A stretch of 52,548 nt of DNA from NCBI GenBank assembly GCA_018241125.1, contig JAFEEL010000017.1, forward strand, positions 1 to 52,548, read 5' to 3'. This stretch comes from Pseudomonadota bacterium. GTDB taxonomy: Bacteria; Pseudomonadota; Gammaproteobacteria; Xanthomonadales; Xanthomonadaceae. Under the pieces are notes generated by a model that saw only the letters and a program-made list of their open reading frames with translations, did no database searches and had not been told where the DNA came from. Shown piece by piece: positions 1 through 52,548 of the stretch; within the stretch, counting starts at the first letter, position 1, and every line of letters begins with the position of its first letter. Position numbers and translations under genes: made by a program.

Positions 1-1
1 C

Positions 2-124
2 ATCGCCTTGCACAACGGCAATCCCAAACCTTTCGTCTGGACCGCCAAGGCCAACGACATCCTGCAGAAAGTCATCCGTGCCAATCGACGCCTTGGTTCA
101 AAGAATAACGAAGCACTACACTAG
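2..124 (+). mobile_element. IS630-family transposase, C-terminal end (partial at window edge)
   Basis: The first 40 codons of the window read as the end of an IS630-type transposase: IALHNGNPKPFVWTAKAND, then ILQKVIRANRR. The 'H-N-x-x-P-K-PF-x-WT' block followed by a short basic helix is the usual end of these DDE transposases. The stop codon is the TAG of a CTAG at 121-124. IS630-family elements insert at TA, often within CTAG, and in some members the duplicated TA supplies the transposase stop, so the element boundary probably lies here. The ORF overlaps the end of the minus-strand kinase gene, whose stop lies inside the IS. The rest of the element is outside the window. Confidence 0.75.
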
Positions 125-2731
125 CGCTTGCAGGTTATTGCGGGCGTCGCCGGAACTCGGACCCGCCTGTTCGCTGATTTTCCAGGCATCCAGCAGATCC
201 TGCTCGGCCGCGGCGAACTGGCCGATGCCGGCGCGCGCTTGGCCCAGGTGTACGAGATAACGCGCGAGCCTCCAGGGCACGACGGCAAGCAATGCGCGGG
301 CTTGTTTCTCGCCGGCACCAAGCGTGTCTGCGGCTTCCGCGAATCGTCCTTGTGCCAGCGGCGTGGCCGCGTGGTCGTCAATGGCAATCGCAGCGTCCAG
401 GCGCTCGCGCGACGACATCAGGTCCAATGGGCTACTGGGCTGCCAGTTCGGCGGCGGCTGCGCAGGCACCCCGAAGTAGGCGAGCCGACGTTGCCATGCA
501 GCCAGTTCGCCAACGACGAGGACATCGCGCATCAAGCGCTCTTCCGAGTAGCTCGCGGCTTGCCGTGGGGGCAGCTTGTCTGTCGCGTCCCTGACGTATT
601 TGTATTCGCGGCGTACTTGTCGTGCCGATTCCGCGAGCGCGGTGCCGCGCGCGAGCGGTTGCACCAGCGCTACGCCGATCATGCGTGCGAGGATGGTGTT
701 CGTGGCCCCATCGGACTTCATCATGCGGGTGCCAATCGTGAGGCAGTCGGCGTGCAACGACCGATCTAGCGTAGCGAGATTTTGCGGAAGGCAGAAGCGT
801 ACCAACGGCGACCATCTCGCCAGCGGCGCGTTGCCTGCGTCGATCGCCGCCAGTGCGTCTATCGCTGACCGGTAGTTGCCGATCATGCGGATGGGGCGGG
901 CCAGCATCGGAGGAACCGGCACCGCGGCGGCGTGAAGCGCATCGAAGTAGGCTTTCATGTTCGCGATGAAGTACTCGTCGAAACGGTTTCGCCGTGCAGC
1001 CTCGTGTATGGCCTTGCGCTTCAAGGTCGTGTCGTCCGTATTGATGGCCAGCAAGAGCCAGGAATACATGTTGTCCGGATCGACGCGCACCATCTGTGCA
1101 GCTGCCTGCGGAAACAGACAAATTGCCTTGCCGTTCGTCCACGGGCAGTAGATCGCGGCTGCCTGCCAGACGATCGGATCGTTCGGCCGTTCGTTGATCG
1201 CTGCGTGCATGAGCGAGCGGAACGAGGCGATCGCTTTCGGGTCGGTTGCGCTGCCGTAGGCCAGCATCGCCGAATGCAGGAGGCGGTACTTGTCCGATGA
1301 TGTGCGCAAAGCCTGAATGGCATGATGGCGGTAATCGACGCCCAGGGTTGCCACGATGGCCGACAACAACTGGAACAGGTCGCCGTCGTCGCCTTGCGCC
1401 CTGCTCAAGGAAGTTGCGAACGTCGTCAGTGCATCTGCCTGTCGTTCTTCGTCGCCGGGCAGACGTTCGCGGAGGAACGCGATCAACCCGCGTGCCTGAT
1501 CGTTGCTGTCGGTCTTGTCGCCGTGGCGGGTGAACAGCCAGCCGCCGATTTCACTGGCGATCGCCGCGCGGTCGCGCTCTTGCTGCGCGACGGTGCGCTC
1601 TCGCTGCGCCACGTTGCGCTGCGCCAGCGCCTGTCGCCATTGCCAGGTCGTCGCACCCGCGCCGACCAGCAGCGCCAGCATCGCCGCGGCGATCGCACCG
1701 GCCAGTCGCGGTTCGCGGCGTGCCCAGCGTCCCAATCGCTGCATCGCGCCCAGCGGGCGTACGCTGACCGCACGCCCCTCGACGAAGCGCGTCAGGTCAT
1801 CGGCGAGTTCCTGGGCGCTGGCGTACCGCTGCGCCGGATCCTTCTCCAGACACTTCAGGCAAATCGCTTCCAGATCGGTGGGGATGTCCTTGCGCAACGA
1901 GCGCGGCGCAGTCGGGCTCTGGGTCACCACGCGCTCGAGGGTGGCCTGCGGGTCGGTCCCGCGGAACGGCGGTTGTCCAGTCAGGGTCTCGTACAGGATC
2001 GCGCCGAGCCCGTAGATGTCGGTGGCGGTGGTGAGCGGATGCATCTCCAGCGTGGCCTGTTCGGGGGCCATGTAGCTGGGCGTTCCCGATACCTCGTTGC
2101 TGCCGCCGTCGTGGCCGGCGTCGACGCGGCGCGCCAGCCCGAAGTCGGCGATCAGCGGCGTGCCGTCCTGCGTCAGCAGCACGTTCGCCGGCTTCAGATC
2201 CAGATGCAGCACGCCCAGTCGGTGCGCGTAGTCCATCGCCTCGGCGAGTGTGCGCAGCAGCTTGGCGGCTTCCATCGCCGGCAGCGGGCCTTGCGCGTTC
2301 AGGCGTTGGGCCAGGCTACGGCCCTCGATCAGGCGCATCGAGAAGTAGTTGAGTCCCTCGCGATGGCCGAACTCGTAGATCTCCACGATGTTCGGATGCT
2401 GCATGCGTGCGGCACTGCGCGCTTCACGACGGAAGCGTTCGACGAACTCATCGGAGGCCCATGGGCCGGCGGCGAGCAGTTTGATCGCCACGTCGCGTTC
2501 CAGCCCGTGCTGGCGCGCGCGATACACCACGCCCATACCGCCCTGGCCGATCTTCTCGATCAACTCGTAGTCGCCGAAGCGGCGCTGTTGCGGATCGGAC
2601 AGGTCGATGGCCATTTCCTCGGGCGACAACCACGCCAGCGGGCGCGATGTGTCGATGACCTGGGTGTGGCTGCCGAAGGCGAACTCGGCGAAGGCCTCGG
2701 TATGGCCGTGTTGCGGGTCGGGCGTGGTCAT
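116..2731 (-). CDS. Membrane Ser/Thr protein kinase of an ECF-associated operon, C-terminus cut by the IS
   Basis: 871-aa PknB-type kinase. The kinase domain spans about residues 55-320: glycine loop IGQGGMGVVYRA, ATP-binding Lys84 (VAIK), catalytic loop HLDLKPANVLL with Asp178, DFG at 196-198, then GTPSYMAPEQ. The usual HRD arginine is leucine (HLD), so it is a non-RD kinase. One membrane helix at about 342-361 separates the cytoplasmic kinase from a large, mostly helical C-terminal part with TPR-like stretches. It is the last gene of an ECF sigma-unknown-kinase operon and its ATG overlaps the previous stop (ATGA). The C-terminus ends abruptly after RNNLQALV, and the stop lies inside the IS630 end at 116-118, so the original C-terminus is probably lost. 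Kinases in such operons are known to phosphorylate and switch on their ECF partner; that role here is inferred. Confidence 0.88.
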   Translation of the reverse strand: MTTPDPQHGHTEAFAEFAFGSHTQVIDTSRPLAWLSPEEMAIDLSDPQQRRFGDYELIEKIGQGGMGVVYRARQHGLERDVAIKLLAAGPWASDEFVERFRREARSAARMQHPNIVEIYEFGHREGLNYFSMRLIEGRSLAQRLNAQGPLPAMEAAKLLRTLAEAMDYAHRLGVLHLDLKPANVLLTQDGTPLIADFGLARRVDAGHDGGSNEVSGTPSYMAPEQATLEMHPLTTATDIYGLGAILYETLTGQPPFRGTDPQATLERVVTQSPTAPRSLRKDIPTDLEAICLKCLEKDPAQRYASAQELADDLTRFVEGRAVSVRPLGAMQRLGRWARREPRLAGAIAAAMLALLVGAGATTWQWRQALAQRNVAQRERTVAQQERDRAAIASEIGGWLFTRHGDKTDSNDQARGLIAFLRERLPGDEERQADALTTFATSLSRAQGDDGDLFQLLSAIVATLGVDYRHHAIQALRTSSDKYRLLHSAMLAYGSATDPKAIASFRSLMHAAINERPNDPIVWQAAAIYCPWTNGKAICLFPQAAAQMVRVDPDNMYSWLLLAINTDDTTLKRKAIHEAARRNRFDEYFIANMKAYFDALHAAAVPVPPMLARPIRMIGNYRSAIDALAAIDAGNAPLARWSPLVRFCLPQNLATLDRSLHADCLTIGTRMMKSDGATNTILARMIGVALVQPLARGTALAESARQVRREYKYVRDATDKLPPRQAASYSEERLMRDVLVVGELAAWQRRLAYFGVPAQPPPNWQPSSPLDLMSSRERLDAAIAIDDHAATPLAQGRFAEAADTLGAGEKQARALLAVVPWRLARYLVHLGQARAGIGQFAAAEQDLLDAWKISEQAGPSSGDARNNLQALV

Positions 2732-3336
2732 GGGGTCGGCTCCGTTGCGATCAGGGAATCACGCAGGCGGCGGCGCAGCAAGTCGCGCGCTTCGCGGTCG
2801 GGCGCCCACAGCCGCAGGGCGGCGTCGATGCGCTCGTGCAGGCGCCGGCGCAGGCGCGTCAGCGCGAGCGCGAGGGCCGCCTCGCCGCCGTCGAGACGGG
2901 TGGTCAAGTCGGCCCGTTGTACTTCCGTAGGCTCGACGTGCAGGAAGGGTCGCAGCGCGGTGAACCACGCGACGTGACCGGCGCAGGCCGCCTCGCGTTC
3001 GACCTCGGCAACGGCGGTTTCCATCATCGTGTGTGCGAACGCACTAATGAACGCCGCTGCGTCCGGTGTGCTCCGTGGTGCGAGTTGGCGGTGAAGGGCA
3101 ACGGACAATTCGCCCAGTCGCTCGACGCGATGTTCGGACGGAGTGTCGCGCAGCCAGTCGCGCAAGGTCCGGGCCGTCAATGCACGGGCGTCGGCGCGAT
3201 CGCGGTCGGCATCGCGCAGCCAGCGGAGCGTGCTGGCTTCGAGCAGCGCCTGCCGGCGCGCCGCATCGGCTTGCGGGTCCGACGGGTGGATGTTGGCGAC
3301 GGTGCGGTTTGGTGGATCGAAGGTCTGGTTCGGCAT
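2728..3336 (-). CDS. Unknown protein between ECF sigma factor and Ser/Thr kinase
   Basis: 202-aa, Arg/Ala/Asp-rich, apparently soluble and helical protein with no signal peptide and no motif I can name. It is charged throughout (for example RDADRDRADARALTARTLR), which suggests a helical partner-binding protein. A GGAAG lies six bases before the ATG at 3336. Its stop overlaps the kinase start, so the two are translationally coupled. A 237-bp gap separates it from the ECF gene upstream. Its fixed place between a sigma factor and a kinase suggests an adaptor or accessory signalling subunit, but that is only context. Confidence 0.65.
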   Translation of the reverse strand: MPNQTFDPPNRTVANIHPSDPQADAARRQALLEASTLRWLRDADRDRADARALTARTLRDWLRDTPSEHRVERLGELSVALHRQLAPRSTPDAAAFISAFAHTMMETAVAEVEREAACAGHVAWFTALRPFLHVEPTEVQRADLTTRLDGGEAALALALTRLRRRLHERIDAALRLWAPDREARDLLRRRLRDSLIATEPTP

Positions 3337-3573
3337 GGCGGCTTCCGGGGTGGCTCATCTCCTCTATGCGTATTGGCGGCAGCGATGACATGGCATGGTT
3401 TTCGGGTTGCGGCGATGTGTGGCAGGCGTGGTTCGACCCGCCCGTACCCGACTTTGTCGATCATGGTGAGGCGCGGATCAAGGCCGAAGGCCGAGGCCGC
3501 GATCGAGCCACGATCTTGACGCGGGGCGGCTCACCACGAACCGGAAGCCTTTATCCGGGCCGGGGCCCAAGGT

Positions 3574-4254
3574 TCAGCCCCGCAGGGCCTGCCGCAACCA
3601 TTGCAGTTCCGCGTCGAGGTCGGTGCCGGGCGGCAGGGTATCGGCCAGTTCGCTGCGCACCAACTGGCGCAAGCGCTCACGCAGACGGCGCACGGCGACG
3701 GCGACGGTGTTCGCTGGCATGCCCAGCGCGGCGCCGATGCGGACGTAGTCGCTGGCTTCAGGCGGTTCGAGCAGGTAACCCTGCACGGCGGCGAACAATT
3801 TCGTCCTTCCGGAACGAGCGACTCCTTCCTTGAGCCGTTCGCGCGCGCGGTGGATCACATGCAGTGCCCAGTCGCGATCGAACTCGTGTTCCGGGTCGGG
3901 CCCCGGACCGGCGATCGAATCCAGCGCGCCCGCGTCGGCCAGACCGGCATCGCGTTTTCGCGCATTCTCGCTGCGCCACGATTGTCGCCAATGGTTGCGT
4001 GCCGCGGCGTAGAGAAAGGCGCGGAACGAGCCAGGGGCGGCGTCGGCGCGATCGGGCAGGCGCTGTTCGAGGAAATGGACAAAGAAGCTCTGGGTGTGGT
4101 CGTCGGCATTCGCACCCGGATCGAGGCGCTGGAAGTGCGCCAGCACGACGGGACGATAGGCTGCGCACAGTTGCGCCAAGGCGGCGTGCGCAGAGCGGCC
4201 CGCGCCGCGCGCGGCGAGGATCAGGCTCCAGCGGGTGGTGGTGGCGTCGCTCAT
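3574..4254 (-). CDS. ECF-type sigma factor linked to a Ser/Thr kinase
   Basis: 226-aa sigma-70 family protein of the ECF type. Region 2 includes FRAFLYAAARNHWRQSWRSE (the recognisable 2.3/2.4 part). Region 4 ends with the helix-turn-helix YVRIGAALGMPANTVAVAVR. Region 2.2 reads ADDHTQSFFVHFLEQRL, the pattern seen in ECFs encoded beside Ser/Thr kinases rather than beside anti-sigma factors. No anti-sigma gene is adjacent; the downstream genes are an unknown protein and the membrane kinase. In the studied kinase-linked systems (EcfP/PknT of Vibrio, EcfK/PknS of Xanthomonas) phosphorylation in region 2 makes the sigma factor bind core polymerase. That mechanism is a reasonable inference here, not shown by sequence alone. 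Confidence 0.85.
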   Translation of the reverse strand: MSDATTTRWSLILAARGAGRSAHAALAQLCAAYRPVVLAHFQRLDPGANADDHTQSFFVHFLEQRLPDRADAAPGSFRAFLYAAARNHWRQSWRSENARKRDAGLADAGALDSIAGPGPDPEHEFDRDWALHVIHRARERLKEGVARSGRTKLFAAVQGYLLEPPEASDYVRIGAALGMPANTVAVAVRRLRERLRQLVRSELADTLPPGTDLDAELQWLRQALRG

Positions 4255-4333
4255 GCACTCGGATGATGGGATCGAGCCAGATGCAAAATTCCGGATCGTC
4301 GATATGTCTGCCGCATACGGCGCTGCCTGGGCA

Positions 4334-4897
4334 TCAGTAGATCAACGGAACCAGCCGCCACGTGCGCCTGCGGTATGCGACCCACGCATCGCCGAAGGTT
4401 GCGGCCAGCGCGGCTTCTTCCACCACGATGCGGCGCACGAACACGACCAGCACCGTGAGCAGCACGATGGCCAGTGTCCAGATGTTGCCGAAGCACAGCA
4501 GATAGCCGACGAACATCAACAGCGAGCCGGTGTAGGAGGGATGGCGCAGCAGCTGATACGGCCCGGCCTCGATCAAGCGGTGGTCGCTGGCGATGGCAAC
4601 CTGCACGGTGAAAAAGCGCCCGAGCACGCGAATCGCCCAGATGCGCAACGCGGTGCCGAGCACGAACAACGCCAGCCCATACGGATACAACGCCTCGGCG
4701 TGTGGCAGGCGTGCGTCGGGCACGGCGTAACCGACCCAGATGCCGATCACGATGGCGGCGGTGATGGCGATCCAGATCAACTGGAAGGTGCCGCGATCCT
4801 TGGTCTGAACGTTTCCGGGCGGGCGCAGGGTGAGCGAGATGGTCGCCTCGACGGCGACGAACACGATGGCGATGACGTTCGGCGACGGCAGCGGCAT
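4334..4897 (-). CDS. Isoprenylcysteine carboxyl methyltransferase-family membrane protein
   Basis: 187-aa integral membrane protein with about five hydrophobic helices. The C-terminal half carries the ICMT/PEMT signature: LIEAGPYQLLRHPSYTGSLL followed by a helix and then VEEAALAATFGDAWVAYRRR, which binds S-adenosylmethionine at the membrane face. Bacterial members methylate unknown lipids or small molecules; the prenyl-protein substrate of the eukaryotic enzyme is not expected here. It stands alone between the ECF gene and the GGDEF gene on the same strand. The substrate cannot be inferred from the context. Confidence 0.82.
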   Translation of the reverse strand: MPLPSPNVIAIVFVAVEATISLTLRPPGNVQTKDRGTFQLIWIAITAAIVIGIWVGYAVPDARLPHAEALYPYGLALFVLGTALRIWAIRVLGRFFTVQVAIASDHRLIEAGPYQLLRHPSYTGSLLMFVGYLLCFGNIWTLAIVLLTVLVVFVRRIVVEEAALAATFGDAWVAYRRRTWRLVPLIY

Positions 4898-5035
4898 GGA
4901 TGACTCCCGAGGGTTGTCGCCAGCCTACACGGGCATGCGGGCATCGGAAACAGCGACCGCCAACTCGCAGCATCCTATGCGGCAACCGCGTCCCGGAGCG
5001 CGCCAATCGATGTGCCGATCGTGCGGCGAGGGCGT

Positions 5036-6190
5036 CTATTCGCGGGCCACCACGCGGTTGCGTCCGCTGCGCTTGGCCTTGATCAGGCGCTGGTCGGCGC
5101 GGCGCAGCAGGTTCGACAAGTCCACCGCATCGACCGGGCAACTGGCCAGCCCGGCGGAGAAGGTGATGGCGATGTCGGTCGCCGCGGGGTCGCCGGCAGC
5201 GCTGGCGTTCAGCGCAAAAGGCGTCGCCGCCACGCGCTTGCGCAGCGCCTCGACCCGTTCCCACGCCGGGCCGATCGACAGCGGCACGAACAGCACGAAC
5301 TCCTCGCCACCCACGCGCATGAGCGCCTCGTCTTCGCCCAGTTGCTCGCGCAACAGTCCGGTGAGGTACTTGAGCGCCAGATCGCCAACCGGGTGACCGT
5401 GGGTGTCGTTGATGCGCTTGAACAGGTCGAGGTCGATGATCGCCAGCGAGCACGACGACTGCGCATCGCGCGCGGCCTCGATCATCTGCGGCACGCGGTG
5501 CATCAGGTAGGATCGGTTGGGCAGGCCGGTCAGGGTGTCGGTGCCCGACAGCAGCACCAGCCGCTGGATGCGATATACCACGACCGCGGTCAGCAACGTC
5601 GCCACGGCGATCAGCACCAGCCGCTGGATCTGCGTCTCGTCGCTGACGATGCCGTAATCAGGCGACGACAGCACCGTGCCGGCAGGGACTTGCGCGAGGA
5701 TCACGGCGGCGAGCAACCCGTACTGCAGCATCGCCAGCAAGCCGGCGAGCAAGGTGACGCGGCCATCGTTGCGCAGCGCGGTGGCGAAGATCGAAAGCAG
5801 GTAGCAGGGCCAGACGATGTTGCTGTTCAGGCCCGCCGCCGGCGAGTGCGTCGCGGCCAGCAGCATCAGCACCAGAGTTTCGGTGCTGATGTCCGATGCG
5901 CTGGTGACGAACGGCAGCCACGGGTAGCGCCGGCGTCGCTTGGCGAGGATCAGCCACAACCACGCCAGCAGCGTTCCGGCGCCGGTTCCGGCCAGCCCCG
6001 CCAGCGATTCGTTCGCGCTGCCACCGCCGAGGTAGTTGATCAACGGCAACAGCATCAGCAGCAAGGTCGCCACCAGCCGGATGCGCGCCACCAGCAACTC
6101 GCCACCGGCACCTACATCCAGGACGATCTCGTCGGGGCGCTCGCGCAGGGAGTTGGCCAACTCGCGAAGGGTTTCGCGCACGGTGGTCAC
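5036..6190 (-). CDS. Membrane-bound diguanylate cyclase (GGDEF)
   Basis: 384-aa protein. Residues about 35-210 form several membrane helices, a MASE-like sensory part of a kind I do not recognise. The C-terminal GGDEF domain (about 212-384) has the substrate and metal elements DTLTGLPNR, DLDLFKRINDTHGHPVGD and an intact GGEEF at 294-298, so it should make cyclic di-GMP from GTP. The inhibitory RxxD site that normally sits nine residues before GGDEF is absent (GEDE instead), so product inhibition through that site is unlikely. It is monocistronic as far as can be seen. The signal it senses is unknown. Confidence 0.9.
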   Translation of the reverse strand: MTTVRETLRELANSLRERPDEIVLDVGAGGELLVARIRLVATLLLMLLPLINYLGGGSANESLAGLAGTGAGTLLAWLWLILAKRRRRYPWLPFVTSASDISTETLVLMLLAATHSPAAGLNSNIVWPCYLLSIFATALRNDGRVTLLAGLLAMLQYGLLAAVILAQVPAGTVLSSPDYGIVSDETQIQRLVLIAVATLLTAVVVYRIQRLVLLSGTDTLTGLPNRSYLMHRVPQMIEAARDAQSSCSLAIIDLDLFKRINDTHGHPVGDLALKYLTGLLREQLGEDEALMRVGGEEFVLFVPLSIGPAWERVEALRKRVAATPFALNASAAGDPAATDIAITFSAGLASCPVDAVDLSNLLRRADQRLIKAKRSGRNRVVARE

Positions 6191-6256
6191 GATTCGGGAT
6201 GTTCCTTGCGGCTGCGATGCGGAATGGGTGCATCATCGCATCCCCCGCAGCGTGCG

Positions 6257-6823
6257 TCAGGCCAGCAGTTCGTACAGGTTCCAAAGGCCCAGGCCGAGGA
6301 ACAGCAGCGCCGCGGTGATGCGTGCGGCGCGCAGCGGGATGCGATGGGCGAAACGCGCGCCCAGCCACACCACCGGCACGTTCGCGGCCAGCATGCCCAC
6401 GGTGGTGCCGGCCACGACCTGCCACAGCGGATGGTACTGCGCGGCCAGCGCAACCGTGGCGATCTGCGTCTTGTCGCCCATCTCGGCCAGGAAGAAGGCG
6501 ATGATGGTGGCGATCACCAATCCGTGCCCGGCACCCTGGTTGGCCGCATCCTCGTCGGCCTTGTCCGGGATCAGCGTCCACGCCGCCATGCCGATGAACG
6601 ACACCACCACCGCCCATTGCAGGGCGCGCGGTGGAATCCACTGCGCCAGCAGCGCGCCCACGCCGCCGGCCAGCGCGTGATTGGCCAGAGTGGCCAGCAG
6701 GATGCCGATGCAGATCGGCCACGGCCGGCGGTACTTCGCGGCCAATGTGAGCGACAGCAACTGCGTCTTGTCGCCGATTTCGGCGATGGCCACCGCGATG
6801 AAGCTGACGAGGAAAGCGTCCAT
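6257..6823 (-). CDS. mneA: UPF0016/TMEM165-type manganese exporter MneA
   Basis: 188-aa, six-helix membrane protein with the two family signatures: AEIGDKTQLLSL near the N-terminus and AEMGDKTQIATV in the second half, the inverted-repeat E-x-G-D-(K/R)-(T/S) motifs of UPF0016/GDT1 proteins. I start it at MDAFLVSF (6823), ten bases after a GGAG. The reading frame stays open for 24 more codons upstream, but that part is riboswitch leader. Bacterial relatives such as Vibrio cholerae MneA export Mn(II). The yybP-ykoY riboswitch in its leader (6900-7020) fits that role: high manganese should switch the gene on. Confidence 0.9.
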   Translation of the reverse strand: MDAFLVSFIAVAIAEIGDKTQLLSLTLAAKYRRPWPICIGILLATLANHALAGGVGALLAQWIPPRALQWAVVVSFIGMAAWTLIPDKADEDAANQGAGHGLVIATIIAFFLAEMGDKTQIATVALAAQYHPLWQVVAGTTVGMLAANVPVVWLGARFAHRIPLRAARITAALLFLGLGLWNLYELLA

Positions 6824-6899
6824 GGGTTCGATCTCCGGGCCGGGCGATGCGTGGACACGGGACACGCGGACGCGCCCGGCACCGGTGGCGTCCACGTCT

Positions 6900-7020
6900 C
6901 CCGGTCTGGCCTCGTCGATGCCGTGGCATCACGTCGTGCGCCATGGCCGATTTCCGCTTTGCGCGGCGGCCAAGCATGTTGACGCACGATCCCGCGGGTA
7001 CGGGCGGCTACTCCCCAGAA
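6900..7020 (-). promoter_or_regulatory. yybP-ykoY manganese riboswitch
   Basis: Read on the minus strand, the leader of mneA contains the conserved pieces of the yybP-ykoY motif in order: GGGGAGTAGCC (7016-7006), CGTCAACATGCTTG (6984-6971) and GAGGCCAGACC (6913-6903), with variable hairpins between them. These are the two internal-loop strands that wrap two metal ions, one specific for Mn2+. About 80 bases remain between the aptamer and the mneA start codon, enough for an expression platform over the Shine-Dalgarno or an intrinsic switch; I cannot tell which. Metal-bound aptamer is expected to raise expression of the exporter. Confidence 0.93.
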
Positions 7021-7032
7021 CACTTCGCGCTC

Positions 7033-7038
7033 ATTATA
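7033..7038 (-). promoter_or_regulatory. -10 element of the mneA riboswitch transcript
   Basis: A perfect TATAAT on the minus strand, so transcription would start near 7026, a few bases before the riboswitch. No good -35 hexamer is visible 16-18 bases upstream. The segment up to the divergent reductase start at 7079 is only about 40 bp, so both genes share this control region. Confidence 0.65.
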
Positions 7039-7078
7039 TAGGTGTCGGCGCCGTGGTGCGCGCCATCGGGAGCGTCGC

Positions 7079-8050
7079 GTGGAATATCGTCGTCTGGGTT
7101 CATCGGGGCTGAAGCTGTCGGCGCTGTCGTTCGGCGCGTGGGTGACGTTCGCCAACCAGCTCGATCGCGGCGCGGCGCGCACGCTGATCGCGCAGGCGTT
7201 CGAGGCCGGCATCAACTTCTTCGACAACGCCGAGACGTATGCCAACGGGCAGGCCGAGCAAATCATGGGCGACGTGATCGCCGACTTGCGCCTGCCGCGC
7301 GATGCGTTTTGCGTGTCGAGCAAGGTGTACTTCGGCGCGTCCGATCACCCGCTGCCCACCCAGAAAGGTCTGTCGCGCAAGCACGTCATCGAGGCCTGCG
7401 AGCAGGCGCTGCGGCGGCTGCGCGTGGAGCATCTGGATCTGTACTACTGCCATCGCCCCGATCCGGACACGCCGATTGCCGAAACCGTGGGCGCGATGGA
7501 TACCCTGATCCGCCAAGGCAAGGTGTTGTATTGGGGTACCTCGGAATGGCCGGTCGAAGCGATTGCCGAGGCGGCGCGAATCGCCAGCGAGCGCGGCCTG
7601 TACGGCCCGACCATGGAGCAGCCCGAATACAACCTGCTGCATCGGCAGCGCGTTGAAACCGAATACGCGCCGCTGTACGAATCCATCGGGCTGGGTACGA
7701 CGATCTGGTCGCCGCTGGCCTCTGGCCTGCTCACTGGAAAATACGACGCCGGCATTCCGGCCGGCTCGCGCATGGCCACGCCCGGCTACGAGTGGTTGGC
7801 GCGCAAGCTGGCATCGGCCGAAGGACAGGCGCAGCTGGTGCGTGCGCGCCGGTTCACCGCACTGGCCGCCGAGCTGGACCACAAGCCCGCGCAGTTGGCG
7901 CTGGCGTGGTGCCTGTGCAAGCCGCACGTGTCCAGCGTCATCCTCGGCGCCAGCCGGCCGGAGCAGTTGGCCGAGAACCTCGGCGCGCTGCAGCTGGCCG
8001 GACGGCTGGACAGGCAGATGCTCGGAAGGATCGAGGCGGCGACCGCCTGA
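7079..8050 (+). CDS. Aldo/keto reductase
   Basis: 323-aa NADPH-dependent oxidoreductase of the group that includes potassium-channel beta subunits. It folds as a TIM barrel, beginning MEYRRLGSSGLKLSALSFG. The catalytic tetrad is visible: Asp49 and Tyr54 (FFDNAETYANG), Lys82 (SSKVYF) and His125 (YYCHRPDPDTP). The nucleotide-binding end has VILGASRPEQLAENLGAL. The start is a GTG. It diverges from the mneA riboswitch promoter. The natural substrate (an aldehyde or ketone) is not predictable. Confidence 0.88.
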   Translation: MEYRRLGSSGLKLSALSFGAWVTFANQLDRGAARTLIAQAFEAGINFFDNAETYANGQAEQIMGDVIADLRLPRDAFCVSSKVYFGASDHPLPTQKGLSRKHVIEACEQALRRLRVEHLDLYYCHRPDPDTPIAETVGAMDTLIRQGKVLYWGTSEWPVEAIAEAARIASERGLYGPTMEQPEYNLLHRQRVETEYAPLYESIGLGTTIWSPLASGLLTGKYDAGIPAGSRMATPGYEWLARKLASAEGQAQLVRARRFTALAAELDHKPAQLALAWCLCKPHVSSVILGASRPEQLAENLGALQLAGRLDRQMLGRIEAATA

Positions 8051-8074
8051 GCCGGCATCCGCCGTTGTCCTCGT

Positions 8075-8080
8075 TATAAT
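8075..8080 (+). promoter_or_regulatory. -10 element for qmcA-nfeD
   Basis: A perfect TATAAT 33 bases before the qmcA ATG, in the 62-bp gap after the aldo/keto reductase gene. The -35 position has no clear TTGACA. Confidence 0.5.
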
Positions 8081-8112
8081 CGTCTTGTCACACCCGACAT
8101 CGGAGCGCTGCC

Positions 8113-9078
8113 ATGGGATTTCTCGTTCTCGTCGTCCTCGTGCTCGCCCTGGTGTTCGTGCTCAAGGCCGTGCGCATGGTGCCGCAAGGTTATGAGTGGA
8201 CGGTGGAGCGCTTCGGCAAATACACCAACACGCTCGACCCGGGCCTGCACTTCCTGTTCCCGGTGATGCAAAGCGTGGGCCGCAAGATCAACATGATGGA
8301 GCAGGTGCTCGACGTGCCCTCGCAGGACGTGATCACCAAGGACAACGCGGTGGTGAAAGTCGATGGCGTGGTGTTCTTCCAGGTGCTCGACGCGGCCAAG
8401 GCGGCGTATGAAGTGGCGCAGCTGGAAGTGGCCATCCTGAACCTGGTGATGACCAACATCCGTACCGCCATCGGCTCGCTGGATCTGGACGAATCGCTTT
8501 CCAAGCGCGACGAGATCAACGCCAAGGTGCTGGTGGCGGTGGATGCGGCCACCCACCCGTGGGGCGTGAAGGTCAATCGCATCGAACTCAAGGACATCCA
8601 GCCGCCGCGCGATCTGGTCGATTCGATGGCGCGGCAGATGAAGGCCGAACGCGAGAAGCGCGCCAACATCCTGGAAGCCGAAGGCCTCCGGCAGGCGGCG
8701 ATCCTCAAGGCCGAAGGCGAGAAGCAGTCGGCCATCTTGTCGGCCGAGGGTCAGCGCGAAGCGGCGTTTCGTGCCGCCGAGGCGCGCGAACGCTCTGCCG
8801 AAGCCGAAGCCAAGGCGACCGAACTGGTCAGCACCGCGATCGCGCAGGGCAATGTGCAGGCGATCAACTACTTCGTCGCGCAAAAATACATCGAGGCGTT
8901 CAAGTCGTTGGCCGAAGCGCCGAACCAGAAGTTCGTGATGTTGCCGATGGAGTCGTCCGGTGTGCTCGGCTCGCTGGCCGGCATTGCAGAGCTGGCCAAG
9001 GAGAGCCTCGGCCGCCAGCAGGCCGCCATCGCCAATCGTGCCAGCTACAGCGTGCCGCCCGGCCCGCAGGGTGGCTGA
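8113..9078 (+). CDS. qmcA: SPFH/stomatin-like membrane protein QmcA
   Basis: 321-aa stomatin/prohibitin family protein. One N-terminal membrane helix (about residues 2-18) is followed by the SPFH domain (RMVPQGYEWTVERFGKY ... LDPGLHFLFPVM), then a long Ala/Glu-rich coiled coil (about 180-240, with repeats such as ILKAEGEKQSAILSAEGQRE) that drives ring-shaped oligomers. QmcA-type proteins form microdomain scaffolds and cages around membrane proteases. It is followed after three bases by nfeD, the standard two-gene arrangement. Confidence 0.92.
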   Translation: MGFLVLVVLVLALVFVLKAVRMVPQGYEWTVERFGKYTNTLDPGLHFLFPVMQSVGRKINMMEQVLDVPSQDVITKDNAVVKVDGVVFFQVLDAAKAAYEVAQLEVAILNLVMTNIRTAIGSLDLDESLSKRDEINAKVLVAVDAATHPWGVKVNRIELKDIQPPRDLVDSMARQMKAEREKRANILEAEGLRQAAILKAEGEKQSAILSAEGQREAAFRAAEARERSAEAEAKATELVSTAIAQGNVQAINYFVAQKYIEAFKSLAEAPNQKFVMLPMESSGVLGSLAGIAELAKESLGRQQAAIANRASYSVPPGPQGG

Positions 9079-9081
9079 GCC

Positions 9082-9516
9082 ATGACCCATGTACAGATTG
9101 CCTGGGCGAGCGCGGCGGTAGTGCTGGCGGTCGCCGAGATCGTCGCGCCGGGTGCGTTCATGCTGTGGCTGGGCTTCGCGGCGGCCGGCGTGTTCGCACT
9201 GGTGCTGGTGATCCCGGATCTGGCGGCGATCTGGCAGGCGGTGGCGTTCGTGGTGCTTTCGATCGGAACGGTCAGCTTGTATTGGAAGGTGTTCCGCAAA
9301 CGCCGCGCCAAGAGCGACCAGCCGCTGCTCAACCGCCGCGCCGCGCAGCTGATCGGGCAGGTGCATCGGTTGGAAACGGCGATCGTCAATGGTCGCGGGC
9401 GGGTGCAGATCGGCGATGCGTTCTGGGCGGTGGAAGGCGCCGACGCGCCCGCCGGCACCCGCGTGCGCGTGGTCGGCGTGCACGACATGACCTTGCGGGT
9501 GGAAACCGAGCGCTGA
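9082..9516 (+). CDS. NfeD-family membrane protein
   Basis: 144-aa partner of the SPFH protein. Three hydrophobic helices (about 5-65) are followed by a small OB-fold beta domain (about 85-144; LIGQVHRLETAIVNGRGRVQIG). This is the short NfeD1b type, lacking the ClpP-like protease domain of long NfeD proteins. The ATG lies three bases after the qmcA stop. It probably anchors or regulates the SPFH assembly in the inner membrane. Confidence 0.88.
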   Translation: MTHVQIAWASAAVVLAVAEIVAPGAFMLWLGFAAAGVFALVLVIPDLAAIWQAVAFVVLSIGTVSLYWKVFRKRRAKSDQPLLNRRAAQLIGQVHRLETAIVNGRGRVQIGDAFWAVEGADAPAGTRVRVVGVHDMTLRVETER

Positions 9517-9546
9517 GGGTCGGCGCTGGCCGCGCTGGCCACGCGG

Positions 9547-10362
9547 CTACTGCAGGCGTTCGAGCAGCCCCGCCAGCTGCGCCCGCTCGCCGGCATCCAT
9601 GTCGGTCACCATCACCGCTTGCTGGCCGCCCACGGTGATCGCATCGGCGGCATAACCGCGCGCTTGCGCATGCGCAATGGGTGCAGCCTGCGGCAGCACG
9701 TAGACATCGATCCAGTGCGCGCCGTGGCGGTACACCAGCACCGCCACGCGTTCGCCGCCGACGTAATCGATGCGCCCGCCGACCAGCGTGAAGCCTTGCG
9801 TGGCGAAGTCCTGCACGACCGGCGACAGCGCGATCTTGCCGGCGAACCACGGCTTGACCGTGTGGTGGTCGCTGGAGATCACGTCCACCGGCGAGGTCGC
9901 GGCCAGCGCGCGCCAGTGGCTGGCGAACAGGTCGCGTTCGAACTGCGCGGATGCGTCCGCTGTCGCACTGGTGCCGGCATCGTGGTGCATCCACAGCGCG
10001 CCAGCGCCGAACGACAGCAGGCAGGCCGCGGCGATGCCGAGCCACGCGGGCACCGCGCGACGTGGGCGTGGCGCGAAGGCGACGACGTTCGGCGATGGTG
10101 AGGCGGCGGTGGGCGGCGGCGTGCCCGGGGTTGCCGCTTCCGCAGCGGCTTGCGCGGCGCCGATGCGCTCGCACAACGCATCGGGCGCGAGGTGGCGCAA
10201 CGCGCCTTCGCGCAGGGCGCGGCGCAGTTCGTCGGCGGCGGCTAGCGCGGCGGCGCAGTCGGCGCAGGAATCGACATGGGCTTCCAGCGCGCGCGCATCG
10301 CTGCGGTCGAGTTCGCCGTCGAGGTACACGTCGAGCAAGCCGGAGGCGGTCTTACACTCCAT
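9547..10362 (-). CDS. Zinc-binding (zf-HC2) membrane anti-sigma factor
   Basis: 271-aa protein. The N-terminal anti-sigma zinc module is complete: His29-x3-Cys33-x2-Cys36 in EAHVDSCADC, preceded by a conserved Cys3. A single membrane helix at about 118-138 (AWLGIAAACLLSFGAGALWM) is followed by a periplasmic domain of about 130 residues rich in beta strand. It overlaps the upstream ECF sigma gene by 11 bases, the usual sigma/anti-sigma pairing. The cytoplasmic zinc domain should hold the sigma factor inactive until an envelope or redox signal releases it. Confidence 0.9.
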   Translation of the reverse strand: MECKTASGLLDVYLDGELDRSDARALEAHVDSCADCAAALAAADELRRALREGALRHLAPDALCERIGAAQAAAEAATPGTPPPTAASPSPNVVAFAPRPRRAVPAWLGIAAACLLSFGAGALWMHHDAGTSATADASAQFERDLFASHWRALAATSPVDVISSDHHTVKPWFAGKIALSPVVQDFATQGFTLVGGRIDYVGGERVAVLVYRHGAHWIDVYVLPQAAPIAHAQARGYAADAITVGGQQAVMVTDMDAGERAQLAGLLERLQ

Positions 10363-10894
10363 GGCCTGACTCCTTGGGCGCAGTCGGCGCCAACGCGCGT
10401 TGCAGCAGGGCCCGACCGCGCGCCAGCCGCGACATCACCGTGCCGATCGGCACGCCCAGCACGTCGGCGATTTCCCGATAGGACAGATCCTCGATCTCCC
10501 GCAGCACCAGCGTTTCGCGAAACTCTACCGGCAGCGCGCGCAGGGCGCGCATCAACTGCGTGTGACGTTGGTCGTGGTCGATGCGCGCCTCGACGTCGTC
10601 GTTGGCCGCGATCGGCGCATCGCCCATCTGCGTGATGTCGGCCGCGCCGTGCAGTGCATCGCGCCCGCGTCCGCCGAGTTTGGCCAGGCAGCAGTTGCGC
10701 ACGATCGCCAGCCACCACGTGCGGGCATCGCCGCCGGCGAAGGTGTGCGCCGAGCGCAGTGCGCGCACGAAGGCGTCGTGCACCGCGTCGGCCGCATCGG
10801 CGGGGTTGCCCAGCAGCCAGTGGCCGAGGTTGTAGGCGGCGTCCAGATGGCGCTGCGCCAACTCGCCAATCACCGCCGGTGCCGGCGCGGTCAT
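10352..10894 (-). CDS. ECF sigma factor (RpoE-like)
   Basis: 180-aa sigma factor with region 2 (LLGNPADAADAVHDAFVRAL ... ARTWWLAIVRNCCLAKLGG) and region 4.2 helix-turn-helix (LSYREIADVLGVPIGTVMSR). It is followed with overlap by its zf-HC2 anti-sigma factor and preceded, 31 bases upstream, by a cupredoxin gene and a metallophosphoesterase gene on the same strand. The whole set looks like one operon, probably autoregulated (see the -35-like box near 12359). The copper protein suggests copper, redox or envelope stress as the trigger, which is inference. Confidence 0.9.
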   Translation of the reverse strand: MTAPAPAVIGELAQRHLDAAYNLGHWLLGNPADAADAVHDAFVRALRSAHTFAGGDARTWWLAIVRNCCLAKLGGRGRDALHGAADITQMGDAPIAANDDVEARIDHDQRHTQLMRALRALPVEFRETLVLREIEDLSYREIADVLGVPIGTVMSRLARGRALLQRALAPTAPKESGHGV

Positions 10895-10925
10895 CGCGAT
10901 CCCACCCGCGCGGGCATCGAGGCGA

Positions 10926-11303
10926 TCACTTGCGGACGTGCACGATCGCGGTCATGAACGGATGCATGCTGCAAAAATAGCTGAAATCGCCGGCCTTGGC
11001 GAAGGTGTACTGGTAGGTGTCGCCGGTGTCCATGCCGGCGCTGTGGAAGCTCTTGTCGCGCGCGGTCACGGTGTGTGGGGTTTGATCCTTGTTGATCCAC
11101 ACCACGGTCGTCCCCGGCGCGACGGTGATTTCGTTCGGAGTGAAAGCAAACTTGTCGATGGTGATCGTCTGCGTGGGCGCCGGCGTGGTGGGCGAACTGG
11201 CCTTGACGACGTCGTGCGCTGACGCACCGAAGGTGAGTGCAGCGGCGAACGACAAGGCGACCACGGTGGCGGCGCGCGGACGTTTCGTGATGATCGTGGG
11301 CAT
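10926..11303 (-). CDS. Exported cupredoxin (plastocyanin/amicyanin-like)
   Basis: 125-aa protein with a signal peptide (about 1-29, cut after GASA-H) and one blue-copper domain. The type 1 copper ligands are all present: His77 (QTPHTVTA), Cys111, His114 and Met117 (FCSMHPFM). The start is the ATG at 11303; the frame is open far upstream but that part is the shadow of the neighbouring phosphoesterase gene. It should act as a periplasmic one-electron carrier or copper handler. It lies between the broken metallophosphoesterase and the ECF sigma gene. Confidence 0.9.
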   Translation of the reverse strand: MPTIITKRPRAATVVALSFAAALTFGASAHDVVKASSPTTPAPTQTITIDKFAFTPNEITVAPGTTVVWINKDQTPHTVTARDKSFHSAGMDTGDTYQYTFAKAGDFSYFCSMHPFMTAIVHVRK

Positions 11304-11341
11304 GGTGGTGCAATCCCTTGGGCTGTCGTTGGCGATGTGGC

Positions 11342-12313
11342 TCAGGCGCTGCCCAGCGGGCGGTCGATGGTCGCCAGCGGCCCGCGGCCGCGCACGACCT
11401 GGATTTCGCGGGTGCCGATCAGTTTCCCGAGCTGGCCGGCCGGTACCGTGACCGGCGCCGGTTCGCCGATGCCGGCCTGCCCGGGTGTCGGAAGCGGATA
11501 GGCCAGCGACATCGCGGTGTGGATGGCGATGTTGCCTTCCACCTTCTGCATCACCTGATGAATGTGGCCGTTGAGCACGGTGACCGAGCCGAACGGGCGC
11601 AGCAGCGCCATCGCCTGATCGGCGTCGGCGGTGCCCCATCCCCACGGCGCCCACAGCGTCCACATCGGAATGTGCGCGAGCACCACGATCGGCGTGGAAT
11701 GCGATACGCCGGACAGATCCTGTTGCAGCCACGCCAGTTGCTCGGCACCCAGCAAGGTCAGCGTGCCCATGCTGAAGCCCAGCACGTTGGACAAGCCGAT
11801 GAAGTGCACGCCGTTCTGGTCGAAGCTGTACCACGCGCGCTGCTTGCCGTCGTGGTCGTACAGCTTGAGGTAGCCGCTCAGGCCGTCATCTAGGGTGTCG
11901 TGCTCGCCGGGGATGGTGTGGATGCGACCGGCCTTGAGTTCCTGGAACAACTCTTGCGCCTGCCCGAATTGCTCGGGCTTGGACAGGTGGCTGATGTCGC
12001 CGGTGTGCACCACCAGCGCCGGGGCCTATGGCAGCGCGTTGATCTGCGCAATGGCGCTGCGCAGGCTGCCGACCACGTCGGGGTTGGCCGGTTTGTTGAA
12101 GCCGATATGGGTATCGGAAATCTGCACGAAGTGGAAACCGCTGGCCGGAACCATCGATGCGCCTTGCGCGTCGCCGGTCGCGAACGCACGCGGCACGCCG
12201 CCCACGACGCTCCACACCACGGCCGCGCCGGCCCAGGCGCCAAGGCAGGCCAGTGCCTGCCGCCGTGCGGGTTGTTGCGGAAGGTTTCGCGGATCGTCGT
12301 GGTCGCGGTGCAT
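11342..12313 (-). pseudogene. Tat-exported metallophosphoesterase, broken by one amber codon
   Basis: Reading from the ATG at 12313, the frame encodes a twin-arginine-type leader ([18 protein letters not shown]), then calcineurin-like metal-site motifs: [23 protein letters not shown] and NGHIHQ. Between the first two, at 12026-12028, the minus strand has TAG where a sense codon is expected (INALP[14 protein letters not shown]). Both halves stay in the same frame and no other lesion is visible, so a single C-to-T change from CAG is the simplest explanation. The 96-aa N-terminal piece would lack most of the metal site. A downstream GTG or ATG (VVHTGD, 12013) cannot restore the first aspartate-histidine motif. 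The gene is the first of the ECF operon. Confidence 0.85.
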
Positions 12314-12358
12314 GGGCGGCTCCGGTCGGGGTGTGCCAGTCCAGATCGCCGCAGGAGC

Positions 12359-12372
12359 GGATTTATTCCCGG
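12359..12372 (-). promoter_or_regulatory. Possible ECF -35 box for the phosphoesterase-cupredoxin-sigma operon
   Basis: On the minus strand GGGAATAAATCC stands out from the GC-rich surroundings 46 bases before the phosphoesterase ATG. G-G-A-A-T-A-A-A boxes act as -35 elements for several ECF sigma groups. A matching -10 is not clear (a GATCTGGA lies about 16 bases downstream). I suggest autoregulation by the ECF encoded in the operon, with low certainty. Confidence 0.35.
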
Positions 12373-12452
12373 TGCGCAAGGCGGCGGTCGTTCGTGGGCG
12401 CGATGCCGCGACCGGCCGGGGCGGTGCCGAGCGGGCCGATCGGGCCGTGGTC

Positions 12453-12461
12453 TGCGATAAT
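12453..12461 (+). promoter_or_regulatory. Extended -10 promoter for gcvT
   Basis: TGCGATAAT 28 bases before the gcvT ATG, i.e. an extended -10 (TG-N-GATAAT). A GAGG lies ten bases before the ATG. No glycine riboswitch fold is apparent in the short leader. Confidence 0.5.
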
Positions 12462-12488
12462 CGCGACCTTTCCAGCGAGGCCATCGCG

Positions 12489-13622
<1,134 letters not shown>

Positions 13623-13937
13623 TAGCTGTTCTTCGGCCATCGGCAGATTTGTCTGCGGGTCTGCTTGCTCTGCTTGCGAAAGACGAAGTTGCTCTGCTTG
13701 TCTCCTTCCCCCGCTTGCGGGGGAAGGTTGGGATGGGGGCTGGCGTAATTGCGTGACCGCGCAAAGCAGCCCCCACCTCAGTCCTCCCCCGCAGGCGGGG
13801 GAGGATGCCTGTCTGCTTGTCTCCTTCCCTCGCTCACGGTGGGCGGGCGAGGCGTCACCATGTGCTGGATCGGCGCAGACTTTGCACGGGTGCTGGATCT
13901 CGCGCGGGTTCCGCACCCATGCCAGTTGCGGCCCGGC
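13623..13937. repeat. Tail-to-tail pair of GC palindromes with G-run tails
   Basis: This gene-free stretch contains two inverted repeat units. Unit one (13705-13740) is a CTTCCCCCGC/GCGGGGGAAG hairpin followed by a GGTTGGGATGGGGGC tail. Unit two (13767-13806) is the reverse: a C-rich tail and then a TCCTCCCCCGC/GCGGGGGAGGA hairpin. About 27 bases separate the tails. Before unit one, short pieces with CTGCTTG repeats (13665-13701) recur after unit two. The pair lies between gcvT and the convergent DUF488 gene and could stop transcripts from both sides, although it has no U-tract. Confidence 0.8.
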
Positions 13938-14474
13938 TTACGAGTCTTGCGGCGGATAGATCAGCGTGCCGTCGGCTTGCGTGCGCGCAGTCGGCGTGAT
14001 CGTCGCCGGCTCGATCTTGCCTTGGCCCATGATGTGGAATACGCGCTCGCCAGCGACCAGCAGGTAGTCGGCGATGATGCGCCGGTGGCAGCGCCACCAC
14101 AGCACTTCGGCGCACATGAATGCGCAGCGGTGCGCGGTGCCCAGTGCAATCAACTCGCGCAAACCGTCGTGGAACGGCGCGGTCAGCGCGTAATCGGCGT
14201 AATTGCGGAAGCTGGTATTTTCCCACCAGCCATTGGGCGAGGGCGGGGCGCCCTTGCGGTGGCCGCGCAGGCCGCCGAGCGCGGCGATGCGCGCATAGTG
14301 GATGTCGAAGGCGACCAGCGAGCCGGGCAGGGTGTCGGCGTTGAACTGCGGGTTGGTGCGCGAGCGTGGCACGCTGCGCACGTCCACCAGCAGCGTGCAG
14401 CCGGCTTCGCGCAACAGGTCCGCGAACTCTGGCAGCCCGTGCGTGGAGTGGCCGATGCTGAAGAAATCCCTCAT
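13938..14474 (-). CDS. DUF488 family protein
   Basis: 178-aa soluble protein of the DUF488 family. It starts MRDFFSIGHSTHG (I use the ATG at 14474, since the 27 codons upstream lie over the promoter region of the divergent ferredoxin gene). Conserved blocks are DVRSVPRSRTNPQFN, GLRGHRKGAPPSPNGWWEN and CAEVLWWRCHRRIIADYL, with a Cys and two His that may bind metal or nucleotide. The family's biochemical role is unknown. Confidence 0.85.
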   Translation of the reverse strand: MRDFFSIGHSTHGLPEFADLLREAGCTLLVDVRSVPRSRTNPQFNADTLPGSLVAFDIHYARIAALGGLRGHRKGAPPSPNGWWENTSFRNYADYALTAPFHDGLRELIALGTAHRCAFMCAEVLWWRCHRRIIADYLLVAGERVFHIMGQGKIEPATITPTARTQADGTLIYPPQDS

Positions 14475-14581
14475 GCCGATGCCTTGGCGCCTGCGCGCGG
14501 GCTTGACGCCGATCAGGGATGCGCGCGCCTTCGCGGCGCATGATAATAGGCGCATCGTCCGTTACCGTGAGTGCGTGCGCA

Positions 14582-14905
14582 ATGACCCACGTCGTCACCG
14601 ACAACTGCATCTTGTGCAAGTACACCGATTGCGTGGAAGTGTGCCCGGTGGATTGCTTCCACGCCGGCCCGAACTTCCTGGCCATCGACCCGGAAGAATG
14701 CATCGACTGCACGCTGTGCGTGGCCGAGTGCCCGGCGCAGGCGATCTTCCCCGAGCAGGACGTGCCGGCCGGCATGGAGCACTTCCTGCCGCTCAACGCC
14801 GAACTGGTCAAGGGCTGGCCGGTGCTGGCGCGCAAGATCGACGCGCCGGACGACGCCGATGCGTGGAACGGCGTGCCCGACAAGCTGCCCAAGCTGCTGC
14901 GCTGA
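14582..14905 (+). CDS. fdxA: Seven-iron ferredoxin FdxA
   Basis: 107-aa ferredoxin with the 3Fe-4S plus 4Fe-4S pattern: C9-x2-C12-x4-C17-x3-C21-P in [14 protein letters not shown] and [12 protein letters not shown] (C40, C43, C46, C50). The tail ([17 protein letters not shown] ...) is the usual FdxA extension. The start is MTHVVTDNC at 14582. It is a low-potential electron carrier in the cytoplasm; its reductase partner is not in the window. The cysteine-synthase-like gene follows 16 bases later, so the two are probably co-transcribed. Both the iron-sulfur protein and that gene concern cysteine sulfur, but a link is speculative. Confidence 0.95.
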
Positions 14906-14921
14906 GCGCAAGGAGCGAACC

Positions 14922-15872
14922 ATGCCGACCCGCTACACGGGCGTGTCCCGCAACATCCTCGATGCCATCGGCGACACCCCGTTGCTGGAGATCGACGGGG
15001 TGTTCGCCAAGTGCGAGTTCCTCAATCCCTCCGGTTCGATCAAGGCGCGCATCGCCAAGTACATCGTCGAGCGCGCCGAGGCGTCCGGCCAGCTCAAGCC
15101 CGGCGACACCATCGTCGAGGCCACCTCCGGCAACACCGGCAACGCCTTCGCGATGGTCGCCGCGGTCAAGGGCTACCGCATGCTGGTGGTGATGCCCGAA
15201 GGGCTGTCCAGCGAGCGGGTGGCGATCTCGCGCGCGTTCGGCGCCGAGGTGCTGTTCTGCGGCAGCTTCCACGTCAATGCCGCGCTCGAGCGCGCGCGCG
15301 AACTCGGGAAACAGCCGGGGTTCTTCTTCCCCGGCCAGTTCGAGTCGGAGTGGAACGTCGAGGAAAACCGCCAGTGGCTCGGGCCGGAAATCCTCGCGCA
15401 ACTGCCGGCCGGGCGCGTGCCCGATGCGTTCGTGCATGGTGTGGGCACCGGCGGGACGCTGATCGGCGTCGGGCAGGCGTTCCGTGCGGTCAACCCGAAC
15501 GTGCGCCTGTTCGCGATGGAGCCTTCCGAATCGCGCACGATCCTGTGCGGCGAAGTCGCGCTGCATCAGATTGAAGGCATCTCCGACGGCTTCGTGCCGG
15601 GCATCTTCGCCCGCCATCGCCATCTGGTCAGCGGCGAAACGGCGGTGGCCAGCGCCGACGCGGTGGCGCAGATGCGCCAGCTCGCGCGCACCCGCGGGCT
15701 GTTCTGTGGCCCGTCGTCCGGCGCGCACCTGCTGGCCGCGCAGCACGTGCGTGCGCAGTACCCGGAGCTGAAGACCGTCGTCACCATCCTCGACGACGAG
15801 GGCGAAAAATACCTGCATGACTTTTTCATGCACCCGGCGGCGGGCGAGCACAAACCGGTGCCGTTTCATTGA
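14922..15872 (+). CDS. PLP-dependent cysteine-synthase-like enzyme
   Basis: 316-aa fold-type II PLP enzyme. The PLP lysine is Lys41 in NPSGSIKAR, the substrate loop is EATSGNTGNAFAMVA (about 66-80), the phosphate loop GVGTGGTLIGVG, and the C-terminal serine motif GPSSGAHLLAA. The N-terminus (SRNILDAIGDTPLLEIDGVF) is shorter than in CysK, which places it in the CBS/CysK-related subgroup rather than housekeeping CysK. It would use O-acetylserine or a related activated serine. It sits between fdxA and an AhpD-like gene. Confidence 0.85.
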   Translation: MPTRYTGVSRNILDAIGDTPLLEIDGVFAKCEFLNPSGSIKARIAKYIVERAEASGQLKPGDTIVEATSGNTGNAFAMVAAVKGYRMLVVMPEGLSSERVAISRAFGAEVLFCGSFHVNAALERARELGKQPGFFFPGQFESEWNVEENRQWLGPEILAQLPAGRVPDAFVHGVGTGGTLIGVGQAFRAVNPNVRLFAMEPSESRTILCGEVALHQIEGISDGFVPGIFARHRHLVSGETAVASADAVAQMRQLARTRGLFCGPSSGAHLLAAQHVRAQYPELKTVVTILDDEGEKYLHDFFMHPAAGEHKPVPFH

Positions 15873-15898
15873 TCGGCAACGTCAGAAGGAGATCGCTG

Positions 15899-16369
15899 AT
15901 GAGCCAACGTCTGGACTATCACGTCAAATCGCCCGACGGCTTCAAGGCCATGCTCGGCCTGCAAGCGCACGTGGACGGCTGCGGCATCGAACACTCGCTG
16001 CTGGAACTGGTGAAGACCCGCGCCTCGCAGATCAATGGCTGCGCGTATTGTCTGGACATGCACAGCAAGGACGCACGCGCGGCCGGCGAGTCCGAGCAAC
16101 GCCTGTACCTGCTCGATGCTTGGCGCGAGGCGCCGTTCTACTCACCGCGCGAACGCGCCGCGCTGGCCTGGACCGAGGCGCTGACGCTGATCGCCGGACG
16201 TCAAGTACCCGACGCGTTGTATGACGAGGTGCGCGCGCACTTCAGCGAAAAGGAACTCGTCGACCTGTCGCTGGCCATCGTGGTCATCAACGGCTGGAAC
16301 CGGCTGGCGATCCCGTTCCGCTCCGAGCCCGGGCACTACCAGCCCGGCGACCACGCCAAGCGCCGCTGA
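15899..16369 (+). CDS. AhpD-like carboxymuconolactone decarboxylase-family protein
   Basis: 156-aa helical protein with the peroxidase motif Cys48-x2-Cys51-x3-His55 in CAYCLDMHSKDAR, preceded by the Glu-bearing helix and followed by ALAWTEALTLIAG. Such proteins are alkylhydroperoxidases that use the two cysteines. The start ATG at 15899 has a strong AAGGAG seven bases before it; the frame extends ten codons further upstream, overlapping the previous gene, and I reject that start. It is co-directional with the PLP enzyme. Confidence 0.88.
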   Translation: MSQRLDYHVKSPDGFKAMLGLQAHVDGCGIEHSLLELVKTRASQINGCAYCLDMHSKDARAAGESEQRLYLLDAWREAPFYSPRERAALAWTEALTLIAGRQVPDALYDEVRAHFSEKELVDLSLAIVVINGWNRLAIPFRSEPGHYQPGDHAKRR

Positions 16370-16374
16370 TCGCC

Positions 16375-16791
16375 ATGACCGCCACCGATGCCCTGTCCGA
16401 TTTCCACGATCTGCTGCAAGCCGCGCAGCGGCAGCCGCAGCCGCAGCGATTGTTGTTCGTGTTCGCACGCCGAGAGATCGACCACCACGCCACCCCATTG
16501 CAGCGCGAGCGCTTTGCCGCAGGCCACGGCGGCTACCTGCAACCGGCCTTGTGCGTGGACAAGCTACCGGCGGAAGTAACGAGCTTCGCGGCATTGGTGG
16601 CCGAGTCGCAGACCACCGGCAAGCACTGGGACGTGGTGTTCGTCGGCGGGCTGGAAGGCCGCGGCGGCGTTGCACCCAACGCCGACGAGGCGGCGCAGCC
16701 GTTGCGTTTCATGGTCAATGCCATCAACGAGGGCCGCATCGCCAGCTTCGCCGCCTTCGATCGGACAGGGCAGCCGCTGACCTTCGTTTGA
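16375..16791 (+). CDS. Small protein of unknown function
   Basis: 138-aa soluble protein starting MTATDALSDFHDLLQAAQ, five bases after the AhpD-like gene and thus in the same transcript. It has an alternating alpha/beta pattern (LLFVFARREI, WDVVFVGGLEG, IASFAAFDRTG) and no motif I can assign. Homologues in this group of bacteria are sometimes labelled ribonucleotide reductase subunit alpha, which nothing in this sequence supports. Confidence 0.7.
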   Translation: MTATDALSDFHDLLQAAQRQPQPQRLLFVFARREIDHHATPLQRERFAAGHGGYLQPALCVDKLPAEVTSFAALVAESQTTGKHWDVVFVGGLEGRGGVAPNADEAAQPLRFMVNAINEGRIASFAAFDRTGQPLTFV

Positions 16792-16796
16792 GACAC

Positions 16797-16831
16797 AGGA
16801 CAGAGGACAGAGGACAGAGGACAGAGGACAG
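16797..16831 (+). repeat. Heptanucleotide tandem repeat, AGGACAG x5
   Basis: Five perfect copies of a 7-bp unit start six bases after the stop of the small unknown gene. One of at least four heptanucleotide arrays in this window. Confidence 0.95.
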
Positions 16832-16932
16832 AGAAGCGCTGCCGGCCGATATTCGACTCCATTTAGCCGTCCTGCGCCCACGGTCTTCCGTCACCCGTCG
16901 TCCGGCAAGCTGAAACCCGCCGGCTCGGTCGC

Positions 16933-16938
16933 TACAAT
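16933..16938 (+). promoter_or_regulatory. Likely -10 element for gcvH
   Basis: TACAAT in the context GCTACAATGG, 45 bases before the gcvH ATG. The same GC-TA-n-AAT-g pattern precedes other genes in the window. No clear -35. Confidence 0.4.
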
Positions 16939-16982
16939 GGCCGCCTTCGCGAGGCGTTGCCCATCCCACCCCTGGAGTCGAT

Positions 16983-17378
16983 ATGAACGAGATCCCCGGC
17001 GACCTGAAGTTCCTCAAATCCCACGAGTGGGCGCGCATGGAAGACGCCGGCCGCGTCACCGTGGGTATCTCCGATCATGCGCAGGGCCTGTTGGGTGACA
17101 TCGTCTATGTCGAACTACCGGGCGTTGGCGACAGCGTGAAGGCAGGAAACGCCTGCGCCGTGGTGGAGTCGGTCAAGGCCGCCTCGGATGTCTACAGTCC
17201 GGTTTCGGGAACCGTGATCGCCGTCAACGAGGCGCTGCCGGACAAGCCCGAAACCATCAACGAGGACGCCTACGGCGACGGCTGGATCTTCGTGGTCAAG
17301 CCCGACGATGCCGCCGAGCTGGACGACATGCTTAGTCCCGACGACTACGCGGCGATGATCGAGGGCGAGGAGCACTGA
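16983..17378 (+). CDS. gcvH: Glycine cleavage system H protein
   Basis: 131-aa lipoyl carrier protein. The lipoylated lysine is Lys65 in [16 protein letters not shown], with the standard N-terminus [11 protein letters not shown] and C-terminal WIFVVKPDD. It shuttles the aminomethyl group between P protein (GcvPA/GcvPB), T protein and the lipoamide dehydrogenase. gcvPA follows 162 bases downstream. Confidence 0.96.
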
Positions 17379-17397
17379 AGCGCCGTGATTCGGGCAT

Positions 17398-17530
17398 GGT
17401 GAATCGTGAATCGTGAAAGCAGGTTGCAGCGGGAAGTTTGCTTTCGCGGTCGCGGATTGGCCTTGCCCGGATCGGCGGTCTCCTCGGGACTCCGCTTCTG
17501 ACGATTCACCATTCACGACTCACCATTCAC
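17398..17530. repeat. Inverted heptanucleotide arms between gcvH and gcvPA
   Basis: The left arm (17398-17418) has GTGAATC-type 7-bp repeats. The right arm (17503-17530) has four units close to CATTCAC/GATTCAC, the complement of the left arm. The arms can pair across about 85 bases to form a long-stem hairpin between gcvH and gcvPA, which might reduce read-through or protect the upstream mRNA. Confidence 0.75.
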
Positions 17531-17540
17531 GGCCTTCCCC

Positions 17541-18893
17541 ATGCCCTTCATCCCGCACACCGACGCCGACGTTTCGGCCATGCTCGCCGCCATCGGCGTT
17601 ACACGCATCGAGGATCTGTTCGACGAGATTCCCGCCGAGCTGAAGGTGCATGCGCTGCACGGCGTGCCGCCGGGCCTGTCGGAGCTGGAAGCCAACCGGC
17701 TGCTGAAGGATCGCGCACGGATGGACGCGATCGATCTCAACTTCGCTGGTGCCGGTGCCTACGAGCACCACATTCCCGCGGCGGTGTGGCAGATCGTCGG
17801 GCGCGGCGAGTTCTATTCCGCCTACACGCCGTACCAGGCCGAGGCCAGTCAGGGCACGCTGCAACTGATCTACGAATACCAGACGATGATGACCCGGCTG
17901 ACCGGGATGGACATCAGCAATGCCTCGCTGTACGACGGCGCCACCGCGCTGGCCGAGGCGGTGCTGATGGCCGAGCGTTCGCGCAAGCAGCACGTCGGGC
18001 GGGTGCTGGTGCCCACGTCGGTGCACCCGGCCTACCGCAAGACCCTGCGCACGATCGTGTCGGCGCAGGACATCGAGGTGGTGGAGATCGCCTGCCCGAG
18101 CGGTCGGCTGGAAGTGGCCGATCTGGAAAAGGTGGCTGGCGAGTTTTCCGCGCTGGTCATCCCGCAACCGAACTTCTTCGGCGTGCTGGAGGAAGTCGAT
18201 GCGCTCACCGACTGGGCGCATGCGCGCGGTGCGCTGGTGATCGGCGTGATCAATCCGCTCACGCTGGCGGTGCTCAAGGCGCCCGGCCAGTGGGGCAGCG
18301 GCCACGGCGCCGACATCGTCTGTGGCGAAGGCCAACCGCTGGGCGTGCCGCTGTCCTCGGGCGGGCCGTACTTTGGCATCCTGTGCTGCCGCAAGGGGCT
18401 GGTACGCAACATGCCCGGACGCATCGTCGGGCGCACTACCGATCTGGATGGCCGCATCGGCTACGCGTTGACGTTGCAGGCGCGCGAGCAGCACATCCGC
18501 CGCGCCAAGGCGACCTCCAACATCTGCACCAATCAAGGCTTGCTGGTCACCGCGGCCACCATCCACATGGCGATCCTCGGGCCCGAGGGCCTGCGCCGTA
18601 CCGCCGCTGCCTGCGTGGCGAACACCCGCGCGCTGGCGCAGCGCCTGCTGCGCATTCCCGGCGTGCGCCCGCTGTTCCCGCACTGCGAGCACTTCCACGA
18701 GCAGGCGTTCGTGTTGCCCAAGCCCGCGCAGGCGGTCGTCGAGACGCTTGCCGAACAGCGCATCCTCGCCGGCTACGCGCTCGGCGACGAGTACCCGGCG
18801 CTCGGCGACGCGCTGCTGGTGTGCGCCACCGAGACCAAGACCGACGCCGACCTCGAACGCTTTGCCAACACGCTGACGAACGCGTTGGCGTGA
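17541..18893 (+). CDS. gcvPA: Glycine dehydrogenase (decarboxylating) subunit 1
   Basis: 450-aa N-terminal-half subunit of the split P protein. Landmarks: [59 protein letters not shown] and the conserved [20 protein letters not shown] block. It pairs with GcvPB, which carries the PLP lysine, to decarboxylate glycine onto the H protein lipoyl arm. gcvPB is not downstream here; instead a 700-bp gap and a histone-like gene follow, so the partner must be elsewhere in the genome. Confidence 0.95.
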
Positions 18894-19230
18894 GCGCAAT
18901 TCGCTGAGGCGACCGACTCGCACGCTCGTGCGAGCAGAAATTTTTTGCGCAGTTTGCTTGGTGCGACGCGAAATGCGCGCGCATGACGGCGCGCTCGACG
19001 AAAAAATTTTCGCTGCGTGTTCGCTTCGTGAAGCATGTGACGCGTGTGCGCGCGAGCCGGTCATCGAGATCGTCGGCAAGTGCGATTTGCGCGTGCGAAC
19101 CGCGTCGTTGCTTGTTCGCATGCGCCGCGATCGAGTCCGGACGCAGACCGCGCGCGCGCGCTCGTCGTCGTTTCCTGCGAGCGCGCAACGCGATGCCGTG
19201 AACGAACCCAAAAAAAATTTCGCAAAGTTG
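18894..19230. other. Gene-free region with three A-tract/T-tract blocks
   Basis: No credible gene is seen here. Against a GC-rich background there are three similar AT blocks: GAAATTTTTTGCGC (about 18940), CGAAAAAATTTTCGC (about 18999) and CCAAAAAAAATTTCGC (about 19208). Such phased A-tracts bend DNA and are typical sites for nucleoid proteins. CpG-alternating stretches such as GCGCGCGCGC (about 19150) lie between them. The region precedes the promoter of a histone-like gene. Confidence 0.5.
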
Positions 19231-19259
19231 TTGACACGTACGCAAAGCGTGATTAGGTT
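19231..19259 (+). promoter_or_regulatory. Sigma-70 promoter for the histone-like gene
   Basis: Perfect -35 TTGACA (19231-19236), 17-bp spacer, and -10 TAGGTT (19254-19259). This would give a leader of about 330 nt before the histone ATG at 19596. The leader contains a repeated GAACTGCCA (19273 and 19302) and GC-rich hairpins (about 19336-19375), and no convincing ORF. Confidence 0.55.
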
Positions 19260-19595
19260 TCGCGCAGCAGACACGAACTGCCAAAGAGAGTGACAAAGAA
19301 CGAACTGCCAGTGGCAAGAAAAAAAACGGGAACCGCCGACAGCATCATCCCGGCGGACCTGGGGCAGTCCTCCCCCAAAGAAAAGTCGCCTCTTTACCCC
19401 GAGTGCCGTCATCGCGCGCCCGCATCGCCATCGTTGCGGGCGCTTTCGCAAGAGTCGAACGCGCGCGTCGTCGTGTCGCGCGCAACCCATCCGTCCGTTT
19501 TCGCGTTGGCGAAGCGGCGGTCTGGCGCGGAGCCGTTGGCCGCGTCGTTGTGTTGAAACTGGGCAATACCCACAGTCCTAGACGAGGAGTTGAAC

Positions 19596-19850
19596 ATGGC
19601 TACCAAGAAAGCTGCTGCGAAGAAGAAACCCGCTGCCAAGAAGGCCGCCAAGAAAGTCGTGAAGAAGGCCGCCAAGAAAGTCGTGAAGAAGGCTGCGAAG
19701 AAGGTCGCGAAGAAGGCTGCGAAGAAGGTCGCGAAGAAGCCCGCCAAGAAGGCTGCCAAGAAGGTCGCGAAGAAGCCCGCCAAGAAAGCGGCGAAGAAGA
19801 AGGCCGCTGCGGCTCCGGCGATGCCGGCGTCTCCTGCGCCCGCGATGTAA
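19596..19850 (+). CDS. Histone H1-like lysine/alanine-rich DNA-binding protein
   Basis: 84-aa protein, MATKKAAAKKKPAAKKAAKK and onward, built almost wholly from KKAAKKV / KKPAKKA repeats, ending in a neutral Ala/Pro/Met tail (APAMPASPAPAM). It resembles the C-terminal tail of eukaryotic H1 and bacterial Hc1/AlgP-type proteins, which compact DNA by charge. The DNA itself is a tandem repeat (near-identical 24-27 bp blocks reading AAG-AAG-GCC), so repeat number may vary between strains. A GAGGAG seven bases upstream sets the ATG at 19596, two codons inside the open frame. Confidence 0.92.
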   Translation: MATKKAAAKKKPAAKKAAKKVVKKAAKKVVKKAAKKVAKKAAKKVAKKPAKKAAKKVAKKPAKKAAKKKAAAAPAMPASPAPAM

Positions 19851-19894
19851 GACAGCCCCGACTGTCGTAATCGGCAACACACGCAACACATCCG

Positions 19895-19936
19895 CTCTCT
19901 CCCTGTGCCGCCCAGGCAGGGAGAGAGTCTTTATTT
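19895..19936 (+). terminator. Rho-independent terminator of the histone-like gene
   Basis: Perfect 11-bp stem CTCTCTCCCTG (19895-19905) / CAGGGAGAGAG (19917-19927) with an 11-nt loop, followed by TCTTTATTT. Confidence 0.88.
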
Positions 19937-20050
19937 CTGGTCGCCGGCATCGATCTGATTTCGTGCCGCGCTTGGCCGTCTGGCGCTCCCTGCGGTGTCG
20001 ATCCGCGCCTAGCTGCGATTCGCGGCGTTCCCGCGATCGGGCCAGCGCTG

Positions 20051-20233
20051 CTAGCAGGCTGTTGAAAAACAGCCTGCTGATGCGCTCCATGGACGGATCG
20101 CACGCCAATCAAACACGCAAGTGTTTGATTTGGCGGAGCCGAGTACGGGCATGTACCGGACTCGGCGCGTTGAAAAAGGGCAGAGCCTGCCCCCGCGCAG
20201 GCGGGGGAAAGCCCTTTTTCAACAACCTGCTAG
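20051..20233. mobile_element. 183-bp MITE-like element with 19-bp terminal inverted repeats
   Basis: The left end CTAGCAGGCTGTTGAAAAA and the right end (reverse complement CTAGCAGGTTGTTGAAAAA) match at 18 of 19 positions, and each is flanked by TA within CTAG. Inside are four nested perfect or near-perfect hairpins: AGCAGGCTGTT/AACAGCCTGCT at the left tip, TCAAACAC/GTGTTTGA in the middle, a GCCGAGT/ACTCGGC stem, and GAAAAAGGGC/GCCCTTTTTC around a GCCTGCCCCCGC palindrome. There is no ORF. It ends 21 bp before the PAS-GGDEF-EAL gene and may carry that gene's promoter or insulate it from the histone gene. A related end occurs at 51038. Confidence 0.8.
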
Positions 20234-20254
20234 GATGGCTGCGGAGGTCATTCG

Positions 20255-21940
20255 ATGCCATCAGCGCCTGACGCCGTAAACAACTGGGCAAAGATCGCGC
20301 TGGGGGTGATCGGCGAGGGCGTGGTCAGCCTCGATGCGACCGGAATCGTCGACTACATGAATCCTGCGGCCGGGCGCTTGCTCGGCTGGCCGCACACCAC
20401 CGCCGTGGGCTTGCACGTTTCCCGCATCCTGCCCTCGATCGGCGCCCGCGAGCCTCCGGCGGATGCCGATGCGGCGGCGCTGTCGGCGTGGCTGCACCGT
20501 TCGACCGATTCGAGCACGACGCTGCGCGTGCGCGACGGATCGCTGCGCGAGGTGCAACTGTCGGTGGCGGTGCCGATGGATGCCCAGGGCGCACCCAAGG
20601 GCCTGGTGCTGGCTCTGCGCGATTTGTCGCAGGCCACGCAGCTCATGCGCGAGTTGATGCATCGTGCCAGCCACGATCCGCTGACGGGAGCTTTCAGTCG
20701 CGAGGAGTTCCAGCGGCGGTTCAAGCGCCTGCTGGGCGACGTGCAGGCTGGTGGTGGGCCGCACGCGCTGTGCGTGATCGACCTGGACCAGTTCAAGCTG
20801 GTCAACGAAACCTGCGGGCACGCCGCCGGCGATGCCCTGCTCAAGGAAGCCGCGACGCTGCTGCGCACGCTGATCGGTGAAGACGACGTGCTGGCACGCC
20901 TGGGCGATGACGCCTTCGGACTGCTGTTGCCGCAGGTCGGCGCGCACCGCGCCATGCAGGTTGCCCAGCAGATCGTGGCCAGCATCGAGCAGATGCGCTT
21001 TGGCTGGGGCGAGCGGCATCTGGCGGTCAGCGGCTCGGTCGGCGTGGCGCCGATCCTGGCAACGGCGCAATCCATCGACGAGGCGCAGATCGCCGCCGAA
21101 GCCGCCTGCCAAGTCGCCAAGGACGGTGGGCGCAATCGCGTGCACCTGTACGCGCCAGCCGATGCCGATGTTGCGCACCGGCATGGGCAGATGCGTTGGG
21201 TGCCGCGGCTGGAGGCGGCGCTGGAACTGGGCGATTTTCAACTGATGTTCCAGGACATCGTGAGCACCCCGAGCGGCGTGGTCGATGGGCGCCGGCTGGA
21301 GGTGCTGATGTGCTTGCCTGACGCCAGCGGCAGGCTGATTTCCCCGGGCGAGTTCCTGCCCGCAGCGCGACGCTACGGCTTGATGGGTCGCATCGACCGC
21401 TGGGTGGTCGCACAGGTCTGCGAATGGTTGCACTGGCGCGCCGGTAGCGGGCGCGCGCTGCCGGAACTGGCGACGGTCAACCTGTCGGGCTCCTCGCTGG
21501 GCGATGCGCAGTTCCGGAATTACGCCGAGGAACTGGTTCGCGACCTGCCGGTGGGCGCGTCGTTGTGTTTCGAGATCACAGCCGCCGAGGCAGTGGCCAA
21601 CTTGTCGGAGGCCAGCGAGTTCATCGCCAGCATGCAGCGCTGCGGGTGTCGTTTCGCCCTCGATGACTTCGGCTGCGGCCTGTCCTCGTTCGCCTACCTC
21701 AAGCGTCTGCCGGTGAATTACGTGAAGATCGACGGTGAGTTCGTCAAGGATGCCGCCAGCGACCCGGTCAACCTGGCGATGGTCGAGGCGATCCATCGCA
21801 TCAGCAAGGTCATGGGTCTGGCGACGATCGCCGAGCAGGTCGAGAGTGCCGACGTCCACGCGCGCATGGGTGCGGTCGGCGTGGACTATTGCCAGGGCTA
21901 CTTGTTCGGCGGGTTGCGGCCGTTGTTGAGTTTGCCTTGA
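20255..21940 (+). CDS. PAS-GGDEF-EAL cyclic di-GMP protein with degenerate GGDEF
   Basis: 561-aa cytoplasmic protein: PAS about 12-125, GGDEF about 135-300, EAL about 312-558. The GGDEF signature is GDDAF (217-221), so diguanylate cyclase activity is unlikely, though GTP binding may regulate the next domain. The EAL domain has EVL at 349-351 but keeps the catalytic residues: Asn409, Glu440, Asp470-Asp471 (LDDFGCG), Lys491 (VKIDG), Glu527 and Gln547, so cyclic di-GMP hydrolysis is plausible. PAS + degenerate GGDEF + EVL resembles the pilus regulator FimX, but FimX lacks these catalytic residues and is longer. A GGAGGT six bases upstream fixes the ATG. Confidence 0.88.
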   Translation: MPSAPDAVNNWAKIALGVIGEGVVSLDATGIVDYMNPAAGRLLGWPHTTAVGLHVSRILPSIGAREPPADADAAALSAWLHRSTDSSTTLRVRDGSLREVQLSVAVPMDAQGAPKGLVLALRDLSQATQLMRELMHRASHDPLTGAFSREEFQRRFKRLLGDVQAGGGPHALCVIDLDQFKLVNETCGHAAGDALLKEAATLLRTLIGEDDVLARLGDDAFGLLLPQVGAHRAMQVAQQIVASIEQMRFGWGERHLAVSGSVGVAPILATAQSIDEAQIAAEAACQVAKDGGRNRVHLYAPADADVAHRHGQMRWVPRLEAALELGDFQLMFQDIVSTPSGVVDGRRLEVLMCLPDASGRLISPGEFLPAARRYGLMGRIDRWVVAQVCEWLHWRAGSGRALPELATVNLSGSSLGDAQFRNYAEELVRDLPVGASLCFEITAAEAVANLSEASEFIASMQRCGCRFALDDFGCGLSSFAYLKRLPVNYVKIDGEFVKDAASDPVNLAMVEAIHRISKVMGLATIAEQVESADVHARMGAVGVDYCQGYLFGGLRPLLSLP

Positions 21941-21943
21941 GAG

Positions 21944-22109
21944 CAGGGAGCACTGAGCAGGGAGCAGGGAGCGGGGAGCGGGAGCGGGGAGCGGGAAGCG
22001 GGAAGCGGGGAGCGGGAAGCGGGAAGCGGGGAGCAGGGAGCAGGGAGCAGGGAGCAGGGAGCAGGGAGCGGGAAGCGGGAAGCGGGAAGCAGGGAGCGGG
22101 GAGCAGAGA
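21944..22109. repeat. Heptanucleotide tandem array, GGAGCRG/GGAAGCG type
   Basis: About 23 imperfect copies of a 7-bp G-rich unit (GGAGCAG, GGAGCGG, GAAGCGG), starting right after the PAS-GGDEF-EAL stop codon. It is the longest of the window's heptanucleotide arrays and is purine-rich on one strand. Confidence 0.93.
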
Positions 22110-22151
22110 GACGGGATTCTCGTGGTGGGCGACGGTGATCGGCTACTTCCC

Positions 22152-22312
22152 CTTCCCCCGCTTGCGGGGGAAGGCTGGGATGGGGGCGGGCTTGCGCTCT
22201 ACGACATCCCGCACCCCGACAGCAGCGTGGCGCGTCCAGTGTCGTCGCACGGTGGGCGGGCTTGCGTTCTACGACATCCCCCGCCCCGATCCTCCCCGCA
22301 GGCGGGGCAGGG
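22152..22312. repeat. Second tail-to-tail pair of GC palindromes, with a 68-bp-spaced direct repeat
   Basis: Unit one (22152-22187) is nearly identical to the one at 13705 (CTTCCCCCGC hairpin plus a G-run tail). An inverted partner lies at 22275-22312 (CCTCCCCGC hairpin). Between them a segment GGGCTTGCG(C/T)TCTACGACATCCC appears twice about 69 bases apart (around 22188 and 22257). The remainder, to 22370, is C/T-rich and holds no gene. Confidence 0.75.
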
Positions 22313-22370
22313 AGTTGCATTACTGGCTCACGCCCCTCTCTCCTCTCCCGTCTCCCACTTCCCGTTCCTC

Positions 22371-23684
22371 TCACCGCCGCCGCTTCTTCTTCGTCGCCTT
22401 GTGTTTTTTCGGTGCCGCTGCCGGCGCGGCGCGGCCGACCGCGTCGATGTCCACCCAGTCTTGCTGCGGCAGGCCCAACGCGCGATCCATGATCATCGGC
22501 ATCAGCCCGCTGGGCACCGGGCTTTCGCAGTTCCACAGCACCACCGCGCCGATGTCTTTTTCCGGCAGGAAGCCGATCATCGTGCGAAATCCCTGCACCG
22601 CGCCGCCGTGGAAGATCAGTGTGTGCCCGGCGTAGTCGTACACGCGCCAGCCGGTGGCGTACTTCGCATCGCGCAGGCGCTCACGCCGCCACGGCGAACC
22701 GTGCAACTGGTCGGGGGTTTCCACCAGCGGGTTGTGGATGTCGGCCAGCAGCGCCGGCGAGAGCACGTCCGGGCGGTGCCCCATCTGTGCCAGCAACCAC
22801 TGCGTCATGTCGTGGATCGAGGTGTTCACGCCGGCTGCGGGCGGAATCCGGTAATACGCTTCGCGCGGACGGATCGGCACCCAGCCGCCGGCGCCGCGCA
22901 CGTGCGGGCGCGCCCAGCTCGGGCTGGATTCGAGGCCGTCGCGGCCGTAACTGGAGTCGTACATGCCCAGCGGGTGGAAGATGCGCTTTTCGACTTGATG
23001 GGTGTAGAAGTCGCCGGTGGTGGCGAACACCAGATCGCCGATCAGGCTGAAGGAGATGTTCTGGTAGGCGTAGCACTCGCCCGGAGCGCAGGCCATCGGC
23101 GCCTCGGCGAGCTTGTCCACCAGCTTTTCGAACGGCACGTCGGCCTCGAGGTCGCGGTCGTAGGTGTTGCGGGTCAGGCCGGCGCGCTGGCTGAGGATGT
23201 CGCGCACGGTCAACTCGCGCGTATAGGCGTCGTTGGGCAACGAGAACGCCGGCAGGTGGTCGACCACGCGCATGTCCCACGACAGCGAGCCGTCTTGCAC
23301 CAGCAGCGCCGCCATCGTGGCGGCAAACGCCTTGGACAGCGAGGCCAGGCGGAACACGGTATCCGTGGTGACCGGCTCATGGCCGTAGGCTTCGGTGGTG
23401 CCGTAGCCTTTCATCAACAGGATCTTGCCGTTCTGCACGATCGCCATCGCCATGCCCGGCACGTGCGCACGATCGACGATCTGCTGCGCGAGCACGTCCA
23501 TCGCGCGGGCATCGGGCATGAAGCTCGACTCCCCCGGGTTGGCGGACGCCGTCGGGGCGATTGCCGCTGCGGCAGGCGGCGACTGCGGCTGCACGGGAAC
23601 CTGTGCGACGGCGATGGATGTCAAGCAGACGAGCGCGCACAGGCCGGCGCGCAACAAGTAGCGGGGCGGTTGGGTGACGGGCAT
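22371..23684 (-). CDS. Exported serine hydrolase, beta-lactamase class C fold
   Basis: 437-aa protein with a signal peptide (about 1-28, RYLLRAGLCALVCLTSIAVAQ region), a Pro/Ala-rich linker, then the serine beta-lactamase-like domain: nucleophile motif RLASLSKAFAA (S-L-S-K), YQN (YxN) and FHGGAVQG (HxG). Family members include DD-peptidases, esterases and EstB-like enzymes; the substrate is not predictable. The C-terminus ends in a strongly basic tail, KKHKATKKKRRR, unusual for a periplasmic protein. The start is MPVTQPPRY at 23684; the 64 codons upstream overlap the divergent lemA promoter. Confidence 0.88.
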   Translation of the reverse strand: MPVTQPPRYLLRAGLCALVCLTSIAVAQVPVQPQSPPAAAAIAPTASANPGESSFMPDARAMDVLAQQIVDRAHVPGMAMAIVQNGKILLMKGYGTTEAYGHEPVTTDTVFRLASLSKAFAATMAALLVQDGSLSWDMRVVDHLPAFSLPNDAYTRELTVRDILSQRAGLTRNTYDRDLEADVPFEKLVDKLAEAPMACAPGECYAYQNISFSLIGDLVFATTGDFYTHQVEKRIFHPLGMYDSSYGRDGLESSPSWARPHVRGAGGWVPIRPREAYYRIPPAAGVNTSIHDMTQWLLAQMGHRPDVLSPALLADIHNPLVETPDQLHGSPWRRERLRDAKYATGWRVYDYAGHTLIFHGGAVQGFRTMIGFLPEKDIGAVVLWNCESPVPSGLMPMIMDRALGLPQQDWVDIDAVGRAAPAAAPKKHKATKKKRRR

Positions 23685-23799
23685 GGGTGTTATGCTGCGG
23701 GGCAGGGTGCATTCTAGCCCGGCGAATCTTGAAATCCCGTTACGACGTCGCAACTTCGCGTCGATCGGTAGGCGTCGGGTGGCTACGGAGGAAACGCAC

Positions 23800-24399
23800 A
23801 TGGTCACGGTCTTGATCTTGCTGTTGATTTGCCTGCTGGTGGTCGCCGGTGCCGTGGTGATGTGGGGCATCGCCACCTACAACGGCTTCGTCACCGGGCG
23901 CAACGGCTACAAGAATGCCTTCGCGCAGATCGACGTGCAGTTGCAACGCCGCTACGACCTGATCCCGAATCTGGTCGAGACGGCCAAGGGCTACCTCAAG
24001 CACGAGCGTGAGACCCTGGATGCGGTGACCTCGGCGCGCGGCGCGGCGGTGTCGGGCTTGGCGGCAGCCAAGGCCAACCCCGGCGATCCGCAGGCGATGG
24101 CGGCGCTGGGCGCGGCCGAAGGCCAGCTCGGTGGTGCGCTCGGCCGACTGATGATGGTGGCCGAGGCCTACCCGGATCTGAAAGCCAACCAGACGATGAT
24201 GCAGCTCTCCGAGGAGCTGACTTCGACCGAGAACAAGATCGCCTTCGCCCGTCAGGCCTACAACGATTCGGTGATGAGCTACAACAACAAGCGCGAAGTG
24301 TTCCCGGCCAGCCTGCTCGCCGGTGGTTTCGCGGCGGCATCGTTGCTGGAAATAACCCAGCCCGAGCAGCGTGAAGCGGTGAAGGTGTCGTTCAGCTGA
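23800..24399 (+). CDS. LemA family protein
   Basis: 199-aa protein with one N-terminal membrane helix (about 2-24) followed by the LemA helical domain: KNAFAQIDVQLQRRYDLIPN (the family hallmark), LVETAKGYLKHERE and AEAYPDLKANQTMMQL. The start is MVTVLILL at 23800 behind GGAGG. The M48 protease gene follows 46 bases later. LemA and HtpX-like proteases are repeatedly found as neighbours, suggesting a shared membrane function. Confidence 0.92.
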   Translation: MVTVLILLLICLLVVAGAVVMWGIATYNGFVTGRNGYKNAFAQIDVQLQRRYDLIPNLVETAKGYLKHERETLDAVTSARGAAVSGLAAAKANPGDPQAMAALGAAEGQLGGALGRLMMVAEAYPDLKANQTMMQLSEELTSTENKIAFARQAYNDSVMSYNNKREVFPASLLAGGFAAASLLEITQPEQREAVKVSFS

Positions 24400-24445
24400 C
24401 GCGTCGGCCCGTGGTCGCGACGTCCGTGAGCTCAGGGGTGGGCGC

Positions 24446-26353
24446 ATGGCGATGAATTTTTTCGAATGCCAGGAAGCGGCGCGGCGCACCTCGCGGCGGT
24501 TGATCGGCTTGTTCGTGCTGGCGGTCGCCGGGGTGGTGATCGCCGTGGACATCGGCATTTTCATGCTGGCCGCCGCCGACGGCTCGTCGCCCGGGTCGAT
24601 CGCCGGGCTGATTTTCTTGTCCACCGTGGTCACCTTGGCGGTGATCGGCGTGTCTTCGCTGATCCGCACGGCGGGCTTGCGCAGCGGTGGCGGCAAGGTC
24701 GCGGTCGAACTGGGCGGCACGCGGGTGCCCGAGGACACCAGCGATCTGCATTACCGGCGCCTGCGCAACGTGGTCGAGGAGATGTCGCTCGCCTCCGGCG
24801 TGCCGGTGCCCGAGATTTACGTTCTCGAAGAAGAAGCCGGCATCAACGCCTTCGCCGCCGGCTGGACGCCCGCCACGGCCGCCGTCACCGTGACCCGTGG
24901 CGCGCTCGATCGCCTGAACCGCGACGAGTTGCAAGGCGTGATCGCGCACGAATACAGCCACATTCTCAACGGCGACATGCGCCTGAACGTCCGCCTGATC
25001 GGCGTGCTGTTCGGCATTCTGGTGTTGGGCATCATTGGCCGCAAACTGCTGACCAACATGCGCGGCAGCCGCGGCAAGGATGCCGTGCCGATCTGGCTGA
25101 TCGCGCTGGTGCTGTTGATCGTGGGCTACGTCGGGTTGTTCTTCGGCCGGCTCATCAAGGCCGGTTTGAGCCGCCAGCGCGAGTATCTGGCCGATGCATC
25201 GGCGGTGCAGTTCACCCGGCAAACGCGCGGTATCGCCGGCGCATTGAAGAAGATCGGCGGGTTGGCCGACGGCTCCAAGCTCGCCGCCGCCGATGCCGAG
25301 GAAGCCTCGCACATGTTCTTTGGCGACGGCGTGGGCTACAGCGAGCTGTTCGCCACCCACCCGCCGTTGCTCAAGCGCATTCAGGCGCTGGAACCGGGCT
25401 TCAATGGCGCGGCGATGGAACGGCTCAGTGCCGGCTGGATGGCCACTCCACCCGATGGCATGCAAGAGGACGCCGCGCTGGGCCTGACTGGATCGGTGCC
25501 CGCGCCGATGCCGGCGGCGCATGTGACGATGGCGGTGGCCGCCGCGGCCGTGGTGGCGCAGGCGGGCACGGCCGCCGATCGTCATTTCGATCAGGCCGCC
25601 GCCATCCACGCGGCGATTCCCGAAGCGTTGCAGGAGGCAGCCCGCTCGCTGGATGCGGCCATCCCTTTGATGTTCGCGCTGCTGCTCGATGGCGATGCGG
25701 GTGTGCGCGCGCAGCAGGAAGGCATCATTTGCCGCGAGCATGGCGACGCCACGCTCGCGACAGCCAGCGCATTGCGCACCCACATCGACGATCTGCACCC
25801 GGCCCTGCGCCTACCGCTGGCTTGTCTGGCGTTCCCGGTGCTGCGCCGGCGTCCGCGGCCGCAGCTGGAGGCGTTCATCGCCAACGTCGATGCGCTGGCC
25901 GACGCCGACGGCCAGATCAGTCTGTTCGAGTATTGTCTGGGTTGCTTGCTGCACCGGCAGTTGTCCGAGTCGCTCGATCCGTCGGCGCATTTCGTTGCAG
26001 GGATGAAGAAGCTTCCCGATGCCGCGAACGCAGTGGCGATGTTGCTGGCGGTGGTCGCGCAGTACGGTGCCGACAGCCCCGACGATGCCCGCCGGGCTTA
26101 TCTGGCCGGCATGCAGGAAGTGTTGCCGAACGCGAACATCCCGTTCGTCGCGCAAGACGCCGGCGCGGCCGCACTGGATCCGGGCTGGGACACGCTCGAT
26201 GCGCTGGATCCGATGGCCAAGGCGGCGCTGCTCGAAGGCCTGGTCGCCACGATCGCCGCCGACGGCAAGATCACCGTCGAAGAATCCGAGCTGCTGCGCA
26301 CCGTGTGCGGTGTGCTGCACTGCCCGCTGCCGCCGTTGCTGGGCGGAAGTTGA
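24446..26353 (+). CDS. Membrane M48 metalloprotease with a TerB-like C-terminal extension
   Basis: 635-aa HtpX-like zinc protease. The zinc site is HEYSH (168-172) with the third ligand Glu247 in REYLADASA. Membrane helices lie at about 18-40, 52-72, 184-198 and 216-236, so the active site faces the cytoplasm as in HtpX. Unlike HtpX (about 290 aa), it carries about 330 extra residues, with an Ala-rich linker (about 350-390) and two acidic helical blocks (DADGQISLFEYCLGC; IAADGKITVEESELLRTVC) that look like a TerB/calcium-loop fold. With LemA upstream it forms a membrane quality-control pair. Confidence 0.88.
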   Translation: MAMNFFECQEAARRTSRRLIGLFVLAVAGVVIAVDIGIFMLAAADGSSPGSIAGLIFLSTVVTLAVIGVSSLIRTAGLRSGGGKVAVELGGTRVPEDTSDLHYRRLRNVVEEMSLASGVPVPEIYVLEEEAGINAFAAGWTPATAAVTVTRGALDRLNRDELQGVIAHEYSHILNGDMRLNVRLIGVLFGILVLGIIGRKLLTNMRGSRGKDAVPIWLIALVLLIVGYVGLFFGRLIKAGLSRQREYLADASAVQFTRQTRGIAGALKKIGGLADGSKLAAADAEEASHMFFGDGVGYSELFATHPPLLKRIQALEPGFNGAAMERLSAGWMATPPDGMQEDAALGLTGSVPAPMPAAHVTMAVAAAAVVAQAGTAADRHFDQAAAIHAAIPEALQEAARSLDAAIPLMFALLLDGDAGVRAQQEGIICREHGDATLATASALRTHIDDLHPALRLPLACLAFPVLRRRPRPQLEAFIANVDALADADGQISLFEYCLGCLLHRQLSESLDPSAHFVAGMKKLPDAANAVAMLLAVVAQYGADSPDDARRAYLAGMQEVLPNANIPFVAQDAGAAALDPGWDTLDALDPMAKAALLEGLVATIAADGKITVEESELLRTVCGVLHCPLPPLLGGS

Positions 26354-26462
26354 GGCGGCCATTGTGGGAGGGCCTTGACCCGCCTGCGGCTGTTGCAAGA
26401 CAGTCCTGACGATGCCGTCAGAACCCATCGCCGCCGCTGCGGCGCTCCTGGTGCTGCCGCAG

Positions 26463-28145
26463 TCAGGACATCGCCATCGGGTTGCGTGCGCCTTGCGGCA
26501 TGCCCGCGGCGTGCGGCGCAGCCGCGGTCTGCTGCGGTGCGGTGATCTTGCCGGCGATCAAATCGGCGGCGCGCTCGGCGATCATGATGGTCGGCGCATT
26601 GGTGTTGCCGCCGATCAGGCGCGGCATCACCGAGGCATCCACCACCCGCAGGCCGTCCACGCCGCGCACGCGCAGTTGCGGATCGAGCACGGCGTGGGCA
26701 TCGTCGGCGCGGCCCATGCGGCAGCTGCCGACCGGGTGATAGACCGTCTCGGCCTTGGCGCGGATGAAGGCAAGCAACTCCTCGTCGGAAGCATCATCGC
26801 GTGTCGGGAAGATCGGCGCGCCACGATACGGATCGAACGCCTTGGCGGCGAAGATCGCGCGCGAGAGCTTGGCGCATTCGAGCATCATCCGCAGGTCGAA
26901 GCCGTCGGCATCGGACAAGTAATTCGCCTCGATGCGCGCCTTGTCGGTCGGGTTGGCCGAAGCCAGTTCGATGCGGCCACGGCTGCGCGGGCGCAGGAAG
27001 CAGGCGTGCAAGGTGTAGCCGTCGCCGGGCAGGCGATGGCGACCGTGGTCGTCGAGCATGGCCGGCACGAAATGGAACTGCACGTCGGCGCGTGCGTCGG
27101 GCGCCAGCGGCGAGCGCGCGAAGCCGCCGGCCTCGGCGATGTTGCTGGTGCCCGGGCCGCTGTGGCCGCGCAGGAAATAGTCGAACGCCACTTTCGCGTC
27201 GCTCAGGCGGTCGTAGGTCACGCGCTGGCTGGCGTGTTGCAGGGTGCACACGTCCAGATGATCTTGCAGGTTGGCGCCCACGCCCGGCACGTTGGCGCGC
27301 ACTCCGATGCCGTGCCGGCGCAGATGGTCGGCGTCGCCGACCCCTGAGAGCATCAGCAGTTGCGGCGAGTTGATCGCCCCGCCGCACAGCAGCACTTCGC
27401 GCCGCGCGGTGGCATGGATCGTGCGCCCGTGCCGCAGATAGGTCACGCCGCTGGCGCGTTGCCCGGAAAAATCCACGCGCTGCGCCAGCGCGTGCGTGTG
27501 CACGGTGAAGTTGGCGCGACCGCGGATCGGATCGAGGTAGGCCACCGCCGTCGAGCAGCGCGCGCCGCCGACCTGCGTGACCTGATACAGGCCCACGCCT
27601 TCCTGGGTGGCGCCGTTGAAGTCCGCGTTGCGCGTGTGTCCGGCCTGGGTGGCGGCTTCGACGAACACGCCGGAAAGTTCATTGACGTAGCGCAGGTCGG
27701 ACACCTTCAGCGGCCCGTCGCCGCCATGCAGCGCGTTGGCGCCGCGGCCGTTGCCTTCGGCGCGTTTGAAATACGCCAGCACGTTGTCCCAGTGCCAGCC
27801 GTCCGCGCCCAGCGCCGCCCATTCGTCGTAATCGGCCGGGTTGCCGCGGATGTAGCACATCGCGTTGATCGAACTGGACCCGCCGAGCACCTTGCCGCGC
27901 GGCCACCACATGCGCCGCCCATCCAGCCCGGCTTGCGGCTGCGTGTCGTAGTCCCAGTTCACGCCCTGCTTGCCGACCAGCTTGGCCAGCCCGGCGGGCA
28001 TGTGGATGAATGGATGCCAGTCGCTGCCGCCGGCTTCCAGCAACAGCACTTTCACGTTCGGGTCGGCACTCAGGCGATTGGCGAGCACGCAGCCGGCCGA
28101 GCCGGCGCCGACGATGATGTAGTCGAACTCGGGGGTGGCGGTCAC
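26463..28145 (-). CDS. GMC-family FAD-dependent oxidoreductase
   Basis: 560-aa flavoprotein of the choline/alcohol dehydrogenase family. The FAD Rossmann motif is VGAGSAGCVLANRL (13-26). The GMC signatures are GKVLGGSSSINAMCYIRG and LLCGGAINSPQLLMLSGVG. The C-terminal catalytic His/Asn pair is in VYHPVGSCRMG and GGNTNAPTIMIAERAADLI. It oxidises a primary alcohol or polyol; nothing nearby points to choline. It ends in a Thr/Gln/Ala-rich tail. It is alone or in front of nothing obvious on the minus strand, with trmL upstream. Confidence 0.92.
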   Translation of the reverse strand: MTATPEFDYIIVGAGSAGCVLANRLSADPNVKVLLLEAGGSDWHPFIHMPAGLAKLVGKQGVNWDYDTQPQAGLDGRRMWWPRGKVLGGSSSINAMCYIRGNPADYDEWAALGADGWHWDNVLAYFKRAEGNGRGANALHGGDGPLKVSDLRYVNELSGVFVEAATQAGHTRNADFNGATQEGVGLYQVTQVGGARCSTAVAYLDPIRGRANFTVHTHALAQRVDFSGQRASGVTYLRHGRTIHATARREVLLCGGAINSPQLLMLSGVGDADHLRRHGIGVRANVPGVGANLQDHLDVCTLQHASQRVTYDRLSDAKVAFDYFLRGHSGPGTSNIAEAGGFARSPLAPDARADVQFHFVPAMLDDHGRHRLPGDGYTLHACFLRPRSRGRIELASANPTDKARIEANYLSDADGFDLRMMLECAKLSRAIFAAKAFDPYRGAPIFPTRDDASDEELLAFIRAKAETVYHPVGSCRMGRADDAHAVLDPQLRVRGVDGLRVVDASVMPRLIGGNTNAPTIMIAERAADLIAGKITAPQQTAAAPHAAGMPQGARNPMAMS

Positions 28146-28237
28146 GGGATTTTCCGCTGGGGCGTCATCGGCAGGCTAGGGGCAGGGCATGGAGCAAATA
28201 CTCCAGAAGCTGCTGCGACGCCGTGAGCCCGTAACGG

Positions 28238-28690
28238 TCACGCAAAGCCCTGTTGCCGCCACGCCTCGAACACCATCACCGCCACCGCGTTGGAGATGTT
28301 GAGGCTGCGATTGCCCGGTCGCATCGGCAGGCGCAGGTGTTGCGCTTCGGGGATCGAGGCCAGCACGGCGTCCGGCAGCCCGCGCGTTTCCGGGCCGAAC
28401 ACGAAGGCGTCGGCATCGGTGAACGCTGGCGTGTCGTAGCGTACGCGGCCGCGCGTGGACAGCGCGAACACCCGCGCATCGCCCAGCGTCGCCATGCACG
28501 CGGTCAGGTCCACGTGCACCTGCACGCGCGCGTACTCGTGATAATCGAGCCCGGCGCGACGCAGGCGCGCATCGTCCAGCGCGAAACCCAGCGGTTCGAT
28601 CAGGTGCAGTCGCGCGCCGGTATTGGCGCACAGCCGGATCACGTTGCCGGTATTGGGCGGGATTTCCGGTTGGAACAGGATGACGTGCAT
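28238..28690 (-). CDS. trmL: tRNA (cytidine/uridine-34 2'-O)-methyltransferase TrmL
   Basis: 150-aa SPOUT methyltransferase. Conserved parts: MHVILFQPEIPPNTGNVIRL (motif 1 with catalytic Arg/Asn), FGPETRGLP (motif 2) and LRLPMRPGNRSLNISNAVAV (motif 3, the trefoil knot that binds S-adenosylmethionine). It methylates the wobble base of tRNA-Leu isoacceptors. The SDR gene lies four bases upstream on the same strand. Confidence 0.95.
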   Translation of the reverse strand: MHVILFQPEIPPNTGNVIRLCANTGARLHLIEPLGFALDDARLRRAGLDYHEYARVQVHVDLTACMATLGDARVFALSTRGRVRYDTPAFTDADAFVFGPETRGLPDAVLASIPEAQHLRLPMRPGNRSLNISNAVAVMVFEAWRQQGFA

Positions 28691-28694
28691 GGTG

Positions 28695-29393
28695 CTACCA
28701 CGGCATCGGGGTGCCGTCGTGGTCGAGGAAGCGACCGCTGTCGGCCAGAGTCAGACCAGCGATCGTGCGCAGCAGGTGGGCCACCGACTCGGCCACCGGC
28801 AGCGGCGCATGCGGCCCGCCCATCGCGGTTTGCACCCAGCCCGGATGCAGGGCGGCCACGCTCACGCCAGCAGCGGCCATGCCGCGCGCCAGCAGCACGC
28901 TGGCCATGTTCAGCGCCGCCTTGCTGATCGCGTAGCTGGGGCTGTGGAAGCCGCTCGTGCGTGCGATCGAGCCGACTTGCGAGGAAATGTTGGCCACCAG
29001 CGGGCGCTCGCCCTTGCCCAGCAGGGGCGCCAGCGCCTGCGTGAGCAGGAAGGTGCCGACCGCGTTGGTGCGCAATGTGGCCTGCAAGTCCTGCCCGCGC
29101 ACGGTGCCCATGCGCTCACCGCGCACGTTCATGCCGGCGTTGTTGATCAGCAAATCCAATCCGGAAAAATGTGCATCCGCTGCTGCCGCGAGCGCGGCGA
29201 TGGATGCCTCGTCGGCCATCTCCACGGCGGTGATGGTCAATCGTTGCGGATGGGCGTGCGCCAGTTCGTGCAGCGCCTGCGCCTGTTCGGGCGCACGACA
29301 CGCGGCCAGCACGTCGTCGCCGCGCGCCAGCAGTTGTCGGGTGAACTCCAAACCGATGCCGCGATTGCTGCCGGTGACCAGGACTCGCGCCAT
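28695..29393 (-). CDS. Short-chain dehydrogenase/reductase
   Basis: 232-aa classical SDR. The cofactor motif is VTGSNRGIGLEF (TGxxxGIG), the NNAG motif follows at about 84-87, and the active site is Ser137-Tyr154-x3-Lys158 (YAISK). It belongs to the C-factor/sniffer-like group and ends RFLDHDGTPMPW. The start is MARVLVTGSN at 29393; the reading frame stays open for another 3.4 kb upstream but only as the antisense of the M16 peptidase gene. trmL follows directly. Confidence 0.9.
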   Translation of the reverse strand: MARVLVTGSNRGIGLEFTRQLLARGDDVLAACRAPEQAQALHELAHAHPQRLTITAVEMADEASIAALAAAADAHFSGLDLLINNAGMNVRGERMGTVRGQDLQATLRTNAVGTFLLTQALAPLLGKGERPLVANISSQVGSIARTSGFHSPSYAISKAALNMASVLLARGMAAAGVSVAALHPGWVQTAMGGPHAPLPVAESVAHLLRTIAGLTLADSGRFLDHDGTPMPW

Positions 29394-29501
29394 GTTTCCT
29401 CCACGCTGATCCGCGCAGTGTAAGGCCGGCCCGTCGTCGGCTAAAATGCCTGATCGCGCCGGGTTCTGGGCGCGCATTCCGATCATCGCCGAGGATCTTC
29501 C

Positions 29502-32366
29502 ATGTCCAGCATCTCCCGCCGGCCGCGCCACGGCCTGCTCGCCCTGTGCCTGTCCGCAGCGCTTGCCGCGCCCGCCTTCGCCGCTGCCGGGGCCGACATC
29601 GCCTACACCCAGTTCACCTTGCCCAACGGCTTGCGGGTGATCGTGCATGAAGATCACAAGGCGCCGATCGTGGCGGTGAACCTGTGGTACCACGTCGGCT
29701 CCAAGGACGAGCTGCCGGGCAAGACCGGGTTCGCGCACCTGTATGAGCATCTGATGTTCCAGGGCTCGGAGAACCACCACGGCGAGTTCTTCGATCCGTT
29801 CGAGAAATCCGGCGCCACCAACCAGAACGGCACCACCAACTCCGATCGCACCAATTTCTTCGAGAACGTGCCCACCACCGCGCTGGACATGGCGCTGTGG
29901 ATGGAATCGGATCGCATGGGCCACCTGCTCGGCGGTATCGATCAAGCGGCGCTGGACGAGCAGCGCGGGGTGGTGGAAAACGAAAAACGCCAGGGCGAGA
30001 ACCAGCCCTATGGCATGGTCGATGAGGTGATGAGTGCGGCGATGTACCCGGTGGCGCATCCCTACCACCACACCACCATCGGGTCGAAGGTCGATCTGGA
30101 TGCCGCCTCGTTGACCGATGTCAAGGCGTGGTTCCGCAACTGGTATGGCCCCAACAACTGCGTGCTGGTGCTGGCCGGCGACATCGACGCGGCCACTGCC
30201 AAGGCCAAGGTGATGCGTTATTTCGGCGACATCCCCGCATCGCCGACCCTGCCGGTGCAGGCCGCCTGGCCGGCCCCGCTGGACAAGCCCGACCGTGCCG
30301 TCTTGCAAGACCGCGTCGCGCAACCGCGCATCTACCGCGCCTGGAACGTGCCGGCGTTCGGTAGCGTCGATTCGCAGCGCCTGCAGTTGCTGGCGCAGGT
30401 ATTCGGCGGCAGCCAGTCCTCGCGCCTGGATACGCGGCTGGTGCACCACGACAAGCTGGCCGACCATGTCAGCGCTGCGGTGAACGAGTCCGAGCTGGGC
30501 AGCCAGTTCGTGGTCACCGCCGACGTCAAGCAGGGCGTGGATCCGGCCAAGGTCGAGGCGATCATCGACGAGGAGCTGCAGCGGTTGTTGCGCGACGGCC
30601 CGAGCGCGGCCGAGACGGCGCGCGCGCAGACCGTGTACGAGGCGGCCTTCATCCGTGGCATCGAGCGCATCGGCGGTTTCGGCGGCAAGGCCGACGTGCT
30701 GGCCGAATGCGCGGTATTCACCGGCGATCCGGGCTGCTTCCGCAAGAACCAGCAGGAGCTGGCTTCGGCGACCCCGGCGCAAGTGGCCGCCGCCGGACGG
30801 CAATGGTTGGGCAAGAACGATTATGTGCTGGTGGTGCAGCCGTTGCCGCCGGGTCAGGCGCGCCCCGAGCGCGGCAACGATTCCACGGCGGCCCTGCCGT
30901 TCGCCACCAGCAAGCGCCCGGCGCCGACGGTCGATCCGAAGTTCACGACCACAAAGTCCGACGTCGACCGCAGCAAGGGCGTGCCGATGCCGACCAGCTT
31001 CCCGGCGCTGGCGTTCCCGGCCCTGCAGCACGCGCGCTTGGACAACGGCTTGCAGGTGGTGCTGGCCGAGCGCCACGAGATTCCGGTGGTGCAGATGTCG
31101 ATGCAGTTCCGCGGTGGTTTCGCTGCCGACGCCGGCGGCAAGTTGGGCACGTCGAGTTTCACCATGGGCATGCTCACCCAGGGCGCGGGCAAATACGACG
31201 CGCTGGCGCTGGGTGATGCGCAAGAGGACGCGGGTGCACGCATCGGTGCCGGTGCCAGTCTGGACACCGCGGCGGTCGGGCTCAACGCGCTCAAGGGCAA
31301 GCTCGATCCGTCGTTGGCGCTGTACGCTGACGTGATCTTGCATCCGACCTTCGATGCGCAGGAAATCGAACGCGTGCGCAAGACCTGGCTGGCCGGCATC
31401 GCGCAGGAAAAGACCCAGCCGGTTTCGCTGGCGTTGCGGGTGCTGCCGCCGCTGATGTATCAGGCCGGGCACCCGTACGCCATCCCGTTCAGCGGGCGCG
31501 GCACCGAGGATTCGATCCGCTCGCTGACCCGCGCTGATCTGGTGGCGTTCGACCAGAAGTGGCTGCGCCCGGACAATGCCACCCTGGTGGTGGTGGGCGA
31601 TACCACGCTGGCCGAGTTGTTGCCGAAGCTGCAAAAGACCTTCGGCGCTTGGCAGGCTCCGGCGGCCCCGCTGCCGAGCGTGCAGGTTGGCGCCAGCAAG
31701 CTGCCGAGTCAGCCCCGGGTATTCCTGATCGATCAACCCGGCGCGTTGCAGGCCACCTTGATGGTCGGCCAACCCACGCGTTCGGCCCGGGGCGACGACA
31801 TCTGGCAGTTCGATCTGGCCAACGACGTGATCGGCGGGCAGTTCTCGGCACGGCTGAACATGAACCTGCGCGAGGACAAGCACTGGGCCTATGGCGCCTA
31901 CAGCTTCGCCGCCAGCGCCCTGGGCCCCGAGCCGTGGCTGGCTTACTCGCCGGTACAGATCGACCAGACCGGCCCGGCGCTGGCGCAGATGCATCAGGAG
32001 ATCGACGCCTTCGTCACCGGCAAGAAGCCGGCCACCGCAGCCGAGTTGGCGCAGGCCAAGGCCAACGAGACGCGCAGCCTGCCGGGCTCCTTCGAGACCG
32101 GCGCGGCCGTCCTTGGGCAGATCGCCGCCATCGTCAACTACGGCCGTGGCGACGACTACCCCCAGCGCATCCCCCACCTGATCGATGCGGTGACCTTGGA
32201 GCAGGTCGGCAAGGCGGCCGCCATGATCCAGCCACAAGCCCTGACCTGGGTGGTGGTCGGCGATCTGAAGAAGATCGAGGCCCCGGTGCGCGCCCTGAAC
32301 ATCGGGCAAGTATCGATCATCGATGCCGACGGCAAGCCGGTAGCGGTCACGCCGGCCGGGAAGTAA
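29502..32366 (+). CDS. Exported M16 (insulinase-type) zinc metallopeptidase
   Basis: 954-aa periplasmic peptidase with a signal peptide (about 1-28). Two M16 halves. The first has the inverted zinc site HLYEH (79-83) and the downstream glutamate in DEQRGVVENEKRQ. The second half (from about residue 500, LDNGLQVVLAERHEIPVVQM) lacks the HxxEH motif, as is normal for the inactive partner half. It degrades peptides in the clamshell chamber. A TAAAAT at 29442-29447 could be its -10. It diverges from the SDR gene. Confidence 0.93.
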   Translation: MSSISRRPRHGLLALCLSAALAAPAFAAAGADIAYTQFTLPNGLRVIVHEDHKAPIVAVNLWYHVGSKDELPGKTGFAHLYEHLMFQGSENHHGEFFDPFEKSGATNQNGTTNSDRTNFFENVPTTALDMALWMESDRMGHLLGGIDQAALDEQRGVVENEKRQGENQPYGMVDEVMSAAMYPVAHPYHHTTIGSKVDLDAASLTDVKAWFRNWYGPNNCVLVLAGDIDAATAKAKVMRYFGDIPASPTLPVQAAWPAPLDKPDRAVLQDRVAQPRIYRAWNVPAFGSVDSQRLQLLAQVFGGSQSSRLDTRLVHHDKLADHVSAAVNESELGSQFVVTADVKQGVDPAKVEAIIDEELQRLLRDGPSAAETARAQTVYEAAFIRGIERIGGFGGKADVLAECAVFTGDPGCFRKNQQELASATPAQVAAAGRQWLGKNDYVLVVQPLPPGQARPERGNDSTAALPFATSKRPAPTVDPKFTTTKSDVDRSKGVPMPTSFPALAFPALQHARLDNGLQVVLAERHEIPVVQMSMQFRGGFAADAGGKLGTSSFTMGMLTQGAGKYDALALGDAQEDAGARIGAGASLDTAAVGLNALKGKLDPSLALYADVILHPTFDAQEIERVRKTWLAGIAQEKTQPVSLALRVLPPLMYQAGHPYAIPFSGRGTEDSIRSLTRADLVAFDQKWLRPDNATLVVVGDTTLAELLPKLQKTFGAWQAPAAPLPSVQVGASKLPSQPRVFLIDQPGALQATLMVGQPTRSARGDDIWQFDLANDVIGGQFSARLNMNLREDKHWAYGAYSFAASALGPEPWLAYSPVQIDQTGPALAQMHQEIDAFVTGKKPATAAELAQAKANETRSLPGSFETGAAVLGQIAAIVNYGRGDDYPQRIPHLIDAVTLEQVGKAAAMIQPQALTWVVVGDLKKIEAPVRALNIGQVSIIDADGKPVAVTPAGK

Positions 32367-32514
32367 GAGCCGATGCCGGCGCTCCGGCGGATGATCGCCG
32401 GAGCGGGCGGTGCCCGCGTCGCGAGATTGGGGTGCCGCGTCCATTTCCGACCAGAAATTGCGCTGCCGCCGCAAACCGAGTAGCGTTAGGCGGTTGCGTA
32501 CACGGGTTTTGTCC

Positions 32515-33531
32515 ATGCTCTTCGAACACGTTTCCATCGCCGGTCTGGCCCACATCGACGCGCCCGAGCGCCTGAGTTCGGAGGCGATCAACCAGCGCCT
32601 GCGCCCGACTCTGGATCGGCTTGGCATCCGCACCGACGTGCTGGGCGACATCGCCGGCATCCATGCCCGGCGCATGTGGAACCCCGGCACCGAGGCATCG
32701 GACGCGGCGACGATGGCCGCGGAGAAGGCACTGGCCGATTCGGGGGTGCCGCGCGAGAAAATCGGCCTGCTGGTCAACACTTCGGTGAGTCGCGATTATC
32801 TGGAGCCGTCCACCGCCAGCATCATCGCCGGCAACCTCGGCGTGGGCGAGAACTGCCAGAACTTCGATGTCGCCAACGCGTGCCTGGCCTTCCTCAACGG
32901 CATGGACATCGCCAGCCGGATGATCGAGCGCGGCGAGATCGAGTATGCGCTGGTGGTCGATGGCGAAACCGCGAATCTGGTGTACGAAAAAACCCTCGAA
33001 CGCCTGAGCGCGCCCGACATCAGCGAAGAGCAGTTCCGCAATGAACTGGCTTCGCTCACGCTCGGTTGTGGCGCCGCCGCGATGGTGCTTTCGCGCAGCG
33101 AGCTGACCCCGGACGCGCCGCGCTACAAGGGCGGGGTGACGCGCGCGGCCACCGAGTGGAACAAGCTGTGTCGCGGCAACCTCGATCGCATGGTCACCGA
33201 CACCAAGACCCTGCTGATCGAAGGGCTGAAGCTGGCGCAAAAGACCTTCACCGCCGCCAAGCAGGCGCTGGGCTGGGTGGTGGGAGAACTCGACGAGTTC
33301 GTCATCCATCAAGTCAGTCAGGTGCACACGCAGGCGTTCATCAAGGCGCTGGGCATCGACCCGCGCAAGGTGCTGACCATCTTCAACGAGCACGGCAACA
33401 TCGGCCCGGCCTCGGTGCCGATCGTGCTGTCCAAGCTCAAGGAGATGGGCCGCTTGAAAAAGGGCGATCGCGTGGCCCTGCTGGGCATCGGCTCGGGGCT
33501 GAACTGCTCGATGGCCGAAGTGGTTTGGTAG
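32515..33531 (+). CDS. oleA: OleA, acyl-CoA condensing thiolase for olefin synthesis
   Basis: 338-aa thiolase-fold enzyme that joins two fatty acyl-CoAs head to head into a beta-keto acid, the first step of long-chain cis-olefin synthesis. The catalytic triad is Cys123 (VANACLAFLNG), His265 (FVIHQVSQVH) and Asn295 (NEHGNIGPAS). Glu97 (DYLEPSTA) is the residue that reaches into the partner's active site in Xanthomonas OleA. The spacing of all four agrees with that enzyme. The length of 338 matches the start at MLFEHVSIAG, which I use over the longer open frame. oleB begins seven bases after its stop. Confidence 0.96.
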   Translation: MLFEHVSIAGLAHIDAPERLSSEAINQRLRPTLDRLGIRTDVLGDIAGIHARRMWNPGTEASDAATMAAEKALADSGVPREKIGLLVNTSVSRDYLEPSTASIIAGNLGVGENCQNFDVANACLAFLNGMDIASRMIERGEIEYALVVDGETANLVYEKTLERLSAPDISEEQFRNELASLTLGCGAAAMVLSRSELTPDAPRYKGGVTRAATEWNKLCRGNLDRMVTDTKTLLIEGLKLAQKTFTAAKQALGWVVGELDEFVIHQVSQVHTQAFIKALGIDPRKVLTIFNEHGNIGPASVPIVLSKLKEMGRLKKGDRVALLGIGSGLNCSMAEVVW

Positions 33532-33538
33532 CAGGACG

Positions 33539-34531
33539 ATGTCGCGGCACAGCGACGAACAGGTGCGCCTACTCGCGAAGGTCGCCTTCCCCGATTTCCC
33601 ATTCACCCCGAAACGCTTCGCGGTACGCCCCGGCATCGCGATGGCCTTCCTCGACGAAGGCCCGCGCGACGGGCAGGTGGTCGTCATGCTGCACGGCAAT
33701 CCGTCGTGGAGTTATTACTGGCGGCATCTAGTGCTCGGGCTGCGGGATCCGGCTTCTGGCAAGGGTTATCGCTGCATCGTGCCCGACCACATCGGCATGG
33801 GGCTGTCGGACAAGCCCGGCGACGATGCGTACGAATACACCTTGCAATCACGGGTGGACGACCTGGGTGCGCTGCTGGATCATCTGGGCATCGATGGGCC
33901 GCTGACGCTGGCGGTGCACGATTGGGGTGGGATGATCGGTTTCGGTTGGGCGCTGGCGCATGCCCCGCAGGTCGAGCGGCTGGTGATCCTCAACACCGCC
34001 GCCTTCCCGCTGCCCGAGGCCAAGCCGATGCCGTGGCAGTTGCTGTTCGGGCGCGGCTCGAAGTTCGGTGCGCTGGCGATCCGCGGTATCAACGCCTTCG
34101 CCGCCGGCGCGGCGCGACAGGGCGTGGTGACGCCGATGCCCGCCGACGTGCGGCGGGCGTACCTTGCGCCTTACGACTCGTGGGCGCATCGCATCGCCAC
34201 CTTGCGCTTCGTGCAGGATATCCCGCTGGGGCCCGGCGACCGCGCGTGGTCGCTGGTCGCCGAAGCCGGCAAACGTCTGCACGAGTTCGCCGACCGCCCG
34301 ACGTTCATCGGTTGGGGTCTGCGCGATTTCGTGTTCGATCATCACTTCCTCGATGGCTTCACGCAGGCATTGCCGAACGCGCAGGTGCAGGCGTTCGCCG
34401 ATGCCGGGCACTATGTGCTGGAGGACAAGCACGCGCTGCTGGTGCCGGTGATCCGCACGTTCCTCGACGCGCATCCTCTTTCCTCCTCCCCCTGCTCGCT
34501 GCGCGAGCAAGGGGAGGTTGGGAGGGGGTAG
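33539..34531 (+). CDS. oleB: OleB, beta-lactone decarboxylase (alpha/beta hydrolase)
   Basis: 330-aa haloalkane-dehalogenase-like hydrolase. Nucleophile Asp128 in VHDWGGMIGF, acid Asp263 (GLRDFVF), base His291 (AGHYVLED) and oxyanion HGNPSWSYYW. In the ole pathway OleB splits the beta-lactone made by OleC into a cis-olefin and carbon dioxide. The last 16 residues (SSSPCSLREQGEVGRG) are not from the enzyme: they are the translation of a GC palindrome with a G-run tail (34485-34531), and the stop TAG is part of that repeat. The real fold ends near FLDAHPL. Confidence 0.93.
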   Translation: MSRHSDEQVRLLAKVAFPDFPFTPKRFAVRPGIAMAFLDEGPRDGQVVVMLHGNPSWSYYWRHLVLGLRDPASGKGYRCIVPDHIGMGLSDKPGDDAYEYTLQSRVDDLGALLDHLGIDGPLTLAVHDWGGMIGFGWALAHAPQVERLVILNTAAFPLPEAKPMPWQLLFGRGSKFGALAIRGINAFAAGAARQGVVTPMPADVRRAYLAPYDSWAHRIATLRFVQDIPLGPGDRAWSLVAEAGKRLHEFADRPTFIGWGLRDFVFDHHFLDGFTQALPNAQVQAFADAGHYVLEDKHALLVPVIRTFLDAHPLSSSPCSLREQGEVGRG

Positions 34532-34607
34532 GCTCACGCCTTCATGGAGTTGCGGCAGCCAAGCACCCCTCCCCAACCCTCCTCTTCGCTTCGCGAAAGG
34601 GAGGGGG
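34485..34607. repeat. Tail-to-tail palindrome pair spanning the oleB/oleC junction
   Basis: Unit one (34485-34531): CCTCCCC-hairpin-GGGGAGG with a GTTGGGAGGGGGTAG tail, inside the 3' end of oleB. Unit two (34564-34607): the inverse, CACCCCTCCCCAACCC tail and a TTCGCTTCGCGAA hairpin, inside the 5' end of oleC. Both are translated. The 32 bases between them carry the oleC ATG at 34544. Confidence 0.85.
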
Positions 34608-36490
34608 TTTCACCCTGCAACATCGCCGCGAGCTTGCCGCGCGTCGCCGCGCAGCGCGGCGAACAGGTGGCGATGCGCTGTCCGGGCGCGCGCGGTCGCG
34701 GCGGCTTCGCGCGCTACGATGTCACGCTGACCTATGCGCAGCTGGATGCGCGCTCGGACGCCATCGCTGCCGGCTTGCAGCGCATCGGCATCGTCCGTGG
34801 CGTGCGCACGGTGGTGATGGTGCGCCCGACGCCGGAGTTCTTCCTGCTGATGTTCGCGCTGTTCAAGCTCGGCGCGGTGCCGGTGCTGGTCGATCCGGGC
34901 ATCGACCAGCGTGCGTTGAAACAGTGTCTGGGCGAAGCCCAGTCGCAGGCCTTCATCGGTATCGGGCTGGCGCACGCGGCGCGTGTCGTGCTGGGCTGGG
35001 CGAAGTCGGCGCGCATCCGCGTCACCGTGGGCCGGCGCTGGTTCTGGGGCGGGGCGACGCTGAAACAGGTTGAAGCCCTTGGCGCGGGTGCAGGCCCGCA
35101 ACTGGCCGCCACACAACCCGATGAGACCGCCGCGATCTTGTTCACCAGCGGATCGACCGGCGTACCCAAGGGCGTGGTCTATCGGCATCGCCATTTCGTC
35201 GCGCAGATCGCGATGCTGCGCGCGGCGTTCGGGATCGAAGCCGGCGGCGTCGATTTGCCGACGTTCCCGCCGTTCGCGCTGTTCGATCCGGCGCTGGGGC
35301 TGACCTCGATCATCCCCGACATGGACCCCACGCGCCCGGCGCGTGCCGACCCGAACAAGCTGCACGACGCGATCGCGCGTTTCGGTGTGACGCAGTTGTT
35401 TGGCTCGCCGGCGCTGATCGACGTGCTGGCGCGTTTCGGCGCAAAACTGCCTACGATTCGCCGCGTGACGTCCGCCGGCGCGCCGGTACCGCCGGGCGTG
35501 GTGGCGAAAATGCGTGCGTTGCTGCCGGACGACGCGCAGTTGTGGACGCCTTACGGCGCCACTGAATGCCTGCCGGTGGCGGTGATCGAGGGTCGTGAGC
35601 TGCAAGCCACGCGACAAGCCACCGAGAACGGCGCCGGCACCTGCGTCGGCCGACCGGTCGCGCCCAATGTCGTGCGCATCATCCGCATCAGCGACGATGC
35701 GGTTTCGGCGTGGTCGGATGAGCTGGTCTTGCCGCAGGGCGAAGTCGGCGAGATCACCGTCGCCGGGCCGAGTGCGACCGACGAATATTTCAATCGCCCT
35801 GAAGCCACGCGGCTGGCGAAGATCGTCGAAACGTCACCGCCTCCCCCGTTTGCGGGGGGTGAAGAGGGCTGTTCGCGGATCACTGATCCGCAGCTTGATG
35901 AACGCCCGCAGGCGATGCCTGCGGGCCCGGTGGGTTGGGGTGGGGGTGAAAATTCCGGGGATGCCCAGAAGCGCATCGTCCATCGCATGGGTGACGTCGG
36001 TTATTTCGACGCGCAAGGCCGGCTGTGGTTTTGTGGCCGCAAGTCGCATCGCGTGCAAACCCGCGACGGCACGCTGTTCACCGAACAGGTCGAGCCGGTG
36101 TTCAACACCCATCCAGACGTGCTGCGTACCGCGTTGGTGGGGATCGAGGTGGAGCGGCCCTTCACGCCATCGCACATCTATCCGCCGGGTTGTACCGACA
36201 TCGCCGAGGCGATGACGCTTTATGGCGTGGTGCGCGACAACGTGCCGGTGCTGTGCGTGGAACTGCGCGCCGGCATCGCGCCATCGCAACACGCACGCGT
36301 GGTTGCGCAGTTGCGTGAAATCGGCGCGCGTCATCCGCACACCGCGCGCATCGAGCGCTTTGCCTTCCATCCGAAGTTCCCGGTCGACATCCGCCACAAT
36401 GCCAAGATCGGCCGCGAGAAGTTGGCGCTCTGGGCGGCCAACGCCCCCTCCCTTTCGCCGCAGGCGAAGGGGAGGGTCGGGGAGGGGTAG
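34544..36490 (+). CDS. oleC: OleC, beta-lactone synthetase, with repeat-encoded head, insert and tail
   Basis: 648-aa ANL-superfamily (AMP-forming) enzyme that turns the beta-hydroxy acid from OleD into a beta-lactone. The P-loop is TSGSTGVPKG (201-210); YGATECLPVAV (337-347), MGDVGYFD (482-489) and the C-terminal lysine in NAKIGREK (619-626) are all intact. The native protein should begin near CNIAASLPRV; here the only start is ATG 34544, and residues about 7-24 are read from a repeat. Residues about 431-474 are an extra block encoded by a repeat cluster (35834-35965), just before the conserved RIVHRMGD segment. The last 15 residues (PSLSPQAKGRVGEG) and the TAG also come from a repeat. The catalytic core looks complete, so it may still work. 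Confidence 0.92.
   Translation: MELRQPSTPPQPSSSLREREGVSPCNIAASLPRVAAQRGEQVAMRCPGARGRGGFARYDVTLTYAQLDARSDAIAAGLQRIGIVRGVRTVVMVRPTPEFFLLMFALFKLGAVPVLVDPGIDQRALKQCLGEAQSQAFIGIGLAHAARVVLGWAKSARIRVTVGRRWFWGGATLKQVEALGAGAGPQLAATQPDETAAILFTSGSTGVPKGVVYRHRHFVAQIAMLRAAFGIEAGGVDLPTFPPFALFDPALGLTSIIPDMDPTRPARADPNKLHDAIARFGVTQLFGSPALIDVLARFGAKLPTIRRVTSAGAPVPPGVVAKMRALLPDDAQLWTPYGATECLPVAVIEGRELQATRQATENGAGTCVGRPVAPNVVRIIRISDDAVSAWSDELVLPQGEVGEITVAGPSATDEYFNRPEATRLAKIVETSPPPPFAGGEEGCSRITDPQLDERPQAMPAGPVGWGGGENSGDAQKRIVHRMGDVGYFDAQGRLWFCGRKSHRVQTRDGTLFTEQVEPVFNTHPDVLRTALVGIEVERPFTPSHIYPPGCTDIAEAMTLYGVVRDNVPVLCVELRAGIAPSQHARVVAQLREIGARHPHTARIERFAFHPKFPVDIRHNAKIGREKLALWAANAPSLSPQAKGRVGEG
35838..35960. repeat. 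Palindrome cluster inserted inside oleC
   Basis: Three hairpins in a row inside the coding sequence: CCTCCCCC/GGGGGGTG, a perfect GCGGATCA/TGATCCGC, and a perfect CCCGCAGGC/GCCTGCGGG, followed by a TTGGGGTGGGGGTGA G-run tail. The total length is a multiple of three with no in-frame stop, so OleC gains about 44 residues rich in Pro and Gly. Confidence 0.85.
36445..36490 (+). repeat. Palindrome with G-run tail at the end of oleC
   Basis: CCCTCCC-TTCGCCGCAGGCGAA-GGGAGGG hairpin followed by a TCGGGGAGGGGTAG tail. The tail points toward the DUF559 gene and supplies the oleC stop. It forms an inverted pair with the copy at 36831-36873. Confidence 0.85.
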
Positions 36491-36492
36491 CT

Positions 36493-36885
36493 TTGGATTC
36501 GAAACGGTTGTTCGCGCGCGAACTGCGCCATAGCTCGACCGACGCAGAACGCTTGCTGTGGCGTCACTTGCGGAATCGTCAGCTCGGCGGATTCCGCTTT
36601 CGTCGCCAGGTACCGCTGGGAAACTTTGTCGTGGACTTCTGTTGCCCACAGGCGAAGCTCGTCGTGGAACTGGACGGTGGGCAGCACGGCGACCGCGTTG
36701 ACTACGATCGGTCACGCACGACGTGGCTCGGTGACAGGGGCTATGGTGTGCTGAGGTTCTGGAATCACGAGGTGATGCAGCAGCCCGAGGCCGTGCTGGA
36801 GGAGATTCATCGGCAGTTGACGAGGAACTTCACCCCTCCCCAACCCTCCCCTTCGCTGCGCGAAAGGGAGGGAGACAAGCGATGA
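36493..36885 (+). CDS. DUF559 (Vsr-like) endonuclease-domain protein inside the ole operon
   Basis: 130-aa DUF559 protein. The fold is of the Vsr/PD-(D/E)xK type: LWRHLRNRQLGGFRFRRQ, then Asp48 in NFVVDFCCPQ, ExD at Glu59-Asp61 (VVELDGGQH) and VLRFWNHEV near the end. Its cellular role is unknown. The start is uncertain: TTG at 36493, two bases after the oleC stop, is the first available. Its last residues ([17 protein letters not shown]) are translated from an inverted palindrome copy (36831-36873), so the gene is bracketed by facing repeats. Other ole clusters have oleC next to oleD, so this gene is an insertion. The stop overlaps the next small ORF (ATGA). Confidence 0.85.
   Translation: MDSKRLFARELRHSSTDAERLLWRHLRNRQLGGFRFRRQVPLGNFVVDFCCPQAKLVVELDGGQHGDRVDYDRSRTTWLGDRGYGVLRFWNHEVMQQPEAVLEEIHRQLTRNFTPPQPSPSLREREGDKR
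36831..36873 (-). repeat. Inverted palindrome copy at the end of the DUF559 gene
   Basis: CACCCCTCCCCAACCC tail, then CTCCCC-TTCGCTGCGCGAA-AGGGAGGG hairpin. Reverse-complemented, it matches the copy at 36445-36490 almost throughout. Its end also provides the GGGAGGGAG ribosome site for the ORF at 36882. Confidence 0.85.
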
Positions 36886-37022
36886 ACATTCTCGTGACCG
36901 GCCGCGGTGGGCGAGCGGCGGGGTTCGCGAGAGTCCGGGGGACTCTCGCGCCGCGGCGAGCGCCGCGCAAGGAAGCGCGGCCGGATGACTGCGCCATGGA
37001 TGGCACGGAGTCCAATGCATGA
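36882..37022 (+). CDS. 46-codon ORF, duplicated start of oleD with a frameshifted remainder
   Basis: The ATG overlaps the DUF559 stop (ATGA, 36882-36885) and has a very strong GGAGGGAG nine bases upstream. It begins [10 protein letters not shown], nearly the same as OleD's [10 protein letters not shown]; the DNA is 20 of 21 identical over ATGAA(C/G)ATTCTCGTGACCGGC. The rest ([20 protein letters not shown] ...) reads through two perfect hairpins (36927-36949 and 36962-36981) and is not OleD. Its TGA overlaps the true oleD ATG (ATGA, 37019-37022). It is probably a remnant left by an insertion into oleD that still couples translation onward. Whether the peptide has a function is unknown. Confidence 0.55.
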
Positions 37023-38023
37023 AGATTCTCGTGACCGGCGGCGGCGGCTTCCTCGGCCAGGCGATCTGCCGCCGGCTGGTCGCGCGCGGCCACGCGGTGG
37101 CGAGCTTCAACCGCGGTGCCTATCCGGAACTCGATGCGCTGGGCGTGCGCCAGATCCGTGGTGACTTGGCCGATGCGATGGCCGTGCGTGAGGCGGCGCG
37201 CGGGATGGACGCGATCTTCCACAACGCCGCCAAGGCCGGGGGCTGGGGCAGCTACGAGAGCTACCGGCTGGCCAACGTGGTCGGCACCGACAATGTGCTC
37301 GCGGCCTGTCGTGCGCACGGCATCGGCAAGCTGGTCTACACATCCACACCCAGCGTCACCCACTGCGCCACCCGCGCGGTTCAAGGCGGCAACGAGGTGA
37401 ATACGCCCTATGCCGAACGCTTCAATGCAGCCTATCCGGCCACCAAGACGATTGCCGAACAGGTGGTGCTGGCGGCCAACGACGCCAACCTTGCGACGGT
37501 GGCGCTGCGCCCACGGCTGATCTGGGGCCCGGGCGACAACCACCTGCTGCCGCGGCTGGTCGCGCGTGCGCACGCCGGGCGGCTGCGTTTGGTCGGCGAC
37601 GGCAACAACTTGATCGATACCACCTACATCGACAATGCCGCGCAGGCGCACATCGATGCCTTCGAGCATCTGGCCGTCGGCGCGGCGTGCGCGGGCAAGG
37701 CGTATTTCATCTCCAACGGCGATCCGCGCAGCCTGCGCGAAACGATCAATGCGCTGCTGGCCGCGGTGGGCGCGCCAAAGGTATCGGGCACGATCCCGTT
37801 TGTGCTGGCGTATGGCCTGGGCGCCGCGCTTGAAGCGGCGTATCGCATGTTGCCGCTGCGTGGCGAGCCGCCGATGACGCGCTTTCTGGCCGAGCAGCTC
37901 GCCACCGCGCATTGGTACGACATCCGCGCAGCCAAGTTGGATTTCGGCTACACGCCGCAAGTGAGTTTCGACGAAGGCTTGCGGCGACTGCGCGCGGCGT
38001 GGGCCGAACACCACGCCAGATGA
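37019..38023 (+). CDS. oleD: OleD, beta-keto acid reductase (NAD(P)-dependent SDR)
   Basis: 334-aa extended SDR. Cofactor motif [15 protein letters not shown], active-site Ser/Tyr/Lys with TSTPSVTH and YPATK, and the family block [22 protein letters not shown]. It reduces the 2-alkyl-3-keto acid made by OleA to the hydroxy acid used by OleC; OleB, OleC and OleD form one large complex in Xanthomonas. The start is ATG 37019, reached by coupling from the 46-codon ORF; a GGAG lies thirteen bases upstream. ubiJ follows after 43 bases and is probably transcribed on its own. Confidence 0.94.
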
Positions 38024-38054
38024 TCGATCCCATCGAAGCGCGTGCCGGCGCGGC

Positions 38055-38060
38055 TACAAT
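38055..38060 (+). promoter_or_regulatory. -10 element that would give a leaderless ubiJ mRNA
   Basis: TACAAT in GGCTACAATGCG, with the ubiJ ATG starting seven bases after its last base, so transcription from it would begin at or next to the A of the ATG. No Shine-Dalgarno sequence precedes that ATG. Confidence 0.4.
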
Positions 38061-38066
38061 GCGCCG

Positions 38067-38738
38067 ATGGCCGCCACCTCGAACTCCATTTTCGATTCTT
38101 TCAAGCCGCTTGCCGGACGCGCGATCGGCAGCGCATTGAATCGTCTGTTGGCGCTGGATCCGGAAACCCGCGATGCGGTGGCGCGACTCGAAGGTCGGCG
38201 CGTGCAGTTGACGATGGCAGCGCCGGCATTGGCGCTGGAGGTCGCGGTTCGCGAGGGCCGCCTCGCAGTGGGGCCTGCCGATACGGAGAACGAACCCGAT
38301 CTGGCCGTGCGCGGCACCTTGGGCGGTTTGTTGTCGCAGCTGCCGTTCCTGCGCCCGCCCGCGGGGCCCGGCACCGGCAAGGTGAAGATCGCCGGCGATG
38401 CCGATCTGGCACGGCAGATGCAGAATCTCGCGCAAGGCTTCGATCCGGACTGGAACCTGCCATTCGTCGATGTGTTCGGTGAGGTGCTCGGCGTGCAGAT
38501 CGCGCAGGCCGTGCGCGCCGCGTTGCGCGCCGGCCGCGACGGCGCTTCGCGTTTCGCGCACGACGCGGCCGGATATCTGACCGAGGAATCGCGCGATGTG
38601 GTGGCTCGCGCCGAGCTCGACGCGCACTTCGACGACGTCGATGCGTTGCGCGATGGCGTGGAGCGCCTGCATGCGCGCGTGCACAATCTGCGCCGTCGCC
38701 TCGATGACGGCGCGCCATCCGGTGGAAGCACGACGTGA
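38067..38738 (+). CDS. ubiJ: Ubiquinone biosynthesis accessory factor UbiJ (SCP2 domain)
   Basis: 223-aa protein with an SCP2 lipid-binding domain at about 15-125 (LNRLLALDPETRDAVARLEG ... VRGTLGGLLSQLPFL) and a coiled-coil C-terminus (AHFDDVDALRDGVERLHARVHNLRRR). UbiJ and UbiK carry the lipid intermediates for the soluble Ubi enzyme complex. The stop overlaps the ubiB GTG start. ubiK is also in this window (50593-50859). Confidence 0.9.
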   Translation: MAATSNSIFDSFKPLAGRAIGSALNRLLALDPETRDAVARLEGRRVQLTMAAPALALEVAVREGRLAVGPADTENEPDLAVRGTLGGLLSQLPFLRPPAGPGTGKVKIAGDADLARQMQNLAQGFDPDWNLPFVDVFGEVLGVQIAQAVRAALRAGRDGASRFAHDAAGYLTEESRDVVARAELDAHFDDVDALRDGVERLHARVHNLRRRLDDGAPSGGSTT

Positions 38739-40393
38739 AGGGCGGCACGCGCTTGCTGCAAATCCTGCGCGTGGTGCTGCGCTATCGGCTCGACACGCTG
38801 CTCGATGAGACTCGCTTGGCGCGGCGGCTGCGCTTGTTGCGCCCATTCGTGCCGGTGCGCGGCGACGTGGCCAACCAGCCGCGCGGCGAGCGCCTGCGCC
38901 TGGCCTTGCAGGAGCTGGGGCCGTTGTTCGTCAAGTTCGGGCAGGTGCTCTCGACGCGCCGCGACCTGCTCGCCCCCGACATCGCCGATGCACTGGCGCA
39001 ATTGCAAGATCGCGTTGCGCCGTTTCCCGGCGAGCAGGCCGAAGCGATCGTGGTGGAAGCGTTGGGGCGGCCGCTGACGCAGTTGTATCGAAACTTCGAG
39101 CGCACGCCGCTGGCGTCGGCCTCGGTGGCGCAGGTGCACGCCGCGCAGTTGCCCGATGGGCGCGCGGTGGTGGTCAAGGTGCTGCGCCCGGGTGTGGAGC
39201 AGCGCATCGAGCAGGATCTGTCGCTGTTGCGTGCGTTCGCACGGCTGGCCGAGAAGATCGGCCCCGACCCGGAAATGACGCGGCCGCAAGAGATCGTCGC
39301 CGAGCTGCAACGCTCGTTGCGTGGCGAACTCGACCTGCAACGCGAAGGCGCCAACGCCAGCCTGATGCGCCGCAACTTCGACGGCTCGCCCGACCTGTAC
39401 GTGCCGCAGGTGTTCTGGGATTGCAGTTGCGAGCGTGTGCTGACGATGGAGCGGGTGAGCGGCGTGCGCGCCGACGACGTGGCCGCGCTGGATGCCGCCC
39501 GCGTGGATCGCACCCAGTTGGCGGCGACCGGCGTGCGCCTGTTCTACACGCAGGTGTTCCGCGACAACTTCTTTCACGCCGACGCGCACCCGGGCAACTT
39601 GTGGATCGACATCGCCTACCCGCAACGCCCGCGCTATATCGCGCTGGATTTCGGCATCGTCGGCTCGCTGCCGGAGGTCGACCGCTATTACCTTGCAGAA
39701 AATTTCACCGCGATCTTCGAGCGCAACTACCGGCGTATCGCCGAGCTGCACATCGAGGCCGGCTGGATGCCCGCCACACTGCGGCTGGACGCACTGGAGG
39801 CCGACGTGCGCACGATCTGCGAGCCGCACTTCACCCGACCGCTGGCGGAGATCGCGCTGGGCGAGGTGTTGTTCAAGCTGTTCAAGCTGGCGCGCGCCAA
39901 CCAGCTCACCATCCAGCCGCAGCTGATCTTGCTGCAAAAGACCTTGCTCAACATCGAAGGCATCGGGCGCACGCTCGATCCCAAGCTCGACATCTGGGTG
40001 GTCGCGCAACCGGTGCTGGCGGACATCCTGCAACGCGAGCGCAGTCCGGGCGCCCTGCTGGCGCGCTTGCGCGAGAGGGCACCGGGGTGGTTGCTGGGCG
40101 CGCCGGAAATTCCGCAAATGCTGCACGATTACCTGCGCAAGGCGGTGACCGGGCAGGTGCACCTGCGCATGCAGTCCGACGATCTGGCGGAGCTGGCCGC
40201 CACCTCGCGCGCCGCGCAGCGACAGACCGTGCTGGCCCTGCTCGGGGCGACCCTGGCGGTGTGTTCGGTGCTGCTGTATGCCTTCCACATCGGCGGCCAC
40301 GAATGGCTGGGGCTTCCCCTCACGGTGTGGATCGCCGGCGTCGGTGCGCTGGTGGCATTCGTGATGGCGTGGCCACGGAAGGCGCTGCGATGA
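38735..40393 (+). CDS. ubiB: Ubiquinone biosynthesis kinase-like ATPase UbiB
   Basis: 552-aa atypical kinase/ATPase of the ABC1/ADCK/UbiB family. Conserved KxGQ block KFGQVLSTRRDLL (67-79), Ala-rich loop ASASVAQVHAAQL, Lys in VVVKVLRPG, HADAHPGNL catalytic region and LDFGIVGSL. Two C-terminal membrane helices (about 500-545) anchor it. It extracts coenzyme Q precursors from the membrane for the Ubi complex. The GTG start at 38735 overlaps the ubiJ TGA; the stop overlaps the next gene's ATG. Confidence 0.95.
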   Translation: MKGGTRLLQILRVVLRYRLDTLLDETRLARRLRLLRPFVPVRGDVANQPRGERLRLALQELGPLFVKFGQVLSTRRDLLAPDIADALAQLQDRVAPFPGEQAEAIVVEALGRPLTQLYRNFERTPLASASVAQVHAAQLPDGRAVVVKVLRPGVEQRIEQDLSLLRAFARLAEKIGPDPEMTRPQEIVAELQRSLRGELDLQREGANASLMRRNFDGSPDLYVPQVFWDCSCERVLTMERVSGVRADDVAALDAARVDRTQLAATGVRLFYTQVFRDNFFHADAHPGNLWIDIAYPQRPRYIALDFGIVGSLPEVDRYYLAENFTAIFERNYRRIAELHIEAGWMPATLRLDALEADVRTICEPHFTRPLAEIALGEVLFKLFKLARANQLTIQPQLILLQKTLLNIEGIGRTLDPKLDIWVVAQPVLADILQRERSPGALLARLRERAPGWLLGAPEIPQMLHDYLRKAVTGQVHLRMQSDDLAELAATSRAAQRQTVLALLGATLAVCSVLLYAFHIGGHEWLGLPLTVWIAGVGALVAFVMAWPRKALR

Positions 40394-40866
40394 GTGCGAA
40401 CACGGCCCCGGAGTGGCAAGTGCGCGAATGGCTCAATGCCGACGCCCCGATCTCGCTGGCCGGGTTGCGCGGCAAGGTGATCTTGCTCGAAGCCTTCCAG
40501 ATGCTGTGTCCGGGTTGCGTGAGCCACGGCATCCCGCAGGCGCAGCGCGCGCGGCAGGTGTTCCCGGACGATGCGCTGGCGGTGGTCGGCCTGCACACGG
40601 TGTTCGAGCATCATGAAGCGCAGGGCAGCGCGGTGGCGCTCAAAGCCTTCCTGCACGAGAACCGCGTGCGCTTCCCGGTCGGCATCGACGCGCATGGCAA
40701 CGGTGATCCGATCCCGCTGACCATGCGCGCCTACGCGATGCAAGGCACGCCGACATTGCTGCTGTTCGATCGCGGCGGGCGCTTGCGCATGCAGCGTTTC
40801 GGCACGATGGAAGACATGCAACTGGGCGCGGCGATCGCGACCTTGCTGGGCGAAGCGGCGCCGTGA
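40390..40866 (+). CDS. Peroxiredoxin/TlpA-like thioredoxin-fold protein
   Basis: 158-aa thioredoxin-fold protein with the redox pair Cys40-Pro-Gly-Cys43 in FQMLCPGCVSHG and the cis-proline MQGTPTLLLFD. There is no signal peptide, so it is cytoplasmic. It overlaps ubiB by ATGA, making it the third gene of ubiJ-ubiB-prx. It resembles AhpC-TSA/redoxin-domain proteins. Possibly it protects or reduces components of quinone synthesis, but that rests only on position. Confidence 0.85.
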   Translation: MSANTAPEWQVREWLNADAPISLAGLRGKVILLEAFQMLCPGCVSHGIPQAQRARQVFPDDALAVVGLHTVFEHHEAQGSAVALKAFLHENRVRFPVGIDAHGNGDPIPLTMRAYAMQGTPTLLLFDRGGRLRMQRFGTMEDMQLGAAIATLLGEAAP

Positions 40867-40911
40867 AGTGTCAAGCGGTATCGGAATTGCGCGTGCGCAC
40901 CACAGGCTGTT

Positions 40912-42474
40912 TCAACGTGCGGGTGATGGTGGCAATGCAAGATCCAGTCGCGCGTGTTCAACCGCGGCGCTGGCCGCTGGGTCGTTGGAAAAGTGAGTGA
41001 CTAGATAGACTTCCGTGTCGCGCAAGCCCGGGCGGGGTTGGTAGGCCTGTACGGCCGACCGGATGATCCATCCGGTTGGCGATTTGGGTCGTGTCCGAAT
41101 CTGTTGTTCGGACAATCGCCACAAGTCGTTCCATCGGTGTTGTGACATCAGCAGCATCTGCAACTGTGAGACGGTCCAGTCATTGGCTGGATTCATCGAC
41201 ATCGCAATTTTCCAGTCCTGTTCGGCCGCACCGGGCTGATGCAGGCCCAAATGCACCGTGCCTCGAGCCTCGTAGCACCGTGAAACCTTCGGCGCCAACC
41301 CGACGCATCGATCCGCTTGGGACAGTGCGGCAGGAAACTCCTGCAATGCATTGAGGTCGGAGACAAGAACGGCACGCGTAATGCCGGACGTTGGATTGAA
41401 GCGGAGCGCTTCCAGTAGGTAGGGGATCGATTGATCCGGACGATCCAACCGGGAGGCACCTCGCCCGGCGCCATCGAGCAGGCTCGTCTGTCCGAGTTCC
41501 GAGAAGACGCTTCCCAGGTCGGGCAACTGGTTGCCCTCGCAACCACAGGCGGTAATGCCTGCGGCCGCTGCTGCGGGGGCCGGTGTGAGTACCCGCAACA
41601 TGGGGTTGAGACTCGCACGCGCGGTGGCATGCGATGCGACTTGCGCCATGGCTTCCAGTGACCCGCCCCACTTGGGTTCGGACATTTCCATCAAGTTGTA
41701 GTGGATCATGAAGTTCGCCGGATCCACGGCCAATCCCGCTGTAGCAGCCCGTCTTGCGTAGTTTGTGTCGGACTCGAACTGCGCCGCGTCGATCATCTCG
41801 GCATAGGTCGTGGTGAAGCGCGGGTCGAGCGATGCCGCTCGATCCAGATCGGCTCTGGCACGCAACAGGATTTGATGCATCGCATGGAATTGCTTGTCGC
41901 TGGTCTTGTCGCTGGCGGCATCTCCCCGGGCGTCTCCTGCCTTGGCGATTTCCGCTGTGCCGCTGGCGGCAAATGCAAATGGGCTACGCGGCGATTGCCG
42001 CTTCCAGACATCTATGTCAGCCCGCATGGAAGCTGTGGGCTTCTGGAAGAAGTCGAGGAACATGCGATCGAAACGGTTGCGCCCATCCGCGGTAGCGGTT
42101 GCCTGTGCGTAGGCGCGCTTGAGTGTGTCGTCCAGTGGCGCGGCGCGGCGCGCGTGCAGCAAGCGGTGCAAATCCGCATCGAGGATCGGCGCCGGAGCAA
42201 AATGCAATCGACAATAGGCTTCAACGGTGTCGCGATGCCAATGGCTGCCTGGGGGGTCGGGGAATCGCAGACATCGCTGCATGGGGTCTGGGATTGAATC
42301 GGCGGCAATGGCCTGCTCGATAAATGGCTTCAAGCTCGCGGCGGCGCGAGCATTGCGGATGGCGGGAGGTAGCTCGGGCGATGTCGCTTGCGTGGCGGCG
42401 TGGCATTCTTGCGGCGCAAATGACAATAGCAGCGCAATGATTGCGGCGAGGGCGAAGAAGGTCGATTCTTTCAT
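40912..42474 (-). CDS. Exported TPR-like protein of unknown function
   Basis: 520-aa protein with a signal peptide (MKESTFFALAAIIALLLSFA, cleavage near CHA-ATQ). The body is helical; the C-terminal half has TPR-like units (PYLLEALRFNPTSG ... CYEARGTVHLGLHQPGAAEQ ... RWNDLWRLSEQQIRTRPKSP). A central DACGCEGNQLP-like Cys pair (ITACGCEGNQL) may bind metal or form a disulfide. By eye its base composition is less GC-rich than its neighbours and the codon choice is looser, which suggests transfer. It ends convergently with the peroxiredoxin gene. I cannot assign a function. Confidence 0.75.
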   Translation of the reverse strand: MKESTFFALAAIIALLLSFAPQECHAATQATSPELPPAIRNARAAASLKPFIEQAIAADSIPDPMQRCLRFPDPPGSHWHRDTVEAYCRLHFAPAPILDADLHRLLHARRAAPLDDTLKRAYAQATATADGRNRFDRMFLDFFQKPTASMRADIDVWKRQSPRSPFAFAASGTAEIAKAGDARGDAASDKTSDKQFHAMHQILLRARADLDRAASLDPRFTTTYAEMIDAAQFESDTNYARRAATAGLAVDPANFMIHYNLMEMSEPKWGGSLEAMAQVASHATARASLNPMLRVLTPAPAAAAAGITACGCEGNQLPDLGSVFSELGQTSLLDGAGRGASRLDRPDQSIPYLLEALRFNPTSGITRAVLVSDLNALQEFPAALSQADRCVGLAPKVSRCYEARGTVHLGLHQPGAAEQDWKIAMSMNPANDWTVSQLQMLLMSQHRWNDLWRLSEQQIRTRPKSPTGWIIRSAVQAYQPRPGLRDTEVYLVTHFSNDPAASAAVEHARLDLALPPSPAR

Positions 42475-42518
42475 TCGATTGGCGGCTTGAAAACCTGCAT
42501 GGTACGGAAATCAGAAAC

Positions 42519-43220
42519 TTGCGTCAGCCATTGTTTGAAGACAGCCGATTCGCCGTGGTTTGCAAACCCGCCGGCCTGATGGCCCACGCCAGCCCGATGG
42601 CGCGCGACGAGGACGATTTTCTCGTCGATCGCTTGCGCGTGCAGTTTGGTCGCGAGGTGATGCTGGTGCATCGGCTCGACCGCGCGACCAGCGGCTGCGT
42701 GCTGGTGGCGTTTGATCGCGACACCGCCGCCGCGCTCGGCGCGCAGTTCATGCAGCGCGATGTCGAGAAGACCTACCTCGCGGTGTGTCGCGGCTGGCCC
42801 GACGCGCACGGCGTGATCGACCATCCATTGGATGGAGGGCCCGGCAGGCCGCTCAAGAAGCCGGCGGTCACCGCGTTCCGGCGGCTGGCGACCGGCGAGT
42901 TGCCGGAGCCTTCCGGCGGCTTTCCCACATCGCGCTACGCTCTGCTCGAATGCACGCCTGAAACCGGCCGCTGGCGGCAGATCCGTCGCCACCTCAAGCA
43001 CAGCTTCCATCACCTGATCGGCGACACCAGCCACGGCGACGGTCACCACAACCGCATTTTTCGCGAGCACGGTGTGACGCGGATGTTGCTGCATGCGCAC
43101 TCGCTCGCCTTCGCGCATCCGCAGGGCGGCGACCGCATCACGGTCACCGCGCCACTGGATGCCCAGTTCGAACGGGCGTTGGCGATGTTCGGGTGGAGCG
43201 TGCCGACCGCGCCCGGCTGA
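42519..43220 (+). CDS. truC: tRNA pseudouridine-65 synthase TruC-like
   Basis: 233-aa RluA-family pseudouridine synthase. The catalytic Asp is in VHRLDRATSGCVLVAF. The TruC-type segment RHLKHSFHHLIGDTSHGDG and HHNRIF follows. It should isomerise U65 of tRNA-Ile/Asp. The start is uncertain: there is no in-frame ATG, and the longest frame begins at a TTG inside the divergent gene's 5' end. I choose TTG 42519 (LRQPLFEDSRFAVVCKPAG), with TTG 42531 as the alternative. Confidence 0.85.
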   Translation: MRQPLFEDSRFAVVCKPAGLMAHASPMARDEDDFLVDRLRVQFGREVMLVHRLDRATSGCVLVAFDRDTAAALGAQFMQRDVEKTYLAVCRGWPDAHGVIDHPLDGGPGRPLKKPAVTAFRRLATGELPEPSGGFPTSRYALLECTPETGRWRQIRRHLKHSFHHLIGDTSHGDGHHNRIFREHGVTRMLLHAHSLAFAHPQGGDRITVTAPLDAQFERALAMFGWSVPTAPG

Positions 43221-43272
43221 TGCCGGGGCGCCTGCGGGTTACCATGCGCGCGTTTCGACCGGGGGCTTGCGG

Positions 43273-43701
43273 ATGTTGCCAATCGACGACCACATCGCCA
43301 TTCCCGACGAGGAATTGGTCGAACGCTTCGTGCGCTCGACCGGGCCCGGCGGGCAGAACGTCAACAAGGTCGCCACCGCGGTCGAGCTGCGTTTCGACGT
43401 GGCGCGCTCGCCGTCGCTACCCGAAGCGGTGCGTTCGCGTTTGCTGGCGCGCCGTGACCGGCGGCTCACCGATGCGGGTGTGCTGGTGATCAGTGCGCAG
43501 CGTTTCCGCACCCAGGAGCGCAATCGCGCCGATGCCCGCGAGCGGCTGGTGGCGCTGGTGCTGGCCGCCACCCGTGCGCCGGTCAAGCGCGTCGCGACCC
43601 AGCCCACGCGCGCATCGAAGTTGCGCCGCTTGGAGGGCAAGAAACAGCGCGGGGAAGTCAAGCGCGCACGCAGCCGCAGCGCGCGGGATCCCGACGCATG
43701 A
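43273..43701 (+). CDS. arfB: Peptidyl-tRNA hydrolase ArfB (ribosome rescue)
   Basis: 142-aa release-factor-like protein. The GGQ motif is at 26-28 in RSTGPGGQNVNKVATAVELR, and the lysine/arginine-rich tail (KLRRLEGKKQRGEVKRARSR) that fits the empty mRNA channel is complete. It frees ribosomes stalled on mRNAs without a stop codon. The start is MLPIDDHIAIP at 43273. The stop overlaps the acyltransferase ATG. Confidence 0.94.
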   Translation: MLPIDDHIAIPDEELVERFVRSTGPGGQNVNKVATAVELRFDVARSPSLPEAVRSRLLARRDRRLTDAGVLVISAQRFRTQERNRADARERLVALVLAATRAPVKRVATQPTRASKLRRLEGKKQRGEVKRARSRSARDPDA

Positions 43702-44288
43702 ATGATCGCGTGCCGCCGCTGCCGGAGTGCGCCCCGCGCACCGGCAACGCCTTCACCCGCTGGTTCGGGCGCAGCGTGTTGCGCATGGGCGGCTGGAAAA
43801 TATCCGGATCGTTTCCGAATCAGCGCAAGCTGGTCATCATCGTCGCCCCGCACTCGACCTGGTGGGACGGCGTGTGGGGGCTGGCGGCCAAGCTGGCGCT
43901 GGGCGTGCGCGTGCTGGTAATCGGCAAGCGCGAACTTTTCCACGGCCCGCTGGGCTGGCTGCTGCGGCGCTTCGGCGCCATCCCGGTGGATCGCGCGCGC
44001 GCGCACGGTGTGGTGGAGATGGTGGTGCGCAGCTTCGCGCAGACCGACACGTTGTGGTTCGTGGTCGCGCCCGAAGGCACGCGCAAGCCGGTGCCGCGCT
44101 GGAAGACCGGCTTCTGGCATATCGCCCGTGCCGCCGACGTGCCGGTGCAGTGCGTGTACTTCCACTACCCCGAGCGCACCATCGGCATCGGCCCGCTGCT
44201 GGCGATGAGCGCCGACGAGGCGGCCGACATGGCGCGCCTGCGCGCGATCTACCGGCCGTGGATGGGCAAGTATCACGGGACCGATTAG
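43698..44288 (+). CDS. Lysophospholipid (1-acylglycerol-3-phosphate) acyltransferase
   Basis: 196-aa PlsC-type acyltransferase with the catalytic HX4D motif HSTWWD (52-57), FGAIPVDR and VAPEGTRKPV (the EGTR motif). It has no long membrane helices, as in the short YihG/Sms-like group. It transfers an acyl chain to a lysolipid at the inner membrane. It is coupled to arfB by an ATGA overlap. Confidence 0.88.
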   Translation: MNDRVPPLPECAPRTGNAFTRWFGRSVLRMGGWKISGSFPNQRKLVIIVAPHSTWWDGVWGLAAKLALGVRVLVIGKRELFHGPLGWLLRRFGAIPVDRARAHGVVEMVVRSFAQTDTLWFVVAPEGTRKPVPRWKTGFWHIARAADVPVQCVYFHYPERTIGIGPLLAMSADEAADMARLRAIYRPWMGKYHGTD

Positions 44289-44338
44289 CAGTTGGCGTGG
44301 TGCATCGTTCACGTCGCAGCGGGCGGCGCGCCGTCGCC

Positions 44339-45325
44339 TCACCGCTCCGAATGCCCCACGTCGAAGTAATCCCCGCGGGCGAACAGGCCGGGCTTGACCA
44401 GGTTCACGAAGGCGCGGGCGTGCGGGCTCAGGAAGCGGCCTTTGCGGATCACCACGCCGTAGCTGCGCGGCGGGAAGTATTCGCGCAGGTTGCGCACCGC
44501 CAGCCGCTGCCGGTCGGCGTCGGTCAGGCAGATGCCGGTGACGATCGAGATGCCCAGCCCCATCGCCACGTATTGCTTGATGACCTCCCAGCCGCCGACT
44601 TCCAGCGCCACCGAGTAGGGCACGCGGCGCTGCTGGAACACCAGGTCCACCAGTCGCCAGGTGGTCAGCCGGCGCGGCGGCAGGATCAGGCCGTAGGGCG
44701 AGAGGTCTTCGAGTTGCAGCGGTTCGCGGGTGCCCAGCGGGTGATCGCGCGGCACGATCAACATCGGGTCGAAGCTGTGGGTGGGCGCGTAGTCCAGATC
44801 GGCGGGCACGTCGAGCATCGAGCCGACCGCCAGGTCCACGCCGTCCGAGCGCAACAGGCCCAGCCCGTCCTGCCCGGTGACGTTGTGCAGCACCAGTTGC
44901 ACCTCGGGGTGGCGATCCTTGTACGCCTGCACCAGCGGCGGCAGCAGGTAGAGGATGGTCGAGGTGCCGGCGGCGATGTGCAGGGCGCCGGCGGCCATGC
45001 CGCGCAACTTGGCCTTGAACTCCGATTCCAGCCCGTCCAGCCCCTCCACCAGCGGCCGCGCCAGTTCGTACAGCGCCTCGCCGGCGTGGGTCAGGCCGAA
45101 GCGCTTGCCGCTGCGCTCGAACAAGCGTGCCCCGAACTCGCGTTCCAGCGCCTGCAATTGCAGGCTCACCGCCGGCTGGCTGAGGAACAACGCCTCGGCC
45201 GCGCGCGACACCGAGCCCAGCCGGGCGACCTGGCAAAACGCCCGCAGTGGCTTGAGCCGCTCGCCCTTGTAGTAAAACCGCGACGCAGAACCGGTCACAG
45301 ATCGGCCTTGTATTAACGGATTCAA
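44339..45325 (-). CDS. LysR-family regulator divergent from aceB
   Basis: 328-aa LysR regulator. The N-terminal winged helix is KPLRAFCQVARLGSVSRAAEAL followed by FLSQPAVSLQLQALEREFG. The effector domain is CysB-like (GTSTILYLLPPLVQAYKDRHP ... AVGSMLDV). The ATG at 45325 gives a 24-residue leader; a GTG at 45298 is the alternative start. It shares an 80-bp AT-rich intergenic region with the glyoxylate-shunt genes aceB-aceA, so it probably controls them and itself. The inducer is unknown. Confidence 0.9.
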   Translation of the reverse strand: MNPLIQGRSVTGSASRFYYKGERLKPLRAFCQVARLGSVSRAAEALFLSQPAVSLQLQALEREFGARLFERSGKRFGLTHAGEALYELARPLVEGLDGLESEFKAKLRGMAAGALHIAAGTSTILYLLPPLVQAYKDRHPEVQLVLHNVTGQDGLGLLRSDGVDLAVGSMLDVPADLDYAPTHSFDPMLIVPRDHPLGTREPLQLEDLSPYGLILPPRRLTTWRLVDLVFQQRRVPYSVALEVGGWEVIKQYVAMGLGISIVTGICLTDADRQRLAVRNLREYFPPRSYGVVIRKGRFLSPHARAFVNLVKPGLFARGDYFDVGHSER

Positions 45326-45376
45326 TACTAATCATTCAATCATATCGTTTGTCAACCGTGCTGCACCGCATCTAAG
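45306..45376. promoter_or_regulatory. Divergent lysR/aceB control region with overlapping -35 boxes
   Basis: Toward aceB: -35 TTGTCA (45349-45354), 16-bp spacer, -10 TCTAAG (45371-45376). On the minus strand the same bases read TTGACA (45355-45350), a perfect -35 for the LysR gene, so the two promoters overlap back to back. Upstream of the aceB -35 are a GTATT-N9-AATAC dyad (about 45310-45328; LysR T-N11-A type) and a direct repeat ATTCAAT (45320 and 45334). The segment is strikingly AT-rich for this genome. Confidence 0.6.
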
Positions 45377-45405
45377 GTCGAAGCCCCGGTAACGAGGTGC
45401 CCGAC

Positions 45406-47064
45406 ATGACCGATTCGATCCAGCGCCAGCCTGAACTCCCCGCCGAGACCGCCGAAGTGGACCTCGGCCCGGCCGGTATCCGCGTGGTCGGCCCGCGCGT
45501 ACCTGCGCAGGCAGCGATCCTGAGCGCGCAGGCGCTGGCCTTCCTGGCCGACCTGCAACGCCGTTTCGAGGCCACCCGGCAGACGTGCCTGGCCGGTCGC
45601 CGCGCCCGCCAGGCGCGTTTCGACGCCAAGGAGCTGCCCGATTTCCGTGCCGACACCGCCGCCATCCGCGCCGGAAACTGGCGCGTGGCCGCGATCCCGG
45701 CCGCCTTGCTCGACCGCCGCGTGGAGATCACCGGCCCGGTCGAGCCCAAGATGGTCATCAATGCCCTGAACTCGGGCGCCAACTGCTTCATGGCCGACTT
45801 CGAGGATTCCACCTCGCCGACCTTCGCCAACCTCGTCGGCGGCCAGCAGGTGCTGCGCGAGGCGATCGCCGGCACGCTGGAGTTCACCACCGAGCTGGGC
45901 AAGCACTACGCGCTCAAACCCGAGCCCGAGCGTGCGGTGTTGATGGTGCGCCCGCGTGGCTGGCACCTGTACGAAAAGCACGTGCTGGTGGACGACGCGC
46001 CGATGTCGGCCAGTTTGTTCGACCTCGGGCTGTTCGCCTTCCACAACGCCCGCGCGTTGCACGCCAAGGATCGCGGCCCGTACTTCTACCTGCCCAAGAT
46101 GGAGTGCATGGAGGAGGCCGCGCTGTGGGAGGCCGTGCTGGCGCACATCGAAGCGCGCCTGAGCCTGCCCCACGGGACGATGAAGGTCACGGTGCTGATC
46201 GAAACCCTGCCGGCGGCGTTCGAGATGGACGAGATCCTGCACGCGCTGAAAGACCGCATCGTCGGCCTGAACTGCGGGCGCTGGGACTACATCTTTTCCT
46301 ACCTGAAAAAGTTCCGGAAGCACCGCGACAAGGTGCTGCCCGAACGCGGGCAGGTGACGATGACTCAGCACTTCCTGAAGTCGTACTGCGAGCTGCTGAT
46401 CCAGACCTGCCACCGCCGCGGCGCGCACGCGATGGGCGGGATGGCCGCGCAGATCCCGATTTCCGGCGACGCGCAGGCCAACGAGGCCGCGCTGGCGCGG
46501 GTGCGCGCCGACAAGCTGCGCGAGGTCAGCGCCGGCCACGACGGCACCTGGGTCGCGCATCCGGCATTGATCCCGATCGCGCGGGAAATCTTCGATACCC
46601 ACATGCCCACGCCCAACCAGCACCATGTGAAGCGCGAAGAAGTGTCGGTCACCGCCGCCGACCTGATCCGCCCCTGCGCCGGCACCATCACGCGCAAGGG
46701 CTTCGAGAACAACGTCGAGGTCTGCGTGCGCTACCTCGCCGCGTGGCTGGACGGCAACGGCTGCGTACCGATCCATCACTTGATGGAAGATGCCGCCACC
46801 GCCGAGATCGCCCGCGCCCAGCTCTGGCAATGGCTGCACGCCTCGGCCAGCGGCACCGAGCCGCTGCATCTGGATGACGGCACGCCGGTGGATTTCACCT
46901 TGTTCGACCGCGTGCTGCTGGCCCTGCCCAGCCAGTTGGCCGCAATTGGCGGCCTGCCCGGCGCGGTGCGCATTCACGAAGCCATCGCCTTGCTGGATGA
47001 ACTGACCGACGCGCAAATCCTCGCCCCGTTCCTGACCGTGCCGGCGTATCAGAAGCTGGCTTGA
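45406..47064 (+). CDS. aceB: Malate synthase A
   Basis: 552-aa malate synthase: glyoxylate + acetyl-CoA + water to malate + CoA. Family blocks: GANCFMADFEDSTSPTFANL, MVRPRGWHLYEKHVLVD, GTMKVTVLIETLPAAFEMDEI (catalytic Arg/Glu region) and GLNCGRWDYIFSYLK; the C-terminal catalytic Asp is in MEDAATAEI. I start at ATG 45406, eight bases after GAGG; a GTG nine bases earlier is less likely. It is first of aceB-aceA, with a repeat-filled 377-bp gap before aceA. Confidence 0.96.
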   Translation: MTDSIQRQPELPAETAEVDLGPAGIRVVGPRVPAQAAILSAQALAFLADLQRRFEATRQTCLAGRRARQARFDAKELPDFRADTAAIRAGNWRVAAIPAALLDRRVEITGPVEPKMVINALNSGANCFMADFEDSTSPTFANLVGGQQVLREAIAGTLEFTTELGKHYALKPEPERAVLMVRPRGWHLYEKHVLVDDAPMSASLFDLGLFAFHNARALHAKDRGPYFYLPKMECMEEAALWEAVLAHIEARLSLPHGTMKVTVLIETLPAAFEMDEILHALKDRIVGLNCGRWDYIFSYLKKFRKHRDKVLPERGQVTMTQHFLKSYCELLIQTCHRRGAHAMGGMAAQIPISGDAQANEAALARVRADKLREVSAGHDGTWVAHPALIPIAREIFDTHMPTPNQHHVKREEVSVTAADLIRPCAGTITRKGFENNVEVCVRYLAAWLDGNGCVPIHHLMEDAATAEIARAQLWQWLHASASGTEPLHLDDGTPVDFTLFDRVLLALPSQLAAIGGLPGAVRIHEAIALLDELTDAQILAPFLTVPAYQKLA

Positions 47065-47124
47065 GTGATGACTTCTGAGAGTGCCTCACCCTGCGTTGCG
47101 AGTATTGAGTTTCGTCAGACATCA

Positions 47125-47278
47125 CCTCCCTCCCCCGCGCGCGGGGGAGGGTTCTGCCATGGTCGTTACGCTGAGCGTAGCGGATGCTCCCTCCCCCGCG
47201 CGCGGGGGAGGGTTGGGGTGGGGGGCGCGGTGCGAAACGCCCCCATCCCAGCCTTCCCCCGCAAGCGGGGGAAGGGGC
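47125..47278. repeat. Three GC palindromes with G-quadruplex-type tails between aceB and aceA
   Basis: Hairpins CTCCCCCGCG/CGCGGGGGAG at 47125-47153 and 47187-47226 (same direction), and an inverted CTTCCCCCGC hairpin at 47239-47278. The second unit has tail GGGGGAGGGTTGGGGTGGGG, four G-runs of three or more, a canonical G-quadruplex pattern. The remaining bases of the gap (47065-47124) show no gene. Confidence 0.85.
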
Positions 47279-47303
47279 AGCCCCCGGTTGCTTGTCGCTT
47301 CTC

Positions 47304-47429
47304 GAGTCCCAAGTCCCAAGTCCCAAGTCCCAAGTCCCAAGTCCCAAGTCCCGAGTCCCGAGTCCCGAGTCCCGAGTCCCGAGTCCCGAGTCCCGAACCC
47401 CGAATCCCGAGTCCCCATTCCCCATCCCC
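47304..47429 (+). repeat. Heptanucleotide tandem array, AAGTCCC/GAGTCCC x18
   Basis: Eighteen 7-bp units in a row: one GAGTCCC, six AAGTCCC, six GAGTCCC, then five decayed copies (GAACCCC, GAATCCC, GAGTCCC, CATTCCC, CATCCCC). The array stops 12 bases before the aceA ATG, so it forms the immediate leader of aceA. Confidence 0.95.
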
Positions 47430-47441
47430 GGAGTTGAAGCC

Positions 47442-48746
47442 ATGAAAACCCTGCCATCCGCCGAACAGCTCAAGCTCGACTGGACCAACAACGCGCGCTG
47501 GAAAGGCGTGACCCGCACCTACACCGCCGAGGAAGTGGTGCGCCTGCGCGGCACGGTGCCGATCGAGCACTCGTTGGCTCGCCACGGCGCGGAAAAATTG
47601 TGGAAGTCGTTGAACTCCTCCGATTACGTCAACGCACTGGGCGCGCTGACCGGCAATCAGGCGATGCAGCAGGTCAAGGCCGGACTGAAGGCGATCTACC
47701 TGTCGGGCTGGCAGGTCGCGGCCGATGCGAATCTGGCCGGTGAGATGTACCCCGACCAATCGCTGTACCCCGCCAACTCGGTGCCGCAGGTGGTCAAGCG
47801 CATCAACAATTGCCTGCTGCGCGCCGACCAGTTGAACCACGCCGAAGGCAAGGATGACGTGGATTGGCTGCAACCGATCGTGGCCGATGCCGAGGCCGGT
47901 TTCGGCGGCGTGCTCAATGCCTTTGAACTGATGAAGTCGATGATCGAGGCCGGCGCGGCCGCCGTGCACTTCGAAGACCAGCTCGCTTCGGTCAAGAAGT
48001 GCGGGCACATGGGCGGCAAGGTGCTGGTGCCGACCCGCGAGGCGGTGGAAAAGCTCGTCGCCGCCCGCCTGGCCGCCGACGTGTGCGGCGTGCCGACCTT
48101 GATCGTGGCGCGCACCGACGCCGAGGCCGCCGACCTGCTGACCTCCGACGTGGACGACAACGACAAGCCCTTCATCACCGGCGAGCGCACACCCGAGGGT
48201 TTTTTCAAGACCCACAAGGGCCTCGATCAAGCGATCAGCCGCGGCGTGGCTTACGCGCCGTATGCCGATCTGGTGTGGTGCGAAACCGGCAAGCCCGATC
48301 TGGAGTTCGCGCGCAAGTTCGCCGCCGCCATCCACGCCAAATACCCGGGCAAGCTGCTGGCCTACAACTGCTCGCCCAGCTTCAACTGGAAAAAGAACCT
48401 CGACGACGCCACGATTGCTTCTTTCCAGCAGCAACTGGCGGCGATGGGCTACAAGTTCCAGTTCATCACCCTGGCGGGATTCCACGCGCTCAACTACTCG
48501 ATGTTCAACCTCGCCCACGGCTACGCACGCGGCGGCATGAGCGCGTTCGTGGAATTGCAGGAGGCCGAGTTCGCCGCTGCCGACCGTGGCTTCACCGCGG
48601 TCAAGCACCAGCGCGAGGTCGGCACCGGCTACTTCGACACGGTGACGCAGACCATCCAGGGCGCGCATTCGTCCACAGTCGCGCTGAAAGGCTCGACCGA
48701 GGAAGCGCAGTTCCACGATCGCAAGCCGGAAACCGCGGCGGCGTGA
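47442..48746 (+). CDS. aceA: Isocitrate lyase
   Basis: 434-aa isocitrate lyase: isocitrate to glyoxylate + succinate. The active-site Cys motif is [13 protein letters not shown]. Also [17 protein letters not shown]-like metal residues in [13 protein letters not shown], and [10 protein letters not shown]. It partners with aceB just upstream to let the cell grow on acetate or fatty acids. The start ATG at 47442 has a GGAG eight bases before it; the frame upstream is open only through the repeats. The tandem array directly before the start may affect translation. Confidence 0.96.
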
Positions 48747-48754
48747 TGTAACTC

Positions 48755-48794
48755 AAGCCCCTCTCCCATCGGGAGCGGGGTGGGGGTGAGGGGC
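48755..48794 (+). repeat. GCCCCTCTCCC-type palindrome with G-run tail
   Basis: AAGCCCCTCTCCCATCGGGAGC then GGGGTGGGGGTGAGGGGC. A very similar unit in the same direction lies at 50400-50441, so the two flank yifB as direct repeats. Confidence 0.75.
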
Positions 48795-48824
48795 GAGCTG
48801 GTTTGGCGCATCGGCAGGGCTGGC

Positions 48825-50342
48825 TCACGCCGTGGACATTGCCGAACGTCGATCAAGCTGGCGATAGCCGATCGCCTCGCTCAGGTGCGCGGTGGTGATA
48901 CTGGCGCTGTCGGCCAGGTCGGCGATGGTACGCGCCACGCGCAGGATGCGGTGGGTGGCGCGCGCCGACAGTTGCAGGGCGTCGATGGCGCGTTCGAGCA
49001 AGGCCTGGTCGGCGGCGCTCAGGCGCGCCACGCGCTCGAGCTGGCGCTGGCCGAGCAGGGCGTTGGGCCCGCCGCCGCGCTGTACTTGGATGCGGCGTGC
49101 GCCGACCACGCGCGCCCGCACCGCTGCCGACGGCTCGCCGGGCGGCGCATCCGCGCGCAGGTCGCCGTGCGGCAGGCGCGGCACCGCCACGTGCAGGTCG
49201 ATGCGATCCAGCAGCGGCCCGGAGATGCGTCCGCGGTAACGCGCGACTTGTTCGGCGGTGCAGCGGCAACGCCCGGACGCATCGCCGGCCCAGCCGCAGG
49301 GGCAGGGGTTCATCGCCGCCACCAACTGGAAGCGCGCCGGGAACTCGGCCTGTCGTGCCGCCCGCGAAATGCACACGCGCCCGGATTCCATCGGCTCGCG
49401 CAGCACGTCCAGTGTGTAGCGATCCCACTCGGCCAGTTCATCCAGAAACAGCACCCCGTGGTGCGCCAGCGAGATTTCTCCCGGTCGCGGGTCGGCGCCG
49501 CCGCCCACCAGCGCGACCGCGCTGGCGGTGTGGTGCGGTGCCCGCCACGGCCTGCGCTTCCAATGGGATAGATCGACGCCGCGCCCGCTGACTGAAGCGA
49601 TCGCCGCAGTTTCCAGCGCTTCGTCCTCCGACAGCGGCGGCAGGATGCCCGGCAGGCGCGAGGCCAGCAGGGTCTTGCCGCAGCCGGGCGGGCCGAGGAA
49701 CAGCAGGTGATGCGCACCGGCGGCGGCGATCTCCAGTGCCCGCCGCGCCAGCGCCTGCCCGCGCACGTCGGCCAGGTCGGGGCCGTCATCGGCTGGCGCG
49801 ACCGGTGCGACGACGGCTTCCGGCAAGGTCTTGTGGCCGTGCAGGTGCGCGCAGATTTCCAGCAGGGTGCGCGCGGTGCGCACGTCGGCGTCGGCCACCA
49901 GCGCCGCTTCGGCGCCATTGGCCTGCGGCACGAACAAGGTGCGGCCATCGGCCTTGGCCGCGATCGCCGCGGGCAGCACGCCGTCGACCGCGCGCAGTTC
50001 GCCGGTCAGCGCCAGCTCGCCGAGAAACTCACCGCTGGCCAGCGCGTCCAGCGGGATCTGCCCGGTCGCGGCCAGGATGCCCAGCGCGATCGGCAGGTCG
50101 AAGCGTGCGCCGTCCTTGGGCAGATCGGCTGGCGCAAGATTGACGGTGATGCGCCGCGCCGGGTATTCGAACTGCGCGTTCTGGATCGCCGCGCGCACCC
50201 GATCCTTGCTCTCGCGCACCGCCGCTTCGGGCAGGCCGACGATGGCGGTGTTGGGCAATCCGCCCGACAGGTGCACTTCCACCCGCACTGCGGGCGCGCG
50301 CACGTTCTCGCGGGCACGGCTGTGAACCAGCGCCAGGCTCAT
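48825..50342 (-). CDS. YifB-family Mg-chelatase-like AAA+ ATPase
   Basis: 505-aa protein of the ComM/YifB group. N-terminal Lon-like domain (VEVHLSGGLPNTAIVGLPE ... APADLPKDGARFDLPIALGI), Walker A GPPGCGKT (217-224), Walker B LFLDELAEW, zinc-like Cys cluster MNPCPCGWAGDASGRCRC, and a C-terminal MgsA-like helical lid. ComM-type members are hexameric branch-migration helicases in natural transformation. The start is MSLALVHSRARENV at 50342; the longer frame is repeat sequence. ubiK lies 250 bases upstream. Confidence 0.93.
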   Translation of the reverse strand: MSLALVHSRARENVRAPAVRVEVHLSGGLPNTAIVGLPEAAVRESKDRVRAAIQNAQFEYPARRITVNLAPADLPKDGARFDLPIALGILAATGQIPLDALASGEFLGELALTGELRAVDGVLPAAIAAKADGRTLFVPQANGAEAALVADADVRTARTLLEICAHLHGHKTLPEAVVAPVAPADDGPDLADVRGQALARRALEIAAAGAHHLLFLGPPGCGKTLLASRLPGILPPLSEDEALETAAIASVSGRGVDLSHWKRRPWRAPHHTASAVALVGGGADPRPGEISLAHHGVLFLDELAEWDRYTLDVLREPMESGRVCISRAARQAEFPARFQLVAAMNPCPCGWAGDASGRCRCTAEQVARYRGRISGPLLDRIDLHVAVPRLPHGDLRADAPPGEPSAAVRARVVGARRIQVQRGGGPNALLGQRQLERVARLSAADQALLERAIDALQLSARATHRILRVARTIADLADSASITTAHLSEAIGYRQLDRRSAMSTA

Positions 50343-50399
50343 AACGGAAGCTCCTGATCGAACGCAATGCGGTTGGGCATGGAATCCGGGTGCGCTGGG

Positions 50400-50441
50400 C
50401 AAGCCCCTCTGCCAGCGGGAGAGGGGTTGGGGTGAGGGGTG
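50400..50441 (+). repeat. GCCCCTCTGCC-type palindrome with G-run tail
   Basis: CAAGCCCCTCTGCCAGCGGGAGAGGGG hairpin followed by a TTGGGGTGAGGGGTG tail; same orientation as the unit at 48755. Confidence 0.75.
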
Positions 50442-50592
50442 CCCGCTGGCGACGCGATGGCGCGATGCGATGGCCGCGACGAGGTGGCGATCCGACATCA
50501 ACCCCGTTGCGGCGGCCCTCACATCGGCAAGTGCGTCACGGATGCGCGCGCCCGATACCCAGCGACGGCGATCACGCCCGCACCGCGAGAAG

Positions 50593-50859
50593 TCAGTGAT
50601 TCGGGCCGGTGAACGCTTCCAGCCGGGCTTCGAGCAACTCCACCATGCGTTCGAGCAGTTCGAGCTTCTCGCGGGTGCGCAGCAGCACCGCGCGTTGCAC
50701 GTCGAACTCCTCGCGGGTCACCAGATCGAGCTTGCCCAGGCCCGCCTGCACACCGGCGCGGATGTGCTGGCGCAGGTCGCCGGTGGCCTCGCGCACGCCC
50801 GGCGGGATCGACTCGTGAATGCGGCGGGCGATTTCGTCGATGCTGCGGATGTCGATCAT
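50593..50859 (-). CDS. ubiK: Ubiquinone biosynthesis accessory factor UbiK
   Basis: 88-aa BMFP-domain protein: MIDIRSIDEIARRIHESIPP followed by a trimeric coiled coil (REKLELLERMVELLEARLEA). UbiK binds UbiJ (38067) and helps the soluble Ubi complex handle lipid intermediates. It is alone, upstream of yifB on the same strand. Confidence 0.9.
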   Translation of the reverse strand: MIDIRSIDEIARRIHESIPPGVREATGDLRQHIRAGVQAGLGKLDLVTREEFDVQRAVLLRTREKLELLERMVELLEARLEAFTGPNH

Positions 50860-51427
50860 GGTGACTCTCGTGCTGAGGTGTATGTGGCCGCCAGTGTGTT
50901 CTTCACTCGACGGCAGCGCCGTCGGATGCAGTCGCGAGGGCGTGTAGGGATTTTCCTACGTCGTCTTGACGCCGATGCCGGCGTTTCGACTACAGCACTT
51001 CCGGCCCGCGCGCGCAACGGCTTTTGCGCCGACTGACAGGTTGTTGAAAAAGCACCGGATATGTGAACTATAGGGGAAGGAAATGCGAACTATTCCCCTG
51101 CTTGCGCTCTGGCTCGCAGGAATGCGGTGGACTTGAGGTGGCTGCCTGCTTCTCGTCATTGGCTTCACTTGCGACCGGCACATGGTTGCACTGCGCATGA
51201 AGTGCTTCAAGTACGCGTCAGCCAGATCAAAGCAATTCGTTCAGAGCATTGAACAGGTGCTCGAATCTGTCCAATGCTCTCTACAGCGGCTGCACTGCTG
51301 TCGAGTAGCTCTGGGTGCCGAAGGAGCCAGGCTGCTGGGATGAAGTGGCCGAAGTCCGGCGTTCCTACTGGAAGAGTTCTGCAAGCGGCCTCAACCTGCT
51401 TCACGATTCGCTGGGTTTTCTGATCAG
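50860..51427. other. Decayed gene-free region with a MITE/IS end
   Basis: No intact gene is seen. At 51038-51054, CAGGTTGTTGAAAAAGC matches the terminal repeat of the MITE at 20051-20233, here without a partner end nearby. The frames in between are broken in all directions and the DNA is less GC-rich than the rest of the window. A GTCATCG... minus-strand frame at 51207-51404 (FGHFIPAAWLLRHPELLD) looks protein-like but I do not recognise it. Confidence 0.5.
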
Positions 51428-51541
51428 CCTTCGCTGCCGACCGTGGCCGATGCCATCCTGGATCGCATTCTGCACAACAAGCATGCGATCGAGCTCAAGG
51501 GCGACTCCATGCGGCGCAAGGCGGTTGGCAGCAAGGACTGA
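51428..51541 (+). pseudogene. IS21-family istB fragment (C-terminal end)
   Basis: The frame reads LPTVADAILDRILHNKHAIE, then LKGDSMRRKAVGSKD-stop, the usual C-terminus of the IS21 helper ATPase IstB (D-A-I-L-D-R-x-x-H-N ... L-x-G-x-S-M-R). The preceding sequence is not in frame and lacks the ATPase domain, so only about 37 codons remain of some 250. It is a relic of an insertion and deletion event. Confidence 0.8.
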
Positions 51542-51545
51542 ACTG

Positions 51546-51579
51546 ATCATCGGCCCCGGTACATGCCGGGGCCGATGAT
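51546..51579. terminator. Perfect 14-bp hairpin after the istB relic
   Basis: ATCATCGGCCCCGG / CCGGGGCCGATGAT with a 6-nt loop. It lies between the istB relic and the end of the minus-strand cation-efflux remnant. There is no U-tract on either strand, so it may be a palindrome of the mobile element rather than a true terminator. Confidence 0.5.
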
Positions 51580-51620
51580 GCTGATCGCTTCGCCGGTCCG
51601 ATGATCGGCATTTTGCATGG

Positions 51621-52403
51621 TTAGTCCGACGGGCAGACCTCGATGGTGACATGCGATAGCGCCTTGAACCGCCCGAGCTGCCCGCGGTAGTAGTCCGCGC
51701 CCCGGCCGTGGGTGGTCACCACGCTGAGAATGGCTGCCAGGTGACCGGGCCCGACACGCCACAGGTGCAGGTCGGCCAAGCGGTCGCCGCCTTGCTCGAT
51801 CACACGACGCAGGCCATCGGCCAACGCGCGATCCGGCGTGATGTCCAGCAGAATCGCACCTGTGTCGCGAATCAATCCGCAGGACCAACTGGCGATCACG
51901 CAGGCCCCGGCAATGCCGGCCAGCGGGTCCATCCAAAGCCAGCCGAAGGCGCGCGCCAACAGCAAGCCAACGATCACCAGCACCGAAACTGCGGCGTCTG
52001 CGGCGACGTGGATGACTGCCGCGCGCATGTTGTTGTCCCGATGGGCGTGGTGATGGCCGTGTTCGTGCTCCTCGAAGGGCACTTCATGATCCACTTCACC
52101 ACGACGGATGTGCGCGGTGAAGGCGTGGGGCTCCGGGATCTCGTCGGCGGACTCAAAATAGGTACATACCGCCAGCCAGTTGCCCACCGCTACCAGCCAA
52201 ACTGACCGGCGTCGCCATAGTTTTTGACTAGCATCACCAAATACACTGCCCGTTGTCGCCAAACTGCTCAGCATCGCCAAGCTGACCGGCTTCACCAAGG
52301 TGGCCTGCATCGCCAAGCTGACCCCCGCTCGCCAAGGCCAGAAAGCGATCATGAGCCATCCGAAGCCGGCCACGGTGCGGGTCGGTGTCGCGTGGGTTTG
52401 CAT
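51621..52403 (-). pseudogene. DmeF-like cation diffusion facilitator, 5' part lost
   Basis: The C-terminal part of the 260-codon frame is a CDF metal-efflux transporter: His-rich loop HEHGHHHAHRDNNMRAA, the membrane segment VIHVAADAAVSVLVIVGLL (metal site His/Asp), WMDPLAGIAGACVIASWS and LDITPDRALADGLRRVIE with the cytoplasmic domain. DmeF-type Co/Ni or zinc exporters have about 320 aa and several membrane helices before the His loop; here those are replaced by unrelated sequence (ORF residues 1 to about 95) with imperfect short repeats on the DNA (CATCGCCAAGCTGACC near 52272 and 52308). It is therefore probably inactive. Confidence 0.7.
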
Positions 52404-52515
52404 CTGGCGCCAGCCTTTTCTGGGGGGTGGATTAAACCGCGAAGTGCAATTTCCTTGAACTGAAGCGGGCCAGGTGCCGTAGCCTGCGCCGCTTCACCGC
52501 CAAGTGGAGTTGCGC

Positions 52516-52548
52516 ATGAACTATCGACACCTGACCTTGGAACAACGC
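52516..52548 (+). mobile_element. IS30-family transposase, N-terminal start (partial at window edge)
   Basis: The last 11 codons read MNYRHLTLEQR, the typical beginning of IS30-family transposases (M-N-Y-x-H-L-T-x-E-x-R). A GTGGAGTTG lies just upstream as ribosome site. The element's left end should be within the preceding 100 bp; the AAACCGCGAAGTGCAATTTC near 52434 is a candidate inverted repeat that I cannot confirm without the other end. Confidence 0.7.

What the first reader, a model, noticed from the sequence alone, without database searches (positions are those of the whole stretch)
36445..36885. DUF559 nuclease-like gene inside a facing pair of hairpin/G-run repeats: a candidate REP-mobilising unit
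The DUF559 gene lies exactly between two copies of the same repeat (36445-36490 and 36831-36873) in inverted orientation with their G-rich tails pointing inward. Other repeat pairs in this window (13705-13806, 34485-34607, 22152-22312, 47187-47278) share that tail-to-tail layout but hold no gene. This mirrors REPtrons, where a RAYT transposase gene lies between inverted REPs, except that the enzyme here is a Vsr/PD-(D/E)xK-type protein (Asp48, Glu59-x-Asp61). A DUF559 protein that nicks or moves such hairpins would be a new kind of repeat-maintenance system. Seen: the repeats, orientation and gene. Known: RAYT/REP architecture. Inferred: the functional link.
Basis: partly seen in the sequence, partly recalled or inferred. 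Interest (0 to 1): 0.82.

Follow-up and report, generated by a model that had tools for sequence, protein, structure and literature searches.

The report
Nuclease gene framed by triplex-forming repeats
A small, poorly understood nuclease gene found in many bacteria often sits between two facing copies of a known orphan DNA repeat that can fold into a triple helix, and each nuclease lineage has its own repeat type, so the nuclease is a strong candidate for the missing enzyme that maintains or spreads these repeats.

Summary
Four of this genome's five DUF559 genes lie between strongly matching facing repeats, each of a different type; the fifth has a degenerate pair. A strong inverted flanking pair occurs at 52/76 DUF559 loci of the same family, 13/28 elsewhere in the phylum and 55/77 in named genomes, against 2/402 other ORFs. 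Repeat type follows DUF559 lineage even among paralogues of one genome. In 60 genomes the repeats follow DUF559 (34/39 against 2/21), not RAYT transposases.

The repeats are not RAYT REPs. Their G-rich tail mirrors the hairpin's purine arm (G to G, A to A or T), the rule for an intrastrand triplex. They match the known BoxC/PIT/TM repeats, whose spread is unexplained. In E. coli K-12 one TM copy lies about 165 bp beyond ycjD, its DUF559 gene, though ycjD is not bracketed.

Best explanation: DUF559, whose nearest studied fold is an EDxHD homing endonuclease, recognises its cognate repeat and maintains or spreads repeat-gene-repeat units. Linkage is shown; biochemistry is inferred. Against it: a third or more of loci lack a clear pair, some repeat-bearing genomes lack DUF559, and target duplications are absent.

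The parts
36445..36491 (+). Upstream flanking repeat, tail toward the gene: pyrimidine arm 36446-36459, loop 36460-36462, purine arm 36463-36476, linker TCG 36477-36479, mirror (third-strand) tail GGGAGGGGT 36480-36488
   Evidence: hairpin z-score -3.4
36493..36885 (+). DUF559 gene, Vsr/EDxHD-type PD-(D/E)xK nuclease fold (E19, D48, E59, D61, H65)
36825..36874 (-). Downstream flanking repeat, tail toward the gene; overlaps the 3' end of the ORF; arm AGGGGAGGG, linker TTG, tail GGGAGGGGT
   Evidence: hairpin z-score -3.8
34485..34605 (.). Gene-less facing repeat pair (34485-34535 +, 34559-34605 -) just before oleC; no such pair at this place in G307
35824..35972 (+). Repeat-containing insertion inside the oleC reading frame, in frame; absent in G307, other insertions in G025 and G306 at the same place
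22150..22314 (.). Gene-less facing pair (22150-22193 + type C; 22274-22314 -)
47188..47276 (.). Gene-less facing pair (47188-47231 +, 47233-47276 -)
13703..13746 (+).
48757..48799 (+). Type A repeat
50402..50446 (+). Type A repeat

Best explanation
The unit is repeat - DUF559 nuclease - repeat. The repeat is a class II intrastrand-triplex motif of the BoxC/PIT/TM kind: a pyrimidine arm and a purine arm form a hairpin, and a purine-rich tail, the mirror of the purine arm, can fold back as third strand. Shown by computation: DUF559 genes are bracketed by such repeats far above background, each lineage with its own type; the repeats are multicopy and follow DUF559 presence; whole units are present or absent between related genomes. 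Inferred: DUF559, a Vsr/EDxHD-type nuclease, recognises its cognate repeat, probably as exposed single strand during replication, cuts it, and break repair copies gene-less repeat pairs and, less often, the gene-carrying unit to new places. It would be the counterpart of the RAYT in the REP system, with an unrelated enzyme and a different DNA fold.
For: Own genome: 4 of 5 DUF559 genes bracketed by score, each by a different type, the fifth by a degenerate pair. Flank pair (score 40 or more): 52/76 family loci, 13/28 other phylum loci, 55/77 named loci, among them Desulfobacterales, Nitrospiria, Chloroflexi, Planctomycetota and Gastranaerophilales; controls 2/402 ORFs, 0/28 ParE. Cognate pairing: the nearest protein neighbour in another genome has a repeat scoring 50.4 on average, against 37.4 (maximum 45.6 of 1000) when repeats are shuffled among paralogues within 13 genomes. 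Copy number: 34/39 DUF559-positive against 2/21 negative genomes carry 3 or more copies of a type; 28/39 against 3/21 after subtracting two copies per gene. 21 of 21 chosen named genomes have 3 or more matches to the core, 19 at least three times the reversed-pattern control. Mirror rule: perfect 8-nt mirror in 119/206 motifs against 44/206 for a direct match. Unit gain or loss: an element of about 600 bp in G229 is absent in G441 and six other relatives viewed; the window unit is absent in G307. Fold: nearest solved structures are DUF559 protein 3hrl and the homing endonuclease I-Bth0305I. E. coli K-12: a TM copy about 165 bp from ycjD.
Against: No enzymatic or in vivo evidence that DUF559 acts on the repeats. 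24/76 family loci and 15/28 other phylum loci lack a clear pair. The flank score counts any inverted pair, so some named hits face outward (6 of 68 by the finder, against 32 inward) or do not look like this motif (L236, L254). K-12 ycjD is not bracketed: its TM copy is on one side with the tail pointing away, and I see none on the other side. Two of 21 DUF559-negative genomes carry repeats. No target-site duplication: 4 of 106 flank pairs share 6 bp or more, 3.7 expected. Within DUF559-positive genomes repeats are commoner when a RAYT is present (27/27 against 7/12). Caulobacter VsrA, a DUF559 protein, is read by its authors as a mismatch-repair enzyme (PMC12907096 passages). Holder et al. [quoted passage not shown] Genomes compared share ancestry, so Fisher values overstate independence.
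Confidence: 0.62

Rival explanations
1. DUF559 is a homing-endonuclease-like parasite of the repeats: it cuts pre-existing gene-less repeat pairs and is copied between the two repeats by recombination, without spreading the repeats themselves.
For: The nearest functionally known fold is the EDxHD homing endonuclease I-Bth0305I, described as dimerising on a target of nearly 60 bp (PMC3943268 passages). Gene-less facing pairs of the same layout exist. The site before oleD holds different DUF559 and repeat types in G000/G306 and G025.
Against: Repeat copy number follows DUF559 presence. The sites compared show nothing against the whole unit, not a gene-less pair against a pair with gene, but too few were examined to exclude a two-step route.
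Confidence: 0.2
2. DUF559 is a housekeeping guard: it resolves or repairs triplex, cruciform or mismatched structures that the repeats form at replication, and co-location reflects co-inheritance. The repeats spread by another route.
For: Vsr-like fold. T.G pairs are 21 of 36 non-Watson-Crick stem positions in 49 motifs with a perfect 9-nt mirror. Caulobacter VsrA is linked to an SOS response. TM loci are unstable in E. coli (PMC4666352).
Against: A trans-acting guard need not be bracketed by facing copies of its own substrate, nor need each paralogue carry its own type.
Confidence: 0.12
3. RAYT (Y1_Tnp) transposases mobilise these repeats and DUF559 is a passenger.
For: RAYT genes occur in 37/60 family genomes and correlate with repeats overall (p=0.003) and within DUF559-positive genomes (p=0.001).
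Against: 0/22 RAYT loci have these repeats facing inward; L312 and L313 carry TGTAGGAGCG-type repeats instead. Repeat-rich genomes without RAYT exist (G040, 65 copies). In DUF559-negative genomes RAYT makes no difference (1/10 against 1/11).
Confidence: 0.03
4. Ordinary Vsr-type very-short-patch mismatch repair; flanking repeats are incidental.
For: Authors of PMC12907096 predict this for Caulobacter VsrA (passages).
Against: The association exceeds ORF controls roughly a hundredfold, is type-specific and occurs in several phyla.
Confidence: 0.05

Closest known systems
BoxC / PIT elements / TM (TMECO) intrastrand-triplex repeats (PMC4666352)
   Same: Same anatomy: pyrimidine arm, purine arm, short linker (TTA or CCG in E. 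coli), reverse-Hoogsteen mirror tail; multicopy, intergenic in E. coli, sometimes in inverted pairs; a similar core sequence flanks DUF559 genes in distant phyla.
   Different: That paper treats them as repeats with no mobility gene nearby. Here they are tied to a nuclease gene and split into types that follow nuclease lineages.
REP / REPIN with RAYT (TnpA-REP), the REPtron
   Same: Small gene between facing palindromic repeats; cognate repeat per gene lineage; gene-less repeat pairs elsewhere (RAYT side recalled).
   Different: PD-(D/E)xK nuclease instead of HUH tyrosine enzyme; triplex-forming repeat instead of a tetranucleotide-tagged hairpin (tag recalled). RAYT loci tested in the same family lack these repeats facing inward.
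EDxHD homing endonuclease I-Bth0305I (3r3p)
   Same: Nearest functionally characterised fold (Foldseek E=8e-5).
   Different: Phage-encoded, with extra DNA-binding regions; DUF559 here is a bare domain, with no intron noted.
Vsr endonuclease / Caulobacter VsrA
   Same: Related fold and active-site spacing; VsrA itself has a DUF559 domain.
   Different: Vsr acts on T:G mismatches with a cytosine methylase; I did not search for methylases beside these genes.
3hrl (NGO0050), solved DUF559 protein
   Same: 47% identity over the domain.
   Different: Entry title gives no tested function.

Membership tests
BoxC/PIT/TM class II intrastrand-triplex repeats | 5' pyrimidine arm, purine arm, 3' mirror tail obeying G*GC, A*AT, T*AT | tested here: met
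   Window repeats: 9/9 positions in both copies. 206 motifs: 119 perfect mirror against 44 direct; 106/132 among G-rich tails
BoxC/PIT/TM class II intrastrand-triplex repeats | Forms a triplex as isolated strand | not testable with these tools
   Reported for the E. coli motif by CD/NMR (PMC4666352 abstract and discussion); not tested for this sequence
BoxC/PIT/TM class II intrastrand-triplex repeats | Multicopy in the genome | tested here: met
   54 type A and 51 type C pattern matches in this genome; the window's own type B was not counted genome-wide
REPtron (RAYT/REP) | HUH tyrosine transposase (Y1_Tnp) between the repeats | tested here: not met
   Gene is DUF559; the genome's three Y1_Tnp genes show no such pair
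REPtron (RAYT/REP) | Facing repeats around the gene, cognate to gene lineage | tested here: met
PF04480 DUF559 | Profile above gathering score, PD-(D/E)xK fold and conserved acidic residues | tested here: met
   149.8 bits against 20.6; AlphaFold2 model pLDDT 91
Homing endonuclease (EDxHD) | Site-specific cleavage and copying into an empty allele | not testable with these tools
   Fold similarity only
Insertion sequence with target-site duplication | Direct repeats flanking the unit | tested here: not met
   4/106 pairs share 6 bp or more, 3.7 expected; one 8-bp case, L084
Vsr mismatch repair | T:G nicking next to a cytosine methylase | not tested
   Only the NCBIfam vsr profile was run: E=0.09, far below its cut-off

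The most novel reading that the evidence does not exclude
DUF559 is a nuclease that recognises a DNA triple helix folded by a single strand and uses it as the end of a minimal mobile unit: a second, widespread repeat-propagation system in bacteria, unrelated in enzyme and in DNA fold to REP/RAYT, which accounts for the BoxC/PIT/TM repeats.
Probability: 0.4. Interest if true: 0.95.

Novelty: new variant of a known kind. Interest (0 to 1): 0.87.

Why it matters
BoxC/PIT/TM repeats have been described since the 1990s, form triplexes in vitro and mark unstable loci, but the 2015 survey reports no mobility gene near them and could only speculate how they spread. DUF559 is a widespread family named as of unknown function. 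Joining the two gives both a testable role, in a laboratory model as well: E. coli K-12 has the DUF559 gene ycjD and, per that paper, 23 TM copies. It would also offer a natural enzyme tied to triplex DNA.

Tried and rejected
Target-site duplications: none beyond chance. RAYT as mover: disfavoured. G-quadruplex as the shared fold: considered, because the motifs are rich in G-runs, but it does not require A positions to be mirrored between arm and tail, which is what is seen; not excluded as an alternative fold. A first mirror test with a looser hairpin finder gave the same direction with weaker contrast because stems ran into the linker; it was redone with purine-only arms. In both, the linker was chosen for the best match and A-T counted as a match, for the shuffles as well. 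PDB sequence hits at E of 0.1 or more (an unrelated toxin-subunit fold among them) are taken as noise. The reversed-pattern control is uninformative because the motif is nearly mirror-symmetric; that is clean. Plasmids: DUF559 in 34 of 72,556 records, at least four of them chromosome-sized, so rarely plasmid cargo. Literature: DUF559 occurs in 14 papers of the held library, none of whose titles concerns repeats; I opened passages of one of them (PMC12907096). Further searches: DUF559+repeat, 9 listed; REPIN+RAYT+endonuclease, 5; Vsr+transposase+palindromic+REP, 3; BoxC+palindromic+intergenic, 9; ycjD+triplex, none. PMC12306157 was only searched for six words, none found. Subscription papers, among them the original PIT papers, were not seen.

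Rows dropped or chosen: of 81 DUF559 hits in the 60 family genomes, 70 were tested and 11, mostly fragments or contig-edge hits, were not; all 6 hits of G305/G306 were added, giving 76. From the phylum search only the 28 best-scoring new loci were tested. The 21 named genomes were chosen mostly because their flanking repeat resembled the core. RAYT L308 and two short ParE loci were dropped. Four of the 40 genes are this genome's own. The counts were typed from the tables.
Full report
Observation. The window holds a 130-residue DUF559 ORF (36493-36885, PF04480 E=3e-44) between two copies of one repeat, inverted, G-rich tails inward. It lies between oleC (NCBIfam olefin beta-lactone synthetase) and oleD (2-alkyl-3-oxoalkanoate reductase). 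The downstream copy overlaps the ORF end.

Same genome. The genome (3.07 Mb, 67 contigs) has five DUF559 genes. Four are bracketed by facing repeats that score 60 or more, each of a different type; the fifth, L005, scores 22 but shows a degenerate facing pair by eye. The three Y1_Tnp (RAYT) genes show no such pair.

Enrichment. I scored the best local alignment of about 350 bases upstream against the reverse complement of about 350 bases downstream. In 40 regions, 24 DUF559 genes against 2 of 402 other ORFs score 45 or more; at 55 it is 23 against 0. Over all extracted loci, 52/76 (family, this genus included) and 13/28 (rest of phylum) score 40 or more. In named genomes 55/77 do, including Desulfobacterales, Nitrospiria, Rhizobium, SAR202 and Dehalococcoidia (Chloroflexi), Planctomycetota, Gastranaerophilales and Cedecea. 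These 80 were the closest relatives of the query, not a random sample, and the score counts any inverted pair: a few (L236, L254) do not look like this motif. With a separate repeat finder, the nearest repeats on both sides point inward at 49/104 loci and outward at 1, against 5 inward of 372 generic ORFs, 0/28 ParE and 0/22 RAYT genes. At least one such repeat lies within 400 bp at 99/104 DUF559 loci and at 88/372 generic ORFs of the same repeat-rich regions. In 68 named loci both-side repeats were 32 inward and 6 outward.

Cognate types. Among 65 flanked loci from 44 genomes, repeat similarity between genomes averages about 25 when DUF559 identity is below 55% and about 54 at 60-70%. Each gene's nearest relative in another genome has a repeat scoring 50.4 on average; shuffling repeats only among paralogues within genomes (13 genomes have two to four) gives 37.4, never above 45.6 in 1000 trials. 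So type follows the nuclease lineage, not merely the host.

Copy number. In 60 genomes of the family, 39 have DUF559, counting a few fragment-only genomes. Type A or type C repeats reach three or more copies in 34/39 DUF559-positive and 2/21 negative genomes (Fisher p=3e-9); after subtracting two copies per DUF559 gene from the sum, 28/39 against 3/21 (p=3e-5). RAYT presence (37/60) does not explain it: in DUF559-negative genomes 1/10 with and 1/11 without RAYT carry repeats, and G040 has 65 copies and no RAYT. Among DUF559-positive genomes RAYT-positive ones carry repeats more often (27/27 against 7/12), which I cannot explain. In 21 named genomes, chosen mostly for a matching core, that core has three or more matches in each; 19 have at least three times the reversed control (two of them only 3 or 4 copies), N. 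gonorrhoeae has 14 against 7 and Xanthomonas sp. Leaf131 3 against 4.

The repeat is a triplex motif. Across types the tail is the mirror of the hairpin's purine arm, with A matched by A or T. For 206 non-redundant gene-facing hairpins, defined without the tail, an 8-nt mirror match within a 1-4 nt linker is perfect in 119 and a direct match in 44; mirror beats direct 107 to 22. In the 132 with G-rich tails 106 are perfect mirrors; arms shuffled among motifs (1000 times) never reach the observed mean, 6.95 at most against 7.59. There arm G meets tail G in 789 of 824 cells; arm A meets A (137) or T (76) in 213 of 232. That is the antiparallel purine-motif rule as stated in PMC4666352 (introduction). 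The window copies obey it at 9/9 positions. Some types carry an extra hairpin in the linker (for example L014, L061).

Link to known repeats. PMC4666352 (abstract, introduction part 1, sections 15 and 18, discussion part 1, and word searches) describes this kind of motif: BoxC, later PIT, later TM; 23 copies in E. coli MG1655, in more than 260 genomes, triplex in vitro, unstable loci, no support for a stable triplex in vivo. It states that no transposase or integrase remnants were found near TM sites. Its held main text has no word beginning with 'nuclease' or 'ycjD'. In MG1655 a TM copy lies about 165 bp beyond the 3' end of ycjD, the DUF559 gene, tail pointing away, and by eye a degenerate hairpin overlaps the ycjD stop; I see no repeat on the 5' side. 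So K-12 ycjD is adjacent to, not bracketed by, the repeat. A block covering at least 80% of fabI-ycjD-sapF is present in 3362 of 5426 E. coli genomes. In two other strains inspected fabI is followed by an efflux operon, and in SF-173 no ycjD lies between fabI and sapF. Of 20 records listed, seven match only the TM stretch, so TM copies exist where this ycjD region does not match.

Gain and loss. The element L084 of G229 (about 600 bp, 101-bp arms with 1 difference) is absent in G441, where the flanks are 6 bp apart, and in six other relatives whose junctions I viewed; G364 holds diverged copies in a rearranged version of the region, and G396 has other repeats there. The window unit is absent in G307 (L109, L177); G306 has the same type there and G025 a different DUF559 with a different repeat. 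A repeat-bearing insertion also lies in frame inside oleC (35824-35972), absent in G307. No target duplication is seen overall.

Enzyme. The AlphaFold2 model (pLDDT 91) matches 3hrl and the EDxHD homing endonuclease I-Bth0305I best, Vsr more weakly. E19, D48, D61 and H65 are invariant in 63 sequences and have the spacing that PMC12907096 gives for VsrA E73, D102, D115 and H119 (passages).

Judgement. Association and cognate typing are shown by computation. That DUF559 cuts the repeat and thereby spreads or maintains it is inference from architecture, fold and co-occurrence. As architecture it is REPtron-like; it is not a REPtron, since the enzyme and the repeat differ. I file it as a new variant of the repeat-plus-cognate-enzyme kind, with the stronger reading left open.

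Noticed in passing
35824-35972: Repeat-bearing insertion in frame inside oleC; G307 has none and G025 and G306 have other insertions at the same loop, so repeats here become protein sequence.
   Followed up: partly
21941-22130 and 47286-47440: Two tandem arrays of 7-bp units lie directly beside triplex repeats (22150 and 47276).
   Followed up: no
36886-37040: The oleD start is duplicated around a short GC-rich palindromic stretch; a similar arrangement exists in G307 (L109).
   Followed up: no
L007, L008: Y1_Tnp genes have short repeated sequences such as GGGGTCAGGTCTTGTTTTGCAACAT around them.
   Followed up: no
L312, L313: RAYT genes of two DUF559-negative relatives are flanked by TGTAGGAGCG-type repeats, a second repeat system in the same family.
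   Followed up: partly
stems of 49 motifs with a perfect 9-nt mirror: T.G pairs make up 21 of 36 non-Watson-Crick stem positions; a G.A mismatch recurs in several distant lineages.
   Followed up: partly
L108 / L050 (G025): A partial 5' copy of the DUF559 gene with its own repeat precedes the full copy in tandem.
   Followed up: no
L314-L317: ycjD and its neighbouring TM copy are absent between fabI and sapF in E. coli SF-173, where an efflux operon lies instead.
   Followed up: partly
19611-19823: Lysine/alanine-rich 12-bp coding repeat, by eye of histone-like type.
   Followed up: no
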